Below are positions 1 to 54,988 of a stretch of DNA of 54,988 bases, piece by piece. How positions within the stretch are numbered: the first letter of the stretch is position 1; the number at the start of each line of letters is the position of its first letter. Origin of the DNA: Methanothrix sp. (GTDB taxonomy: Archaea > Halobacteriota > Methanosarcinia > Methanotrichales > Methanotrichaceae); the NCBI GenBank assembly GCA_025361645.1, contig JANYKI010000023.1, forward strand, positions 1 to 54,988. Direction: 5' to 3'. Position numbers and translations under genes: made by a program. The notes below the pieces were generated by a model. That model had not been told where the DNA came from, ran no database searches, and saw only the letters and a program-made list of their open reading frames with translations.

Positions 1-1
1 G

Positions 2-814
2 AGCTGTCCCGAGGCGATTTCCTGCGCGCTGCAGACTGTGGAGTACGCCAAGGATCATGGCCTGATTGTGCGCTTCTCAGCCGAAGATGCCACACGCACC
101 GACTTTGAGATTTTGAAGAAGCTTTACAAGAAGGCAGAGGAATACCATGCCGATTACATCAGCGTTGCTGACACCGTGGGGATCATGAATCCGCGCACGA
201 CATATTACATGATAAGCGAGCTGAAAAAAGTTGTAAATATCCCTATCTGCATGCACTGCCATGACGACTTGGGAATGGCCCTGGCCAATACCCTGGCCGG
301 AGCGGAAGCAGGGGCCAAGCAGCTGCACACTACGGTAAACGGCATTGGTGAACGGAGCGGCAACACGCCTTTAGAAGAGCTGCTGGTAACTTTACGGCTG
401 CATTACGACCTGGGGGGTTACGATCTGACCAAGATGAAAGACCTCTCCAAGCTGGTGGAGACCTACTCAGAGGTTCCCGTGGCCAGGAATAAAGCCGTCG
501 TGGGCAGCAATGCCTTTGCCCATGAGTCGGGAATTCATGTGGCAGCCGTCTTGGAAGAGCCCAGGACCTATGAGCTCTACTCTCCGGAAATGGTTGGTGC
601 CGCCCGGCATATCATCATAGGCAAGCACACCGGAGCCAAGGCACTCAAATATATCACGCAGAGAATGGGCTACTACTTAAAGGACAAGGAGCTTGGGGAC
701 CTATCGGAACGGGTGAAGCTGTGCAGCGAGTTCAAGCATCCCATAAACTGCGAGGAGCTTAGGAAGTTGATATTGAACATGGAGAATATCGAGGTTATTT
801 ATCCGGGGCCTTGA
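2..814 (+). CDS. aksA: homocitrate synthase / 2-isopropylmalate synthase family, 3' part (5' end outside window)
   Basis: This is the C-terminal part of a DRE-TIM-metallolyase acyltransferase that condenses acetyl-CoA with a 2-oxo acid. The reading frame is open from the first bases of the window, so the start lies upstream. Visible motifs are the barrel segment FSAEDATRTD, the metal-binding MHCHDD and the GERSGNTPLEE segment, followed by HESGIHVAAV and GKHTGAKAL. The linker and the short C-terminal end (about 60 residues past HESGIH) fit AksA/NifV-type homocitrate synthases; LeuA proteins usually carry a longer regulatory domain. In methanogens AksA starts the 2-oxosuberate pathway to coenzyme B, and a homoaconitase-like gene lies at 41.5 kb. 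LeuA or CimA function cannot be excluded from a fragment. Confidence 0.8.
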   Translation, partial: SCPEAISCALQTVEYAKDHGLIVRFSAEDATRTDFEILKKLYKKAEEYHADYISVADTVGIMNPRTTYYMISELKKVVNIPICMHCHDDLGMALANTLAGAEAGAKQLHTTVNGIGERSGNTPLEELLVTLRLHYDLGGYDLTKMKDLSKLVETYSEVPVARNKAVVGSNAFAHESGIHVAAVLEEPRTYELYSPEMVGAARHIIIGKHTGAKALKYITQRMGYYLKDKELGDLSERVKLCSEFKHPINCEELRKLILNMENIEVIYPGP

Positions 815-879
815 GCGAAGGGATTAAAACTCTTGGCTAGATGCTCACTTGCTTTGAGGAAAGAAAGGATCATGCTCTG

Positions 880-1878
880 ATGTATGAGAATAGGACTAAT
901 ATAATTGCAACCGTAGTGGCTGCATTTATAATATCTTTTATTATTAATGCAATATTATTACACGTGCTTATTGGGCCTTATTTAAATGAAACCAATAGGG
1001 TCGTAAACATATTCAATCTTTATCGTAATTTAGAGAACTTCCCACAAGAAAAAATATTTTTTGTCGGAAGCAGTCAGATCGAAGCTGGCATTGATAGCAA
1101 CCTTATTGAAAAAAATGAAAACAAAATAGGTGCCGGCTTAAGAGCTCAGGTCTATAACCTTGGATATCCAGGAGATACTCCTTTAAGGAGGCTGACCGAG
1201 GTTGCCCGGCTGATTGAGTGCCATCCACGACTGGTCGTTATCGGGTTGACATATTATGCCATCAATGATACATCTTTCAATATTTCTGCGGACGATCTAG
1301 CCCTTGTCTCGGGGGATATACAGCTTGATGATTATTCGAGATCGCTCTTCTCTGCCGAAGAAATCGGTCTAATCGATATGAGCCCGTTATACTTAAAATT
1401 CTATCAGAGAAAGTTCATTATCCCTAGCCTTTTGAATATGCTGCGGGAAAGCGAAACCCCTGAACGTGAAGCAGCTAAAAATTTCAAGGCCTTGCCCATG
1501 AACAGTGAAAATCTTACTTATGAGTTACTCCTCATTCGGCTGAATAACTCTCGTGATTTGCTGGATAAATATGCGGTCGGCCCGGGGGAGAATACGCAAA
1601 AAGTGGCTCTGAATTACACAATTCATCTCTTGCATTCACAAGGATTTTCCGTCGCGATAATCAATATGCCACTTAATCCCGTCCTCTCCGGAAAGATCTC
1701 AGAAGACACCCGTCGCAATTATTTCTCATACTTGAACTCCACACATTCAAATTATTATGATTACGAGCGCCGCTATCCTTCCCAGTGCTTTAGCGACCTG
1801 ACTCACCTGAACTTCCTTGGACGAAAAGAGTTTTCCGAAGATATGGCAAGAATAATCAACGAGAGCGCAGCTTTATGA
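880..1878 (+). CDS. membrane-anchored SGNH-like protein, partner of MBOAT acyltransferase
   Basis: About 332 residues with one N-terminal hydrophobic segment (roughly residues 9-32) and an extracytoplasmic domain. FFVGSSQIEAGID resembles block I of SGNH/GDSL hydrolases (nucleophile Ser in GSSQ), and SDLTHLNFLG near the end matches the D-x-x-H block V. The next gene overlaps it by 4 bp and encodes an MBOAT acyltransferase, the usual arrangement of polysaccharide O-acetylation pairs such as AlgI with AlgJ/X. I infer it moves acetyl groups onto a surface glycan. An in-frame ATG lies at 841, but the ATG at 880 is preferred because AAAGGAT sits 9 bases upstream and the extra 13 residues are polar and family-atypical. 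The surface substrate is unknown. Confidence 0.72.
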   Translation: MYENRTNIIATVVAAFIISFIINAILLHVLIGPYLNETNRVVNIFNLYRNLENFPQEKIFFVGSSQIEAGIDSNLIEKNENKIGAGLRAQVYNLGYPGDTPLRRLTEVARLIECHPRLVVIGLTYYAINDTSFNISADDLALVSGDIQLDDYSRSLFSAEEIGLIDMSPLYLKFYQRKFIIPSLLNMLRESETPEREAAKNFKALPMNSENLTYELLLIRLNNSRDLLDKYAVGPGENTQKVALNYTIHLLHSQGFSVAIINMPLNPVLSGKISEDTRRNYFSYLNSTHSNYYDYERRYPSQCFSDLTHLNFLGRKEFSEDMARIINESAAL

Positions 1879-3356
1879 TCTTCAATAGCCTACAATATCT
1901 GATTTTCTTCACTGCGGTCCTATTGATAACCGTTCTCATTAAGCTTCGCCAAAATCAAGTGGCATTTCTGTTTATGGCCAGTTGCGTCTTTTATTTTCTC
2001 TCCAGCAGCTATCTCATTTTATGCCTGTTCTTCGTTTCCCTGATAACGTATTATGCAGGCCAGGCCATTTATCGAGAACAAGCTTTTGCATGGCGAAGAT
2101 TTTATCTTGCTTTATCCATCATTTGTGCTCTCGGACAACTGGGACTGTTCAAGTATTCTGGTCATTGGGATCGCATTTTGTTTGGCTTCTTAGGTCCTGA
2201 ATTCGACATTATTCATAAGGGAATTATCCTTGACGCATCCGGCCTGCTGCTACCCCTCGGTATATCCTTTTACACCTTTCAAAGCCTAAGTTATGTCTTC
2301 GACATTTATCGAGGCCGGCTCAAGCCCACTTCTTCCCTACTGGAATATATTTTGTTTGTCGCGTTCTTTCCTCAGATAACCTCCGGGCCGATCGTCAGAG
2401 CCAAGGACTTCCTGCATCAGATGGGAGCGATGCCGCGCCTGGGCGTCTCTGCTCCAGATCTGAAATATGGGATAACCCTTATCGGGATAGGTTTGCTTAA
2501 GAAAATGGTAATAGCCGATAATCTCGCTCAGTTAGTAGATCCTGTCTTCTCGCATCCTACAAATTTCAATTCCTTGCGCATTATCCTGGCCACGGTAACC
2601 TTCGGCATCCAGCTCTACTGTGACTTCTCAGGGTACAGCGACATTGCCATAGGCAGCGTCAGGATATTGGGGCTAAGATACCCTACCAACTTCAACAATC
2701 CATACCTTGCACTTAATCCTAGCGATTTCTGGCATCGATGGCATATTTCCCTTTCTTGTTTTCTCAGAGATTATCTTTATATACCGCTGGGCGGGAACCG
2801 GGCCGGCATTCTGCATACTCACCTAAATCTCCTCCTAACGATGACCATTTGCGGCCTGTGGCATGGATCCTCCTGGAATTTTCTTATCTGGGGAATTTAT
2901 CATGGAGCCCTCCTATCTGCTCAGAGACTCCTCTTCCAGGACTTATCGCTGATCAAGGGGTTGGAGAAAATTGTGAAAATGCGATTTTGCATTGCCCTGG
3001 AAGTTTTGATAACTCAGTACTTAGTCTTTTTAGGTTGGCTTATTTTCCGGGTCAAAGACTTAAATGATCTGGTTTATTGCCTGGACAAGTTCATCTTTTG
3101 GGATTTTCTCACCCGATTGCAGTATCAGAGCCTGGTCTATGGATTTTTGAAGGAGGCGGTTCTTTTCCTCCTTCCCCTGGGTCTGTATATTATTTTAATA
3201 ATATTCTATAGAGACGAATTTTGCCGCAAGGACTGGATAGGTATACTCAGTTCTCTTGACCTTAAGTACTGGCTGATCTATCTGATGGCCATCATTCTTG
3301 CATTAATCTGGTTTTCACCAAGCAGCAGCACAAATTATATATATTCTGCATTTTGA
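1875..3356 (+). CDS. MBOAT family O-acyltransferase (AlgI-like)
   Basis: A 493-residue polytopic membrane protein of the membrane-bound O-acyltransferase family. Family signatures are present: the LPLGISFYTFQSLSY segment near residue 125, SDFWHRWHISLS followed by FLRDYLYIPLGGNR, and the catalytic His in CGLWHGSSWNF. These proteins pass acetyl groups across the membrane to an extracytoplasmic acceptor or partner. The start ATG overlaps the stop of the SGNH-like gene (ATGA), which suggests translational coupling. The following glycosyltransferases, flippase and amino-sugar genes suggest acetylation of a surface or exopolysaccharide glycan. Length is typical for AlgI/PatA-type members. Confidence 0.88.
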   Translation: MIFNSLQYLIFFTAVLLITVLIKLRQNQVAFLFMASCVFYFLSSSYLILCLFFVSLITYYAGQAIYREQAFAWRRFYLALSIICALGQLGLFKYSGHWDRILFGFLGPEFDIIHKGIILDASGLLLPLGISFYTFQSLSYVFDIYRGRLKPTSSLLEYILFVAFFPQITSGPIVRAKDFLHQMGAMPRLGVSAPDLKYGITLIGIGLLKKMVIADNLAQLVDPVFSHPTNFNSLRIILATVTFGIQLYCDFSGYSDIAIGSVRILGLRYPTNFNNPYLALNPSDFWHRWHISLSCFLRDYLYIPLGGNRAGILHTHLNLLLTMTICGLWHGSSWNFLIWGIYHGALLSAQRLLFQDLSLIKGLEKIVKMRFCIALEVLITQYLVFLGWLIFRVKDLNDLVYCLDKFIFWDFLTRLQYQSLVYGFLKEAVLFLLPLGLYIILIIFYRDEFCRKDWIGILSSLDLKYWLIYLMAIILALIWFSPSSSTNYIYSAF

Positions 3357-3383
3357 TTAATGATATTTGTTCCTTCAATTTGC

Positions 3384-4880
3384 TCACCTCTTTCTTGAAG
3401 AGCAGATAGTTGAAATTAATAGATTTATATCTTCCTTTTTTAGAATTATTCCAAATACCAGGACGGTATATATGATCAGAATAACAAAACCAAGTAAGTA
3501 CTGATTGAAAAATTGTATCCCTACTATAAATGTCAAGGATCCTAAAAGAGCAGCAATAATCACCACTGCTAACCATCTAATATCCATTTTTATCGAGAGT
3601 GTTCGAATGGTCATAAGGCCGAATATAAGCGTCATGAGGATTAAAGATGTGCAAGTTGCGATGGCTGCACCAGCTATGCCGAATTTTGGTATAAGTACAA
3701 TGTTTAATATTACATTTGCTCCAGCACTTATTCCCGCAGCTTTTAGGCTCAGGTCTGGGCGGTTAATTCCAGCCAGCGAGCCCCCTATGGATGTGCAGGC
3801 AACTCCAAAAACCACTGTTCCTAGCAGCAATATCTGTAACGGTAAGGCCGATTGCTGGAATCCTTGGCCGTATATCCTGGAAACTATATCCTCCGCAAAG
3901 AAGCCAATTGCAAGACCTGCGGGCATAAGGGCGAGGGCAGAGTATCTCAGGCTTTTATCCAGCATCTTCTGCAGTCCAGGTATGTCCTTTTGGGTCCAGT
4001 ATTCGGATGTGGCCGGATAAGAAACGGTTTGAATCGCCTGGGGAACAACCAAAAAGAACTTACTAAGACCCGTCGCTGCTGAGTAGTATCCAACATTAGT
4101 GGCAGTTAGGAAATAGCCCAAGAATGCAACATCTGCCTGGAGGTTGATCATATTTATTAAATTTGCGCCAAACATCTGTGATCCGAAAGTGAGTAGCTTT
4201 TTTGTTGTTTCCAAATATCCATCCAGGATCAAATGAAAATATCCCCTGCAACTATAGATCAAGTAAGCAGACATGACAATTGAAGAAATCACAATGCTGA
4301 TTATAGCGCCCGAAACACCGAAATCGCGATAAATTAAAATCACAGTAGATACAGTCATTAGCACTTGCTGGAGAATCAAAGCTATGGCGTATCTCTTCAT
4401 CTTACGTAGCCCGTTCAATGTGCCATATAATATCGAATTGACCAGAATAAAGGGAAATACCGGAGAAAGCAACATTAATTGGCTTTTCATCTCCGGAGTT
4501 CTAAACAGGTCTGCAACCGTTTGAGATAACAGATATATTATTAGACTCATTATGACTCCTGCGATCAGGGACGTAATAATAGCCGAGGAGACAATCTTAT
4601 TCAAATTCACTTCATCATCTTTGTACTCTGCCACAAACTTAATCACGGCAACCGCGATTCCCAACGCACCCACCATGGTGGCAACTCCATAAAAAGTATA
4701 GGTCAGTCTATAGACTCCCAAGTCATATGCACCGAGATGCCTTGCCAAAATTATGGATATCACGAAAACTAGAAGCATATTGATTATTGATGCGATAAAT
4801 GTATGACTTACATCTAACGCAAACTTCTTTGCTTCCTGCATATGGCTATTTTGGAAAGCCCGATATAAAAGGCTCACCAT
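3384..4880 (-). CDS. polysaccharide/lipid-linked oligosaccharide flippase (Wzx-type, MOP superfamily)
   Basis: A 498-residue, highly hydrophobic protein with about 12-14 membrane spans. The N-terminal HTFIASIINMLLVFVISIILAR and the GVYRLTYTFYGVATMVGALG segment are typical of the polysaccharide transporter (PST/Wzx) branch of the MOP superfamily; the middle has paired helices with small-residue packing. Members flip lipid-linked glycans to the outer face of the membrane. It is divergently oriented from and tail-to-tail with the MBOAT gene (27 bp gap) and is followed downstream, after its upstream neighbour on the same strand, by sugar-transferase genes. Substrate specificity cannot be read from sequence. 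Confidence 0.85.
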   Translation of the reverse strand: MVSLLYRAFQNSHMQEAKKFALDVSHTFIASIINMLLVFVISIILARHLGAYDLGVYRLTYTFYGVATMVGALGIAVAVIKFVAEYKDDEVNLNKIVSSAIITSLIAGVIMSLIIYLLSQTVADLFRTPEMKSQLMLLSPVFPFILVNSILYGTLNGLRKMKRYAIALILQQVLMTVSTVILIYRDFGVSGAIISIVISSIVMSAYLIYSCRGYFHLILDGYLETTKKLLTFGSQMFGANLINMINLQADVAFLGYFLTATNVGYYSAATGLSKFFLVVPQAIQTVSYPATSEYWTQKDIPGLQKMLDKSLRYSALALMPAGLAIGFFAEDIVSRIYGQGFQQSALPLQILLLGTVVFGVACTSIGGSLAGINRPDLSLKAAGISAGANVILNIVLIPKFGIAGAAIATCTSLILMTLIFGLMTIRTLSIKMDIRWLAVVIIAALLGSLTFIVGIQFFNQYLLGFVILIIYTVLVFGIILKKEDINLLISTICSSRKR

Positions 4881-4910
4881 TTGCGCGTCTTGTACCTAAA
4901 AATATCGATA

Positions 4911-6029
4911 TTATAGGGACTTCAATGCTTCGTGAACTGTTTTTGCCCTCTCTTTCCAGGTATGATGCGGCCTGATTTTAATAAGTTCCTCGGACAGCTT
5001 TTCTCGGATATCTGGATTTAAGATCAGCATTTCCGCTTTTTTTTCTAGATCTAGAGCATCATAATTCACATATATTATGCCGCCGTCCTTGCCTATTTCC
5101 AGAAGGGATTCGCATTTCGTGCAGAGGATGGGCTTAGCAGTTCCTATGTACTCAAAGAGCTTTGTGGGAGAGCTGAAATTCATGTAGCTCTCTCTTGGGT
5201 CGTAAGGCATAACGAAAAGATCGACATCGTCCAGAGCTTCGGGCAGGTCTTTCCTGGGAATCTGCTTTCTGACGATGAAATCACTCCTTTCGATGGACTC
5301 TTTAAGCTCCGAAGTAATGCTTTCCCCATAAGAACCAAAGAGATACAGCTTCACGTAGGGATATTTCTTATGCAATTCTTCGCAGGCTTTGAAGAGTATT
5401 TCTATGCCACGGTTCTTCGTCAGCCCTCCCAGGTAGCAGATGTTGAATCTATTCTGAATACTATTATACCTATTAGGATATACTTCCCCGAGGGTTTCTT
5501 CATAAGCGTTAGGCACAAAAGCAATTTGTTTATTTTGATCTATTTTATATTTTGTTTTCAGATAGTTCCACATGGGCCGGTTTAAGGCCAGAATTAAAGC
5601 GGCTTTTCTAAAGTAATAGCTTTCTTGTTCCCTACTTAGTGTGGATTTTCCGGTGCCTATTACCTGTGCTTGTTCAACGGTATCGTGAATGTCCAAAACA
5701 GTGTCCAATTGGAGAAACTTACACAAATGAAATAGGCCCCTGTTTTGCATCGTAGTTAAAGAGTGAGGATAGGCAAAAAAAACCACGGGCCTGTCCACGA
5801 TCAATGATGCTGCGGTCCGAAAAGCTACGATTGTCTTTATTAAATTATTATATATTAATGGTATCAAATTTTTGCCGAGCATTTGCTTGAAACTTATGGA
5901 TTTAACCTCCAAATCAGGAAAAACCCCAATTCCATTGAGCAGATAATGTATTCTGGTATATGTGGCAGATACATTAGTATCCAAACCATCCAGTATCTTT
6001 CCGTTCACCACAGCAAAAAGCTTGATCAC
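4911..6029 (-). CDS. GT-B glycosyltransferase (family 4-like)
   Basis: About 372 residues with two Rossmann-like halves. The C-terminal half carries the nucleotide-sugar part: FNICYLGGLTKNRGIEIL, then VDLFVMPYDPRESYMNFSSP and the TKLFEYIGTAKPILCT segment, where the Glu of KLFEYI is the usual E of the EX7E-like motif. No signal peptide or membrane span; it probably acts on the cytoplasmic face on a lipid-linked acceptor. The frame is open from a TTG at 6062, but the GTG at 6029 is preferred because a GGGAGGCG Shine-Dalgarno lies 5-6 bases upstream and it begins directly with the first beta strand (VIKLFAVVNG). It lies 30 bp upstream of the flippase on the same strand. Confidence 0.82.
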   Translation of the reverse strand: MIKLFAVVNGKILDGLDTNVSATYTRIHYLLNGIGVFPDLEVKSISFKQMLGKNLIPLIYNNLIKTIVAFRTAASLIVDRPVVFFAYPHSLTTMQNRGLFHLCKFLQLDTVLDIHDTVEQAQVIGTGKSTLSREQESYYFRKAALILALNRPMWNYLKTKYKIDQNKQIAFVPNAYEETLGEVYPNRYNSIQNRFNICYLGGLTKNRGIEILFKACEELHKKYPYVKLYLFGSYGESITSELKESIERSDFIVRKQIPRKDLPEALDDVDLFVMPYDPRESYMNFSSPTKLFEYIGTAKPILCTKCESLLEIGKDGGIIYVNYDALDLEKKAEMLILNPDIREKLSEELIKIRPHHTWKERAKTVHEALKSL

Positions 6030-6217
6030 CCGTTCGCCTCCCTCTCGCTTTCCTCTGATCAAAAAATGTCGCTATGCTGAATAAATTGCCGGTTTAAAAA
6101 ACGGCCAAGCATTCTTTATCTCCGGTAGACCGCCATTGCGATAAAGTATATATAAAGCTATGCAGTGAAGCAAAACGTTATGAGCAATCCAGTTAATTTG
6201 AGATAAAAGTGATTCCC

Positions 6218-7177
6218 ATGGACTCTATATTGCATATCGGCTCTATTGCTGGAGTGCCCCAGGAGCTTTGCGCGGCCCAAAGACGGCTAGGCCAAAGAAG
6301 CGATGTCCTGTCGTTTGAGTTCTATGATTTCGGATACCGGACTGATTTTCACTATCCAATAAAGCTGGATTACTCATCGCGTCGCTCAATTTACCTTTCA
6401 AACCCAGTTAATTTGCTGCGAAAAATGCCCCTGCTTCTGCCCATAGCCCGGGATTACGACCTGCTTCATTTTCACTATTCCTCCGGGCTGCCTTTTGGGC
6501 TCGATTTTCCTTTGTGGAGGCTGCTTAATAAAAAGGTGGTAATGCACCATCATGGCACGGATATCAGGCATAAGAGAGAGCACTGGCTTTATACCAGTTT
6601 TTCCCAGCGAATCTTCGTTTCCACTCCTGATCTTTTAGAGTGGTCCAGGGATGCGATATGGGTACCAAATCCCCTGGATCTTGAAATGTACCCGTATGTA
6701 GGAGTAAAAAACCAGCCGTCAAATGAGAAGGATTCGATCAAGATATTGCATGCACCCAGCAGAAGACGCCTGAAGGGGACGGAGCATGTATTAAGCGCCA
6801 TTAAAAAATTAAAAAATGAAGGCTATAACATCGAGCTGATTTTGGTCGAGAACACCCCTCACAAAGATGCCATCAAATATTATATGAGCGCCGATATAGT
6901 TATTGACCAATTGCTAATCGGGTGGTATGGCATGCTGGCACAGGAGTGTATGGCTCTAGGCAAGCCGGTCTGCGTTTATTTGAGGGAAGATCTGCAAGGA
7001 TATATGCATTCTCAGCCCATGCTGAATACCACAGTCGATAATCTCTTGAAGAACCTGCGAATGCTCATAGAAGACCCGATTCTTCGCGAGGAAATGGGGA
7101 AACGAGGCCGGCGTTATGTGCAGGAAGTTCATAGCTCAGACAGAATCGCACGCAAATTGATGGACCTCTATCCATGA
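6218..7177 (+). CDS. GT-B glycosyltransferase
   Basis: About 319 residues. The N-terminal half contains DYDLLHFHYSSGLP and KKVVMHHHGTDIRH, as in GT4-type enzymes. The C-terminal half contains IKILHAPSRRRLKGTEHVL and the nucleotide-binding segment GWYGMLAQECMALGKPV, with the conserved Glu in QECMA. It most likely transfers a sugar from an activated donor to the glycan made at this locus. A GTG at 6209 is in frame, but the ATG at 6218 gives a more usual N-terminus. It converges with the next glycosyltransferase and overlaps it by 10 bp at the 3' end. Confidence 0.8.
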   Translation: MDSILHIGSIAGVPQELCAAQRRLGQRSDVLSFEFYDFGYRTDFHYPIKLDYSSRRSIYLSNPVNLLRKMPLLLPIARDYDLLHFHYSSGLPFGLDFPLWRLLNKKVVMHHHGTDIRHKREHWLYTSFSQRIFVSTPDLLEWSRDAIWVPNPLDLEMYPYVGVKNQPSNEKDSIKILHAPSRRRLKGTEHVLSAIKKLKNEGYNIELILVENTPHKDAIKYYMSADIVIDQLLIGWYGMLAQECMALGKPVCVYLREDLQGYMHSQPMLNTTVDNLLKNLRMLIEDPILREEMGKRGRRYVQEVHSSDRIARKLMDLYP

Positions 7178-8301
7178 GTCTTTGATGCCTCATTTAAGAC
7201 GTTTTCGTAGCTATGGGCAATCTCTCTCCAATCGTACTTCAAAGCCAGGGAACGGTGTCTCTTCTCGTCGTTTCCTGCTGCCAAGACGTTCTTTACCTGC
7301 ATAATGAAGCTCTCCACATCATCGTAGTAGTATATCTCGTCGCCGAGCAGCCGCTCCAGAGAGATCATGCGGCTGGAGAGCACCGGTCGGCCGCAGGCCA
7401 AATAGTTGAAGACCTTTCCCCCGGCTGCGTACTCATTCTTCTTCATCATCTTCAGGGGATTAAGACCTATATCCATAGCAGAAATGTAGCGGGAGAGATC
7501 GGCATACTTTACTGCGCCCGTGAAGACAATCCTATCCAGAACACCTAAGCCATTCGCCATCTTCTTTATCTCGTCTCCATAATCGGTAAAAAGCCCCGGC
7601 CCCACAACGAGCAACGTTGCATCAATGCGTGGCAAGGCCGCCACCACCGTCTCCAGATCCACCCAGTGCTCGAGTGAGCCCACGTAGCCTAGAACCACAC
7701 CCTTCAGGCCCAGAGATTTCTTGGCTTCTAGCATTGAAAGTGGCAAAAGAAGCTTTGTATCCACGCCATTGGGAATCACCGTTATGTCTTTTACACCCAG
7801 GTCCTGCAGAAATTCCGAAAGCTCACGGGTAACTGTAATTACGGAATGGGCCGTGCGAAGATTGTATTTGGTGATGAGGCTTACCACTTGCTTTACGATC
7901 TCACCTAAGGCAGATCCAGGATAATAAATCGATGCCGACTCCTCCAGGTGATCCAGATAGTCGAATACGACTGGCGAGTGCGCGAAGTTTGCGGCAAAGG
8001 ATGGCAAAATATTGGTGGAGAGGATGACGTCTATGTCCAGCTTCTTCACAATGCTCCCAATCTTCCACAAGTGGTATGGGAAATTCAAGAGGTAATAGAG
8101 GGAAGGGTCCTCGACATTTATCCAGCTCGCTTCCACCAGCCGGCATTTTGTTTCCCTTGCCGGCAGTTTGGAAAACCTCTTCAGGCCGAAATGCAGTACA
8201 TACACATCGTGTTTCTCTGCTAAAATATCGAAGATGAAGTTGAGCCGATTGGGAACAGGATGCCTGATCCAGTCGGTGGTGGGTATTACCAGTATTCTCA
8301 T
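7168..8301 (-). CDS. GT-B glycosyltransferase (group 1)
   Basis: 377 residues. MRILVIPTTDWIRHPVPNR at the N-terminus is a Rossmann strand with a glycine-poor loop as in glycosyltransferases that use a retaining GT-B fold. Later motifs are VITVTRELSEFL, VIPNGVDTKLLLP, VLGYVGSLEHWVDLETVV, and AAGGKVFNYLACGRPVLSS with the conserved acidic/aromatic pocket. It reads toward the previous glycosyltransferase and diverges from the sugar nucleotidylyltransferase gene at 8449; the 147 bp between them must hold both promoters. Donor and acceptor are unknown. Confidence 0.84.
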   Translation of the reverse strand: MRILVIPTTDWIRHPVPNRLNFIFDILAEKHDVYVLHFGLKRFSKLPARETKCRLVEASWINVEDPSLYYLLNFPYHLWKIGSIVKKLDIDVILSTNILPSFAANFAHSPVVFDYLDHLEESASIYYPGSALGEIVKQVVSLITKYNLRTAHSVITVTRELSEFLQDLGVKDITVIPNGVDTKLLLPLSMLEAKKSLGLKGVVLGYVGSLEHWVDLETVVAALPRIDATLLVVGPGLFTDYGDEIKKMANGLGVLDRIVFTGAVKYADLSRYISAMDIGLNPLKMMKKNEYAAGGKVFNYLACGRPVLSSRMISLERLLGDEIYYYDDVESFIMQVKNVLAAGNDEKRHRSLALKYDWREIAHSYENVLNEASKTHG

Positions 8302-8448
8302 TATCCTGTCGCCCTCGCGAAAGAGTCCTTGCTTTCTGCATCTATAAAAGACTGGGCCTTTGAACCTTAGTATTTCCCATTAGAATTGCGGACCGAAAAG
8401 ATCTAAAGCCAGGCTGAGCTTTATGCACCAGTTCTAGATATCCGGGCT

Positions 8449-9657
8449 GTGATAGATTTGAAGGGTGTAATATTGGCGGCAGGAGAAGGCCGTAGATGCA
8501 GGCCACTTACCCAGACCAGATCCAAGGTCATGCTTCCCGTGGGAAACCGCCCTTTCATGGAGCATGTCATTTCGGCTCTGGCTGCTAACGGCATTCGAGA
8601 TCTCTACATTGTAGTGGGCTATCAGAAAGAAAGGGTCATGGACTATTTCGAGGATGGTCTTGATTTTGGCGTAAAGATCACTTACCTCGAACAAAATGAG
8701 CTTTTGGGGACGGCTCATGCCCTGCGCAAAGCTGAAAGCTATGTGAATGAGGAATTTCTCGTGGTCAACGGAGATAATCTCATAGATGCAAGGGCGGTCA
8801 AGGAGCTGATCTCAGCCATTGGAGAGAACGTGATATTGGCTGCTCTTCGCCGGCATTCCGGAGACTATGGGGTCTTAATGGTAGAACAGGAGAGGGTAAA
8901 GGCAATAATCGAGAAGCCAGGGAGGCCATGTTCCGGAATTCTCAATACGGGAGCCTACAAATTCAGTCCTGCGATCTTTGAAGATCTTCGCCATACTCCC
9001 ATATCGGAGAGGGGATCTTACGAACTGACAGAGACCCTATCTCAGATGATCGCAGAGGGAAAAGAGATCGTACCCCAGATCTGTAAAGGCATATGGTCCG
9101 ATGCCATATTCGCCTGGGATCTTCTCAATGCCAACAACCTGGCTTTGGGCATGAAGGATACAACAATCAAAGGGGAAGTGGAAGAGGGCGTCAGAATCAA
9201 AGGCCCGGTGGAGGTGGGCGAGGGTAGCATTATCCGCTCCGGATCTTATCTGGTGGGCCCGGTCTGTATCGGCGAGGACTGCGACATCGGCCCGTGTGCC
9301 ACCATCCTGCCGTCCACTTCCATAGGTGACTCGGCGAGGATCGGTTCACATTCTGAGATAAGAAACAGCATAATCATGAATGATACCAGGATCGGTTCAG
9401 GAACTATTATTTCCGACTCGGTTATAGGAGCAAGCTGCACTTTGGGAGACCAATTGGTCATCGAGACGGGCACATGTGTGGTCGAGGTGGAGGAAGCCTT
9501 TTTAAGGGCAGAGTTCGGGGCAATATTTGCCGATGATGTGACCGCAGGAAGCAGAGTTCTGGTCAGTCCGGGAACGGTTGTGGGCACGGGTGCGCGCATA
9601 GGCTCGGGAGCCTCAATTCGCGGCTGGATTGAGAGAGAGAGCAGGGTGATTAGCTGA
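8449..9657 (+). CDS. sugar-1-phosphate nucleotidylyltransferase with left-handed beta-helix domain (GlmU-like, acetyltransferase residues not seen)
   Basis: 402 residues. The N-terminal domain has the nucleotidyltransferase signature LAAGEGRRCRPLT, the substrate loops GTAHAL and VVNGDNLID, and YELTETLSQMI. The C-terminal third is a hexapeptide-repeat beta helix (GEGSIIRSG, GEDCDIGPC, GDSARIGSH). It is a paralogue of the GlmU-like gene at 20721, but the HLSYLGD and GAGTVCSN segments of that protein, which carry the acetyltransferase His, Tyr and Asn, are absent here (TRIGSGTIISD and SCTLGDQLV stand in their place). I infer a nucleotidylyltransferase only. The start codon is GTG, and its stop overlaps the glmS start (TGATG), so the two are probably co-translated. 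Confidence 0.8.
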   Translation: MIDLKGVILAAGEGRRCRPLTQTRSKVMLPVGNRPFMEHVISALAANGIRDLYIVVGYQKERVMDYFEDGLDFGVKITYLEQNELLGTAHALRKAESYVNEEFLVVNGDNLIDARAVKELISAIGENVILAALRRHSGDYGVLMVEQERVKAIIEKPGRPCSGILNTGAYKFSPAIFEDLRHTPISERGSYELTETLSQMIAEGKEIVPQICKGIWSDAIFAWDLLNANNLALGMKDTTIKGEVEEGVRIKGPVEVGEGSIIRSGSYLVGPVCIGEDCDIGPCATILPSTSIGDSARIGSHSEIRNSIIMNDTRIGSGTIISDSVIGASCTLGDQLVIETGTCVVEVEEAFLRAEFGAIFADDVTAGSRVLVSPGTVVGTGARIGSGASIRGWIERESRVIS

Positions 9658-11462
9658 TGTGTGGAATTGTGGCTTATGTCGGCGACCTGGTGGCAGGGCC
9701 GATTCTCTTTGATACTCTGAAAAGGCTGGAGTATAGAGGTTATGATTCGGCGGGTGTGGCCCTCAAGTCTGAGGGAGCAATTGTGGTCTTGAAGTCTGCC
9801 GGGCGAATCGCAGATCTGGAAAAGGTCTACCAATCCAGAGGCTGTCCGGGAGAGGGCATGGGCATCGGCCATACCCGCTGGGCAACGCATGGTAGGCCGA
9901 GCGATCGGAATGCACATCCTCACACCTCTGGGGAGATCGCCATAGTGCATAACGGCATCATTGAAAACTACCTGGATCTAAGAGAGCTGCTGACTGAAAT
10001 GGGCTATGTGTTTTCATCCGAGACGGACAGCGAGGTACTGGCTCATCTCATTCACTTTTATTTTAAGGGTGATCTTTACGCCGCCGTTTGCAGGGCTTTA
10101 GTGCATGTGGAAGGCTCCTATGCCGTGGCCGTGCTCGCGGCCAGTTCACCCTATTTGGTCTGTGCCAGAAAGGACAGCCCCCTGGTGCTGGGCAAAGGCA
10201 AAACTGCAATCTATGTGGCATCCGATGTTCCCGCGCTTCTTCCCTATACCAAAGACGTCATCCGCATGAAGGACGGCGAGATCGCCCGGGTCTTTGCGGA
10301 CCGGGTTGAGATAATGGATAGGGAGGGCCAGCCTCGCCTGGCACAGGTAGAGCGCATCACCTGGGATGCCGATGCCGCAGAGAAGGGCGGCTATACGCAT
10401 TTCATGCTCAAGGAGATTCATGAGCAGCCGCGAGCCATTCGCGAGACCATTGCCGGGCGCATCTCGGAGATAGACGGGGATGTGCGACTCAAACTGGGCA
10501 TGAGCGATGAAGAGATAAAAGGCCTGGAAAGGGTGACCATCATCGCCTGCGGCACATCCTACCACGCCGGAATGCTGGCCAAGAACCTGTTTGCTCGTGT
10601 GGCCGGTCTGCCGGTGGATGTAGAGGTGGCATCCGAGTTTTTGAATATTCAGGTGCGACCCAGAACCCTCCTTTTGGGCATCACCCAGTCCGGAGAGACG
10701 GCAGATACTCTGCTGGCCCTGAAGAAGGCCAAGACCTGTGGTGGAAGGAGCTTGGCCATAACCAATGTCGTGGGATCAACTGTAACCGAGCTGGTGGACG
10801 GCACCATCTACACTCGCTGCGGCCCTGAGATCGGCGTGGCTGCCACCAAGACCTTCACCTCTCAGCTGGTGGCCATCATTCTGCTGGCCATACGTCTGGG
10901 CAGAGCCCGCGCCCATCTGACGCCCGATCAGGCCAGAAAGATGCTCATTGAGCTGACCAAACTCCCCGGCCTGGTGCAGAGGGTTTTGGAGAAGAGGGAA
11001 GAGATCAGAAAGATCGCCGAGCGTTATGCAGGCGCAAGCTGCTACTTCTTCATCGGCAGGGACTATCTCTATCCCATCTCTTTAGAAGGCGCGCTGAAGA
11101 TGAAGGAGATCGCCTACATCCCATCGGAGGGCTACGCGGGAGGCGAGCTTAAGCACGGGCCGCTGGCATTGATTACGGAAAAGACGCCCGTAGTGGCGCT
11201 GGCCACTTGCGGCAAGAAGATTCAGTCCAATATCAAAGAGGTCAGAGCACGTGGCGCTGAAGTGATAGCCCTGGCCACGGAAGGAGACCCGGATATCGCC
11301 AAGGTGGCCAGTCATGTGATTGAGCTGCCACAGACGCAGCCCATCTACTCCGCCGTGCTCTGCACCGTGGCCGTGCAGCTTCTCTCTTATTATACGGCAA
11401 ACAAGCTGGGTCTACCCATTGATAAACCTCGTAACCTTGCCAAGTGCGTGACCGTGGAGTGA
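9657..11462 (+). CDS. glmS: glutamine--fructose-6-phosphate aminotransferase (isomerizing)
   Basis: 601 residues, full length for GlmS. It makes glucosamine-6-phosphate from fructose-6-phosphate and glutamine, the first step to UDP-GlcNAc. The N-terminal glutaminase begins MCGIVAYVG, so Cys2 becomes the nucleophile after Met removal; GHTRWATHG and HNGIIENY are the glutamine-binding loops. Two SIS domains follow, with IACGTSYHAGM, TQSGETADT, SLEGALKMKEIAY and the C-terminal KPRNLAKCVTVE. It overlaps the upstream nucleotidylyltransferase stop and is followed by a hairpin region. It supplies amino-sugar precursor for the surface glycan genes on both sides. Confidence 0.96.
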   Translation: MCGIVAYVGDLVAGPILFDTLKRLEYRGYDSAGVALKSEGAIVVLKSAGRIADLEKVYQSRGCPGEGMGIGHTRWATHGRPSDRNAHPHTSGEIAIVHNGIIENYLDLRELLTEMGYVFSSETDSEVLAHLIHFYFKGDLYAAVCRALVHVEGSYAVAVLAASSPYLVCARKDSPLVLGKGKTAIYVASDVPALLPYTKDVIRMKDGEIARVFADRVEIMDREGQPRLAQVERITWDADAAEKGGYTHFMLKEIHEQPRAIRETIAGRISEIDGDVRLKLGMSDEEIKGLERVTIIACGTSYHAGMLAKNLFARVAGLPVDVEVASEFLNIQVRPRTLLLGITQSGETADTLLALKKAKTCGGRSLAITNVVGSTVTELVDGTIYTRCGPEIGVAATKTFTSQLVAIILLAIRLGRARAHLTPDQARKMLIELTKLPGLVQRVLEKREEIRKIAERYAGASCYFFIGRDYLYPISLEGALKMKEIAYIPSEGYAGGELKHGPLALITEKTPVVALATCGKKIQSNIKEVRARGAEVIALATEGDPDIAKVASHVIELPQTQPIYSAVLCTVAVQLLSYYTANKLGLPIDKPRNLAKCVTVE

Positions 11463-11502
11463 GGCATTTTTATTTGGATGATACAAAATGGGTTATGAAA
11501 AA

Positions 11503-11544
11503 AATTGCAATCCTGCCGGGATGAGAAAGCTATCCTGGCAGGAT
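11503..11544 (-). terminator. strong hairpin plus T-run, terminator of the minus-strand multicopper oxidase operon
   Basis: Two 13-base arms (11510-11522 and 11532-11544) pair with one G-U wobble around a 9-base loop. Read on the minus strand the hairpin is followed by TGCAATTTTTTTC, an intrinsic-terminator-like arrangement just past the 134-residue gene. It lies between convergent genes and may also limit transcription from glmS. Confidence 0.6.
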
Positions 11545-11558
11545 CTGAGGGCGATATA

Positions 11559-11963
11559 CTAACTGCTCACAACTATGTTTTCGATTTTCATCCCGTCGAT
11601 GACAACCGTGATCTTGGAGCCAGGCCCTACGATCTTTTCTGAATTATCAGCCATGAAATATCCGTGGCTGAGGCTCCTGCGTCCCACTGAGCGCGATGCC
11701 AGTGCGCCAAGAAACGACACATTTTGTACATTCAGTCGCTTTCCAGTCATCTCATCCACGATGAAGAGCGTTCTGCCCCTTGACTGAGGCATGGGAAGCC
11801 TGGTGCGGTATCCTACCATGATCAGGCTGCTTTCGACTGCCAGCATAGCCGAAGCCATTTCTATGCGGTTATCTCCGTTCATAGGTTCGTTCAAATTCTC
11901 AAGGGAGACCGCATCCGGCTCACTCTTCAGGCATTCCTCGCCTGGTGGTATAGTTACCTGCAT
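11559..11963 (-). CDS. hypothetical protein downstream of multicopper oxidase
   Basis: 134 residues, soluble, no signal peptide, no recognised family. It contains an acidic N-terminus rich in Glu/Asn and a middle part with MGYRTRLP-like and LFIVDEMTGKRL strands that could form a small beta domain; there are no cysteines in CxxC pairs and only one Cys in the N-terminal part. The start ATG has GAGGTG about 6 bases upstream. It lies 38 bp after the intact multicopper oxidase on the same strand and before a hairpin terminator, so it is probably the last gene of that operon. A link to copper or to the oxidase is a guess from position only. Confidence 0.6.
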   Translation of the reverse strand: MQVTIPPGEECLKSEPDAVSLENLNEPMNGDNRIEMASAMLAVESSLIMVGYRTRLPMPQSRGRTLFIVDEMTGKRLNVQNVSFLGALASRSVGRRSLSHGYFMADNSEKIVGPGSKITVVIDGMKIENIVVSS

Positions 11964-12001
11964 TTATGCACCTCGTTGAATTCCATTGTCTCGACAAGTC
12001 C

Positions 12002-13894
12002 TCATGGTAGTGGCGGGATTGGAGCCGCCGGTAGTGTCGGTATTACGTCCATTGCACCCACGCCGCCAGCTGGGAACGGATTAAACCAGGTTGGCTTATT
12101 TGCAGGAGTATTGGGCACATCGGTTACTACCTGCAGTATGGCTCCTCCGCCAGGGTAGAGGTCATTGGTGGTGACTCGGTAGTCGTCGTGGTCGTGGATG
12201 GGGAAGATCTGCCTCCACTTAAGGGTAGGTTTACCGCCTGCATCAAGGATCAAAGGATGCGGAGTGGACAGAGGTGAGCCTGCCGGGTCAGTGACGCCCC
12301 ATACAGGGTTCGCCAGAGTGATGGTATCGTAGGTCTCTCCTGAGCCAACCAGAATGGTGAAGACGTCTCTAAACGGATTTTGCAGAACAGCGTCCTTTCC
12401 CACGATGGTAGCATGCCATTCATGCTGATGCATGGGATGCTCCTGGTAGCCCATGTTGATGTAACGAATGAGGAACTTCTGATTGGTCTTCATGGCCACC
12501 AGGGTATTGTAGAGAGGCTCAGGGTCCGCCGGGCCAAAGGTGGTCGAGGTAGCCCCAGGAGTGTTCCAGGCGAATGGCAGAATTGTCTGCGGGAAGGTTC
12601 TGCCGTTGGCGAACCATAGCTCAGGCTTCCAGTCGGCGGCCCTGAAACCCGTGACCAGAAGATCAACTATTTCTCCTTCAATCAGCCTGTGCCACCTGGG
12701 ATCGATCTCGCTGATGATGATGGTGTTCTCCACATCATAATCAGTATTGGTCTTTCGCCCGTACACAGTCTTGTTAGTGGGGCTGTAATCGGCAGGCCTG
12801 ACAACAATTGCTCCGTACATGCCCATCTGTACATGCTCAGAAGCTATCATGTGGCAGTGATACATGAATGTGCCCATGTGCATGGTGGGTTGGAAGTAGT
12901 AGGTAAACTGGGTTGCTTCCTCCATGGTGTACCCGGCAACTGGTGAAGTAGCATCCTTCCTAACCGTTGCATCTGCCCCATACATCTGGGCATATGTTCC
13001 CCAGATACGACGGTCAGTAAGAACTGCCGATGGAGTGTATCCGACGGCCATAGGCCATACGCCGGACGAAAATTGACTCAGGATGGCTCCCATGGGATCG
13101 AGAAAATTATCCTTGATCAAAGGCACATTGGCATTCAGCAAGGTCGTCTGCTGGGCCATGGTCATGGCGTTCCAGGCGGCATCTCTGGCTTTGGTTGTCG
13201 TTCCCAGGGCGATATACCAGGGCTCCAGCCAGAAGTATCTTAGTTTCTCTTTGTAGCTTCCCGCGGACTCGGGAAAACCATCGTAGGGGGCCTGAGCATG
13301 GATTCCGTGCAGGTGCAGGGTATGATCATCCTGGACTGCCTGGTTATACTGGAAGAATCCCCGGTTATGCACGGTTATGAAGACGTGATCACCTAATTTG
13401 CACTCAATAAAAGGTCCAGGGAATTTGGCATTGCCCACCTCCGGATTTGTCCTTCTGCTCGTCAGGGGCAGGATTGTAGGGGGGACCGCGCCGGGAGGCA
13501 CTGTAAACAGATTTGGGAAGGTCGCTGTCGGCGGCACGCCCACCATGATGTTGGGATCTCTATCAGTAAAACCCCAGACGTAGACCGGCCCGGAATAACT
13601 TGGTGCAATTGGCGGCACGGGCGGCACTACCGGTGGGGGATTTAAGAACCAGCCTGCGATCACGGTTTGGTCCATCGTTTGGCCTAGTGGTACGGCTACA
13701 GGCGGCCAGACACCCGAGGTTGGATTAATATACCCATCGGTTATGTATAGATCATAATGTATGATCTTTCCCGGCATGCTGTGCTGCATTGCCATAGCGC
13801 CCACATTCGCAGAGAGATCCCTATCTGGCATACCCAATGTGGTCTTGATTTCAGGCCCCAATTGGTTTCCTTTAGCGTATTTGCGTTTTTCCAT
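12002..13894 (-). CDS. multicopper oxidase family protein with copper ligands present
   Basis: 630 residues, cupredoxin-fold multicopper oxidase. Copper-site motifs are visible: HTLHLHG (His191, 194, 196), FMYHCHMIASEHVQMGM (His346, Cys347, His348, His354, Met359), HPMHQHEWH (His486, 489, 491, 494) and PIHDHDD (His567, 569). The Cys-His-Met set that forms a type 1 site is in the first half, while the last motif has HDH where three-domain laccases have HCH; this suggests the type 1 copper is in domain 1. There is a proline-rich insert near residues 87-98. No signal peptide or Tat motif is visible, which is unusual for the family. Substrate unknown. A TATA box and GGGAGA ribosome site precede the ATG. 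Confidence 0.88.
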   Translation of the reverse strand: MEKRKYAKGNQLGPEIKTTLGMPDRDLSANVGAMAMQHSMPGKIIHYDLYITDGYINPTSGVWPPVAVPLGQTMDQTVIAGWFLNPPPVVPPVPPIAPSYSGPVYVWGFTDRDPNIMVGVPPTATFPNLFTVPPGAVPPTILPLTSRRTNPEVGNAKFPGPFIECKLGDHVFITVHNRGFFQYNQAVQDDHTLHLHGIHAQAPYDGFPESAGSYKEKLRYFWLEPWYIALGTTTKARDAAWNAMTMAQQTTLLNANVPLIKDNFLDPMGAILSQFSSGVWPMAVGYTPSAVLTDRRIWGTYAQMYGADATVRKDATSPVAGYTMEEATQFTYYFQPTMHMGTFMYHCHMIASEHVQMGMYGAIVVRPADYSPTNKTVYGRKTNTDYDVENTIIISEIDPRWHRLIEGEIVDLLVTGFRAADWKPELWFANGRTFPQTILPFAWNTPGATSTTFGPADPEPLYNTLVAMKTNQKFLIRYINMGYQEHPMHQHEWHATIVGKDAVLQNPFRDVFTILVGSGETYDTITLANPVWGVTDPAGSPLSTPHPLILDAGGKPTLKWRQIFPIHDHDDYRVTTNDLYPGGGAILQVVTDVPNTPANKPTWFNPFPAGGVGAMDVIPTLPAAPIPPLP

Positions 13895-13929
13895 AATATC
13901 TCCCTTCTAAATCTAAATTTTTATATTGA

Positions 13930-13957
13930 TACTGTTAAGCAGTACTTATATATAAAT
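13930..13957 (-). promoter_or_regulatory. promoter of the multicopper oxidase gene with a dyad next to the TATA box
   Basis: On the minus strand the TATA-like AATTTATATATAAG (about 13944-13957) is followed at once by TACTGCTTAACAGTA (13930-13944), whose 5-base arms are perfectly inverted. A transcript starting about 25 bases after the box would begin near 13922, so the dyad lies between TATA box and start, a common place for an archaeal repressor operator. The regulator is not known. Confidence 0.5.
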
Positions 13958-14005
13958 TTTTTGAAAGCTATTAATATTTTGGCAAAAGGGAATGACAAAA
14001 AAAAG

Positions 14006-14037
14006 TTGAGAACTCATTCTTCTCAAACAGAGTTCTC
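14006..14037. repeat. nested inverted repeats between the two multicopper oxidase genes
   Basis: TTGAGAA at 14006-14012 is inverted at 14020-14026 (TTCTCAA), and GAGAACT at 14008-14014 is inverted at 14031-14037 (AGTTCTC). The two pairings are mutually exclusive. The element lies 20 bp past the stop of the upstream paralogue; a single GAGAACT also occurs upstream of that gene at 15803-15809. It could be a terminator or a binding site. Confidence 0.35.
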
Positions 14038-14057
14038 ATCGAAACGCTGTTTTCGCT

Positions 14058-15713
14058 TCAAGGCAACGGCTCGACCTTTTCGGTATAGGGATCAAACCAC
14101 GTTGGCCTTCCGCTGGGTGTTTTAGATGCGCTTGCGGCTTCGATGAGGGTCATCATCCCGCCGGGATAGATCCCGCAAGTGGTTGCACGGCAGCCATTCT
14201 GGTTTCTTAGGGGATGGATCTGTCTCCAGGCAAGAGTGTCTGAACCCAACGACGACGCCGCCAAGCCTAAAAGTGGCGATGTCTCCACACGGTTGGCGCC
14301 ATTGGCATCATCCACAGAGGTTATCACTTCATAGGTCTCGCCGGGGGCGATAGAGAGGGTAGATTTCCCTATTTGTGCAGTTACAGCAAAGCCGTCGCCG
14401 CCCACGATACGCATGCTCCAGCCATGCTGACTAATGGACTGACTCTGATGGCCTGCGTTAATATATCGTACCAAGAAATTATGGTTAGGCTCGACATTAA
14501 GGTGTGTGTTGTATCGCGATTCCAGGTCGGCACTTCCGCCCATCTTGTTCCAGGCAAAAGGCGATAAGGTTTGAGGAAAAGTTCTGCCGTTGATGAACCA
14601 CAACTCAGGCTGCCATTCAGGCTGATAGTAATTGGGTGTATCCGCATCGCCTTCTATGAACCTGTGCCAGCGGGGGTCGAACTCGCTGAGTATGAATGTG
14701 TACTCCTGGTCATAATCGGTGCTGGTATTCATTCCATAAACCGATCTGCTCCCATCAGCGGGCCTTACCACCAGAGCGCCACATATGCCCATATTCATGT
14801 CCTCTGACATGTTCTTAAGTCCATAATACATGAAAGTTCCTGGGCGCACGGGCCGGAAGTGATATGTAAATCGGGTCCATTCCTCAGCAGTTTCGTGGGG
14901 GATTTTGCCCCCGATTCCATCCGGATAAGGTGCATCATTTCGCAGACTGTATATTCCGCCCGCTTGATTGAGATGATTGGGCTTGATGAGAGGGACGTTT
15001 TCCTTTAGCAGGGCTTGTTGCATCTCCGCCGTGAGGGCATTCCACCAGTCATCCTTCATTCTGGAGACGATCCCCTGCGCCCGATACCAGTCTTCTTCCC
15101 AGAAGTATCTGAGGGTCTCTTCATAGCAGCCTGCCGATTCAGGGAACCCGTCATACTGCGCCGGGGAATTGACGCCATGAAGATGCAGGGAGATGTCATC
15201 CTGAATTCTCTGATTTTTTTGGAAGAATCCGCGATTGTATACTGTTATGAAGAGATCGTCTCCAGCCGCACATTCCAGGAAGGGACCGGGAAACTTGGCA
15301 TTGCCCACTGGTAACCATTCCTTAGCTGCCGCTCCTTTAGGCACGAACATAATATTGCCGGGGACATTCGGGTCCAGATCGGTGAAACCCCATATATATA
15401 TTGGATCTTTCCATCCGGGAATTGATGTGCAGTCGCCCCCCGGCGGCCAGGCGCCTCTGGAGGGATTGATGTATCCATCAGTGAGGTAGAGCTGGTAGTG
15501 CCAGATCTTCCTGGCGGGGGGGCTTGCTTTTTGCGAGGCAAATCTTCTCTGCTGCTGCGCGAGAGCCGTTTTTGACTTCAGGGCATCCTTTGATCCGTTG
15601 ACGGCCTCTCTTAAGGAAGATAGGCTGGACCGGATAGTGGCCATGGCCCGATCAGGCAGGCGCTTGAGGCTTTCGGCATCAATTTTATTAATAATATCAT
15701 CTGACTGCTTCAT
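14058..15713 (-). CDS. multicopper-oxidase-like protein lacking most copper ligands
   Basis: 551 residues and clearly paralogous to the neighbour at 12002: shared segments include WHYQLYLTDGYINPS, GNAKFPGPF, DGFPESAG, NGRTFPQTL and GIYPGG. HLHG is kept, but the other copper positions are replaced. The neighbour's YHCHMIASEHVQMGM reads YYGLKNMSEDMNMGI here, HPMHQHEWH reads QSISQHGWS, and IHDHDDY reads LRNQNGC. A catalytic copper cluster therefore looks impossible. The frame is intact and the protein fold residues are conserved, so it is not simply a decayed gene. The N-terminal 60 residues are polar and helical with no signal peptide. The ATG at 15713 is preferred over TTG 15722 because AGGAG lies upstream. 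It may be a binding partner or structural protein. Confidence 0.82.
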   Translation of the reverse strand: MKQSDDIINKIDAESLKRLPDRAMATIRSSLSSLREAVNGSKDALKSKTALAQQQRRFASQKASPPARKIWHYQLYLTDGYINPSRGAWPPGGDCTSIPGWKDPIYIWGFTDLDPNVPGNIMFVPKGAAAKEWLPVGNAKFPGPFLECAAGDDLFITVYNRGFFQKNQRIQDDISLHLHGVNSPAQYDGFPESAGCYEETLRYFWEEDWYRAQGIVSRMKDDWWNALTAEMQQALLKENVPLIKPNHLNQAGGIYSLRNDAPYPDGIGGKIPHETAEEWTRFTYHFRPVRPGTFMYYGLKNMSEDMNMGICGALVVRPADGSRSVYGMNTSTDYDQEYTFILSEFDPRWHRFIEGDADTPNYYQPEWQPELWFINGRTFPQTLSPFAWNKMGGSADLESRYNTHLNVEPNHNFLVRYINAGHQSQSISQHGWSMRIVGGDGFAVTAQIGKSTLSIAPGETYEVITSVDDANGANRVETSPLLGLAASSLGSDTLAWRQIHPLRNQNGCRATTCGIYPGGMMTLIEAASASKTPSGRPTWFDPYTEKVEPLP

Positions 15714-15777
15714 CTCCACCAACTCCTACGACACGACTGTTTTCTGCATGACTCTTTTTTTATATTAGATAATACAA

Positions 15778-15790
15778 GCATATAAATTTT
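15778..15790 (-). promoter_or_regulatory. TATA box of the multicopper-oxidase-like gene
   Basis: On the minus strand AAATTTATATGC matches the archaeal TATA consensus, about 65 bases before the ATG at 15713, which predicts a leader of roughly 40 nt containing AGGAG. The AAATTTATAT core is shared with the promoter of the paralogue. Confidence 0.45.
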
Positions 15791-15889
15791 GTGGAGTATT
15801 CTGAGAACTAAAACATCACACGAAAAATATTGGCGCTGTTTCCCTGAGCGCGGGATCGAATCTGATGTGGTGAAGAATAGCAGGGCGAA

Positions 15890-16882
15890 TCAGAGGCTCT
15901 CGTAAACCTTTCTGATAATCTGGTCGTTCCTCTCCCAGAACCTGTAATCCTCTGCCAAGAGCTTTTCCGGCTCATGCATGAGATTCTCCCGCACCGCTTC
16001 TTCCAGCTGTTCTGCCTTCACAACCACCAGGTTCTTTCTCTTCTCCTCCGTGGTCACCCCGGATGCCACTACAGTTTTTCCCAGCAGCAGGTACTCATTA
16101 AGCTTCCAGACGCTTTTGTCCGTGGCATAGGGCGTGAGCAAGCTCTCGCTATGGGGTATGAGGCAAATCCTGGCCTGACTGATCAGCCCGGCCACCTTAT
16201 CATGTGGTTGCCAGCCAAAGAATCGAGCGTTTTTAGGAAGCTTCCTCAGATACCAGCGAGAGAACGGCCCGTCGCCTATGATCCAGAAGGTCTGCTCTGG
16301 AATCTTCTCGATGAGACGGAGCAGATTGCTTATGCCTTCCTGGCGGCTGATTCTTCCCATGAAGACGATGGGTCTCTCATTGGCGAGATCGGACAGGGCA
16401 GCCGCCCGGCTCTTTTCCAGGAAGCTATGCGCCGGGTAATTGTTCACAATAAAGAGGGGCTTGTCCATTCCACTGACGTAAGACCTCACCTTATCTGCCA
16501 GAGGCCGGTTGACGGCTGTGATCACATCTGCCTCTCTTGCCAGCTCTCGCTCAAAGTACTCGCCTGCGGGCCTGGCTAACGGCCCGAAGCTCATCTGCAG
16601 TTCTACTCCCCAGGGGGAGCGGTAGTCGTAAATGAGCTTTTTGTAGCAGGAGCCCTTCAGCTTGCCGAGACCATGAAAAATAATATCCGGCACATTAAAG
16701 AGGTGTACGGCATCCGGCCTCTCCTTTTGCAGGACTTGCCTGGCCTCTCTGGCTATTTGCAGCCATCCTTTAGAGCTGAATTGGGGCACGATGACATCCT
16801 GGCCCTGGCTCTCCAGGGTTGCTTTGAACATCAAGAGTCTTGTCGTCCTCTCCGGCTGGTTGGAGAGAAGAAGTATCCTCAT
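15890..16882 (-). CDS. GT-B glycosyltransferase
   Basis: 330 residues. It begins MRILLLSNQPERTTR and has PDAVHLFNVPDIIFHGLG, YDYRSPWGVELQ in the acceptor half, and RPIVFMGRISRQEGISNLL, WIIGDGPFSRWYL and WKLNEYLLLGKTVVAS in the donor half, where the Glu of LNEYLL is the expected catalytic-loop residue. Its start overlaps the stop of the upstream nucleotide-sugar dehydrogenase by 4 bp (ATGA), so it is the last gene of the minus-strand amino-sugar operon starting near 20.7 kb. It may transfer the modified uronic acid made by that operon; this is inferred from position. Confidence 0.83.
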   Translation of the reverse strand: MRILLLSNQPERTTRLLMFKATLESQGQDVIVPQFSSKGWLQIAREARQVLQKERPDAVHLFNVPDIIFHGLGKLKGSCYKKLIYDYRSPWGVELQMSFGPLARPAGEYFERELAREADVITAVNRPLADKVRSYVSGMDKPLFIVNNYPAHSFLEKSRAAALSDLANERPIVFMGRISRQEGISNLLRLIEKIPEQTFWIIGDGPFSRWYLRKLPKNARFFGWQPHDKVAGLISQARICLIPHSESLLTPYATDKSVWKLNEYLLLGKTVVASGVTTEEKRKNLVVVKAEQLEEAVRENLMHEPEKLLAEDYRFWERNDQIIRKVYESL

Positions 16883-18060
16883 GGATACTCGAACTTCAGC
16901 AGGAAGGGGTCAAAGAGCAGATCTGCCTTCAGAGGCTCAATGTAGCGCAGGCCCTTTGTCTGCACATCGTGTTCGCTTAGCAGTGGATCATAAACGTAAG
17001 CGTCAAGTCCTTTTTCCATAAGGAGCCTGGCCAGGGCCAGGTTTCTGCTATGATAGAACTCTTTTACACCGGCTCGGAAAGTTATGCCCTTGATGCAGAT
17101 CTTAATGCTGAAAAGAGGCTTATTGATTTTCATGCACTCCAGCAATATTCTTTCCGCCCAGTAGCGGATCATCTCGTCGTTGACCTCTCGCGAGACACAG
17201 AGTAAGCGACAATTGCTAAAGTGTTCTCTTTTTTCCATCTCCTTTATGAGAAACCAGGGGTATACAGGAATGCAGTGGCCGCCAACCCCAGTGGAGGGCA
17301 GATGGATGTGGCAAAACTGGTGGTTGGCGTTGTCTCTGGCCTCGAAAAAGTCGATCCCCAGATCCTGGCAAATCTTGAAGAGTTCATTGGCTAAAGCGAT
17401 ATTTACGTCGCGATAGCAGCCTTCCATGACCTTGATCATCTCTGCCACTTTGGCTGAAGAGACCAGATGGAGGTTGCAGATGAATTTTTTGTAGACCTGG
17501 TAGGCTAATATCCCGCTCTCTTCGTCCCTGCCGCCGATTACTTTGGGAAATTCCCGGAGTCGCGAGAGGCTATAGCCGGTCATTATCCTCTCTGGAGAAT
17601 AGGCCAGGAAAAATTCGCTCTGCAATAGATCGCTTGACTCGCATAGCCTGTTTTGTACCAGGCCATTCGTAGTTCCTGGCGGAAAGGTCGTCTCTAAAAC
17701 GACCAGATCTCCCTTCTTCAGGATCTTGCCCAGAGAATGCAGTGCTTTCTCCATAATTGAGAAGTCGGGATTATTGCTGGCATCCACAAAGACGGGCACG
17801 ATCACTATGAAGGTTTGGCAGCCTCTCGCGTCCTCGAAATGCGATGTGGCCACGAGCCTTTTTCCGCCGTGCTGTTTTATTAGCTCTTCTAAGCCCGCTT
17901 CCTCGGGTATGGGATTTTCCCCTCGGTTTATCTGTCGACAGCGCTCTTCATTGATATCTACTCCCATGACCATAATGCCATGGTCCGCTACAACCGCAGC
18001 TAACGGCAGCCCGGCATTTCCTAGACCAATAACTGCAATCTTTGCACTTTCTTCAGACAT
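16879..18060 (-). CDS. UDP-N-acetyl-hexosamine 6-dehydrogenase (WecC/WbpA type)
   Basis: 393 residues. NAD-dependent oxidation of the C6 hydroxyl of a UDP-sugar to a uronic acid in two steps. The Rossmann motif is VIGLGNAGLPLAAVVA; the family signature ETTFPPGTT and YSPERI follow, and the catalytic Cys is in STGVGGHCIPVYPWFLI, a form seen in WecC/WbpA-type enzymes acting on N-acetylhexosamines. The frame is open to 18126, but the ATG at 18060 is preferred: it overlaps the stop of the upstream acetyltransferase by 8 bp and starts just before the first beta strand. Together with the three upstream genes it fits the UDP-diacetamido-uronate route. UDP-ManNAc oxidation is the main alternative. Confidence 0.84.
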   Translation of the reverse strand: MSEESAKIAVIGLGNAGLPLAAVVADHGIMVMGVDINEERCRQINRGENPIPEEAGLEELIKQHGGKRLVATSHFEDARGCQTFIVIVPVFVDASNNPDFSIMEKALHSLGKILKKGDLVVLETTFPPGTTNGLVQNRLCESSDLLQSEFFLAYSPERIMTGYSLSRLREFPKVIGGRDEESGILAYQVYKKFICNLHLVSSAKVAEMIKVMEGCYRDVNIALANELFKICQDLGIDFFEARDNANHQFCHIHLPSTGVGGHCIPVYPWFLIKEMEKREHFSNCRLLCVSREVNDEMIRYWAERILLECMKINKPLFSIKICIKGITFRAGVKEFYHSRNLALARLLMEKGLDAYVYDPLLSEHDVQTKGLRYIEPLKADLLFDPFLLKFEYP

Positions 18061-18640
18061 AGATTTCAACCTTCTTTCCACAGGCTGGGCATATATAAAT
18101 CGACTTATTGCCGCATTGCACGGCATCCTCTTTCAGCCTATGGCCGCAATAGCAGACATAACCCCTTTGCCGACCGGGATTGCCCAGCATTAGAGCAAAA
18201 GGCGGCACGTCCTTCGCCACTACGCTTCCCGCGCCAATCATGGCATACTCGCCTACGGTTATGCCGCAGACCAGTGTGGCATTGGCCCCGATGCTTGCGC
18301 CCCGGCAGACGCGCGTGGCAGAAATGTGCTCATCATTCCAGATAAATGCACGCGGATACAGATCGTTGGTGAAGGTGGCAGAGGGGCCTACAAAGACATC
18401 GTCCTCGATGATCACGCCCTTATAAACGGAGACGAAGTTCTGGATCTTCACATTGCTGCCGATCTCTGCATCAATGTCGATATAAACGCTCTTTCCAATG
18501 CTACAGTTCTTGCCTATCTTCGAGCCGTTGCGAACGTGGGCGAAATGCCAGATCTTTGTGCCCTCACCAATCACCCTGCTCTCGACTATGGCCGTGGGAT
18601 GGACATAGTAGCTATCGCTTTCCCCTTGCATTTTTTCCAT
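18053..18640 (-). CDS. left-handed beta-helix N-acetyltransferase (WbpD/WlbB-like) with C-terminal zinc-ribbon-like tail
   Basis: 195 residues. Hexapeptide repeats cover residues 12-150, and VIGEGTKIWHFAHV, KNCSIGKSVYID, FVGPSATFTNDLYPRAF and GIGANATLVCGI-like segments match acetyltransferases that acetylate the 3-amino group of UDP-2-acetamido-3-amino-glucuronate. The C-terminus has CYCGHRL followed after about 17 residues by CPACGKK, a four-cysteine zinc-ribbon-like tail. It lies in an operon with an aminotransferase and a dehydrogenase that would create and oxidise the needed substrate; gaps are 1 bp upstream and an overlap of 8 bp downstream. Confidence 0.82.
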   Translation of the reverse strand: MEKMQGESDSYYVHPTAIVESRVIGEGTKIWHFAHVRNGSKIGKNCSIGKSVYIDIDAEIGSNVKIQNFVSVYKGVIIEDDVFVGPSATFTNDLYPRAFIWNDEHISATRVCRGASIGANATLVCGITVGEYAMIGAGSVVAKDVPPFALMLGNPGRQRGYVCYCGHRLKEDAVQCGNKSIYICPACGKKVEIYV

Positions 18641-18641
18641 C

Positions 18642-19565
18642 CTATGGCTTCTTGATATGTAATCCCTGCTTGATTTGCTCGCATATTTGCAGGTTCTTCA
18701 GGGCCTCTTGTGGTGTGACAGGGAAGCTCTTCTTGGTCTTGACACAGTCCAAAAAGGTCTTCAGCTCTACCTTTAAGGGCTCGACCTTGTTTACCAGGAC
18801 CTTTTCGATGATGTTCTCCTGCATATACCGCTCATTTTCCACGCCGTACTTGCCGGGCTTTCGGTATATGTAAACCTCCTGGGTCATGAAGTCACCTTCA
18901 GCCGTGAAGTCCTCGGACTCGACATAAAATGTACGAAACTTCTTGGAAGATAGACGGCTGGCGGAGATGGAGACCACAGAGCCGGGGAAAGCGGCCAGAG
19001 CCTCACAGACGTTTGCGCTCCCGGCACTGAATATCTTGTAGTCGCATTCGCCTTTGAAAAGCACATTGAAAGCTATGTCGATGTCATGGATCATGAGGTC
19101 CTCTACCACGGAAGCATCGGTGATGCGGCTTGAGGTGGGATTATGTCTCTTGATGGATACATAATCCGGTCGCTGTGCGATCTTTGTCATCTCTGCCACG
19201 ATGGGGTTGAACCTCTCGATGTGGCCCACACCAACGATAAGCTCTTTGCCCTCGATGATTTTTGCGAGCTGCACTCCTTCCTCCACTGTCAAGGTGATGG
19301 GCTTTTCAATCAGGCAGTTTATGCCGGCATCGATTACTTTTTTGGCCGTCTCGAAGTGATAGCGGGTGGGAACGCAGATGCTGACTGCATCCACCTGGCC
19401 CAGCAGCTCCGGCAATGATTTGCATATTGCAGCAAACTCCCGAGAACGCTCGGCGTTTTCGGAGACGGGATCATAGACATAAACGTTGCCTACTCCTTTC
19501 ATTTCCGAGTAGACGCGCACATGATTTCGGCCCATGGCCCCCACGCCGATGACTCCAACGTCCAT
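18642..19565 (-). CDS. Gfo/Idh/MocA family oxidoreductase (WbpB-like)
   Basis: 307 residues. The N-terminal NAD(P) fold starts VGVIGVGAMGRNH; the EKP signature is in CLIEKPITLT, and the catalytic segment is EDLMIHDIDI with the conserved His. In the pathway to UDP-2,3-diacetamido-2,3-dideoxyglucuronate, WbpB oxidises C3 so that WbpE can aminate it. Its neighbours on both sides are the aminotransferase (3 bp gap) and the acetyltransferase (1 bp gap) of that route, which is the reason for the specific assignment; on sequence alone the Gfo/Idh family covers many sugar substrates. Confidence 0.8.
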   Translation of the reverse strand: MDVGVIGVGAMGRNHVRVYSEMKGVGNVYVYDPVSENAERSREFAAICKSLPELLGQVDAVSICVPTRYHFETAKKVIDAGINCLIEKPITLTVEEGVQLAKIIEGKELIVGVGHIERFNPIVAEMTKIAQRPDYVSIKRHNPTSSRITDASVVEDLMIHDIDIAFNVLFKGECDYKIFSAGSANVCEALAAFPGSVVSISASRLSSKKFRTFYVESEDFTAEGDFMTQEVYIYRKPGKYGVENERYMQENIIEKVLVNKVEPLKVELKTFLDCVKTKKSFPVTPQEALKNLQICEQIKQGLHIKKP

Positions 19566-19568
19566 GCT

Positions 19569-20681
19569 TCAGGCCTCGAAGGAATTTATGGTTTGGGAGA
19601 TGTACGCCAGGTCCTCGTCGCTGAGAGAGGGGTGCACAGGCAGGCTCAACACCTTGCGGGAGACGTCTTCGGATACAGGGCAGCTCTCATTAGTATAGCC
19701 CAACTCCCGGTAGAGGGGCTGCTCATAAACCGCTTTGGGATAGTGAACGGCAGAGCCGATCCCCTTCGCCAGAAGATATTCCATCAGTTTCTCCCGGGAA
19801 GAGGCAAAGCTGTCCTCCACCCGCACCACATATTGATGATAAACGTGCCGAACGTTTTTCGCCTGGTAAGGGGTGCTGATGCCCTTGATCTTGATGTTGT
19901 CGTTTAAAAAGGCAGCATTCAAAATCCTCTTGGCCGTGAACTCCTCCAGCCGCCCTAGCTGCACGAGACCAATGGCCCCCTGCAAATTCATCATCCTGTA
20001 GTTGTAACCTAATGTGGCGTGGTTGTACTTGCCCGTGTCACCGTGGCTTCTCAGCAGGCGCAGACGTGCGGCCAGAGCATCATCGTTGGTGGTGATCATG
20101 CCCCCCTCGCCCGTGGTCATGTTCTTGGTGGGGTAGAAGGAGAAGCAGCCTGTACCAAATGAGCCCACCTTCTTGCCCAGGTATTCGGCTCCATGGGCCT
20201 GAGCGCAGTCTTCTACCAGGGCTATTTTCCCATCCTGGCAGATCTCCGACACAGCCGAGAGGTCGAAGGGCTGGCCGTAGAGGTGAACGCCGATCACGGC
20301 CCTGGTGCGAGTAGTTATTCTTTTTTGCAGATCCTCGGGATCGATGTTGAAAGTCCTCGCGTCCACATCCGCGAAGACGGGGCGTAGACCCTGATAGAGG
20401 GCGCAGTTGGCAGTAGCAATGAAGGTGAAGGCGGGCGTTATGACTTCGTCTCCCTTCTGTAGTCCCAGGGCCTTGATGGCCAGATCCAGGGCGACGGTGC
20501 CGTTGTTTACGGCTATGGCATTTTTCACGCCCAGATAGCCGGCGAATTCATCTTCAAACTGCTTGACAGTCTCGCCCTGGGCGAGCATGCCGCTTTTCAG
20601 CACATCACCTACAGCTTTAATCTCTTCGTCGCCAATGATTGGCTTGGCTATGGGAATAAAGTTTCTCATCATCATTACCAT
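19569..20681 (-). CDS. DegT/DnrJ/EryC1 sugar aminotransferase (WbpE-like)
   Basis: About 370 residues, PLP-dependent. Motifs: IPIAKPIIGDEEI at the N-terminus, VNNGTVALDLAI, PAFTFIATANC, VEDCAQAHGAEY (Asp and Gln contacting PLP) and FSFYPTKNMTTGEGGM with the Schiff-base lysine. It transfers an amino group to a keto-sugar nucleotide, here probably the 3-keto UDP-GlcNAcA produced by the WbpB-like enzyme. The frame opens at a GTG at 20693; the ATG at 20681 is preferred because AGGGTGA lies 10 bases before it, but further in-frame ATGs at 20675, 20672 and 20669 leave the exact start open. Confidence 0.85.
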   Translation of the reverse strand: MVMMMRNFIPIAKPIIGDEEIKAVGDVLKSGMLAQGETVKQFEDEFAGYLGVKNAIAVNNGTVALDLAIKALGLQKGDEVITPAFTFIATANCALYQGLRPVFADVDARTFNIDPEDLQKRITTRTRAVIGVHLYGQPFDLSAVSEICQDGKIALVEDCAQAHGAEYLGKKVGSFGTGCFSFYPTKNMTTGEGGMITTNDDALAARLRLLRSHGDTGKYNHATLGYNYRMMNLQGAIGLVQLGRLEEFTAKRILNAAFLNDNIKIKGISTPYQAKNVRHVYHQYVVRVEDSFASSREKLMEYLLAKGIGSAVHYPKAVYEQPLYRELGYTNESCPVSEDVSRKVLSLPVHPSLSDEDLAYISQTINSFEA

Positions 20682-20720
20682 TACTATGCTCACCCTTTGT
20701 CTTGAAAAGGTTTGTTATAT

Positions 20721-21923
20721 TCAGTCTCTCTTGGACGAGACAAGGCCCCTGTGAATGGCAGCCGGCAGCCCCCTAAAACCTGGCTCAATGACCGTGCCGG
20801 GATAGATCGATGTATTGATCCCGGTCATCACCCCTTCGCCCATGATCACACCCAATTTGCGCCTGCCGCTATCTACCCGTTCTCCTTTGACGAACGATTT
20901 TATGTGGCCCTTGTCATGGCGCAGATTGGAGCATACGGTTCCTGCCCCGAAGTTGCAGTTCTCTCCGATAACGCTGTCTCCCAGGTAGGAGAGGTGCCCT
21001 ATCTTGCTGCCGTTCATGATGGCGCTGTTTTTGACCTCCACTGCGTTTCCTATCCGGACTTTGTCGCCGATGCAGGTCGTGGGCCGGATGTAGCAATTGG
21101 GTCCGATGTCACAGTCATCTCCTATTATTACCGGGCCCACGATGTAGGCTCCACAGCGCACGATGGTGCCCCGGCCCACGGCTACATTGCCCTTGAGGGT
21201 CGCGCCGCTCTCAACCTCGCCCTTCATTTGGGGCTCGAGGTCTTTAAGCAAAACTTCATTGGCGGCCAGAATATCCCAGGGCCTGCCGATCTCCAGCCAG
21301 CTCTTGAGAGTGACGATCTTGATTCTCTCCTGGGAAGTGAGCCGGTTCAGGCCATCGGTCAGCTCGTACTCGCCTCGCTCTGATAGCGGCATAGATCGCA
21401 TCGTCTCGAAGATGCTTCTCTCGAAAAGGTAGATGCCGGCATTGGCCAAATTGGAGGGCGGATTGGCACTCTTCTCGACCACGGATTTGAAGTAACCGTT
21501 CTCCTCCGTGAAAACCCCATATCTTTTGGGATCATCGACCTTTATGGCCGAGACGGCAACGCCGCCGCGGGCCATCTCTCGCAGGGACGCCTCATCTGGC
21601 AGCACATCTCCATTTAAGACCAGGAAGCGATCCTCCGCCTGGCTCGCGGCAGCCATCAGGGCGTGACCTGTGCCAAGCTGCTTATCCTGTACGGCGTAGT
21701 CGATCTGTAGATCCAGGCGGCTGCCGTCCCCAAAGTATGAGCGAACGGCATCGGCCCCGTATCCTACCACCAGCACGAAACGATTCGCGCCTGCGCCGTG
21801 AGTCCGCAGGATGATATGCTCCAGCAGAGGCTTGCCGGCCACGGGCAGCATCACCTTTGGCATCTTTGCGGTCAAGGGACGCATGCGGCTTCCCTCGCCT
21901 GCGGCGAGAATTATGGCTTGCAT
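20721..21923 (-). CDS. glmU: bifunctional UDP-N-acetylglucosamine pyrophosphorylase / glucosamine-1-phosphate acetyltransferase (archaeal GlmU type)
   Basis: 400 residues. The N-terminal domain has LAAGEGSRMRPLT, LGTGHALM, VLNGDVLPD and YELTDGLNRL. The C-terminal beta helix holds GHLSYLGDSVIGE with His and Tyr and GAGTVCSNLRHD with Asn, which align with the acetyltransferase residues of bacterial GlmU and the Sulfolobus sugar-1-phosphate enzyme; GVMTGINTSIYPG follows. It would turn GlcN-1-P into UDP-GlcNAc for the genes below it on the same strand. Its stop is 40 bp before the aminotransferase start, so it is probably the first gene of that operon. Confidence 0.86.
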   Translation of the reverse strand: MQAIILAAGEGSRMRPLTAKMPKVMLPVAGKPLLEHIILRTHGAGANRFVLVVGYGADAVRSYFGDGSRLDLQIDYAVQDKQLGTGHALMAAASQAEDRFLVLNGDVLPDEASLREMARGGVAVSAIKVDDPKRYGVFTEENGYFKSVVEKSANPPSNLANAGIYLFERSIFETMRSMPLSERGEYELTDGLNRLTSQERIKIVTLKSWLEIGRPWDILAANEVLLKDLEPQMKGEVESGATLKGNVAVGRGTIVRCGAYIVGPVIIGDDCDIGPNCYIRPTTCIGDKVRIGNAVEVKNSAIMNGSKIGHLSYLGDSVIGENCNFGAGTVCSNLRHDKGHIKSFVKGERVDSGRRKLGVIMGEGVMTGINTSIYPGTVIEPGFRGLPAAIHRGLVSSKRD

Positions 21924-22015
21924 TGTGACTCCCTTGAACGAAGGGGGGCAATGGCATAAAAAAGCTCTGTAAACAAAGCGAAAATGCTTTAGAGTTGCAC
22001 ATAACAGGTACGTGC

Positions 22016-22687
22016 ATGTTGGATGAGTTCATCCGTTACACTGCCCTGCAGCGCGATCAAGCTCCTTTGGCTTCTCTATTGATTTACCTGAAGCGAAAAG
22101 GAGGCTATGTTCAGCTTAATCAGATCTGGCGGGAGAATGGACCCACCGGCGGCGGCCCCTTCTGGAACCAGACCACCCTTTTAAACAAGCTGGACAAGCT
22201 GGAGCGCCTGGGGATCATCTCCATGGAGCGGCGAATTCTGCCCTCGCCCCGCGATGAGGCCAAAAAGAAGACCAACACCTTCTACCGGATAAGTCCCGAA
22301 ACGCCCCTCTATCCTTACATCTTCGGCATGCTCAAGATCTACCGGGAGGAGCCGGACAAATATTCCTCGGAGCTGGTAGAAAAGCCCCTTGATCATCTAA
22401 GCGATCTGGCAGGCCGCGTTCCGTCCAGCGACCCGCTGGTGGGCCGGGAGCTGGATGTGGCCATGGAGCTGATCGGCGAGGTCTTCTCTGTGGGGGGCGA
22501 CGAGGTCCGGAGGATGATCAAGGAGAGGATGGCCAGAAGGGGCATGATCAGGGATCGCAGGAATGAGCTGCCGGAAAATGCCCCGGAAGAAATAAAAATA
22601 AAGCCGAAGAGGGCTGCGACAGGGGCAAAGAAATCCACGAAGAAAGAAAAGACGAAAGCCATGTCCGAAGAAGAGGATTCAGAGTAG
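22016..22687 (+). CDS. predicted winged-helix protein with lysine-rich tail, unknown function
   Basis: 223 residues. The first 75 look like a winged-helix DNA-binding unit: LASLLIYLKRKGGYVQL, then TTLLNKLDKLERLGIISMERR as recognition helix, and NTFYRISPETPLYPY. The C-terminus from about residue 170 is highly charged (RMARRGMIRDRR, KKSTKKEKTK) and ends in an acidic EEEDSE. The frame is open from TTG 21995, but the ATG at 22016 is the first usual start. It converges with the aldehyde oxidoreductase gene and overlaps its end by 9 bp. A transcription regulator or chromatin-associated role is plausible but not shown. Confidence 0.65.
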   Translation: MLDEFIRYTALQRDQAPLASLLIYLKRKGGYVQLNQIWRENGPTGGGPFWNQTTLLNKLDKLERLGIISMERRILPSPRDEAKKKTNTFYRISPETPLYPYIFGMLKIYREEPDKYSSELVEKPLDHLSDLAGRVPSSDPLVGRELDVAMELIGEVFSVGGDEVRRMIKERMARRGMIRDRRNELPENAPEEIKIKPKRAATGAKKSTKKEKTKAMSEEEDSE

Positions 22688-24424
22688 ATCGCTCCACCCT
22701 CTCTTCTTTCGATAGATCCTGAGCATCTCCTCCACCGTCTCGGGCGTCACCAATCCTGCGGCAGAGACGGTCTCGTAGAACCGGCGCGGCACGCGCACTT
22801 TTGAGAGGTCGAATCCCTCCTGCACCTTGAATTTGTACTTTTCCTCAAAGATCCTTTTGCCCAGCTCCATTAGATCATCCTTTGTCTTGACGATGCCCAC
22901 CGTTCCCAAAGAGTCGATGATATTCTCCTCCGTGTAAACGCCCCGGGCAAACAAACAGCCCACCAGAGAGTTGAAAACGCCGCGGGAATTGTCCTCTTTG
23001 ATGAGCTCATCAACCATCATCTCGGCGTCCATGGGCTTTTTAACGGCCTTCTGGTCGACAGCGTATCCAGCGTTGTCCAGATGCGAGTGGCGCACACCCA
23101 CCAGTTGGCCCACGATGGAGGCAGGACCGGTATGGTAGCCGGAGACCTCGTTTCCTCCTAACGCCATGGCGTAATCCAATCCGCCGTACTTTTTCGCGGC
23201 ATAGTCCACCCCCCGAGCCAGAGCCCCATAAAATTCATTGGGCGCTTTGACGATATTCTCTAAGGCCCGAGTGTAGCCGTCTACGCCGTTCCACTGTAGC
23301 GTGACATCCAGGGTCTCTTTGCTGGTGATGAGTCCCTTTTCCAGAGCCTCGGTGGCCCAGGAGAGGACCACTCCCGCCGACATTACATCCAGGCCCAGCC
23401 TCTCGCAGACATCGATCAGTTGCAGGATTCCTTCGGCTGAGCCCACACCCAGGTTCGAGCCCAGGGAATAGATGGGTTCGTAGTCGTAGGAGACCTTTCT
23501 TACCTCGAATTCGTGATGAGTGGAAAAGGCCGTCTTCAGAGCGGCGATATGCACACAGCCGATGGGGCATCCTGCGCATGAGAGCCTGCGGAAGAGATGG
23601 TTTTCTGCAAACATCTCGCCGCTGATATTTTCGCCTTGTGGGAAGCTGGAGAGAAGGAAGTTTTTGGTAGGCAGACCTTTGAGCCAATTCAGGGCGCTGA
23701 TGTTCACAGAGGTGCCGATATCATGGTACTTCTCCATGACATCCGTCTGCACCGCGGTCTTGTAGAGCCGATTGTAGACCTCTTTGTAACGCTTGGCATC
23801 CGGAACATCGATCGTCTCCGTTCCTGAGATCACCAGGGCCTTGAGTTTCTTGGAGCCGAAGACTGCACCCAAACCCAGCCGCCCAAAGTGCCGGTAGGTG
23901 TCCACCACCACGCCCGCGTACCTCACCTTGGCTTCCCCGGCCGGGCCGATGCGGATAATGGAGCGCCGACCGACACCGGGCTCGCGATCGCGCAGGATCA
24001 CGCCCGTGGTCTGGGCATCGATGCCCCAGATCGATGTGGCGTCCTTGATCAATACCACTGAATCGTTAATGGAGATGTAAGAAGGCTGCTCTGCCTGGCC
24101 ACGGATGACCACTGCCTCATGTCCTGCAAACCTCAAGGCCAGAGAGAGCCTGCCTCCAGCATAGGACTCGCCCAATTCACCCGTGAGGGGCGATTTGAAG
24201 GTGGCTACGGTCTTGGTGGCCACGGGAAAGATGCCGTTGAGGGGTCCTATGGAGAAAATTATTGGTGCAGCGGCAGAAAGTGGATCGGTGTTCGCGGGGC
24301 ACTCCTCCTGGAGGAGGCGAATTCCCACTCCGGTCCCGCCCATCCACTTCTCGAATAGCTCCTGCCGCTCTTCAACCCATGATTCTTCATTAGAAAGATC
24401 GATGTAGAGAACTTTTCGCAGCAT
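22679..24424 (-). CDS. aor: aldehyde:ferredoxin oxidoreductase (tungsten, AOR family)
   Basis: 581 residues. It oxidises aldehydes to carboxylic acids, or runs in reverse, with ferredoxin and a tungsto-bispterin centre. The N-terminus MLRKVLYIDLSNEE and GGTGVGIRLL are typical, as is the pterin-binding SPLTGELGESYAGG. The [4Fe-4S] ligands are CAGCPIGC (CxxCxxxC) with the fourth Cys in SLVGCLFARG near residue 500. Length is slightly below the usual 605-620. The ATG at 24424 is preferred to 24469 because GGGAGGATGAA lies directly before it. A four-cluster ferredoxin gene ends 10 bp upstream and is the likely electron partner. Confidence 0.92.
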   Translation of the reverse strand: MLRKVLYIDLSNEESWVEERQELFEKWMGGTGVGIRLLQEECPANTDPLSAAAPIIFSIGPLNGIFPVATKTVATFKSPLTGELGESYAGGRLSLALRFAGHEAVVIRGQAEQPSYISINDSVVLIKDATSIWGIDAQTTGVILRDREPGVGRRSIIRIGPAGEAKVRYAGVVVDTYRHFGRLGLGAVFGSKKLKALVISGTETIDVPDAKRYKEVYNRLYKTAVQTDVMEKYHDIGTSVNISALNWLKGLPTKNFLLSSFPQGENISGEMFAENHLFRRLSCAGCPIGCVHIAALKTAFSTHHEFEVRKVSYDYEPIYSLGSNLGVGSAEGILQLIDVCERLGLDVMSAGVVLSWATEALEKGLITSKETLDVTLQWNGVDGYTRALENIVKAPNEFYGALARGVDYAAKKYGGLDYAMALGGNEVSGYHTGPASIVGQLVGVRHSHLDNAGYAVDQKAVKKPMDAEMMVDELIKEDNSRGVFNSLVGCLFARGVYTEENIIDSLGTVGIVKTKDDLMELGKRIFEEKYKFKVQEGFDLSKVRVPRRFYETVSAAGLVTPETVEEMLRIYRKKRGWSDLL

Positions 24425-24434
24425 TTCATCCTCC

Positions 24435-24941
24435 CTAAGCTTGGATCTCCTCCAGCTTAAGCACGCCATGCGGGCAGAAGTCCACGCAGGCTCCGCAGTG
24501 AATGCATTTTATGGGCTTTTTCTCTTTACCTAGGGTTACCGCGCCCACCAAGCAAGCCTTCTCGCAGCTGCCGCAACCGATGCAGCGGTCCTTGTGAAAG
24601 ACCACACTGTCGTCGGGCCTCTTCTCCATGGCGCCCGTGGGGCAGGCGCGGGCACAGGGAGGATCCTGGCAGCCGCGGCAGACCACCACGCGAAAATCGC
24701 CCTCAATGCCGCCCTGCGTCTGCACCTTGATGGCGCTGTTTTGCAGGGAGACGGTGCCCGTGCGCGTGCGGCTGCAAGCGAACATGCAGCTCAGGCAGCC
24801 GATGCAGCGCTCGGGATGGGCTACCTTGAGGCGGCGGCGCTTCCTGGGCTTGGCTGGCGTGGCTGCCTCTTCCTCGACGGGCTCAAGGACCGGCTTGGCC
24901 TCTGCTTCTTTAATCTCTTCTACAGCCTGGCTCTCTATCAT
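24435..24941 (-). CDS. ferredoxin-like protein with four [4Fe-4S] motifs, AOR partner
   Basis: 168 residues, HycB/DmsB-like electron-transfer protein. Four cysteine motifs are visible: CIGCLSCMFAC, CRGCQDPPCARAC, CIGCGSCEKAC and CIHCGACVDFC, enough for four clusters after pairwise exchange of the last cysteines. Before them is an acidic region rich in Glu, Pro and Ala and a basic patch KPRKRRRLK. The ATG at 24941 has GGGAGTGGATC at good spacing; the TTG at 24962 is less likely. It is 10 bp upstream of the AOR gene, so it most likely shuttles electrons between the oxidoreductase and ferredoxin pools. Confidence 0.88.
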   Translation of the reverse strand: MIESQAVEEIKEAEAKPVLEPVEEEAATPAKPRKRRRLKVAHPERCIGCLSCMFACSRTRTGTVSLQNSAIKVQTQGGIEGDFRVVVCRGCQDPPCARACPTGAMEKRPDDSVVFHKDRCIGCGSCEKACLVGAVTLGKEKKPIKCIHCGACVDFCPHGVLKLEEIQA

Positions 24942-24979
24942 TTCATGATCCACTCCCTGCAAGAATCACATATGAAGAA

Positions 24980-25867
24980 TTATTTTGCTTTCAGATTAAA
25001 TATGTAAACAAGCTTTCTCTTCTCAGGGGGCAACAGGGACTTTGAAATTCTTAAAACCTCTTCTCGTGTTTTTCCACCGGCTATTATCATCCCATCAATC
25101 AAGGCAAACCAGCCTTCGACCACACCCGCTTCCCTCAGCCTTTTTTTATAAGTTCTTGCATGGACTCTGCCCATCTCTTCACAATATACGACCATAAGAT
25201 CGGGATTTTTTCTGATCAATTCCCAGATATCTTCCCGATAGGCATCGCGGCTGTATGCTGTCTTTAAATATCCTCTCAGTGTATCGGCGTCTGATATCTC
25301 AGTCTTCTCCGAAGAAATGGGAAGAGATGTTATTATCCCAAGACTATTTTTAGCCTGGCTGTAGGAATCATTGATGCTCCTGCGTGTGCCGCTGCCGAAT
25401 AGGATGTTATAGGGAAAGATGGTGCCATCATAAATAATTCTATTTTCGAAAGGCAGGAGGGTTGCTTTGACCATGCGGGGCAAATTTGGACCTATCATAT
25501 CCTCAAGAGGAGTAATGATCCCTAGGACGCCATAGGCTTTTGGCGGTTCGTTTTCGTCAAGAAATATAGTATAATTTTTTAAATGGCGAACGATATAGAA
25601 TCTGCCAACGACGAAATTCTTCCAAGAGGATACGATTTCCCGGTCCGGTGCTGAAAGATCGTTATGGTCATCTTTGATGAAGGAGTCAATCAGCTCTAAT
25701 TTGTCGTATAAGATGTCTTTAAGCTTCTGGATGTCGTTAGGATTCATCTTATGCAGGTCGCCGGGACGCTCTATGCCCATCAACACGTTATATTTATTAT
25801 TTATATAAAATAGCAATGAATGGTACAGACGATAAAATCGTTCGATCTCTGTCTCTGAAAGGTTCAT
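24980..25867 (-). CDS. hypothetical protein with DUF5678-like C-terminus
   Basis: 295 residues, soluble, family not recognised for the first 230. The N-terminal 90 residues are helical (FYRLYHSLLFYINNKYNV), followed by a beta-rich part with AYGVLGIITPLEDMIGPNLP and FPYNILFGSGTRRSIND that resembles a retropepsin-like strand order but has no clear DTG. The last 45 residues, GWFALIDGMIIAGGKTREEVL, resemble the short DUF5678 unit (VAVVDGKVVASGK pattern). The ATG at 25867 has GGGTGTGG 6 bases upstream. It lies between the ferredoxin and the FBP aldolase/phosphatase gene on the same strand. Role unknown. Confidence 0.6.
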   Translation of the reverse strand: MNLSETEIERFYRLYHSLLFYINNKYNVLMGIERPGDLHKMNPNDIQKLKDILYDKLELIDSFIKDDHNDLSAPDREIVSSWKNFVVGRFYIVRHLKNYTIFLDENEPPKAYGVLGIITPLEDMIGPNLPRMVKATLLPFENRIIYDGTIFPYNILFGSGTRRSINDSYSQAKNSLGIITSLPISSEKTEISDADTLRGYLKTAYSRDAYREDIWELIRKNPDLMVVYCEEMGRVHARTYKKRLREAGVVEGWFALIDGMIIAGGKTREEVLRISKSLLPPEKRKLVYIFNLKAK

Positions 25868-25912
25868 CGACCACACCCAATGAAATGATAAAGATGAAGA
25901 TTCGCGAAGCGG

Positions 25913-27040
25913 TTACTCCGCATTCACGAACCTTTTCTCCAGCACCTTCATGACATGGGGGAGTGTGGTGTACTCCATGTCCTCCATGGGGAGACGCGCC
26001 GGCTCGAAGGGGCCGTGCGCCCTCATGTAATCTGTGATTTCCAGGCATCTCTTGCGGGTCAGGTCGAAGGCCACATCTTTGAAGAGATCCACGGGACCCA
26101 CAAACTGGCCATAGGCCATCTGGAAGCCGGCAGCTATGACGCGAGGCGGACCGTCAAACCTTGTGGGATGAGCCGTCTCAAAGGAGCAGGGCATGAGGGG
26201 ACCGTTGTGGCTGCCGCGCATCCATCCGCTTACCAGGTGCCCCAGCGCGAAGGGCTCCAGCACCTCGCCCAAAGCGGGCAGGCCGGACTGGCAGCGCACC
26301 AGGGCCACGGGGTCATCCTTGCCTACGTAAGTTCCGGCCGTCTGGAAGAGCTTCTCCGTGCTTATCACAGCCACTGCCTCCTGCTCGGATATCTTGCTGT
26401 TCGGCTTGCAAAAGACTCTCTTGATCACATAGCGGCTCTTGGCGCCGATGAGCGCCAGCAGGTCGTACATCTCGCCCGGGCAGTCCATGAAGACCTTCTT
26501 GTGCTCCATGATATCCCAGACCTCGAAGGTGAAGCCATGATGGCAGGCCGGATCTATCACCAGGCCAGCTGTGTTGAAGGGGTCGGCGAACATCTTGAAG
26601 ATGGGCAGATTGAAGGCCCCGGGCTCGGTCTTGTCCATCATGAAGGCCACCACCGGTTCGCTGGTGCGCTCCTCAATCTCCATCTCCGCCACGCCCGGTC
26701 CCATGCCGCGAATGTTGCCGGAGAAGGCGTCTGCCAAAAGGTCCTGCCCGGCTCCGTAGAGCTTGAGCTTCTTGGCAACTTCGGTGGCCTCCTCGAAGGT
26801 CTCCCAGGCCAGGGCATGCACCTCGCCGTTGTCGCAGCCTTTCTTGTGGCTCATGAGAAGCTCCAGGTCGTCGCCGCAGGCCATCACCCTAAAGTCTATC
26901 AGTGCGCCGGACTTCTTAGCCTGTGCAAGCTTCGCCTCTGCAGTCTCGATCAATGCGGGATGGACCGAAGAGTGGCCGGGATAGCCGCCCACATCGGCCT
27001 TAATTAAGCTGATAGTGATCTTGGTCATCTTAAATTCCAT
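25913..27040 (-). CDS. fbp: bifunctional fructose-1,6-bisphosphate aldolase/phosphatase (class V)
   Basis: About 375 residues, the archaeal one-enzyme route from triose phosphates to fructose-6-phosphate in gluconeogenesis. Signatures: SLIKADVGGYPGHSSVHP at the N-terminus (metal ligands Asp and His), CGDDLELLMSH, MMDKTEPGAFNLP, and SRYVIKRVF where Tyr and Lys fit the phosphatase/aldolase residues known from the Sulfolobus and Thermoproteus enzymes. A second in-frame ATG at 27028 gives the more usual N-terminus (MTKITISLIKAD). It diverges from the RuBisCO gene across 125 bp, which suggests the two share a control region. Confidence 0.94.
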   Translation of the reverse strand: MEFKMTKITISLIKADVGGYPGHSSVHPALIETAEAKLAQAKKSGALIDFRVMACGDDLELLMSHKKGCDNGEVHALAWETFEEATEVAKKLKLYGAGQDLLADAFSGNIRGMGPGVAEMEIEERTSEPVVAFMMDKTEPGAFNLPIFKMFADPFNTAGLVIDPACHHGFTFEVWDIMEHKKVFMDCPGEMYDLLALIGAKSRYVIKRVFCKPNSKISEQEAVAVISTEKLFQTAGTYVGKDDPVALVRCQSGLPALGEVLEPFALGHLVSGWMRGSHNGPLMPCSFETAHPTRFDGPPRVIAAGFQMAYGQFVGPVDLFKDVAFDLTRKRCLEITDYMRAHGPFEPARLPMEDMEYTTLPHVMKVLEKRFVNAE

Positions 27041-27129
27041 CTGATTTTATTTCAATTTGTCTTTAGGTATTTCCCTGGATCTAAGTTCTATATTACCGTT
27101 TTTGCGAGGAGGCCTTTCCTCCGTGGAAG

Positions 27130-27139
27130 TTCTTATATC
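27130..27139 (+). promoter_or_regulatory. TATA box of the RuBisCO gene, near-leaderless transcript predicted
   Basis: TTCTTATATC lies about 30 bases before the ATG at 27166. A start about 25 bases downstream of the box would put the mRNA 5' end within a few bases of the start codon, and no Shine-Dalgarno sequence is present, which agrees with a leaderless message. Confidence 0.45.
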
Positions 27140-27165
27140 TGCATGGGATCTCCCTATGCATCATT

Positions 27166-28329
27166 ATGGAACTTATAGCAAAATATCATGTAGAAACCGA
27201 CCTTCCCATCCAGAAGGCGGCGGAGGCTATCGCGGCAGAGCAGTCCACCGGCACCTGGACCGCGGTGCGGGGAGCGGACAACCCCCTCGCGGCCCGCGTC
27301 ATCTCCGCGGAAGGAAACAATGTTGAGATCGGCTTTCCCGAGGAGCTCTTTGAGCCGGGAAATATCCCCCAATACCTTTCTGTGGTGGCAGGAAACCTCT
27401 TCGGCCTGGGTGATCTAAAAAAGGTACGGCTGCAGGATATCATCTTCCCGGAGAGCCTGCTCTCGGCGCATAAGGGTCCAAGCTTTGGTATCGAAGATGC
27501 GCGAAAAATCCTGGGAGTTTATGGCCGTCCGTTGGTGGGGACCATCGTCAAGCCCAAGGTGGGCTTGGACCCGGCCGGCACAGCCGCCGTGGCCGCAGCC
27601 GCCGTTCGCGGCGGACTGGATCTGGTCAAAGACGACGAGACCCTGACCGATCAGAGCTTCTGTCCACTCATCCCCCGTTTGGAAGCGGTCATGAGCGCTC
27701 TGGACAGAGTAGAGACCGAGACGGGCAAGAAGGCCTTTTATGCGGTGAACGTCACGGTCGGCGCCGATAAGATCCTGGAGCGCGCTGAAGTGGCTGTGGA
27801 TCACGGCGCCAACATGGTCATGATCGATGTCCTGACGGTCGGCTTCTCCGCGTTGGAGGAACTTTCCAGGCATCTAAAGGTGCCCGTGCATGTACACAGG
27901 ACCATGCACGGAGCCTTTACCAGAGACAAAGGGCACGGCATTGCCATGCTGGTCATTTCCAAGCTGGTGCGCATGACGGGAGGCACCAACTTGCATACGG
28001 GAAGCTACATGGGCAAGATGGCGCGCGAGACCCAGGAAAACGACCTCTCCCGTGATGCTCTGCGGGGGGATTGGCACGGCTACAAGAAAGTCTTCCCGGT
28101 GGCCTCGGGCGGGGTCTATCCGGCCAAGGTCCATGGAAATTTGGACGGCTACGGCATTGATTGCATCATCCAGGCCGGCGGGGGAGTGCACGGCCATCCC
28201 GATGGAACCACAGCCGGGGCAAGGGCCATGGTGCAGGCGGTGGATGCCTGGCGAATGCAAATTCCCCTAAAAGAATACGCAAAAGACCACAAAGAGCTGG
28301 AAACAGCCTTGAAATTTTGGGGATATTAA
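27166..28329 (+). CDS. rbcL: ribulose-1,5-bisphosphate carboxylase, archaeal form III
   Basis: 387 residues. Active-site residues are present: Lys129 in TIVKPKVG, the carbamylated Lys155 in LVKDDETLTD with Asp157 and Glu158, His244-Arg245 in HVHRTMHGA, His277 in NLHTGSYMGK with Lys284, and Ser314 in VASGGVYP. The motif GGGVHGHPDGTTAGA is also intact. The protein starts at LIAKYHVE, so about 15-20 residues found at the N-terminus of most form III enzymes are missing, and no in-frame start exists close upstream. The residue after SGGV is Tyr where His is usual. In archaea the enzyme serves AMP salvage or the reductive hexulose-phosphate pathway; the FBP enzyme next door favours a gluconeogenic carbon route. 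Confidence 0.92.
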   Translation: MELIAKYHVETDLPIQKAAEAIAAEQSTGTWTAVRGADNPLAARVISAEGNNVEIGFPEELFEPGNIPQYLSVVAGNLFGLGDLKKVRLQDIIFPESLLSAHKGPSFGIEDARKILGVYGRPLVGTIVKPKVGLDPAGTAAVAAAAVRGGLDLVKDDETLTDQSFCPLIPRLEAVMSALDRVETETGKKAFYAVNVTVGADKILERAEVAVDHGANMVMIDVLTVGFSALEELSRHLKVPVHVHRTMHGAFTRDKGHGIAMLVISKLVRMTGGTNLHTGSYMGKMARETQENDLSRDALRGDWHGYKKVFPVASGGVYPAKVHGNLDGYGIDCIIQAGGGVHGHPDGTTAGARAMVQAVDAWRMQIPLKEYAKDHKELETALKFWGY

Positions 28330-28375
28330 GAAGAATGATCATACTTAGCCCTCTCCTCAAATCAAAACCGAAGAG

Positions 28376-28429
28376 TTTATATTGGTAGATGAGGATGGAT
28401 CTGAACGTTTATCACGAGCCAAACGTGAT
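28376..28429 (+). promoter_or_regulatory. promoter and leader inverted repeat of the ATP synthase operon
   Basis: TTTATATT at 28376-28383 is a TATA-like box about 105 bases before ahaH. The predicted start near 28408 is followed directly by the perfect inverted repeat ATCACG (28411-28416) / CGTGAT (28424-28429), so the leader of about 78 nt begins with a small hairpin or a dyad operator. GAGGGATCAG precedes the ahaH ATG as ribosome site. Confidence 0.45.
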
Positions 28430-28485
28430 GTAGCGCTGTTTGAAAAACGGAAGAGGTGTAGTGAGGGAAGAAGTAGAGGGATCAG

Positions 28486-28812
28486 ATGGCTAGAGACGAT
28501 ATCTTATCGAAAATTAAATCGGCAGAGGCTGAAGCCAAGGCAGCAGTCCAGCGGGCCTTGGATGAGAAAGGAAAAAAGATAGCCGCTGCCACTACTGAAG
28601 CTGCAAACCTCGTCAAATCCGCCGAGACTGATGCACAGGACTACTATGACAAGAGCGTTGCCAAAGCTGATAGCGGTGTGAAAGCCAAGAAGGCATCGAT
28701 CGTTAGCAGCGGTGAGAAGAACGTAAGCTCAATGAGCGGCAGCGCCAGCGCAAAGCTGGACAAAGCAGTTGAATATTTGATAAAGGAGTTTATGGGGTTG
28801 TTGCATGCTTAG
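28486..28812 (+). CDS. ahaH: A-type ATP synthase subunit H (peripheral stalk)
   Basis: 108 residues, almost entirely charged coiled coil rich in Ala, Lys and Glu (KSAEAEAKAAVQRALDEKGK), as expected for AhaH, which pairs with subunit E to form the peripheral stalk of the archaeal A1AO ATP synthase. It is the first gene of the operon, as in Methanosarcina. Its stop overlaps the ahaI start by 8 bp. Assignment rests on coiled-coil character plus position. Confidence 0.9.
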   Translation: MARDDILSKIKSAEAEAKAAVQRALDEKGKKIAAATTEAANLVKSAETDAQDYYDKSVAKADSGVKAKKASIVSSGEKNVSSMSGSASAKLDKAVEYLIKEFMGLLHA

Positions 28813-30847
28813 ACCCGTGAAGATGAGTCGTGTAGTCGTCGCCGGGTCAAAGAACGTAATATCTCCAGTTGTAGAAAAGCTGCATGAGTTGCGCTTGCTC
28901 CATATTGTTAACTATAATGGCAGCCAACCACAGTTTGAGATGGGCAAGCCCATCGGCAAAGCCAAAGAATACTCCGAGGATCTCATTAAGCTCAGATCTG
29001 TCACCAGGTACCTTGAACTAAATAAGAAGTTTCCTGATAAGGCATATCCCGAGAGCCAGGTTCTATCGGAGCTGGATAATCTTCTCAATAACGTTGGTGC
29101 AGATGTTACTGCTACATACGAGCGCATCGTTGCCATCGACGCAGAAGTAAAGTCCAAACAGGATCAGATCAAGGCTCTGACTCCTTTGGCTGTTTTGCCG
29201 CTGCCTTTAGAAGCTTACTATGGTTATGATTCTCTGGCGACCTTTGTCGGCACAGCAACAACATCAGTTGATGCTGATGTAGCGAGGGTATCTCCGGTAA
29301 ATGAGATCTATTCAGGAAGCGCCAAGAATGCAACTTTTGTAGCGGTATTTGTGCCTGCAGAAAAGGCCGGCGAAGTATCTTCAGTCCTTTCAGAGCATGG
29401 GTTTTCTGAGACATCCGTACCCAGGCTGGAAGGCAATGTAGACTCGGCAATTGCTACTCTTGGAGGCAGCATCAAATCCTTGGAAGGCGAAAAAGTGCCT
29501 CTCCAAAAGAAGCTGGCCGACATGAAGAAGCAGTATGAAGATCTGATGCTGGCAACGGACGAGTATCTGTCCATGCAGACCCAGAAGACAGAGGTACCAC
29601 TCAGGTTTGCTGAGACGGCCAACGCCTTCGTTATAGATGGGTATGTTCCAGCGGATCAGTTCAGCAGGCTCAAGAGCGAGCTGGAGAGCGCTGCCGGCGG
29701 CAGGCTTGAAGTTTCGTTGATTGCAGACAAAGAGACAGACGAACTTGTCGAGAAGGGCGAAGACGTACCGACCCAGATGGATAATCCCAGCCTGGTCAAG
29801 CCTTACGAACTGATAACAAGGATGTTCGCCATTCCCGAGTATAAGGAGTTCGATCCGTCATTGCTGATATTCGTATTCTTCCCAATCATGTTCGGCATGA
29901 TTCTGGGTGATATCGGCTATGGCGTCATGTCGCTTCTGACCATGGTGCTTCTCAAGAAGAAGTTCAAAACACCTGGCTGGCAGCAGTTGATCAACGTCGT
30001 TCTGATTTCCAGCGTGTGGGCTATCATATTCGGCATATTCTTCGGCGAGATCTTTGGCCCGCTCGGTTTGTGGGGCAAGGTCATGGGACAATTGCCTGAG
30101 CATGAACTCGAGGCTGTAAAAGTCGCAGGTCTCTATTTCGGTGAAGGTGTTTTTGGCTCGCTGGGAAGAATCGGATTTTGGCCGGGAATTGATATTTTCC
30201 CCATGGATCGGCTGGCAAGTAACGCGGTTTTGTTGTTGATCGGTACTAGTGTCATCATAGGCATTATTCACTGCAGCGTTGGTTCTATCTTGGGCATCAA
30301 GACGGAGCTGGCCTACGGCGAGAAGAAGCATGCCTATTTCGAGAGACTTCCTGTGATGCTCGTCCAAGTATTCTTCGGGTTGCTTGTTCTTGGACTCGTC
30401 ATAGGTCAGATGATGTTGGTAATTGCAAGTGCTATCGTAATTTTAGTCGCCATGGTGATGCTGGTAATGGGACCGGAAGGGCCCATGGGTCTTGCTCACA
30501 TGCCATTCTACGTGAGCAACCTGATATCCTATCTTAGGTTATTGGCCATCGGCCTTGCTTCAGTAGGCTTGGCATTCGCTGCCAACCAGCTGGCATTCTA
30601 TGTAGTTATGCCCATGCTGAGCGGTGGAGCGACTGATAGCGCTGAGTTCACGATACCCGCGATCATTGCAGGTCTTGTGGTATTATTGGCAGTTCACTTC
30701 ATCAACTTCCTGCTGGGAATTCTCTCTCCCTTCATGCATCCTCTCAGGTTGCATTATGTGGAGATGTTCACGAAGTTCTACAGCAATCATGGCGGTGGAG
30801 TGGAGTACAGTCCCTTCGGACATGTCCGGAGGTTCCTGAAAGCATGA
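28805..30847 (+). CDS. ahaI: A-type ATP synthase subunit I (membrane stator, a-subunit homologue)
   Basis: 680 residues. The N-terminal 330 residues are a soluble arm with long coiled coils (EGEKVPLQKKLADMKKQYEDL) that binds the E/H stalks; the C-terminal half has about 8 membrane helices, starting LLIFVFFPIMFGMILGDIGYGV. The essential half-channel Arg is expected in SYLRLLAIGLASVGLAFA. It conducts ions to the c ring built by subunit K. It overlaps ahaH at its start; a 58 bp gap containing a hairpin separates it from ahaK. Confidence 0.96.
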   Translation: MLRPVKMSRVVVAGSKNVISPVVEKLHELRLLHIVNYNGSQPQFEMGKPIGKAKEYSEDLIKLRSVTRYLELNKKFPDKAYPESQVLSELDNLLNNVGADVTATYERIVAIDAEVKSKQDQIKALTPLAVLPLPLEAYYGYDSLATFVGTATTSVDADVARVSPVNEIYSGSAKNATFVAVFVPAEKAGEVSSVLSEHGFSETSVPRLEGNVDSAIATLGGSIKSLEGEKVPLQKKLADMKKQYEDLMLATDEYLSMQTQKTEVPLRFAETANAFVIDGYVPADQFSRLKSELESAAGGRLEVSLIADKETDELVEKGEDVPTQMDNPSLVKPYELITRMFAIPEYKEFDPSLLIFVFFPIMFGMILGDIGYGVMSLLTMVLLKKKFKTPGWQQLINVVLISSVWAIIFGIFFGEIFGPLGLWGKVMGQLPEHELEAVKVAGLYFGEGVFGSLGRIGFWPGIDIFPMDRLASNAVLLLIGTSVIIGIIHCSVGSILGIKTELAYGEKKHAYFERLPVMLVQVFFGLLVLGLVIGQMMLVIASAIVILVAMVMLVMGPEGPMGLAHMPFYVSNLISYLRLLAIGLASVGLAFAANQLAFYVVMPMLSGGATDSAEFTIPAIIAGLVVLLAVHFINFLLGILSPFMHPLRLHYVEMFTKFYSNHGGGVEYSPFGHVRRFLKA

Positions 30848-30864
30848 ATTCGATAGTTCGAATT
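30847..30864 (+). other. hairpin at the ahaI stop, before ahaK
   Basis: Arms AATTCGA (30847-30853) and TCGAATT (30858-30864) pair perfectly around the loop TAGT; the stem begins in the ahaI stop codon. A 13-base palindrome (TGAATAATATTCA, 30872-30884) follows, then the strong ribosome site AAAGGAGGA before ahaK. Such elements can raise stability or translation of the downstream cistron, which is needed in many copies in the ring; this role is inferred. Confidence 0.4.
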
Positions 30865-30905
30865 GAAATATTGAATAATATTCATATAAAGGAGGATTGA
30901 GGAAA

Positions 30906-31172
30906 ATGGTAGTTGTAGCAGATGCAGGAACATTGTATGGATTGTTGGCTGTCGGCGCAGGCCTGGCTACTGGATTAGCAGGCATTGGTGCTGGTATGGG
31001 TGAGCAGGGTATTGGCGCAGCAGTGGTTGGCGTCGTGGCTGAGGAGCCTGGATTCCTGGGCAAGGGTCTGTTCCTCATGCTTCTGCCCGAGACACTGATC
31101 ATCTTCGGTCTCGCCGTATCGCTGATTCTGATGTTCGCCTGGACACCCTTCTCTGGCATCGTGACACCTTAA
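30906..31172 (+). CDS. ahaK: A-type ATP synthase subunit K (c-ring proteolipid)
   Basis: 88 residues, a two-helix hairpin proteolipid of the rotor ring. Helix 1 is glycine-rich (GAGLATGLAGIGAGMGEQG); helix 2 has the ion-binding Glu in LLPETLIIFGLAVSL, with Thr next to it. Gln in helix 1 and Glu-Thr in helix 2 could support Na+ coordination, but proton use cannot be ruled out from sequence. It is the simple 8-kDa type, not a duplicated V-type c subunit. The ATG at 30906 has GGAGGA 9 bases upstream and is preferred to the in-frame TTG at 30897. Confidence 0.95.
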   Translation: MVVVADAGTLYGLLAVGAGLATGLAGIGAGMGEQGIGAAVVGVVAEEPGFLGKGLFLMLLPETLIIFGLAVSLILMFAWTPFSGIVTP

Positions 31173-31202
31173 GTTAGCCAATTACAAGGGGTGTAAGAGG
31201 CA

Positions 31203-31751
31203 ATGGCACTAGATGCAGTGGTTGAGTCAGTCCTGGCAACCAGCAAGGAAAAGGTCGCTCAGATAACCAGTGAAGCTGACCAAGAGGTTGCAAGGGCACT
31301 CAATGAAGCTAGGGAACGTGCCGCCGAGATAAAGTCCAGAAAGGAAGCGGAGGTTGGACACACGGTTGAGGCTATCGAGCGCAGGGAGATTTCCAGCGCC
31401 AATCTCGAAGTCAAGAGAGCGGAGCTGAATGTTCACAAGAATCTCCTTGAGCAGGCTAGGACGAAGCTGCTTGAGAAGCTGCAGAATCTTCCTAAGAAGG
31501 ATAATGAAGCCATGCTCAAAAAGCTGCTCGAACCTCACGATCTCAAGGATATGAAGGTCTTCTCCAACAAGAGAGATGAGGCCTTCATAACCTCTCTCGC
31601 CTCAAAATATGGCGGGAACCTGGACATTATAGGCGGCGCTGTGGTTGAGAGCAGTGATGGAGCTCTGCGTTACGATTTAACCTACGAAACTCTTGCGCGT
31701 GAGGTCTTTAATAACCACATGAAAGAGGTTTCCAGGATCTTATTCGGGTGA
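31203..31751 (+). CDS. ahaE: A-type ATP synthase subunit E (peripheral stalk)
   Basis: 182 residues. The N-terminal half is a long helix for coiled-coil pairing with subunit H ([24 protein letters not shown]), and the C-terminal half is the globular head that docks on the A/B hexamer ([24 protein letters not shown]). This architecture is that of the archaeal/V-type E subunit. It sits in the standard position between K and C, with its stop TGA inside the ribosome-site region of ahaC. AGGGGTG precedes its ATG. Confidence 0.94.
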
Positions 31752-31756
31752 GGACG

Positions 31757-32806
31757 ATGCCTGTACTACGTTTGCCGAAGTTCGGTTCACCGGTGAAGTA
31801 CGCTTACATCACGGGCAGAGTCCGGGCGATGAAGACCAAGCTCGTCCCGGCGGAGATGTATGCCAGGATGATGAACATGGATATGTCTGAGATCGCCCGC
31901 TACCTGGAAGAGACCCAGTATAAAGATGAGATCGACGCGTTATCCAAGGACTACTCCGGCGTGGATCTCATCGAACACGCCACCTTTGCCAATATGGCAA
32001 AGACCTTCAGGAAGCTCGAGGAGGTCTCAATAGATGAGCCCTCATTCCTGATTCTGGAGTACCTACGGCGCTGGGATGTATGGAACATCAAGACCCTCCT
32101 ACGCGGCAAGTTCTACGGGGCCACCGATACTGAGATAGAAAAACATCTCGTGCCGGCTGGTGAGTTATCATCAGAGCGCCTCAGTGAGCTGGCCAAAAAG
32201 GATTCCATAACCGACATCATATCGGCCTTTGATGGAACCGACTATTCCAGCGCTCTGGCGCAATACGACGGCAAGAATTTGGCATCGTTGGAGAACGCTC
32301 TCGACAAGCTCTATTACTTCAGAATGGAGTTGGCCGTGGGCGGCACTCTATCTGTGGGCGGAGGTCTGCTGCTCAAGTACGTCCGAAGAGAGGTCGATAT
32401 AAGAAATCTGATCACCCTTTTCAGGATGAACAAGGCAGGCGTCGATGCGGCCGTAATACTAGAGAACCTCATCCCCGGAGGCAAGTTGCATGGAGAGCTG
32501 AGCCGCATGGCCGGTCAGCCTTTCGGCGAGTTCCTGCGTGGGCTTGAAGGATATCCCTTCTGGTCCTCCATTTCGGACATCGCATCTGTAGATCTGGATG
32601 CGGTCAGCAGAATCGAGGCTAGGTTGAGGGCGTATCTCATCCGGTATGCTTGGGCTCTTTCCAACTATCATCCGTTATCTATCTTGCCGGTGCTCGGCTA
32701 TATGGTGAGCAAAGAGACTGAAGTTTCCAACATCAGGAAGATTGTGAGAGGAAAAGAAGCCGGACTTCCTGCCGAACTCATTGAGGAGCAAGTGGTGGTG
32801 GCCTAA
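31757..32806 (+). CDS. ahaC: A-type ATP synthase subunit C (central stalk, d homologue)
   Basis: About 349 residues, helical, funnel-shaped family that couples the central rotor to the c ring. Typical segments are [18 protein letters not shown] near the N-terminus, [13 protein letters not shown], the [14 protein letters not shown] repeat-like helix pairs and [15 protein letters not shown]. The frame is open from a GTG at 31748 that overlaps ahaE, but the ATG at 31757 is preferred, with GGGTGAGG as ribosome site. Located as expected between E and F. Confidence 0.95.
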
Positions 32807-32808
32807 AA

Positions 32809-33108
32809 ATGGAGATTGCTTTTGTGGGAGGCAGCGAGAGCGTCCTCGGGTTCAATCTGGCAGGAATAAAAAAATCTTATGCGGCCAACACCGAAGAGGA
32901 GATGGTCTCAAAGATTGGCGTCGTCATGGCTGATTCCAATGTGGGAATTCTGGTCTTGAAACAATCGGATTATAACAAGCTGCCCAAGAGGCTTCAGGAG
33001 CAGCTCTCCGATTCAATCAAGCCAACCGTTATTGCCATCGGAACCGAGCAGAGCACAGAGATGAGAGAGAAGATTAAAAGGGCAATAGGTGTTGATTTAT
33101 GGAAGTAG
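32809..33108 (+). CDS. ahaF: A-type ATP synthase subunit F (central stalk)
   Basis: 99 residues, small Rossmann-like protein of the rotor stalk: MEIAFVGGSESVLGFNLAGI at the N-terminus, VGILVLKQSDYNKLP in the middle and a C-terminal helix (REKIKRAIG). It binds subunit D inside the A3B3 head. Only 2 bp separate it from ahaC, and its last codons overlap ahaA by 10 bp. Confidence 0.95.
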   Translation: MEIAFVGGSESVLGFNLAGIKKSYAANTEEEMVSKIGVVMADSNVGILVLKQSDYNKLPKRLQEQLSDSIKPTVIAIGTEQSTEMREKIKRAIGVDLWK

Positions 33109-34829
33109 GTAAAGTAAAGCGAGTCGCCGGACCACTAGTTCAGGCCACGGGCCTGAAGGCTTCCATGTACGACCTGGTTCTGGTCGGCGAGGAAGGCCTG
33201 ATGAGCGAAGTCATCGGCATTTCCGGCAATAAATATATCATTCAGGTATACGAGGATACGGGCGGCGTGCGGCCCGGCGAGCCCGTCAAGGAGACCGGAG
33301 CTCCGCTCGTAGCACAATTGGGTCCAGGCATTCTGACCCAGATTTACGATGGTATTCAAAGGCCGCTACCCATGCTGGCAGCAGCATCCGGAGACTTCAT
33401 CAGCAGAGGTCTGTTCGTAGACGGCATTGATCACAAGAAAAAGTGGGAATTCAAGCCCACCGCCAAGAAGGGCGATGTCCTAAAGCCCGGGCAAGCCTTT
33501 GGTGAGGTTCAGGAGCAACTGCTCATCAAGCATAAGATCATGGTCCCACCCAAGCATAAGGGCGGCGCTATCAAGGAGATCTATGCAGGGAACTTCAACG
33601 TTGATGAGACTATTGCAGTCTTAGAGGACGGCAGCAAGCTCACCATGATGCATAAGTGGCCAGTAAGACAGGCCCGGCCCGTGACTAAAAAGTTGGCACC
33701 CACCATTCCCCTAAGAACTGGACAGAGGGTCGTAGACGGATTCTTCTCCCTGGCCAAGGGCGGAACAGCAGCCATTCCCGGTGGATTTGGTACCGGAAAG
33801 ACGGTTATGCAGCAGACCCTGTCCAAGTGGGCAGATGTCGATATTGTGATTTATGTGGGATGCGGAGAGCGCGGCAATGAGATGGCCGATGTTCTGCATG
33901 AGTTCCCTGAGCTGCAAGACCCCAAGACCGGCAGACCCCTCATGGAGAGGTCCATCGTTTACGCCAATACCTCCAACATGCCTGTGGCTGCTCGTGAGGC
34001 TTCCATCTACACCGGAATGACCACGGCAGAGTACTACAGAGATATGGGCTACGACTGCATGATGACCGCTGACTCCACTTCCCGTTGGGCAGAGGCCATG
34101 AGAGAGATGGGCTCGCGTCTGGAAGAGATGCCTGGTGAAGAAGGCTATCCCGCATACCTGGGTGCAAGACTCGCCGACTTCTACGAGCGTGCCGGACGTG
34201 CCGAAGTTCTCAATGGCGGTCAGGGTTCCATCAGCGTCGTAGGTGCTGTATCCCCGCCCGGCGGAGACTTCACCGAGCCCGTTACTCAGAACACACTGAG
34301 AATGGTCAAGGTATTCTGGGCACTGGACTCTAAGCTAACTCAGCGCCGTCACTTCCCGTCCATCAACTGGCTGGATTCCTATTCTCTATACGACCAGATC
34401 CTCGAACCCTGGTTCATTGAGAATGTCAGCCCGGACTGGAACAAGAACAAGAGGCGTGCCATGAATATATTGCAGGAGAACGCCGAGCTGGAAGAAATCG
34501 TGATGCTCGTCGGTTCCGATGCCCTGCCCGAGGACCAGCAGATCACTCTGGAAGTAGCAAGGATGATCATCAACTTCTGGCTGGCTCAGAGCGCTTTCCA
34601 CCCGGTAGATACATTCTGTCCCTACAAGAAGCAGTTCGACCTCTTGGCTGCAATCCTGAAGTACAGGGATTACGCCTTCGAGGCAGTTCAGAAGGGCATA
34701 TCCGTGGCGGAGATAAATTCCGTTCCATCCAAGGATGCTCTGGCCAAGGTGAGACTGGAAGCCGAGTATGAGCCCATCCTGGCAAAGATTCTGGCTCAGA
34801 TGGACGTTGAGTTCAAGGCGCTGAAGTGA
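33099..34829 (+). CDS. ahaA: A-type ATP synthase catalytic subunit A
   Basis: 576 residues, catalytic ATPase subunit. The P-loop is PGGFGTGKTVMQ (near residue 233); the bulge domain typical of A/V-type A subunits lies between residues about 110 and 190. GERGNEM, the Walker B region ending MMTADSTSRWAEAMRE and EGYPAYLGARLADFYERAGR are all intact. It forms the A3B3 head with subunit B. It overlaps ahaF by 10 bp and is 12 bp before ahaB. Confidence 0.98.
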   Translation: MEVGKVKRVAGPLVQATGLKASMYDLVLVGEEGLMSEVIGISGNKYIIQVYEDTGGVRPGEPVKETGAPLVAQLGPGILTQIYDGIQRPLPMLAAASGDFISRGLFVDGIDHKKKWEFKPTAKKGDVLKPGQAFGEVQEQLLIKHKIMVPPKHKGGAIKEIYAGNFNVDETIAVLEDGSKLTMMHKWPVRQARPVTKKLAPTIPLRTGQRVVDGFFSLAKGGTAAIPGGFGTGKTVMQQTLSKWADVDIVIYVGCGERGNEMADVLHEFPELQDPKTGRPLMERSIVYANTSNMPVAAREASIYTGMTTAEYYRDMGYDCMMTADSTSRWAEAMREMGSRLEEMPGEEGYPAYLGARLADFYERAGRAEVLNGGQGSISVVGAVSPPGGDFTEPVTQNTLRMVKVFWALDSKLTQRRHFPSINWLDSYSLYDQILEPWFIENVSPDWNKNKRRAMNILQENAELEEIVMLVGSDALPEDQQITLEVARMIINFWLAQSAFHPVDTFCPYKKQFDLLAAILKYRDYAFEAVQKGISVAEINSVPSKDALAKVRLEAEYEPILAKILAQMDVEFKALK

Positions 34830-34841
34830 GGTGGGTTCAAA

Positions 34842-36230
34842 ATGACAAAGGAATACAAAACAATTACTGAGATCTCCGGACCACTCATCTTCGTGGAGAA
34901 GACTGAGCCAGTGGGCTACATGGAGCTCGTCGAGATCAGGACGGGCGGAGAGATGAAGAGAGGTCAGGTGCTGGATTCCTCCGATGATATCGTGGTTATT
35001 CAGGTATTCGAGGGAACCGGCGGTCTGTCCAAGGATACTGCTGTCAGTTTCACCGGTGACGTCATCAAGATGCCACTTTCTCCCAGCATCGTGGGACGCG
35101 TTCTGTCCGGATCCGGGAAGCCCAGAGACGGCGGCCCGGAAATTGTGCCCGAGGTATTGAGAGATATCGCAGGAGCTGCCATCAATCCAGCTTCCCGTGG
35201 GAAGCCGCGCTCTTTCATTCAGACCGGCATCTCTACCATCGACGGGACAAACACACTGGTGCGCGGCCAGAAGCTGCCCATCTTCTCGGGAGCTGGTCTC
35301 CCCCACAACGATCTTGCTCTGCAGATCGCTCGCCAGGCCAAGGCATTGGGAGAAGCCGAGTCCTTCGCAGTTATCTTCTGCGCTATGGGCATCACCAACG
35401 AAGAGGCTCAGCACTTCCTGGCTGATTTCGAGAGGACAGGAGCCCTGGAGAGAGCAGTGGTGTTCCTCAATCTGGCCGACGATCCGGCTGTAGAGAGGAT
35501 TCTAACACCCAGACTGGGCCTGACCACTGCGGAGTATCTGGCCTTCGATCTGGACATGCACGTGCTCATCATCTACACGGACATGACCAACTATTGCGAA
35601 TCGCTCCGGCAAATGGGCGCGGCTCGTGAAGAGGTGCCAGGAAGACGCGGCTACCCGGGTTACATGTATACCGACCTGGCCTGCCAATATGAGAGAGCCG
35701 GCATCATCAAGGGCAGAAAGGGCTCTATCACCCAGTTCCCCATCCTGACCATGCCCGGCGACGACATCACTCACCCCATCCCGGATCTGTCCGGATACAT
35801 CACCGAGGGTCAGATCATCGTCTCCAGAGAGCTGCACAGAAAGGGCATTTATCCGCCCGTCGATATCAGACCAAGCTTAAGCCGCCTGATGAACTCTGGA
35901 ATCGGCAAGGGCCATACTCGCGAGGATCACAGAGCAGTATCGGATCAGCTCTATGCTTACTATGCAGAGGGCAATGATCTGCGCGGTCTCGCGGCCATTG
36001 TCGGTAAGGAGGCTCTCTCCGAACGCGACAAATTGGTCCTGGAGTTCGCCGATAAGTTCGAGAAGCGATTCGTCAATCAGGGCAGAGATGAGGATAGGTC
36101 TATCTTCGATACCCTCCAGATCGGATGGGATCTCCTGGCAGACCTGCCTGAAGCAATGCTCACCAGGATTGACGACAAATACATCAAGGCCTACCACCCC
36201 AAGTACGCAGCAAGCGCAGCGAAGAAGTGA
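34842..36230 (+). CDS. ahaB: A-type ATP synthase regulatory subunit B
   Basis: 462 residues, non-catalytic nucleotide-binding subunit. The position of the P-loop reads [14 protein letters not shown], which lacks the GKT of a working Walker A motif, as in all B subunits. Other family segments are [33 protein letters not shown]-like and [28 protein letters not shown] lies 8 bases before its ATG. An antisense frame of 342 codons over this gene has no family features. Confidence 0.98.
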
Positions 36231-36234
36231 GATC

Positions 36235-36936
36235 ATGGCCGTAATTCGAGGAACTAAACCGACCAGGTCAGTGCTGATCGCTCTCAAGAAAAGGATGAAG
36301 GTCGCAAAAACTGGTCACTCGCTCCTCAAAATGAAGCGTGACGGCCTCATGATTGAGTTCTTCGAGGTGCTAAACAAGGCCAAGACTGTCAGGAAAGAGC
36401 TGGTTGAAGCTCTGATCATAGCCGAGCAGAGACTTCAAATGGCTATGGCCATCGAGGGAACAGTTGCCATCGGAAGCGTGGCCTATTCCCTGCAAAAAGA
36501 GCCGGTCATACAGCTCGAATCCAGAAACATCATGGGTGTAGTGGTTCCCAAGATCGCCTCCGAAGCAGTGCGTAAGAAGATGTTCGAGCGAGGCTACGGC
36601 ATCATTGGGACCAGCGCCGCCATCGATGAGGCCGCTGACGCCTATGAGGGCTTGCTGGATAAAATCATCTTAGCTGCAGAGGTAGAGACCGCCATGATAA
36701 GGCTTGTCGAGGATATCGACAGCACTAAGAGGCGTGTCAATGCTCTGGAGTTCAAGGTGATTCCTGAACTCAAGGACACCGTCAAGTTCATCGCCATGGC
36801 CTTAGAGGAGATGGAAAGGGACAACGTGGTCAAGCTAAAGATGCTCAAGGGCAAGTCCGAGAGGAAAGCCGCAGTAGAAGAAGCCAAGAAGGAAGCGGAG
36901 AAAGCAGCAGAAGCGGCTGCTAAAGCTTCTGCTTGA
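36235..36936 (+). CDS. ahaD: A-type ATP synthase subunit D (central rotor stalk)
   Basis: 233 residues, long antiparallel coiled coil of the central stalk. Signatures: PTRSVLIALKKRMKVAKTGHSLLKMKRD at the N-terminal helix (split around positions 5-32) and RRVNALEFKVIPEL in the C-terminal helix. It ends in a Lys/Ala/Glu-rich tail. The frame is open for 94 codons upstream inside ahaB, but the ATG at 36235, 4 bp after the ahaB stop with GTGAGATC before it, starts the family homology. Confidence 0.96.
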   Translation: MAVIRGTKPTRSVLIALKKRMKVAKTGHSLLKMKRDGLMIEFFEVLNKAKTVRKELVEALIIAEQRLQMAMAIEGTVAIGSVAYSLQKEPVIQLESRNIMGVVVPKIASEAVRKKMFERGYGIIGTSAAIDEAADAYEGLLDKIILAAEVETAMIRLVEDIDSTKRRVNALEFKVIPELKDTVKFIAMALEEMERDNVVKLKMLKGKSERKAAVEEAKKEAEKAAEAAAKASA

Positions 36937-36945
36937 TCGGAAAAT

Positions 36946-37125
36946 ATGTCCAACTGGTTTGAGCGAAAAGCGGATGACTGGGTTGGGACGGCTGAGAAGA
37001 AGATGCGTCTTCTTCAGTGGTTGGTGTACATCACCAACCTCTACATTATTTTTGGAATTTTTGTGCTCATCTGGATCCTCTATGGGAAATACATTATAAG
37101 AGCATGGGAATATTATACTCAATAA
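36946..37125 (+). CDS. ahaG: small single-span membrane protein at the ahaG position
   Basis: 59 residues, starting MSNWFERKADDWVGTAEKK, then one strongly hydrophobic aromatic span (YITNLYIIFGIFVLIWILYG, about residues 28-47) and a short end with Lys/Arg (KYIIRAWEYYTQ), suggesting N-in orientation with a polar tail. It starts 9 bp after ahaD on the same strand, where Methanosarcina species carry ahaG. Its 3' end overlaps the convergent gene below by 32 bp. The gene symbol is positional; I could not compare sequences. Confidence 0.6.
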   Translation: MSNWFERKADDWVGTAEKKMRLLQWLVYITNLYIIFGIFVLIWILYGKYIIRAWEYYTQ

Positions 37126-37438
37126 TATCCTTTAAATCCGAGATCTCCTTCTGAGTCATCTCATTGATGCTATGTGAATTGTAGCTCCCCGTTAAATCAA
37201 AATAAACATAGCCGCCTTTGACGAAGACGTCCTTGCCTTGCAGACTGCTTTTGAGGTCATCCATCAGATAAGCATACTGTCTTTGATTGAGCCCGGAAGC
37301 GTCCACATCCGCCAAGGTAACTGTATTGTTTCCGATCATTAGGCTGGACGGCGAAATAACATTCATTATAGTGCCCTGCATATCGAAGTATGAAGCCTGC
37401 AGCAGCAAAATAACGGGAATTAGGGCAAGCGCATTCAT
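37094..37438 (-). CDS. small exported protein, weakly thermonuclease-like
   Basis: 114 residues. The first 16 residues (MNALALIPVILLLQAS) look like a short signal peptide or anchor. The core pattern NNTVTLADVDASGLNQRQYAYLM then LQGKDVFVKG resembles the strand-turn of staphylococcal-nuclease-like domains (TVRLADVDAPE), but the catalytic Arg-Asp-Glu set is not apparent and the domain is short. Its end overlaps the ahaG-like gene. Possibly a truncated or non-enzymatic relative. Confidence 0.5.
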   Translation of the reverse strand: MNALALIPVILLLQASYFDMQGTIMNVISPSSLMIGNNTVTLADVDASGLNQRQYAYLMDDLKSSLQGKDVFVKGGYVYFDLTGSYNSHSINEMTQKEISDLKDIIEYNIPMLL

Positions 37439-37485
37439 GAATAGTTATGCTGTAATCCTGATAATATAAATGTATTGATTTTTGT

Positions 37486-38916
37486 TTAGCATTCATCTCG
37501 ATTGCGAAGAAAGGCCGCCGCTGCCCCCAGTATGCATAATGCCGCCGCAATGATCATCACATTGCTTATGGTAAGACTGAGAAGCTGTGGCTTCGCGTCT
37601 ATTGTCGGGCCGTGATAGCCGGCAAGGTTTAATTGCATCGATAAGAGAAGGGTGGAGATCGAGACTCCCAGGGACATACCCATATTTCTTATAGCCGAAG
37701 AGAGACTGGACGCTGTGCTAAGCATCTCTCTTGGCAGGGCATTCATGATCTCGGTATTGATGGGGCTTTGAAATAGCATGCTTCCCAGCCCCATGATTAC
37801 AAAGGAGAAGTAAATCGTGGAAAGATCATCTCTCGTAATGCCGCTTCCCATGAAAAGGAGGGACGCTGCTACGATTATCATGCCCAGGGCGGAATTGTAG
37901 CGAAAGTGATATCGGTCATATATCCAGCCGCCCAGTGGTGATCCAAAGGCCATTATGGCCGGCACAATGAGAAATACGCTGCCCACTTGGGAGGGCGAGT
38001 AGCCCATGACGCCCTGGAAATAAAAGGGACCCAGGATGAACACGGAGAAGCTGGAAATGATGAATAAGATTATGGCGATTATGGGCAGGACGAACTTTTT
38101 TACCCGGAAGATGGAAAGGTCCAAAAGAGGGGACTTTTGATGCGATTCGATCCAGACAAATGCCGGCAGTGATAACGTAGCCAGCAGGAAGAAGGGATCC
38201 TCTGCAATAAAAAGGGCGGTGTTGCTGGAAAGATCGCCTAGAAACAGCATCAAAGATACTATGAAGATAATAAGCACAGTCGCTCCACGCCAGTCTAAGT
38301 CCAGTTTTTTCGATATCGTTTCCTCGATTTTCATGTACTTGGCGGCAAGGGCTAAGAGCACAATGCCTATGGGCAGATTGATGAGAAAAATGTATTTCCA
38401 GCCCATGTAGTCCACCAAATAACCTCCCAATATTGGTCCGGCAATGCTGGCCAAAGAGACGGTAGTGCCGATGTAACCCATGGCTCTGCCCTGTTCCCCG
38501 CGATGATAAATCTGGAAGATTATGGCCGTGCTGATGGAAAAGGACATGGCAGCTCCGGCAGCCTGAACCGTCCGAAAGAAGATGAGCATGCTAAGGGTAG
38601 TGGAAAGACCGCAGGCGACCGATGCCATCGTGAAGATGACAAATCCTGCCAAAAAGAGCCGAAACTTTCCGGTTCGCTCTGCAATTTTGCCGAAAATCAT
38701 GAGCAGACTGGTCACAGTGACCAGGTAGGAGGTTATCACCCACTGAGTCTGGGCTACATCGGCCTGAAAATAGCGGGTGATGGTGGGAAGGGCAATGGAT
38801 ACTACTGAGCCGTCGATGACAAACATGAATATGCCGAGCAAGATGATGAAGGCCAGAACATTTCTGCCGGCCACAGGCAATTCAGATGAATCAATCACAG
38901 CAAGGCAAGAACGCAT
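37486..38916 (-). CDS. MFS multidrug-type exporter (DHA2 family, 14 spans)
   Basis: 476 residues, polytopic. After a 17-residue N-terminal tail the first helix holds FMFVIDGSVVSIALPTI, the D1 motif of DHA2 drug:H+ antiporters (LDxTIVNVALP type); VITSYLVTVTSLLMIFGKIAERTGKF is motif A, and GPILGGYLVDYMGWKYIFLINLPIG is motif C. The length suits 14 membrane helices. It is followed on the same strand, after 6 bp, by no partner but preceded by an NAD-kinase-like gene (6 bp gap), so the two may be co-transcribed. Substrate unknown. Confidence 0.9.
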   Translation of the reverse strand: MRSCLAVIDSSELPVAGRNVLAFIILLGIFMFVIDGSVVSIALPTITRYFQADVAQTQWVITSYLVTVTSLLMIFGKIAERTGKFRLFLAGFVIFTMASVACGLSTTLSMLIFFRTVQAAGAAMSFSISTAIIFQIYHRGEQGRAMGYIGTTVSLASIAGPILGGYLVDYMGWKYIFLINLPIGIVLLALAAKYMKIEETISKKLDLDWRGATVLIIFIVSLMLFLGDLSSNTALFIAEDPFFLLATLSLPAFVWIESHQKSPLLDLSIFRVKKFVLPIIAIILFIISSFSVFILGPFYFQGVMGYSPSQVGSVFLIVPAIMAFGSPLGGWIYDRYHFRYNSALGMIIVAASLLFMGSGITRDDLSTIYFSFVIMGLGSMLFQSPINTEIMNALPREMLSTASSLSSAIRNMGMSLGVSISTLLLSMQLNLAGYHGPTIDAKPQLLSLTISNVMIIAAALCILGAAAAFLRNRDEC

Positions 38917-38922
38917 GAAGGG

Positions 38923-40050
38923 CTATATATGTAGCGCTGATGCCGCAGCCGTCTCTTTTCTCTGCGCGATGCGATATCCTGTAACCACCATTCTCTTCCC
39001 GACCAGGATTCGATCCATCTCTAGGTCGCCCGTGTCCACCAATAGTTGCGGCAGCTCCGCCAGCTTATGGGGCGTGGATACTATTATCAAATTCTCCACA
39101 CCTGCGCGTCGCAGGACAGAAGCGCTGATCTGCTGGCTGCCCCGTCCCAGTATGAAGCCTTGAGCGCCGATGGGGCTGACAATGACCTTAACGCTCTTTT
39201 CTCTGTCCAGCAAGGCCAAGAGGTCTCTCTCCGAGGCGTCCTTCTGCTGTAGCCTTCCCTCCTGAATAACGTCCACGCCAAGCAGGGTCTTCTCCACGCC
39301 TAAAAGCTTTGCAATCCTGGCTGTGGTAGTGCCCGCCCCCAAAATGTAGGCAGAGCCGTCTCTCATGAATTCGGAGGCGAAGAGTGCGATCTGATCCTTG
39401 AACTCTTCCTCGCTTGAGGTGCTATAGATCCTTTTTCGCTCCTGCACCAGCACAGGTTGGTAGGGCGTTTTGGCTATGGCATAAAGCCTGGTCTGCAGCT
39501 CTCCGGCCCGGTAGAGCTCCTCGTCCACATCCACAATCTCCGTATCACGGGCCTTAAGTTCGCCTCGCACAAAGCCCAGAGCCAGCTCTGCCGCTGCCTG
39601 GGGGCTGATGGCAAAGACGCCGGAATGCATCTTCACTCCCGCCGGGATGCCCAGGATGGGGCGCATGCCAGCGCGGCTGGCCACATCTCGCGCCGTTCCG
39701 TCGCCTCCGCAAAATAGAATCAAATCGACGCCGTTTTCCAGGAAGGCCTGGCAAGCCAGTTTCGTATCCTCTGAGCTGGACTCATCTCTAGCTACGTAGG
39801 CCACAGTGTATGGCAGGCCGCATTGCAACAGTACATCTTCACCCATCTCGCCGCTGGCGGTAAAAAAGAGAAGGTCCGCCTCCCGGGAAAGCAAATGCAA
39901 GCACGCTCGTGCGCGCACGGCTGCCTGGGGCTTTGCGCCCCTGGCCAGGGCAGCCGCCGCCAGGCCGTCCGTGCCTTTCAAGCCCACGGCCCCGCCCATG
40001 CCAGCTATGGGATTGATCAGAAATCCGATCTTTCCCACTCTTGCAACCAT
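38923..40050 (-). CDS. NAD kinase-like protein (ATP-NAD/AcoX kinase family)
   Basis: 375 residues. The diacylglycerol/NAD-kinase fold is shown by GKIGFLINPIAGMGG at the N-terminus and LILFCGGDGTARDV, the GGDG nucleotide-binding motif, near residue 115. The C-terminal half (VIVSPIGAQGFILGRGSQQIS) is typical of the larger AcoX/COG3199 branch, which is longer than PpnK-type NAD kinases. It could phosphorylate NAD or another diphosphate-linked metabolite. Start ATG at 40050 overlaps the TrpB2 stop by 1 base (TGATG); TTG at 40053 is the alternative. Confidence 0.82.
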   Translation of the reverse strand: MVARVGKIGFLINPIAGMGGAVGLKGTDGLAAAALARGAKPQAAVRARACLHLLSREADLLFFTASGEMGEDVLLQCGLPYTVAYVARDESSSEDTKLACQAFLENGVDLILFCGGDGTARDVASRAGMRPILGIPAGVKMHSGVFAISPQAAAELALGFVRGELKARDTEIVDVDEELYRAGELQTRLYAIAKTPYQPVLVQERKRIYSTSSEEEFKDQIALFASEFMRDGSAYILGAGTTTARIAKLLGVEKTLLGVDVIQEGRLQQKDASERDLLALLDREKSVKVIVSPIGAQGFILGRGSQQISASVLRRAGVENLIIVSTPHKLAELPQLLVDTGDLEMDRILVGKRMVVTGYRIAQRKETAAASALHI

Positions 40051-41402
40051 CAAACCCGGGGCAGCTTAGCCAGGGACTGCTTGACCAGATCAGCTGGATA
40101 CTCGTAGTCCACCAGTTTGCCGTCGTTGTAGGCATCATAGGCAGCCATGTCGAAGTGGCCGTGTCCGGTTAGGGAGATGAAGATGGTCTTGGCCTCGCCC
40201 GTCTTCTTGCACCTTCGCGCCTCGTCAATGGCGGGCTTGATGGCGTGAGCCGCTTCCGGAGCTGGAATTATGCCTTCGCTGCGAGCAAAGAGGGTGGCAG
40301 CTTCGAAGACCTCGTTCTGCTGCAGAGCCGTGGCTTCAATCAGGCCGTCATGCACCAGATTGCAAAGCAAGGGGGCATCTCCGTGGTAGCGCAGGCCGCC
40401 AGCATGGATGCCGGGCGGGATGAAGTCATGCCCCAGAGTGTACATCTTGATCACAGGAGCCATGCCGGCTGTGTCGCCGAAGTCGTAGGCATAAAGCCCT
40501 TTGGTGAGTGTGGGACAGGCGGATGGCTCGCAGGCCACCATGCGTAGGTCCTTCTTGTCCTTCAGCTTGTCGGGGATGAAGGGGAAGACCATACCTGGGA
40601 AGTTGCTTCCTCCGCCGCAGCAGCCGTACATGATATCCGGATAGTCGTCGGCCAGATCGAACTGCTTCTTCAGCTCCAGACCTTCGATGGTTTGATGGAG
40701 CAGAACATGGTTGAGCACAGAACCCAGGGCATAATTGGTATCACTGTGGCTGGCCGCGTCCTCCACTGCCTCGGAGATGGCGATGCCTAAGGAGCCCGGG
40801 GTGTCGGGCATCTCGGCCAGGATCTTTCTGCCGAAATTGGTCTTATCGGACGGGCTGGCGAAGCAATCTGCGCCCCAGACGCGCATGGCGCTCTTACGGT
40901 AGGGCTTGCTGTCGAAACTTGATCGGACCATGTAAACGGTGCACTTCAGGCCGAAGAGGCAGGTGGCCAAAGAGAGAGCCGAGCCCCACTGCCCGGCGCC
41001 TGTCTCCGTGGCCAGCCGCTCAATGCCCTCTTTCATGTTGTAGTAGGCCTGGGGTACGGCAGTATTGGGCTTGTGGCTGCCGGCCGGGCTTACGCCTTCG
41101 TATTTGTAGTAGATCTTGGCCGGGGTCTGCAAAGCCTTCTCCAGGGCGGCGGCCCGGTAGAGGGGCGTAGGCCTCCAGAGCCGGTAGATGTCGCGTACCT
41201 CTTCCGGGATGTCTATCCAGCGATCTGTGCTCATCTCCTGTTGGATGAGGGCTTTGGGAAAGATCATCTCCATATCCCCGGCAGAGAGGGGCTTTAGCGT
41301 CCCGGGATGCAGAGGCGGGTCCAGGGGTGTGGGCATATCGGCGGCTACATTGTACCACTTTTTGGGGATCTCTTCCTCGTCGAGCAAATACTTGATCTTC
41401 AT
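40050..41402 (-). CDS. trpB2: tryptophan synthase beta-like, TrpB2 type
   Basis: About 450 residues, PLP-dependent. TrpB2-type markers are the long N-terminus ([17 protein letters not shown]), [13 protein letters not shown], and the PLP lysine in [14 protein letters not shown]; the glycine loop is [11 protein letters not shown]. TrpB2 proteins make tryptophan from indole and serine or phosphoserine, often acting without the classical alpha subunit. The GTG at 41411 is in frame, but the ATG at 41402 has GGAG at good distance. It is followed by the NAD-kinase-like gene with a 1-base overlap. A TGTACA box lies at its promoter. Confidence 0.93.
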
Positions 41403-41425
41403 CTGGGACACTCCATCTTTAAACT

Positions 41426-41472
41426 ACGATGTGATCTTGTGTACATCGTTGTTATTATCTGATTTATTTAAA
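41426..41472 (-). promoter_or_regulatory. trpB2 promoter with TGTACA (TRP-box-like) dyad
   Basis: On the minus strand TTTAAATAAATC (41461-41472) is TATA-like, and TGTACA at 41440-41445 falls about 25 bases downstream, at the expected start site. The box lies inside the inverted repeat ACGATGT (41426-41432) / ACATCGT (41443-41449). TGTACA is the known TRP box bound by TrpY in Methanothermobacter, where trpB2 is a target; whether a TrpY homologue exists here is not shown. Confidence 0.5.
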
Positions 41473-41541
41473 GGCTTTGAATGGGTCGGAAGAGTTTTCG
41501 CCTGATATTATTTTGGGCTGCAAGGTAAGGATTTATTTATC

Positions 41542-42831
41542 ATGGATGAGATGGCCTTTGCCATGAGTGGCCAAACCCTGTCTGAGAAGATATTGTCTAT
41601 TGCCTCGCAAAAAGAGGTACATGCTGGCGAGTTCGTCATGGCGGACATAGACGGCGCCATGATCCACGATATCACCGGCCCGCTGGCGGTCAAGGGATTT
41701 TATGAGATCGCGGGCAGGGATGCCCGGGTATGGGACCCTGCTAAAATTGTCCTTCTCTTCGATCATCAGGTTCCTGCGGACAGCCTGAAGGCGGCTGAGA
41801 ATCATATCATGCTGCGCAAGTTCGCGCAGGAGCAGGGCATCTTAAACTACGACATATTCTGCGGCGTATGCCACCAGGTCATGCCGGAGAAGGGGCATGT
41901 GCTGCCAGGGCAAATCATCCTGGGTACAGACTCACATACCTGCACCTACGGAGCTTTGGGGGCCTTCGCCACCGGCGTCGGATCCACGGACATGTCATCC
42001 GTCTTTGCCACGGGCAAGCTCTGGTTCATGGTGCCCAAAACCCTGCAGATAATGATTGAAGGAAGGCTGCCCTCCCGCGTCACCTCCAAGGACGCAGTGC
42101 TGAAGATCATTGGCGATATCGGGGCGGACGGAGCGAACTATCTGGCCTGCGAATTCTTGGGCGAAGCCGCGACGCGCATGAGCATCCCGGAGAGAATGAC
42201 GGTATCCAACATGGCCATTGAGATGGGGGCCAAGGCCGGCATCTTCGAGACGGATGAGACCACCATAAAGTATCTGGAGGGCCGGGTGAAGGACAGTGCG
42301 GCCATTCGTGAGGGCATCGTGCGAACCGATGAGGATGCCGCCTTCACCAGGAAGAGCTGGAATGTCAGCGATCTGGAGCCGCAAATAGCGCTGCCCCACA
42401 ACGTGGACAATGTTTTGCCCATAAGCCAGGTGCCGGAGACGAAGCTTGATCAGGTGTTCCTGGGCTCGTGCACCAACGGCCGATTCGAGGACCTCCTGCT
42501 TGCTTCACAGATGATGAAGGGCGAGCCTGTGGCCAAAGGCGTGCGCATGATTGTGGTGCCCGCCAGCCGGGAGGAGTACATGAAATGTCTGCATGCTGGC
42601 CTCATAGAGAAGTTCATGGAGGCGGGGGCCATGTTTGAGTCAGCCTGCTGCGGACCGTGCATGGGCGGAAGCTTTGGCCTGCTGGGTGCGGGCGAGCGCT
42701 GCCTCTCCACGTCGAACCGCAACTTCGTAGGCAGGCAGGGAAGCCCCCAGGCTTTTGTCTACCTCTGCTCGCCCGCCACGGCCGGTGCCAGCGCCATCAC
42801 CGGGTACATCACCGACCCACGGGAGATTTGA
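41542..42831 (+). CDS. hacA: homoaconitase / 3-isopropylmalate dehydratase large subunit
   Basis: 429 residues, [4Fe-4S] dehydratase large subunit of the archaeal IPMI/homoaconitase branch. Cluster ligands are Cys in [12 protein letters not shown] and the pair in [30 protein letters not shown] is the substrate-domain signature. With a homocitrate-synthase-like gene in the same window, a role in 2-oxosuberate elongation for coenzyme B is plausible; leucine synthesis is the alternative, as specificity is set by the small subunit, which is not here. It diverges from trpB2 over 139 bp. GGTAAGGA precedes the ATG. Confidence 0.85.
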
Positions 42832-42857
42832 TTAATAGTAATTTCGGGATAAATCGA

Positions 42858-43664
42858 ATGAAGATCGCACTCAAGCTCGCCTACCTGGGCGACAACTACT
42901 ACGGCTTTCAGCGCCAGCCGGATTTGGTCACAGTCGATTCCGTGGTTAGGAAGGCGCTGGCCCAAATTGGCGTCATTCACGGCGACTTCTGCTACGCCGG
43001 CAGAACGGACCGGGGCGTTTCGGCTCTGGGCCAGGTGATCGACTTTTGGATCGATGAGGACAAGGCCAAGTTGACCCGACCGCGCTGCGTGAACGGCCGG
43101 CTGCCCCGTGACATCTGGACCTGGGCCTGGGCCAAAGCCCCCATAGGTTTCAGTGCCCGCTGGAATGCCCAGTGGCGGGAGTACCGTTATCTTTTATGGC
43201 ATCCGGGCCTCGACCTGGAGAGGATGCACGCGGCGGCAGCGCTGCTTTTGGGCGAGCACGACTTTAGAAACTTCTCCTCGGCCAAGGTGGATACGGTGAA
43301 GACGCTGCAAAAATTGCAGATCTCTGAGGAGGGCGGGCTTTTCGTCTTCGACATTCGGGCCAACGGCTTTCTCTGGAATATGGTGCGAAAGATAGTGGGC
43401 GCTCTGGAGAAGGTGGGGGCGGGCCAGAAGGACATGAGCTGGTTCTCAGATCTCCTGCGCCCGGAGCTGAACCACGGCGCACCTACAGCTCCCGCGGACG
43501 GGCTGATCCTCATGGATGTGGGCTACGAGGGGCTGGACTGGCAGGTGGACGAGTACTCTCGGGCACGGGCGGCGACGAGCCTGGCGGCCACCGTGCAGAG
43601 CAGGATGGCCAGGGCGAGCGTGGCCAGGGTGATGGAAAGGGCAATGACGGAGGAGAGAGTTTAA
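42858..43664 (+). CDS. truA: tRNA pseudouridine(38-40) synthase
   Basis: 268 residues. Isomerises uridines in the anticodon arm of tRNAs. The N-terminus KIALKLAYLGDNYYGFQRQP is typical, and the catalytic Asp lies in YAGRTDRGVSALGQV. ARWNAQWREYRYLLW and NGFLWNMVRKIVGAL are other family signatures. The frame is open 67 codons upstream inside the homoaconitase gene, but the family homology begins at the ATG at 42858, 26 bp after that gene's stop. The end overlaps the convergent small gene by 4 bp. Confidence 0.94.
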   Translation: MKIALKLAYLGDNYYGFQRQPDLVTVDSVVRKALAQIGVIHGDFCYAGRTDRGVSALGQVIDFWIDEDKAKLTRPRCVNGRLPRDIWTWAWAKAPIGFSARWNAQWREYRYLLWHPGLDLERMHAAAALLLGEHDFRNFSSAKVDTVKTLQKLQISEEGGLFVFDIRANGFLWNMVRKIVGALEKVGAGQKDMSWFSDLLRPELNHGAPTAPADGLILMDVGYEGLDWQVDEYSRARAATSLAATVQSRMARASVARVMERAMTEERV

Positions 43665-44023
43665 TCGCTCCACCAATCCAGGGATTTTTTCTGCAATTGC
43701 ACAGTGGTATATTTTTCTTTGAACTCAGCCAATCCGCCTGCCCAGTCAAGACGGAGCTTTTTTCGCTTCGGTCGGCATTCTTTTTCAGCGAGGTATAACG
43801 CGAAATCCAAAACCGTTTGCTGGTGTTGTGGAGAAAGCCTAGCCATGAGTTCAGAGATCTGGTCCATCGATCTATCTTGACGGGTTATGGCGGATATATT
43901 TTCCTGCTTGAGTTGCACAATCCGCTCAAGCATAGGCAACCGCATTTTGGAGGGCACTAGGCTCTGCCGGGTGGCCTCATCCACGTGAATGCATGCTTCT
44001 GGGCAGGATTTGTAGGCGGACAA
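43661..44023 (-). CDS. VapB/DUF2281-like antitoxin-type protein, no toxin next to it
   Basis: 120 residues as drawn, though the true start may be an internal Met at 43945, 43933 or 43867. The C-terminal part matches DUF2281/VapB-like antitoxins: LSPQHQQTVLDFALYLAEK, then LRLDWAGGLAEFKEKYTTVQLQKKSLDWW, split as LDWAGGL and QLQKKSLDW. Such proteins usually precede a PIN toxin, but none follows: the gene ends inside the truA 3' end. It is either an orphan antitoxin or a stand-alone regulator. Confidence 0.62.
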   Translation of the reverse strand: MSAYKSCPEACIHVDEATRQSLVPSKMRLPMLERIVQLKQENISAITRQDRSMDQISELMARLSPQHQQTVLDFALYLAEKECRPKRKKLRLDWAGGLAEFKEKYTTVQLQKKSLDWWSD

Positions 44024-44214
44024 GGCTCGCGGGCGCTGGCTGGAGCAGGCCAGAGGTCATTTTACAGAAGAGAATTGCAAGAGCGATGGTGGCGAGGAAG
44101 AAATTTTTTTCGAAATATGTAGGGCAAGCTCTTATCAATTTCTAGCGTCATATGCGATCCAGTAGTTATATATAATATTATGTACGATAAAGTATTATTC
44201 TCACGGTGGGGTTT

Positions 44215-45033
44215 ATGGATAATGATGAAATAATAGGATTGTTCGAAGGCCTTTCTGATGTTTTTAACGTCCTGTATTTAAGACCGCTATGGCAGAAATA
44301 TAAATTAGATGACACGATAGATGCCGCTAGCCTATTTCTGGAAGGGTATGCTTTTGAGAGACAGGGTCGCAGTCCTGCGTTCTCACCTGCTGCTGTGGAG
44401 TCCATCAGTAGATACAGAAAAGCACATATCTCAGGGGATTTTCCTTTAGCCGTGTGGAAGAATTTCTGTGATTTGCTCGAAAATCAGGGACTAAATCCTA
44501 AATTGAATCCTTTATGCCATAAAGATCCATTATACCATCCTACTAATTCGTGTAATTGTATTTGGTGTATATTGAGTTCAGAAAATATAATTATTAGCAG
44601 TAAGAATGCTTTAGAAGCAGGTCAAACCAAAGAAGCATGGACGAAATTAGTAAAAATACGGGGCATAGGTCCAAAGATTGCTTCCTTCTTTTTAAGAGAT
44701 GTAGCGATCAGATATGAAAACGAGCTGCAACTTTCAAAGGATAACAACAGATGGCTCCTCCAGCCCATCGATATTTGGGTAAGAAGAATTGTTATGCACT
44801 TAGATAATAATATTGATAAAAATGCAAGATATGAAGACCTGGCAAAATGGATAGTAAGCAAATCTAAAAGGCCGGAATACTGCAATCAAGGCATGTGGTA
44901 TTTTGGGGCAAAGATCGCCCAAACGAAATTTCGATTAGATAACTACCTCGAAGACCCACAAGCCACAATTAATAAGCACATTATAACTTTACAGACGAAC
45001 GCTCAAGCTATACTTGAATTAAAGAGCGCATAA
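44215..45033 (+). CDS. HhH-GPD-like DNA repair protein (uncertain)
   Basis: 272 residues. A helix-hairpin-helix is visible at KLVKIRGIGPKIASFFLRD (about residues 145-163), followed by LQPIDIWVRRIV, where Asp186 fits the catalytic Asp of HhH-GPD glycosylases (PVDTHVRR pattern). The C-terminal iron-sulfur loop of Nth/MutY is absent; instead cysteines at 101, 113, 115 and 118 (NSCNCIWC) lie before the hairpin and could bind a metal. A base-excision glycosylase of the Ogg/AGOG kind is possible. TATA-like TTATATATAA lies near 44166, and GGTGGGG precedes the ATG. AT-rich codon use differs from its neighbours, which suggests acquisition. Confidence 0.6.
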   Translation: MDNDEIIGLFEGLSDVFNVLYLRPLWQKYKLDDTIDAASLFLEGYAFERQGRSPAFSPAAVESISRYRKAHISGDFPLAVWKNFCDLLENQGLNPKLNPLCHKDPLYHPTNSCNCIWCILSSENIIISSKNALEAGQTKEAWTKLVKIRGIGPKIASFFLRDVAIRYENELQLSKDNNRWLLQPIDIWVRRIVMHLDNNIDKNARYEDLAKWIVSKSKRPEYCNQGMWYFGAKIAQTKFRLDNYLEDPQATINKHIITLQTNAQAILELKSA

Positions 45034-45061
45034 ATCTAAAGCATCCGGAGAATTCGATTAA

Positions 45062-45796
45062 ATGCCCGCCCTCGCCTGGCAATACCACGAGCCCGACCAC
45101 CCCGGCGCAAACTTCGACGCCCTGGCCGAGATCTACGATCGCAATATGCAAAGGTTTCGAGATGTTCAGGGCGAGATTGAAGAGGTCCTGGACTTTCTCG
45201 ACCTGCAGCCCGACCAATCCGTCCTGGAGATAGGTACAGGCACAGGCGAGTTCGCCCTGGCTGCGGCCCGCTGCTGCACCCGGGTCTACGCTGTGGACCT
45301 CTCGCCAGGCATGCTGCGTTATGCCGAAAAGAAGGCCCAGATGCGCGGTGTGGCCAACGTCGAATTTCTGCCGGGGGGCTTTCTCACCTACCGGCATGAG
45401 GGCGCGCCGCTACACGCCATCGTCAGCCAGATTGCTCTGCACCATCTGCCCGATTTTTGGAAGCAGATCGCGCTTTTACGCATGGCAGAGATGCTGGCCG
45501 AGGGCGGAAAGCTTTGCCTGCGGGATGTGGTCTACTCCTTTGATCCGGCGAAGCACGGGGAATTCCTGGATGAATTTATCTCGAAGGCCGCGGAGAAGGC
45601 CGGCCCCCAGTTCGCCCGCAGCATCTGTGAGCACGTGCGAAATGAATATTCGACTATGGATTGGATTATGCGAGGCATGATCGAAAGAGCGGGCTTTAAG
45701 ATAGAAAAAGCGACGCATAGCCAGGGGTTCTTCGCTCTCTATCTGTGCACGAAGACGACTAATAGCGCATCAGCAGAAGGGAACTCTAATGATTGA
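45062..45796 (+). CDS. class I SAM-dependent methyltransferase
   Basis: 244 residues. Motif I is VLEIGTGTGEFALAAA (residues about 54-69), motif II YAVDLSPGML, and the later strand contains IVSQIALHHLPDF, typical of UbiE/Methyltransf_11-like enzymes. The N-terminus is Trp/His-rich (WQYHEPDHPG), and HYH-like acidic residues in FDALAEIYDRN are family typical. The end overlaps the SWIM gene start by 8 bp, which suggests coupling. Substrate unknown. Confidence 0.85.
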   Translation: MPALAWQYHEPDHPGANFDALAEIYDRNMQRFRDVQGEIEEVLDFLDLQPDQSVLEIGTGTGEFALAAARCCTRVYAVDLSPGMLRYAEKKAQMRGVANVEFLPGGFLTYRHEGAPLHAIVSQIALHHLPDFWKQIALLRMAEMLAEGGKLCLRDVVYSFDPAKHGEFLDEFISKAAEKAGPQFARSICEHVRNEYSTMDWIMRGMIERAGFKIEKATHSQGFFALYLCTKTTNSASAEGNSND

Positions 45797-47456
45797 CTTG
45801 GATGAGGATGATCTCAGGCAAATGTGCACCGAGTCCTCTTTCGACAAGGGAGAGCGATATTTCGAGGAGGGAAGAGTGCGCATCAAGGAGGCCACGACCA
45901 CCAGAGTAAAGGCGGTTGTGAGCGGGACAAATGACTATCAGGTGGAAATTGAGCTGGATGAGGAGTTTTCTGGCGAATGCGACTGTCCTTACGACTGGGA
46001 TGGGCTATGCAAGCACATAGTTGCTACCTTTCTGGCAGTCATCCGCGATGACGTGGAGATCGAGCCTCTAATGAATAAAAGCAGCTCCGAATTGCAGGAT
46101 ACCAAGAATCTCCTTAAGCTGACCGATGCGGATGCTTTGCGAAGCTTCTTGCTCTTCGAGATGGAGAGGCGACCCGATCTTTTTAATCGGTTCAAAGCCA
46201 TCTTTGGCAAAGAAGGCGAGGGAAGAAGTCTGGATGATTATAAGGCGGAGGTCGAATCGCTCTACGATGATGTCGAGCATCACGGTTGTGTTCCTTACGG
46301 AGAGGACATAGACTTCTCTTCGCTAAGCGATCTGGCTGAGCTTTATATTCAGAAAGGCGATTTCCTGGAGGCGGCCAAGATCTACCAGGCCCTTTCCGAG
46401 GTCATAGCTGAGAAAATGGATGAGGTGGACGACTCAGACGGCAACTATGGAGGAGAGTTCACCGATAGCCTGGAGGCATTCACAGACTGCATATTCAAGG
46501 CCGGACTGGATGCAAATGGCAGGAGGCCTTACATCAAGTATCTCTTCGACAAGTACCAGCAAGGGGATCCTGACTATTTCCAGAGCGACTATTGCGAGGC
46601 TTTAGATAAGCTCTGCCGCGAAGAGTCGGACCGGCGATACTGGAAAGAGCTGCTGGAGCCGCATATGCCAGGCGAGCTTCCCGGTGATCAGGATTGTTGG
46701 CACCATCATGGTGCGATGATGCTGATCTCGATGAAGCTTGACCTTCATCTCAAGCTCGGGGAGAAGGATGATTTTTATGGGCTCATCGAGAAATATTACC
46801 GTACCAGTGATGCACTTTGTCTCAGGTATGCCCGGCAGCTTTTGGCCGATGGGGCGAAAGCGAAGGCGCGGGAGGTGGCTGAGGAGGGCGTGGCCATCTT
46901 TGAAGATCATCTTACAAAGGAGTTACGAGATTTCCTAAGCGGGATCTACAAAGATTCTGATCCGAAAAAGTACCGGGATACACTACAGTCGCTATTTCTC
47001 CAGAGCGGGGATTGGCAGTATTACGGGCCGCTAAAGAAGTCCTCTAAGCCGGAGGAGTGGCAAGAGCGGCTGGGCAAGTTACTGGCTCACTTTGCAGAGA
47101 ACAGATCCACGGACTGGTCCGGCAGGAGCAAGCTAATTGATATCTATCTTAAAGAGAAGATGTACGATCAGGCGCTGACAGAGGTACTGGCCAGGAGAAG
47201 CCTCTCCACCTTAAGATCGTATCAAAATGATCTGGCCTACCGCTACCCTGAGCAGTACTTCAACGTCTACCAGGAGTTGATTATTCCCTTTGCCGATAAG
47301 GGTACGGGAAGGAAACACTATCAAGAAGTCGTATCCTATCTGAAGCAAATGAAAAGCATGGAGGGCTACGAAGGGGCCGTTTCAGAGATCGTGGGGCAGC
47401 TCAGGGTAGAGCACAGGAGAAAGCCAGCCTTCATCGACGAGATGAAAGGACTGTGA
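45789..47456 (+). CDS. SWIM zinc-finger protein with helical repeat region
   Basis: 555 residues. The SWIM motif CDCPYDWDGLCKH (Cys64, Cys66, Cys74, His76) follows a small beta domain with VVSGTNDYQVEIEL. The remaining 450 residues are helical, with repeat-like segments (LYIQKGDFLEAAKIYQAL, YLKEKMYDQALTEVLARR) that look like TPR-type units. No helicase domain is present, unlike Snf2-SWIM proteins. It is probably co-translated with the methyltransferase. Function unknown; DNA or protein binding is inferred. Confidence 0.8.
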   Translation: MIDLDEDDLRQMCTESSFDKGERYFEEGRVRIKEATTTRVKAVVSGTNDYQVEIELDEEFSGECDCPYDWDGLCKHIVATFLAVIRDDVEIEPLMNKSSSELQDTKNLLKLTDADALRSFLLFEMERRPDLFNRFKAIFGKEGEGRSLDDYKAEVESLYDDVEHHGCVPYGEDIDFSSLSDLAELYIQKGDFLEAAKIYQALSEVIAEKMDEVDDSDGNYGGEFTDSLEAFTDCIFKAGLDANGRRPYIKYLFDKYQQGDPDYFQSDYCEALDKLCREESDRRYWKELLEPHMPGELPGDQDCWHHHGAMMLISMKLDLHLKLGEKDDFYGLIEKYYRTSDALCLRYARQLLADGAKAKAREVAEEGVAIFEDHLTKELRDFLSGIYKDSDPKKYRDTLQSLFLQSGDWQYYGPLKKSSKPEEWQERLGKLLAHFAENRSTDWSGRSKLIDIYLKEKMYDQALTEVLARRSLSTLRSYQNDLAYRYPEQYFNVYQELIIPFADKGTGRKHYQEVVSYLKQMKSMEGYEGAVSEIVGQLRVEHRRKPAFIDEMKGL

Positions 47457-47521
47457 AGATCTGCTATTGAAAGCGACCTCATGCTAAAGACCAAATACGA
47501 AAAGAGAGAATAATTAAATTG

Positions 47522-48160
47522 ATGCATAAACTCACCGCCGTTGTCTCAGGAAAAGTGCAGATGGCCGGCTACAGATCCAAGGTAGTGACCATAGCCAGAG
47601 CATTTGGCCTTAAAGGGTATGTAAGAAATCTGCAGGACGGCAGAGTGAAGATATTGGCCGAGGGCCCCCTTGACGATCTGGAGCGTTTTCTTAAGGCCAT
47701 AAAAATTGAGAATACTCTTATCAAAGTTGACGATATCCAAAGCGAGTTTTCCGATGCATTGGGTGCTTACGACGACTTTTTCAAGGTGGCTGGCGAGAAT
47801 GAGACCGATGCCCGGCTTGATGTTGCTGCCGGTCATCTTAAAGAACTGATTGTGGTAGTGAAAGACGGTTTTAAGGAGACGGTCTCCAAGCTAGGGGGCA
47901 TGGACAGCAGCCTGAAAGAGATCTCCCAAAAACAGGACGAAATGATCGCTGAGACGAGAGGCGGATTCAAGGAAAACAACGCCCTGCTCCAAGAGTTCTC
48001 CGCAAAGCAAGATTATGTGATCGATGCCATTGACGAAGCCCGTGCGGACGTCGTCTCCGAAGTGCAAGGCATGCGCTCGGATTTGAAGGGTCGCATGGAT
48101 GAGCGGCTGCAGAGGATCGAGAGCGATGTGGTGGAGATCAAGGCCCGCATGAGGCCTTAG
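47522..48160 (+). CDS. acylphosphatase domain fused to coiled coil
   Basis: 212 residues. Residues 1-90 are an acylphosphatase: KVQMAGYRSKVVTIARAFGL followed by GYVRNLQDGRVKILAEG, with the catalytic Arg18 and Asn36 in place. The rest is a long helical coiled coil (GFKETVSKLGG, GFKENNALLQEF, MRSDLKGRMDERLQRIE) with heptad-like repeats that resembles a signalling or tethering stalk. Acylphosphatases are usually stand-alone enzymes of about 90 residues, so the fusion suggests a sensor or scaffold role. The ATG at 47522 (not the TTG at 47519) starts the domain. Confidence 0.82.
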   Translation: MHKLTAVVSGKVQMAGYRSKVVTIARAFGLKGYVRNLQDGRVKILAEGPLDDLERFLKAIKIENTLIKVDDIQSEFSDALGAYDDFFKVAGENETDARLDVAAGHLKELIVVVKDGFKETVSKLGGMDSSLKEISQKQDEMIAETRGGFKENNALLQEFSAKQDYVIDAIDEARADVVSEVQGMRSDLKGRMDERLQRIESDVVEIKARMRP

Positions 48161-48220
48161 CTCGCTGTCGTTGTAGCCGACGGGATGATCCCGTTGGGAC
48201 ATTATGGCTGGACATTCCAC

Positions 48221-48274
48221 CTAAAATATAACCTTAAGATCTTCCAGCGTGTAAATGTCAGGCTCGTTTTCAAA
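48221..48274 (-). pseudogene. remnant of the 50-residue Mrr-associated small protein
   Basis: The fragment FENEPDIYTLEDLK (minus strand) is nearly the same as LENEPDIYTLEDLN at the end of the small protein at 51375. It is in frame with, and starts 9 bases after, the stop of the antitoxin-like gene at 48284, but has no start of its own. It marks a decayed or swapped gene of the last cassette of the array. Confidence 0.55.
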
Positions 48275-48283
48275 GATGAAAGA

Positions 48284-48448
48284 TCATAGATCACGTAGAT
48301 AGGCGATTGCGTCCTCCACTTTATCAAATCGCTTCGCCAGCCCCATTTTACATTCCCTGGCGCCTTTTAAAGTTCCGGCAACAATGCGCTCATCTTCTTC
48401 AAGAGGCACCGTTTTCTTTGCGGGCACCTTGGATATTTTCGCTTTCAT
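48284..48448 (-). CDS. antitoxin-like small protein, toxin missing
   Basis: 54 residues, starting MKAKISKVPAKKTVPLEED. It aligns well with the RelE-partner protein at 49970: both carry EDERIVA, then TLKG, then GL-KRF near the C-terminus. The start ATG lies 1 base after the stop of gene-tail repeat E. No toxin frame follows; instead a fragment of another small gene is found. A longer frame reaching 48529 exists but the added residues read through the repeat in the wrong phase. Confidence 0.65.
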   Translation of the reverse strand: MKAKISKVPAKKTVPLEEDERIVAGTLKGARECKMGLAKRFDKVEDAIAYLRDL

Positions 48449-48449
48449 C

Positions 48450-48720
48450 TCAATCGCCTGGCTTAACATGGAACTTAATGCTTTTAAGGACTTTCTCCAG
48501 CATATTTGCCTGGCTCCCCGCCTCCACAATCCCTATCTCATCTTCAGTCAGACCGTACGGCCGGGCCCCCGTCGATCTGCCCGTCCGTGGCCTCGATGCG
48601 TCGCTCTAGGGCAGTTTTTTCGTGAGGCGTGCCAGGCTTTCGGGAGCTGTTTATGTAAGGAGAGCCTCTGTTCCAGGGAGACCATGCGAACGTGGCGGGC
48701 GGCATCGTGTGGATTGCAGA
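48450..48720 (-). repeat. decayed copy E of the 3' end of the restriction-modification gene
   Basis: On the minus strand it matches the end of the gene at 52441: MVSLEQRLSLHKQLP, a frameshift at the GGGGGCCCGG core, then YGLTEDEIGIVEAGSQ in another frame up to a TGA at 48450-48452. The last 60 bases (…LEKVLKSIKF…) are shared with copy C but not with the intact gene. It directly precedes the antitoxin-like gene at 48448. Confidence 0.8.
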
Positions 48721-48753
48721 ATCAATAATTGATCTGAAGCTTCATCAGTTTTA

Positions 48754-49234
48754 TCACAAACCGATCGTTTTCCGAGCATCTTTCAGCGAGACAATTTTGA
48801 GCCGAAAGCCATCTGGAACCTGATAGTGCCGAAGAATTTTGTCGGTCGTAATAAGGAAGTCCATGCCATAAGCTAACGAGTATCCAAGATGGGTTCGATC
48901 TGTAGGCTGCATTCGATCTTGGCATTCTTCAACGAGATTCCAGCAAATTTCGGCTGCCTCATCGCTCGGCAGAAGAAAACGGATCTCCAGTTTTCTCCAC
49001 AGCTCGATCAAAGCTGAGATCTGCTCCAGTTTCTGCGGATCTTTGCTTTCCTTCTCGGCGGTTATGGTTTTGAAGACGGTTTCAGCCAGAACGGAGAACG
49101 GAACACCGTAGTTCCAGATCAGGATGATTATCGATGTGCTCCAGAAGGCTAGAGGCTAGACGCACATTTCTTTCTCTTTTATCCTGACCGACAGAAAAGA
49201 AGAAAATGTCCGAATCAACTGCTACATGTTTCAT
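48754..49234 (-). pseudogene. VapC-type PIN toxin with frameshift
   Basis: The minus-strand frame from 49234 begins KHVAVDSDIFFFSVGQDKRE, the first beta strand and Asp of a PIN domain, and runs to about 49110. The rest (YGVPFSVLAETVFKTI, then PTDRTHLGYSLAYG and FLITTDKIL with the second acidic cluster) is in another frame ending at 48754. The offset between the frames is not a multiple of three, so a single indel between about 49090 and 49145 splits the gene. The start overlaps the partner's stop (ATGA). The toxin is probably inactive unless a programmed shift occurs. Confidence 0.68.
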
Positions 49235-49389
49235 TTCTTATGGAAAGCTTTCTTGATTCGTTCCCTGGTTGCAAGAGCTTCCTCTTTGGTTACTGCCCAA
49301 ACGATATTGCCGTTGATATCCACGGCGCCGCCATAGGGAAGCTGGTTTTTCTCCGAATCGTATCTTTGGCCAACTACTTCTTGCGTCAT
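49231..49389 (-). CDS. small antitoxin-like partner of the frameshifted VapC
   Basis: 52 residues: MTQEVVGQRYDSEKNQLPYG, then GAVDINGNIVWAVTKEEAL and a basic helical end. No family was recognised. It is upstream of, and overlaps by 4 bp, the PIN gene, which is the arrangement of a VapB antitoxin. A frame open to 49470 exists but enters gene-tail repeat D. Confidence 0.55.
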   Translation of the reverse strand: MTQEVVGQRYDSEKNQLPYGGAVDINGNIVWAVTKEEALATRERIKKAFHKK

Positions 49390-49447
49390 TCTTTTCCTCG
49401 ATCCAGGTTTTGCTTCATGAAAAGAAATAGTTTTTCGTCGGATTCTT

Positions 49448-49665
49448 TTATCCGTTCGCTGCCTGCACAATTTCGATCTCCTTCTCCGTCAGCCCATAAA
49501 GCCGGGCCCCCGTCGATCTGTCCGTCCGTGGCCTCGATCTGCCGCTCTAGGGCAGTCTTTTCGTGAGGCGTGCCAGGCTTTCGGGAGCTGTTTATGCAGG
49601 GCGAGCGTCTAGCACCACCAGGGAGACCAGGCGAACGTGACGGGCGACATTAGCAGGATTGGCAG
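49448..49665 (-). repeat. decayed copy D of the 3' end of the restriction-modification gene
   Basis: The minus strand matches the end of the 52441 gene over the segment coding for MVSL…LHKQLP…LYGLTEKEIEIV, with the same frameshifting GGGGGCCCGG core as the other copies, and ends in its own TAA at 49448-49450. The stretch GCGTCTAGCACCACCAGGG is shared with copy C, so C and D are closest to each other. Confidence 0.8.
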
Positions 49666-49702
49666 ATTATGTGATATGAGACAAACGCAACTGCAGAAAA
49701 CG

Positions 49703-49963
49703 TCATATGTTGTATGCGTAATCGTGATGATCGAAGTTAACGAACCAGACTTCTGCAAGAATAATCTCATAAATGATTATCCAATTTCCGACATGGACAC
49801 TTCGATAACCAGCAAGGTTTTGCGTAAGTGTTTCCCCAATCTCAGGATTTTGCAGAATTTCTCGAATCTTTTTAAGAGTTCTTTCCTTCAAAACGAGATT
49901 CTTTTTGGTCAGGCGCTTGAAATTTTTGTCGAAAAGGGGTGACGATTGCGGCGAATAATTCAT
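49703..49963 (-). CDS. RelE/YafQ-type mRNA interferase toxin
   Basis: 86 residues. The RelE-like fold is indicated by FDKNFKRLTKKNLVLKERTL in the first helices and the C-terminal strands VGNWIIIYEIILAEVWFVNF followed by DHHDYAY, the usual end of ParE/RelE toxins (His-Asp-x-Tyr). It would cut ribosome-bound mRNA when free of its antitoxin. Only 6 bp separate it from the small gene upstream, which is the antitoxin. The frame is intact. Confidence 0.82.
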   Translation of the reverse strand: MNYSPQSSPLFDKNFKRLTKKNLVLKERTLKKIREILQNPEIGETLTQNLAGYRSVHVGNWIIIYEIILAEVWFVNFDHHDYAYNI

Positions 49964-49969
49964 GTGAAT

Positions 49970-50134
49970 CTACAGGTTTGAAAGGTGCTCTATGAATTCG
50001 TCCGCATTTTTGAAGCGCTTTCCAAGACCAGCCCGAAGCTCTGCTTCTCCTTTTAAGGTATTGGCTACGATGCGCTCATCATCTTCGATCGATCTGTATT
50101 TCGTTTCTGGCTTCTTGACAGTCTTTGCCATCAT
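49970..50134 (-). CDS. antitoxin of the RelE-type toxin
   Basis: 54 residues, starting MMAKTVKKPETKYRSIEDDE. It is homologous to the small protein at 48284 (shared EDDERIVA, TLKG, GL-KRF). It precedes the RelE-like toxin on the same strand by 6 bp, the normal antitoxin-toxin order. No clear HTH or AbrB motif; it may wrap the toxin with its helical C-terminus. The upstream flank is gene-tail repeat C. Confidence 0.75.
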   Translation of the reverse strand: MMAKTVKKPETKYRSIEDDERIVANTLKGEAELRAGLGKRFKNADEFIEHLSNL

Positions 50135-50140
50135 TTAAGA

Positions 50141-50400
50141 TCGCCTGATATGCACATGGACTCAATGCTTTAAAGGCTTTCGCCAGCACATTTACCTGGC
50201 TTCCCGCCTCCACAATCCCGATCTCCTCTTCGGTCAGACCGTACCGCCGGGCCCCCTTCGATCTGCCGTCCGTAGCCTCGATCTGGCCGCTTGCAGGGCA
50301 GTCTTTTCGTTAGGCGTGCCGGTTTAGGGAGCTGTTTATGCATGACGTAGCGTCTAGCACCACCAGGGAAACCAGGCGAACGTGACGGGCGACGTCTTCG
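50141..50400 (-). repeat. decayed copy C of the 3' end of the restriction-modification gene
   Basis: Minus strand: remnants of LHKQLP…, the shared frameshifting core (here GGGGGCCCGG with one change beside it), YGLTEEEIGIVEAGSQ and VLAKAFKAL, the last being common with copy E. The element runs up to the start of the antitoxin gene at 50134. Confidence 0.8.
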
Positions 50401-50421
50401 GAATGATCCAATAAATAAAAA

Positions 50422-50763
50422 TTATTTTTTAATATAAGATATAACTCTCTCTGCCCTGATCAAAGCATCCTGAGACATTGAAGACAAACCGTTGATTGAA
50501 TCGTCATAATCTGCTCTATTACGATGATTTCGCAGACGTCTTAATTCTAAGGCCAGTTTCCTTCCATTGCATCTTTTGCCCAAGCTGTAGAACTGGCTAA
50601 TTACATAACTATGGACGCTTTCATCAGGGATGGGCTTGTGCTCCACATCTCTTAGATGGTTTCTAGCGATACAAAAGGCCGCATAGTATGCCCTGCTAAT
50701 TGATGAGCGAAGCCTTGCCTCATCTTTCTCACCAGATGATGCCAGACTTTTTGCCAGGCTCAA
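50422..50763 (-). CDS. HEPN-domain protein, probable toxin of a two-gene system
   Basis: 113 residues, all helical. SSISRAYYAAFCIARNHLRD matches the first helix pair of HEPN domains (COG1895-like), and LRRLRNHRNRADYDD fits their conserved R-rich RxxxADY segment with a nearby His. HEPN proteins of this size are often ribonucleases or nucleotidyl-transferase partners in toxin-antitoxin pairs. It follows the 123-residue gene by 20 bp on the same strand. Confidence 0.75.
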   Translation of the reverse strand: MSLAKSLASSGEKDEARLRSSISRAYYAAFCIARNHLRDVEHKPIPDESVHSYVISQFYSLGKRCNGRKLALELRRLRNHRNRADYDDSINGLSSMSQDALIRAERVISYIKK

Positions 50764-50783
50764 GTAGCGACACCAGTCGAAGC

Positions 50784-51155
50784 CTATTCGTACTCCACCT
50801 GGATGAGCAGCTTTGAGTCTGACGCATCAGAGGCATTGAGCCACCAATTATCGTCTAGTTGATCCAGTTTATCAATGGCATCTAGCGGCGATAGGTCGGT
50901 GCAGATGTAGATCACCAACTGTTTTTCGCCAATCTCGTCCGGATCAGTCACTACTTCTAAAAATAGGATCTCTGAAGGGAAATAATTTCGTATTCGATGG
51001 TAGGCCTCCATTAGCAAAGGCAAAAGATGTAGATTATTGCCGATAAAGTCGTACACATCGTTCACTGTCTTTAGTGTATATTTGTTATTGAGGAGTATCA
51101 TATCATGATTTAGCTTGGTATCTCCTCGATCTCCGACATCCACCTCAGTGATCAT
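50784..51155 (-). CDS. partner of the HEPN protein, probable antitoxin
   Basis: 123 residues, soluble alpha/beta. Features: LKTVNDVYDFIGNNLHLLP, EILFLEVVTDPDEIGEKQLVIYI, and DQLDDNWWLNASDA near the C-terminus, a pattern (FLEVVxDPE…WWL) that I have seen described in small proteins beside HEPN genes. No MNT-type GSxxxG nucleotidyl-transferase motif is present, so this is not the common MNT-HEPN pair. The first gene after gene-tail repeat B. Confidence 0.62.
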   Translation of the reverse strand: MITEVDVGDRGDTKLNHDMILLNNKYTLKTVNDVYDFIGNNLHLLPLLMEAYHRIRNYFPSEILFLEVVTDPDEIGEKQLVIYICTDLSPLDAIDKLDQLDDNWWLNASDASDSKLLIQVEYE

Positions 51156-51228
51156 CTGAATTTCTCTTCGTCGGCTTGGAATAAATAGATTTCATCGGCT
51201 AGGAAATCAACTGCATTACTTGCTCGCA

Positions 51229-51358
51229 GCCTCCCCAATCCCTATCTTCTCCTCCCGTCAGCCCATAAAGCCGGGCCCCCGTCGATCTGCCCGTCCGTGG
51301 CCTCGAAGCGCCGTTGCAGGGCAGTCTTCTCGTGAGGCGTGCCGGCTTGGAGAAGCTG
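51229..51358 (-). repeat. decayed copy B of the 3' end of the restriction-modification gene
   Basis: The shortest copy: on the minus strand it starts within the LHKQLP region and includes GTPHEKTALQRR-like coding bases, the frameshifting GGGGGCCCGG core and LYGLTG. It lies between the small Mrr-linked gene and the HEPN cassette. Close base identity with the intact gene (such as CGTGAGGCGTGCCGGC on the plus strand) shows recent origin. Confidence 0.8.
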
Positions 51359-51374
51359 AATTCAGATATTTCAG

Positions 51375-51527
51375 CTAAAATTTAGTATTTAGGTCTTCGA
51401 GAGTGTAAATGTCCGGCTCGTTTTCTAGAATCCGTGCCAGGCTTCTTTCTGAGAGTCTCATGAGGCCCCTTGTAATTGCCCGATCTTCATCTAAAGAGTT
51501 TTCAAGCAAAGCGCATGGTTCCTTCAT
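51375..51527 (-). CDS. 50-residue protein coupled to the Mrr nuclease
   Basis: 50 residues: MKEPCALLENSLDEDRAITR, then GLMRLSERSLARIL and ENEPDIYTLEDLNTKF. The ATG overlaps the stop of the Mrr gene by 4 bp (ATGA), so the two are probably co-translated. The DEDRAITRG start resembles small antitoxin-type proteins, and a decayed copy of its end lies at 48221. A role as regulator or immunity factor of the nuclease is inferred from position. Confidence 0.55.
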   Translation of the reverse strand: MKEPCALLENSLDEDRAITRGLMRLSERSLARILENEPDIYTLEDLNTKF

Positions 51528-52438
51528 AATTCCTCATCAAAGTAATCCGTATCCAGCCTTTTAATCTCATAAATAGCGTCCGCCGCCACACCAATACCAA
51601 AATCTATCATGAGTTTGGCAAGATCTTCTCCGTCGATCAGAACGATTTTCTTCTCGATCCGAGTGACATAATCCAATGCCTCCGGAGAGAACTGGGATGT
51701 TGTGATCAGCACGCCTTTTCGTGATCTGTGGCCTTCCAAACTTCCCGCAAAAGCCTGTACTACGGGACGGCCCACGGTACCATCCCATCTTTTAGCCTGC
51801 AGATAGATTGCATCCAAACCCAGCATATCCTCTTTTATAATACCGTCAATGCCGCCGTCGCCACTTTGGCCCACTGCTTCTCCTGCGTCTTTGCGAGAGC
51901 CGCCGTAACCCATAGCAACCAGAAGATCTACAACCAAAAGCTCAAAGAATCGAGGTGAGCTGCTCTTGATGCGATTCATTAGCTCCTGAGACAAATCTCG
52001 TCTCATCTCCTGGTAGCCGGCATCCATGACCTCCCTAGGCGTCCTGACAGCCTCAATGCTTGGTTCTTCTTGACCTTCTTCTTGCCGTGATGGTCGGTGG
52101 AATTCCCTGAATTCAGCGTCCCCATTTTTCATCAGGAATTTTACATCTATCCGGGCAGGGTTTGATCTCTGGATCTCCAAGCCTCGTTTGGTTATCTTAA
52201 ATCTTCCTCGCCTGGTGCTTTCCAGAAAGCCCGCTTTCCTCAGATAAGAAGCGGCCCAAGCAACACGATTATCGAATCGGGTCTGTCTTCCGCTGGGAAG
52301 CATCTCCCGTCTATCTGATTCTGTTATGGCGAAATGATGCGAAAGCGCATTAGCAGCCTCGCTTTGGCTATGCTCATTTCCATCCGTTGCAAAATTTAGT
52401 AGTGGAAGCATGAAGCTTTGAAAATCAGGAACAACCAT
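51524..52438 (-). CDS. mrr: Mrr-type (type IV) restriction endonuclease
   Basis: 304 residues. The N-terminal half is a winged-helix Mrr_N domain (NRVAWAASYLRKAGFLEST, RGRFKITKRG). The C-terminal PD-(D/E)xK nuclease has FFELLVVDLLVAMGYGG, then GDGGIDGII with the catalytic Asp and IYLQAKRW with the Gln-x-Lys. Mrr proteins cut methylated DNA. The gene begins 2 bp after the restriction-modification gene on the same strand and overlaps the 50-residue gene, so the three are likely one unit. Confidence 0.9.
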   Translation of the reverse strand: MVVPDFQSFMLPLLNFATDGNEHSQSEAANALSHHFAITESDRREMLPSGRQTRFDNRVAWAASYLRKAGFLESTRRGRFKITKRGLEIQRSNPARIDVKFLMKNGDAEFREFHRPSRQEEGQEEPSIEAVRTPREVMDAGYQEMRRDLSQELMNRIKSSSPRFFELLVVDLLVAMGYGGSRKDAGEAVGQSGDGGIDGIIKEDMLGLDAIYLQAKRWDGTVGRPVVQAFAGSLEGHRSRKGVLITTSQFSPEALDYVTRIEKKIVLIDGEDLAKLMIDFGIGVAADAIYEIKRLDTDYFDEEL

Positions 52439-52440
52439 TA

Positions 52441-54988
52441 TTAAGCCTCCAAAGCTGTCTTTTTATTGCCCTGCGATCCCTCAACGATTCTTATCTCCTC
52501 CTCCGTCAGCCCATAAAGCTCGTAGACCAAGGCGTCGATCTGCCCGTCCGTGGCCTCGATGCGCCGCTGCAGGGCAGTTTTTTCGTGAGGCGTGCCGGCC
52601 TCCGGGAGCTGTTTATGTAAGGAGAGCATCTGTTCCACCAGGGAGACCATGCGGTCGTGGCGAGCGACGTCAGCGGGGTCGGAGAAATTGATGATGTGGA
52701 TTGGCGTTCTTTCAACAAAGACTGCAGAAAAGTTGAAGCTGTCTCCCTGAAGATCTGTGCTCACGCTATGAATGAATAATCGTAGTAGGGCTGAGTTTAA
52801 AAGGCCAAGAAGGTAAAGATCAGAGACGGGAATCAAGTAGGTTTTATTGTTGGCATAGTAGGCAGAATCATCAAAGGTAAACCTTGCACTACCGGCGATC
52901 TCCGGCCAGAATATCTTAGGCTTCTCGAACTCATGATAGTAATCGATGGTATCTTGAATCTCAAACCATTGGTAAGATCCAGGTTTTCGTCCATTCCACT
53001 CCTTGTCCTTCCAATCTTTTGGCTTTGGCGTCAGCCTATCTTTGAATTGGCTCAAGTATTCCTTGATTGCCGGATAATTATCGATATTCACCCCATGTCT
53101 GGTGAAAATCAGATACTTATCGCTCGTGGGCTGCTCGTACCTCTTGATATCCCTTCCCGCTAAAAAGGGCTTGATAAGCTCCACGCTCCGGGCATCATCC
53201 GCAATCAGCTTCTCTCTCGTTGTGGCACCTATCACGAAAGCCTCGTTAAAGCCGGTGAGCACGCCACGGTAGATCTTGTCCTTCACGTACTCGCTCAGGG
53301 GCACGCCCTTTGCGTCTATCTTCGTCAGCAGGGCCTGCGTCCTCTCATCAGCCAGTGACCAGCCTTTGTCATCGAGAGCAAGGTGATTCACGTTGTATTG
53401 ATTCTTCATGACATAATCGCTCAAACTCTTGAAGTCCAAGGTCTTGACCTGTGTCACATCAAAACATGCCCGAGGGGTGCTCCTGCAAATACGCACTATG
53501 CAAGGATAGGTGGCTACTCCCTGAAACACCGGTAGGTCTCCAAAGTCGATGATCTCCTCCATGCACTGTTCCTTCAGCCATTTGCGCATGGGCTGGCCGT
53601 AGTTCGCCCTCATCCACTTGTTGGCGACGATGTATGAGAAAATGCCAGTTTCTCGGAGAAGAGATACGCCGCGTTCAACAAAGTATGTGTAGAGGTCTGC
53701 GGTCCCTTGAAATACCTTGTAATGCTTCTGGAAATAACCTTTGAACTCGCCCAGCCCCTCTTGCCTTACGTATGGCGGATTGCCTATCACCACATCGAAC
53801 CCGCCCTTCAAAAAGACCTCAGGAAACTCCCTTTCCCAGTCGAAGGGATTGATCCTCGCAATCTCCCCCTCACTCAGGCCCGGATTGTCCTTCAGGATAT
53901 CCCAGCCGATCAGCGAGTTGCCGCACTTGATGTTCCGGCTCAAGTCGGGCAGCGCCCTCTCTGCAAAGAGCTTGAGCTGCTTGGAGATGGTCTCCTCGTT
54001 CTCGCCCTCCAGCACTTTCAGCAGAAGAGAGAGCTTGGTCACTTCCACCGCCTGCCGGTCGATGTCCACGCCGAAAATGTGCGTGATGAGGATGCGCTTC
54101 TTCTCGGCGATGGTCAGTTTCCATACCCCCGAGGCGGCCTGCTGCCACACGGCCTCGCTGTGTTTGTGCGGCTCGTGCTCGATGTACCATTGCAGGAAGT
54201 AATCGAGCAGGTACTGATACACCCCCAGCAGAAACGACCCGGAGCCGCACGCCATGTCGAGCACGAACAACACGGCGGCGAGTTGTTTGGGCGTCTTGCC
54301 CGCCACCAGCTTCTCCAGCGTATTGCGCACGATGAAGTCGACGATGTACGCGGGCGTGTACTTCACACCGCCGGCCTTCTTGACCTCTGGCTTCTCCTCC
54401 ACCCTGGCCTGGTGCCCCGCCGTCAGGCGGATGACCTTGCCTAAGAACTGTTCGTAGATGTTGCCCAGGATGCGGATCGGCAGCACGCTGAACTCGTAGG
54501 GCGACTGTGGATAGTACAGATCGCTGATCAGCGGTTTGAGCGTTTTGGCGTCAATGTTCAGATTGGCCCAGACGCGGTCGCCCGTTGCCGACAGGTTAAA
54601 CAGTCCGGCGTTGTATTTGGCATCCGCCTTGCGCCACAGGGATATCAGATCGGGATAGAGGTCGTCGCCCTGCGCGATGGTGAGCAACTGTCCGTATGGC
54701 TCGATGCCGCGATCCTCAGCCATGCGCAGGAAGATGATGCGGTCGATGATGCGCTGCACCGCGTCGTTCAGGTCGTCGATGCCCAGCCCCGCGTTGCGCA
54801 ATGCCATGTTGCGCGCCAGCGTGTCGCGCCAACCCTCGATCTCGCGCAGGAACTCGACGTCGACCTCAGCCACGCCGTGTTTGTGCTTGCCGGATTCGGC
54901 GAACTGGTCGAACGCGCCGCCCCAAACCGCGTCGTACGACAGGCTGTCCCAGATGGCGCGCCAGCGGTCGGGGTACTCCTCAAACATG
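52441..54988 (-). CDS. Eco57I-type (type IIG-like) restriction-modification protein, 5' end outside window
   Basis: 848 residues visible; the frame is open to the window end, and relatives have another 150-250 residues upstream, so the N-terminus is missing. Methyltransferase motif I is DMACGSGSFLLGVYQY and motif IV is VVIGNPPYVRQE, an amino-N6-adenine type. A TaqI-like target-recognition domain covers about residues 540-790 (ELIKPFLAGRDIKRY). The C-terminus SLHKQLPEAG…YELYGLTEEEIRIVEG is the part copied four times downstream. Base composition is GC-rich before about 53.7 kb and lower after, as if the recognition domain was swapped. Confidence 0.9.
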   Translation of the reverse strand, partial: MFEEYPDRWRAIWDSLSYDAVWGGAFDQFAESGKHKHGVAEVDVEFLREIEGWRDTLARNMALRNAGLGIDDLNDAVQRIIDRIIFLRMAEDRGIEPYGQLLTIAQGDDLYPDLISLWRKADAKYNAGLFNLSATGDRVWANLNIDAKTLKPLISDLYYPQSPYEFSVLPIRILGNIYEQFLGKVIRLTAGHQARVEEKPEVKKAGGVKYTPAYIVDFIVRNTLEKLVAGKTPKQLAAVLFVLDMACGSGSFLLGVYQYLLDYFLQWYIEHEPHKHSEAVWQQAASGVWKLTIAEKKRILITHIFGVDIDRQAVEVTKLSLLLKVLEGENEETISKQLKLFAERALPDLSRNIKCGNSLIGWDILKDNPGLSEGEIARINPFDWEREFPEVFLKGGFDVVIGNPPYVRQEGLGEFKGYFQKHYKVFQGTADLYTYFVERGVSLLRETGIFSYIVANKWMRANYGQPMRKWLKEQCMEEIIDFGDLPVFQGVATYPCIVRICRSTPRACFDVTQVKTLDFKSLSDYVMKNQYNVNHLALDDKGWSLADERTQALLTKIDAKGVPLSEYVKDKIYRGVLTGFNEAFVIGATTREKLIADDARSVELIKPFLAGRDIKRYEQPTSDKYLIFTRHGVNIDNYPAIKEYLSQFKDRLTPKPKDWKDKEWNGRKPGSYQWFEIQDTIDYYHEFEKPKIFWPEIAGSARFTFDDSAYYANNKTYLIPVSDLYLLGLLNSALLRLFIHSVSTDLQGDSFNFSAVFVERTPIHIINFSDPADVARHDRMVSLVEQMLSLHKQLPEAGTPHEKTALQRRIEATDGQIDALVYELYGLTEEEIRIVEGSQGNKKTALEA

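Follow-up and report, generated by a model that had tools for sequence, protein, structure and literature searches.

We asked why a multicopper oxidase (MCO) gene that has lost most of its copper ligands stands, with its frame open, next to a ligand-complete relative. In methanogens, which are strict anaerobes, one would not expect copper enzymes that reduce oxygen. The window (the whole stretch of DNA analysed, 54,988 nucleotides) carries three genes in this order on its minus strand, the upstream one with an alternative TTG start at 15722:

14058 to 15713, minus strand: candidate MCO pseudoenzyme gene; product of 551 aa, counted from the ATG, with 3 of 12 copper ligands kept
12002 to 13894, minus strand: ligand-complete MCO gene, 630 aa, type C pattern (T1 in domain 1), product without signal peptide; from Pfam, solved matches and alignment
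11559 to 11963, minus strand: gene for a 134-aa protein with no Pfam family, which in L011 and L046 too lies directly 3' of an active MCO

The first two frames are both fully open, and their products are 41% identical over nearly the whole length (E 5e-147). The upstream protein matches PF07732 with 53.2 bits and PF00394 with 31.4 bits (curated cut-off 21 for each), and the intact MCO matches PF07732 with 53.6 and PF07731 with 43.2 bits. As both score above the curated cut-offs of Cu-oxidase models, both belong to the MCO superfamily, and the pair of MCO paralogues proposed by the initial annotation is real. An assembly chimera was ruled out: both frames are open on one 55-kb contig, with a GC content of 52-54% compared to 51% in the window.

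The best solved-structure matches of the intact MCO, 3g5w (E 4e-11) and 2zwn (E 2e-11), are two-domain MCOs, presumably of type C, with the same motif order and the T1 Cys in domain 1. The intact MCO itself has HCH..EH....M in domain 1 and HDH without a Cys in domain 2, and carries all 12 ligands expected of a functional MCO (two His, Cys and Met at T1 plus eight trinuclear-site His). This is the arrangement of type C two-domain MCOs, which hold T1 copper only in the N-terminal cupredoxin domain (PMC13151041). Compared to 2zwn, the methanogen proteins have ~100 extra residues between the HLHG and HCH motifs. The closest archaeal homologues outside the clade, haloarchaeal MCOs (L016-L044), have intact ligand motifs but lack the insertion (the matching profile columns are absent) and show HCHK, not HDH, in domain 2. 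The methanogen proteins thus make up a clade marked by this insertion, which neither 2zwn nor the haloarchaeal homologues have.

The upstream protein differs from type C two-domain MCOs in that its copper sites are lost. The changes lie in four motifs:

15174 to 15185, minus strand: HLHG motif kept (H177, H179), adjoining the lost type-1 His (I174), by alignment
14817 to 14825, minus strand: YGL replacing HCH (two T3 His and the T1 Cys lost), by alignment
14415 to 14441, minus strand: QSISQHGWS replacing HPMHQHEWH (T2 His lost, T3 His430 kept), by alignment
14199 to 14207, minus strand: RNQ replacing HDH (two T3 His lost), by alignment

In the alignment to relatives nine of the 12 canonical ligands are gone and H177, H179 and H430 remain. 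The first T1 His, before HLHG, has become I174 (DHTLHLHG in the intact MCO, DISLHLHG upstream). Where the intact protein reads YHCH..EH....M the upstream one reads YYGL..ED....I, so that the two T3 His are replaced by Y297 and L299, the T1 Cys by G298, the second T1 His by D305 and the T1 Met by I310. In domain 2 the T2 His has changed to S428 while the T3 H430 is kept, and PIHDHDD has become PLRNQNG, with R503 and Q505 in place of both HDH His. The initial annotation had read a loss of nearly every ligand, with HCH changed to YGL and HDH to RNQ, HLHG retained and the frame intact, and the alignment agrees on each point. It had also counted two His lost from HPMHQHEWH; the Gln and Ser changes are correct, but three His are lost and only the S428 site is a canonical trinuclear-cluster ligand. 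The losses at I174, D305 and I310 were additional to its list. Q425 replaces a thirteenth conserved motif His, which is a non-ligand in the type C layout and was used only in the 13-position test below. A type C two-domain MCO would be expected to form a homotrimer whose trinuclear site lies between subunits; AlphaFold models, made from a shallow alignment, reached pLDDT of only 39 and 33, too low for use.

Was the upstream protein ever an oxidase? Neither the window paralogue nor L011 or L046 has lost any of the 12 canonical ligands, and ten haloarchaeal homologues keep the motifs intact; therefore the ligand loss is derived and the ancestral state was active. We searched 238 genomes of the class, 50 of the family, 232 of the order of L011 and samples of the phylum for close relatives, and pattern-based scans of public genome contigs, sensitive to close relatives only, were also run. 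Besides the window genome, only G027 (another genus of the same family), L011 (a Methanomicrobiales MAG) and L046 (in G678, found by way of the order of L011) had close relatives among the genomes searched. The clade is thus held by only four genomes in the methanogen groups searched, and the gene is very patchy, occurring in 2 of the 50 family genomes. A viral or plasmid source was rejected, as there was no viral match and the plasmid matches were only distant and mostly haloarchaeal.

The upstream protein groups with the G027 protein, with support of 100/100 in an unrooted five-sequence tree and 93/89 with a haloarchaeal outgroup. The intact MCO groups with L011 and L046, weakly so once the outgroup is added (74/72), and the position of the root is therefore not firm. 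Since the upstream protein clades with the single-copy G027 orthologue and apart from the intact MCO, a recent tandem duplication, as the initial annotation had supposed, is ruled out; the duplication behind the pair must at least be old, unless the intact gene came in separately. Both proteins carry M481A and H494S (numbering of the intact MCO) at otherwise invariant positions, and they alone have an additional N-terminal element, absent from the intact MCO, whose 42 residues align with a score of 73 (the maximum in 500 shuffles was 53):

15552 to 15677, minus strand: N-terminal amphipathic helical extension, residues 13-54, common only to the G027 orthologue

The G027 orthologue retains seven of 12 ligands. 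Its five losses are the first T1 His (F), both HCH His (L, N), the T1 Met (L) and the second HDH His (N). Because the shared losses carry different residues, they may, to judge by the alignment, have arisen in parallel. The window and G027 together form a graded series of 12, 7 and 3 ligands out of 12, which allows the step-by-step disappearance of the chemistry to be followed in a protein that is itself retained.

We then considered where the proteins act. No hydrophobic stretch was found in the first 60 residues of either window MCO, whereas the MCOs of L011 and L046 begin with hydrophobic signal-like stretches. The stop-to-stop frames, of 555 and 634 codons, extend no more than four codons upstream of each ATG, so that no signal peptide could have been missed upstream. 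Small ORFs directly after the MCO in L011 (7400-7804, E 2e-10) and L046 (2072-2575, E 6e-12), both Methanomicrobiales, encode homologues of the 134-aa protein that have a hydrophobic N-terminal anchor; the window version lacks this anchor, just as the window MCOs lack a signal peptide. Export therefore seems absent from the whole window cassette, and the surface role suggested initially for the upstream protein is unlikely. In L011, the MCO cassette lies inside a DUF4418/ABC/FtsX-MacB transporter cluster (3097-5394 and 8008-11171), and a second, three-domain-like MCO is found at 13067-15025 on the minus strand.

Could the upstream protein be a subunit that joins the intact MCO in a hetero-oligomer and tunes or limits its activity? 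The two genes are adjacent and co-oriented, three trinuclear-site His remain in the upstream protein, and in two-domain MCOs the trinuclear site is built from residues of two neighbouring protomers (PMC13151041). As to their control, which is possibly shared, both genes are preceded by AAATTTATAT-like promoter boxes and an upstream GTTCTCA element. The region contains:

15779 to 15786, minus strand: TATA-like box TTTATATG, 65 bases upstream of the ATG of the upstream gene, from sequence
13997 to 14038, minus strand: terminator-like hairpin (9-bp stem) and T8 run between the MCO genes, MFE -14.1 kcal/mol, z -1.6
13946 to 13956, minus strand: TATA-like box TTTATATATAA, 51 bases upstream of the ATG of the intact MCO, from sequence

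The hairpin, although statistically unexceptional (z -1.6), and the separate TATA-like box between the genes argue against such a partnership, as does the tree, in which the two proteins do not pair. Moreover, G027 has a pseudo-type gene, whereas neither an intact MCO nor the third gene was found in a search of that genome. Lacking an intact paralogue, G027 is unlikely to depend on such a partnership, and the hetero-oligomer partner of the initial annotation does not stand as an obligate one. We consider the hetero-oligomer in general unlikely.

The third gene adjoins a ligand-complete MCO downstream in all three genomes that have it (window, L011 and L046). Its protein, uncharacterised and overlooked in the initial annotation, may be a partner of the active enzyme. 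One could speculate, at long odds, that all three products form a regulated oxygen- or copper-handling complex in acetoclastic methanogens, in which the lineage-specific, cytoplasmic upstream protein would set the number of trinuclear sites. No copper-handling gene was recognised among the flanking genes scanned, which are glycosyltransferases, a flippase and nucleotide-sugar enzymes, followed by FBPase, RuBisCO-like and A-type ATPase genes of central metabolism. In G027, the pseudo-type MCO gene has an encapsulin gene and a rubrerythrin/ferritin-like gene ~1 kb upstream of it, with an rlmH-like gene between (L007, 8315-9476 and 10459-12119). A link to encapsulin was ruled out, as the arrangement seen in G027 lacks conservation and encapsulin is absent from the window genome. 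Encapsulin genes in two other family assemblies (G009:C130 and G032:C122) match in two pieces, which suggests frameshifts there.

Next to be weighed is decay in progress, that is, a once-active oxidase that lost its function and is drifting with a frame still open by chance. The patchy occurrence of the gene is in favour of decay, and so is the G027 copy, the only orthologue in the genomes searched, in which the frame is broken by a single 1-nt frameshift (near 11709 of L007). The 137 codons beyond it are nevertheless 50% identical (pS saturated), so this is a recent decay or an assembly (MAG) error, not long-term decay. We compared the positions kept among 222 that are invariant in the three ligand-complete proteins. 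The upstream protein kept 165 of 209 non-ligand positions (79%) and 3 of 13 ligand-motif positions (Fisher p=5.6e-5). By residue type it kept all 9 W, all 12 N and all 10 E, and 22 of 24 G. Conservation was lower in domain 2, where 17/23 and 16/26 of the invariant positions were kept, as decay would have it. In G027 the same test gave 165/209 and 8/13, not significant alone (p=0.17). The concentration of losses at ligand motifs speaks against drift: in neutral simulation no frame was still open at 0.1 or more substitutions per site, and drift changing 10 of the 13 ligand-motif sites would leave little identity and many stops. Nor is the rate accelerated, since the branch of the upstream protein (0.66) falls inside the range of the active ones (0.42-0.78). 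Judged from these comparisons, the loss pattern is not that of random decay, and we regard decay as even less probable than a hetero-oligomer.

Between the upstream gene and its G027 orthologue pN was 0.29-0.32 and pS ~0.8, which is saturated, so that selection before and after the loss is not cleanly separable and the average includes the active past of the enzyme. Because dS is saturated, selection after the loss is what we infer; the combination of kept homology, lost ligands and apparent purifying selection elsewhere would make the upstream protein an MCO pseudoenzyme.

The weakest explanation, a new metal or cofactor site in which His177, His179 and His430 coordinate another metal and serve a different chemistry, could draw on the retention of these three former trinuclear-site His in G027 as well and on SKU5, which likewise keeps two T2 His (PMC4203857), but is very improbable, as the alignment showed no recognisable set of substitute ligands where the originals are lost, and HLHG may persist for the fold alone.

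We therefore return to the upstream gene as a retained pseudoenzyme under purifying selection, a cytoplasmic non-oxidase with a structural or binding role, which we consider the probable answer. The selected non-enzymatic role put forward initially is supported by the conserved non-ligand sites, the ordinary branch length, the intact frame and the gene's own TATA-like box and Shine-Dalgarno-like sequence, and that core inference was reasonable; the specific roles it named (hetero-oligomer partner, storage or surface protein) mostly lack such support, storage included. The upstream protein is a member of the methanogen clade of two-domain-type MCOs with type C ligands and the ~100-residue insertion. 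It has lost its type-1 site and most of the trinuclear site, probably starting before or around the split of the two Methanotrichaceae genera, after which purifying selection would have kept the protein as a cytoplasmic non-oxidase. It would fold as a cupredoxin oligomer and may act by protein-protein or ligand binding, in a scaffold-like manner such as that suggested for SufI/FtsP. The retained body, together with the N-terminal helix that the intact MCO lacks, would probably serve this binding, presumably without need of the intact neighbour.

Finally, we compared the upstream protein with known relatives. Copper-free MCO homologues are already known (SufI/FtsP, MCORP, SKU5); the archaeal variant is new. 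MCORP and SKU5-type proteins have no particular kinship to two-domain MCOs and are of independent origin. Like the upstream protein, insect MCORP and the SKU5-type plant proteins are MCO-related and miss many copper-coordinating residues, although they are eukaryotic; MCORP has no oxidase activity and yet is essential (PMC4203857). SufI (FtsP) of E. coli keeps two of 12 ligands, binds no copper and has a proposed scaffold role (PMC2661564). It resembles the upstream protein in combining the MCO fold with loss of most copper ligands (2/12 versus 3/12); however, SufI is bacterial, CueO-like, Tat-exported and periplasmic, whereas the upstream protein is archaeal, closest to two-domain MCOs and without a signal peptide.
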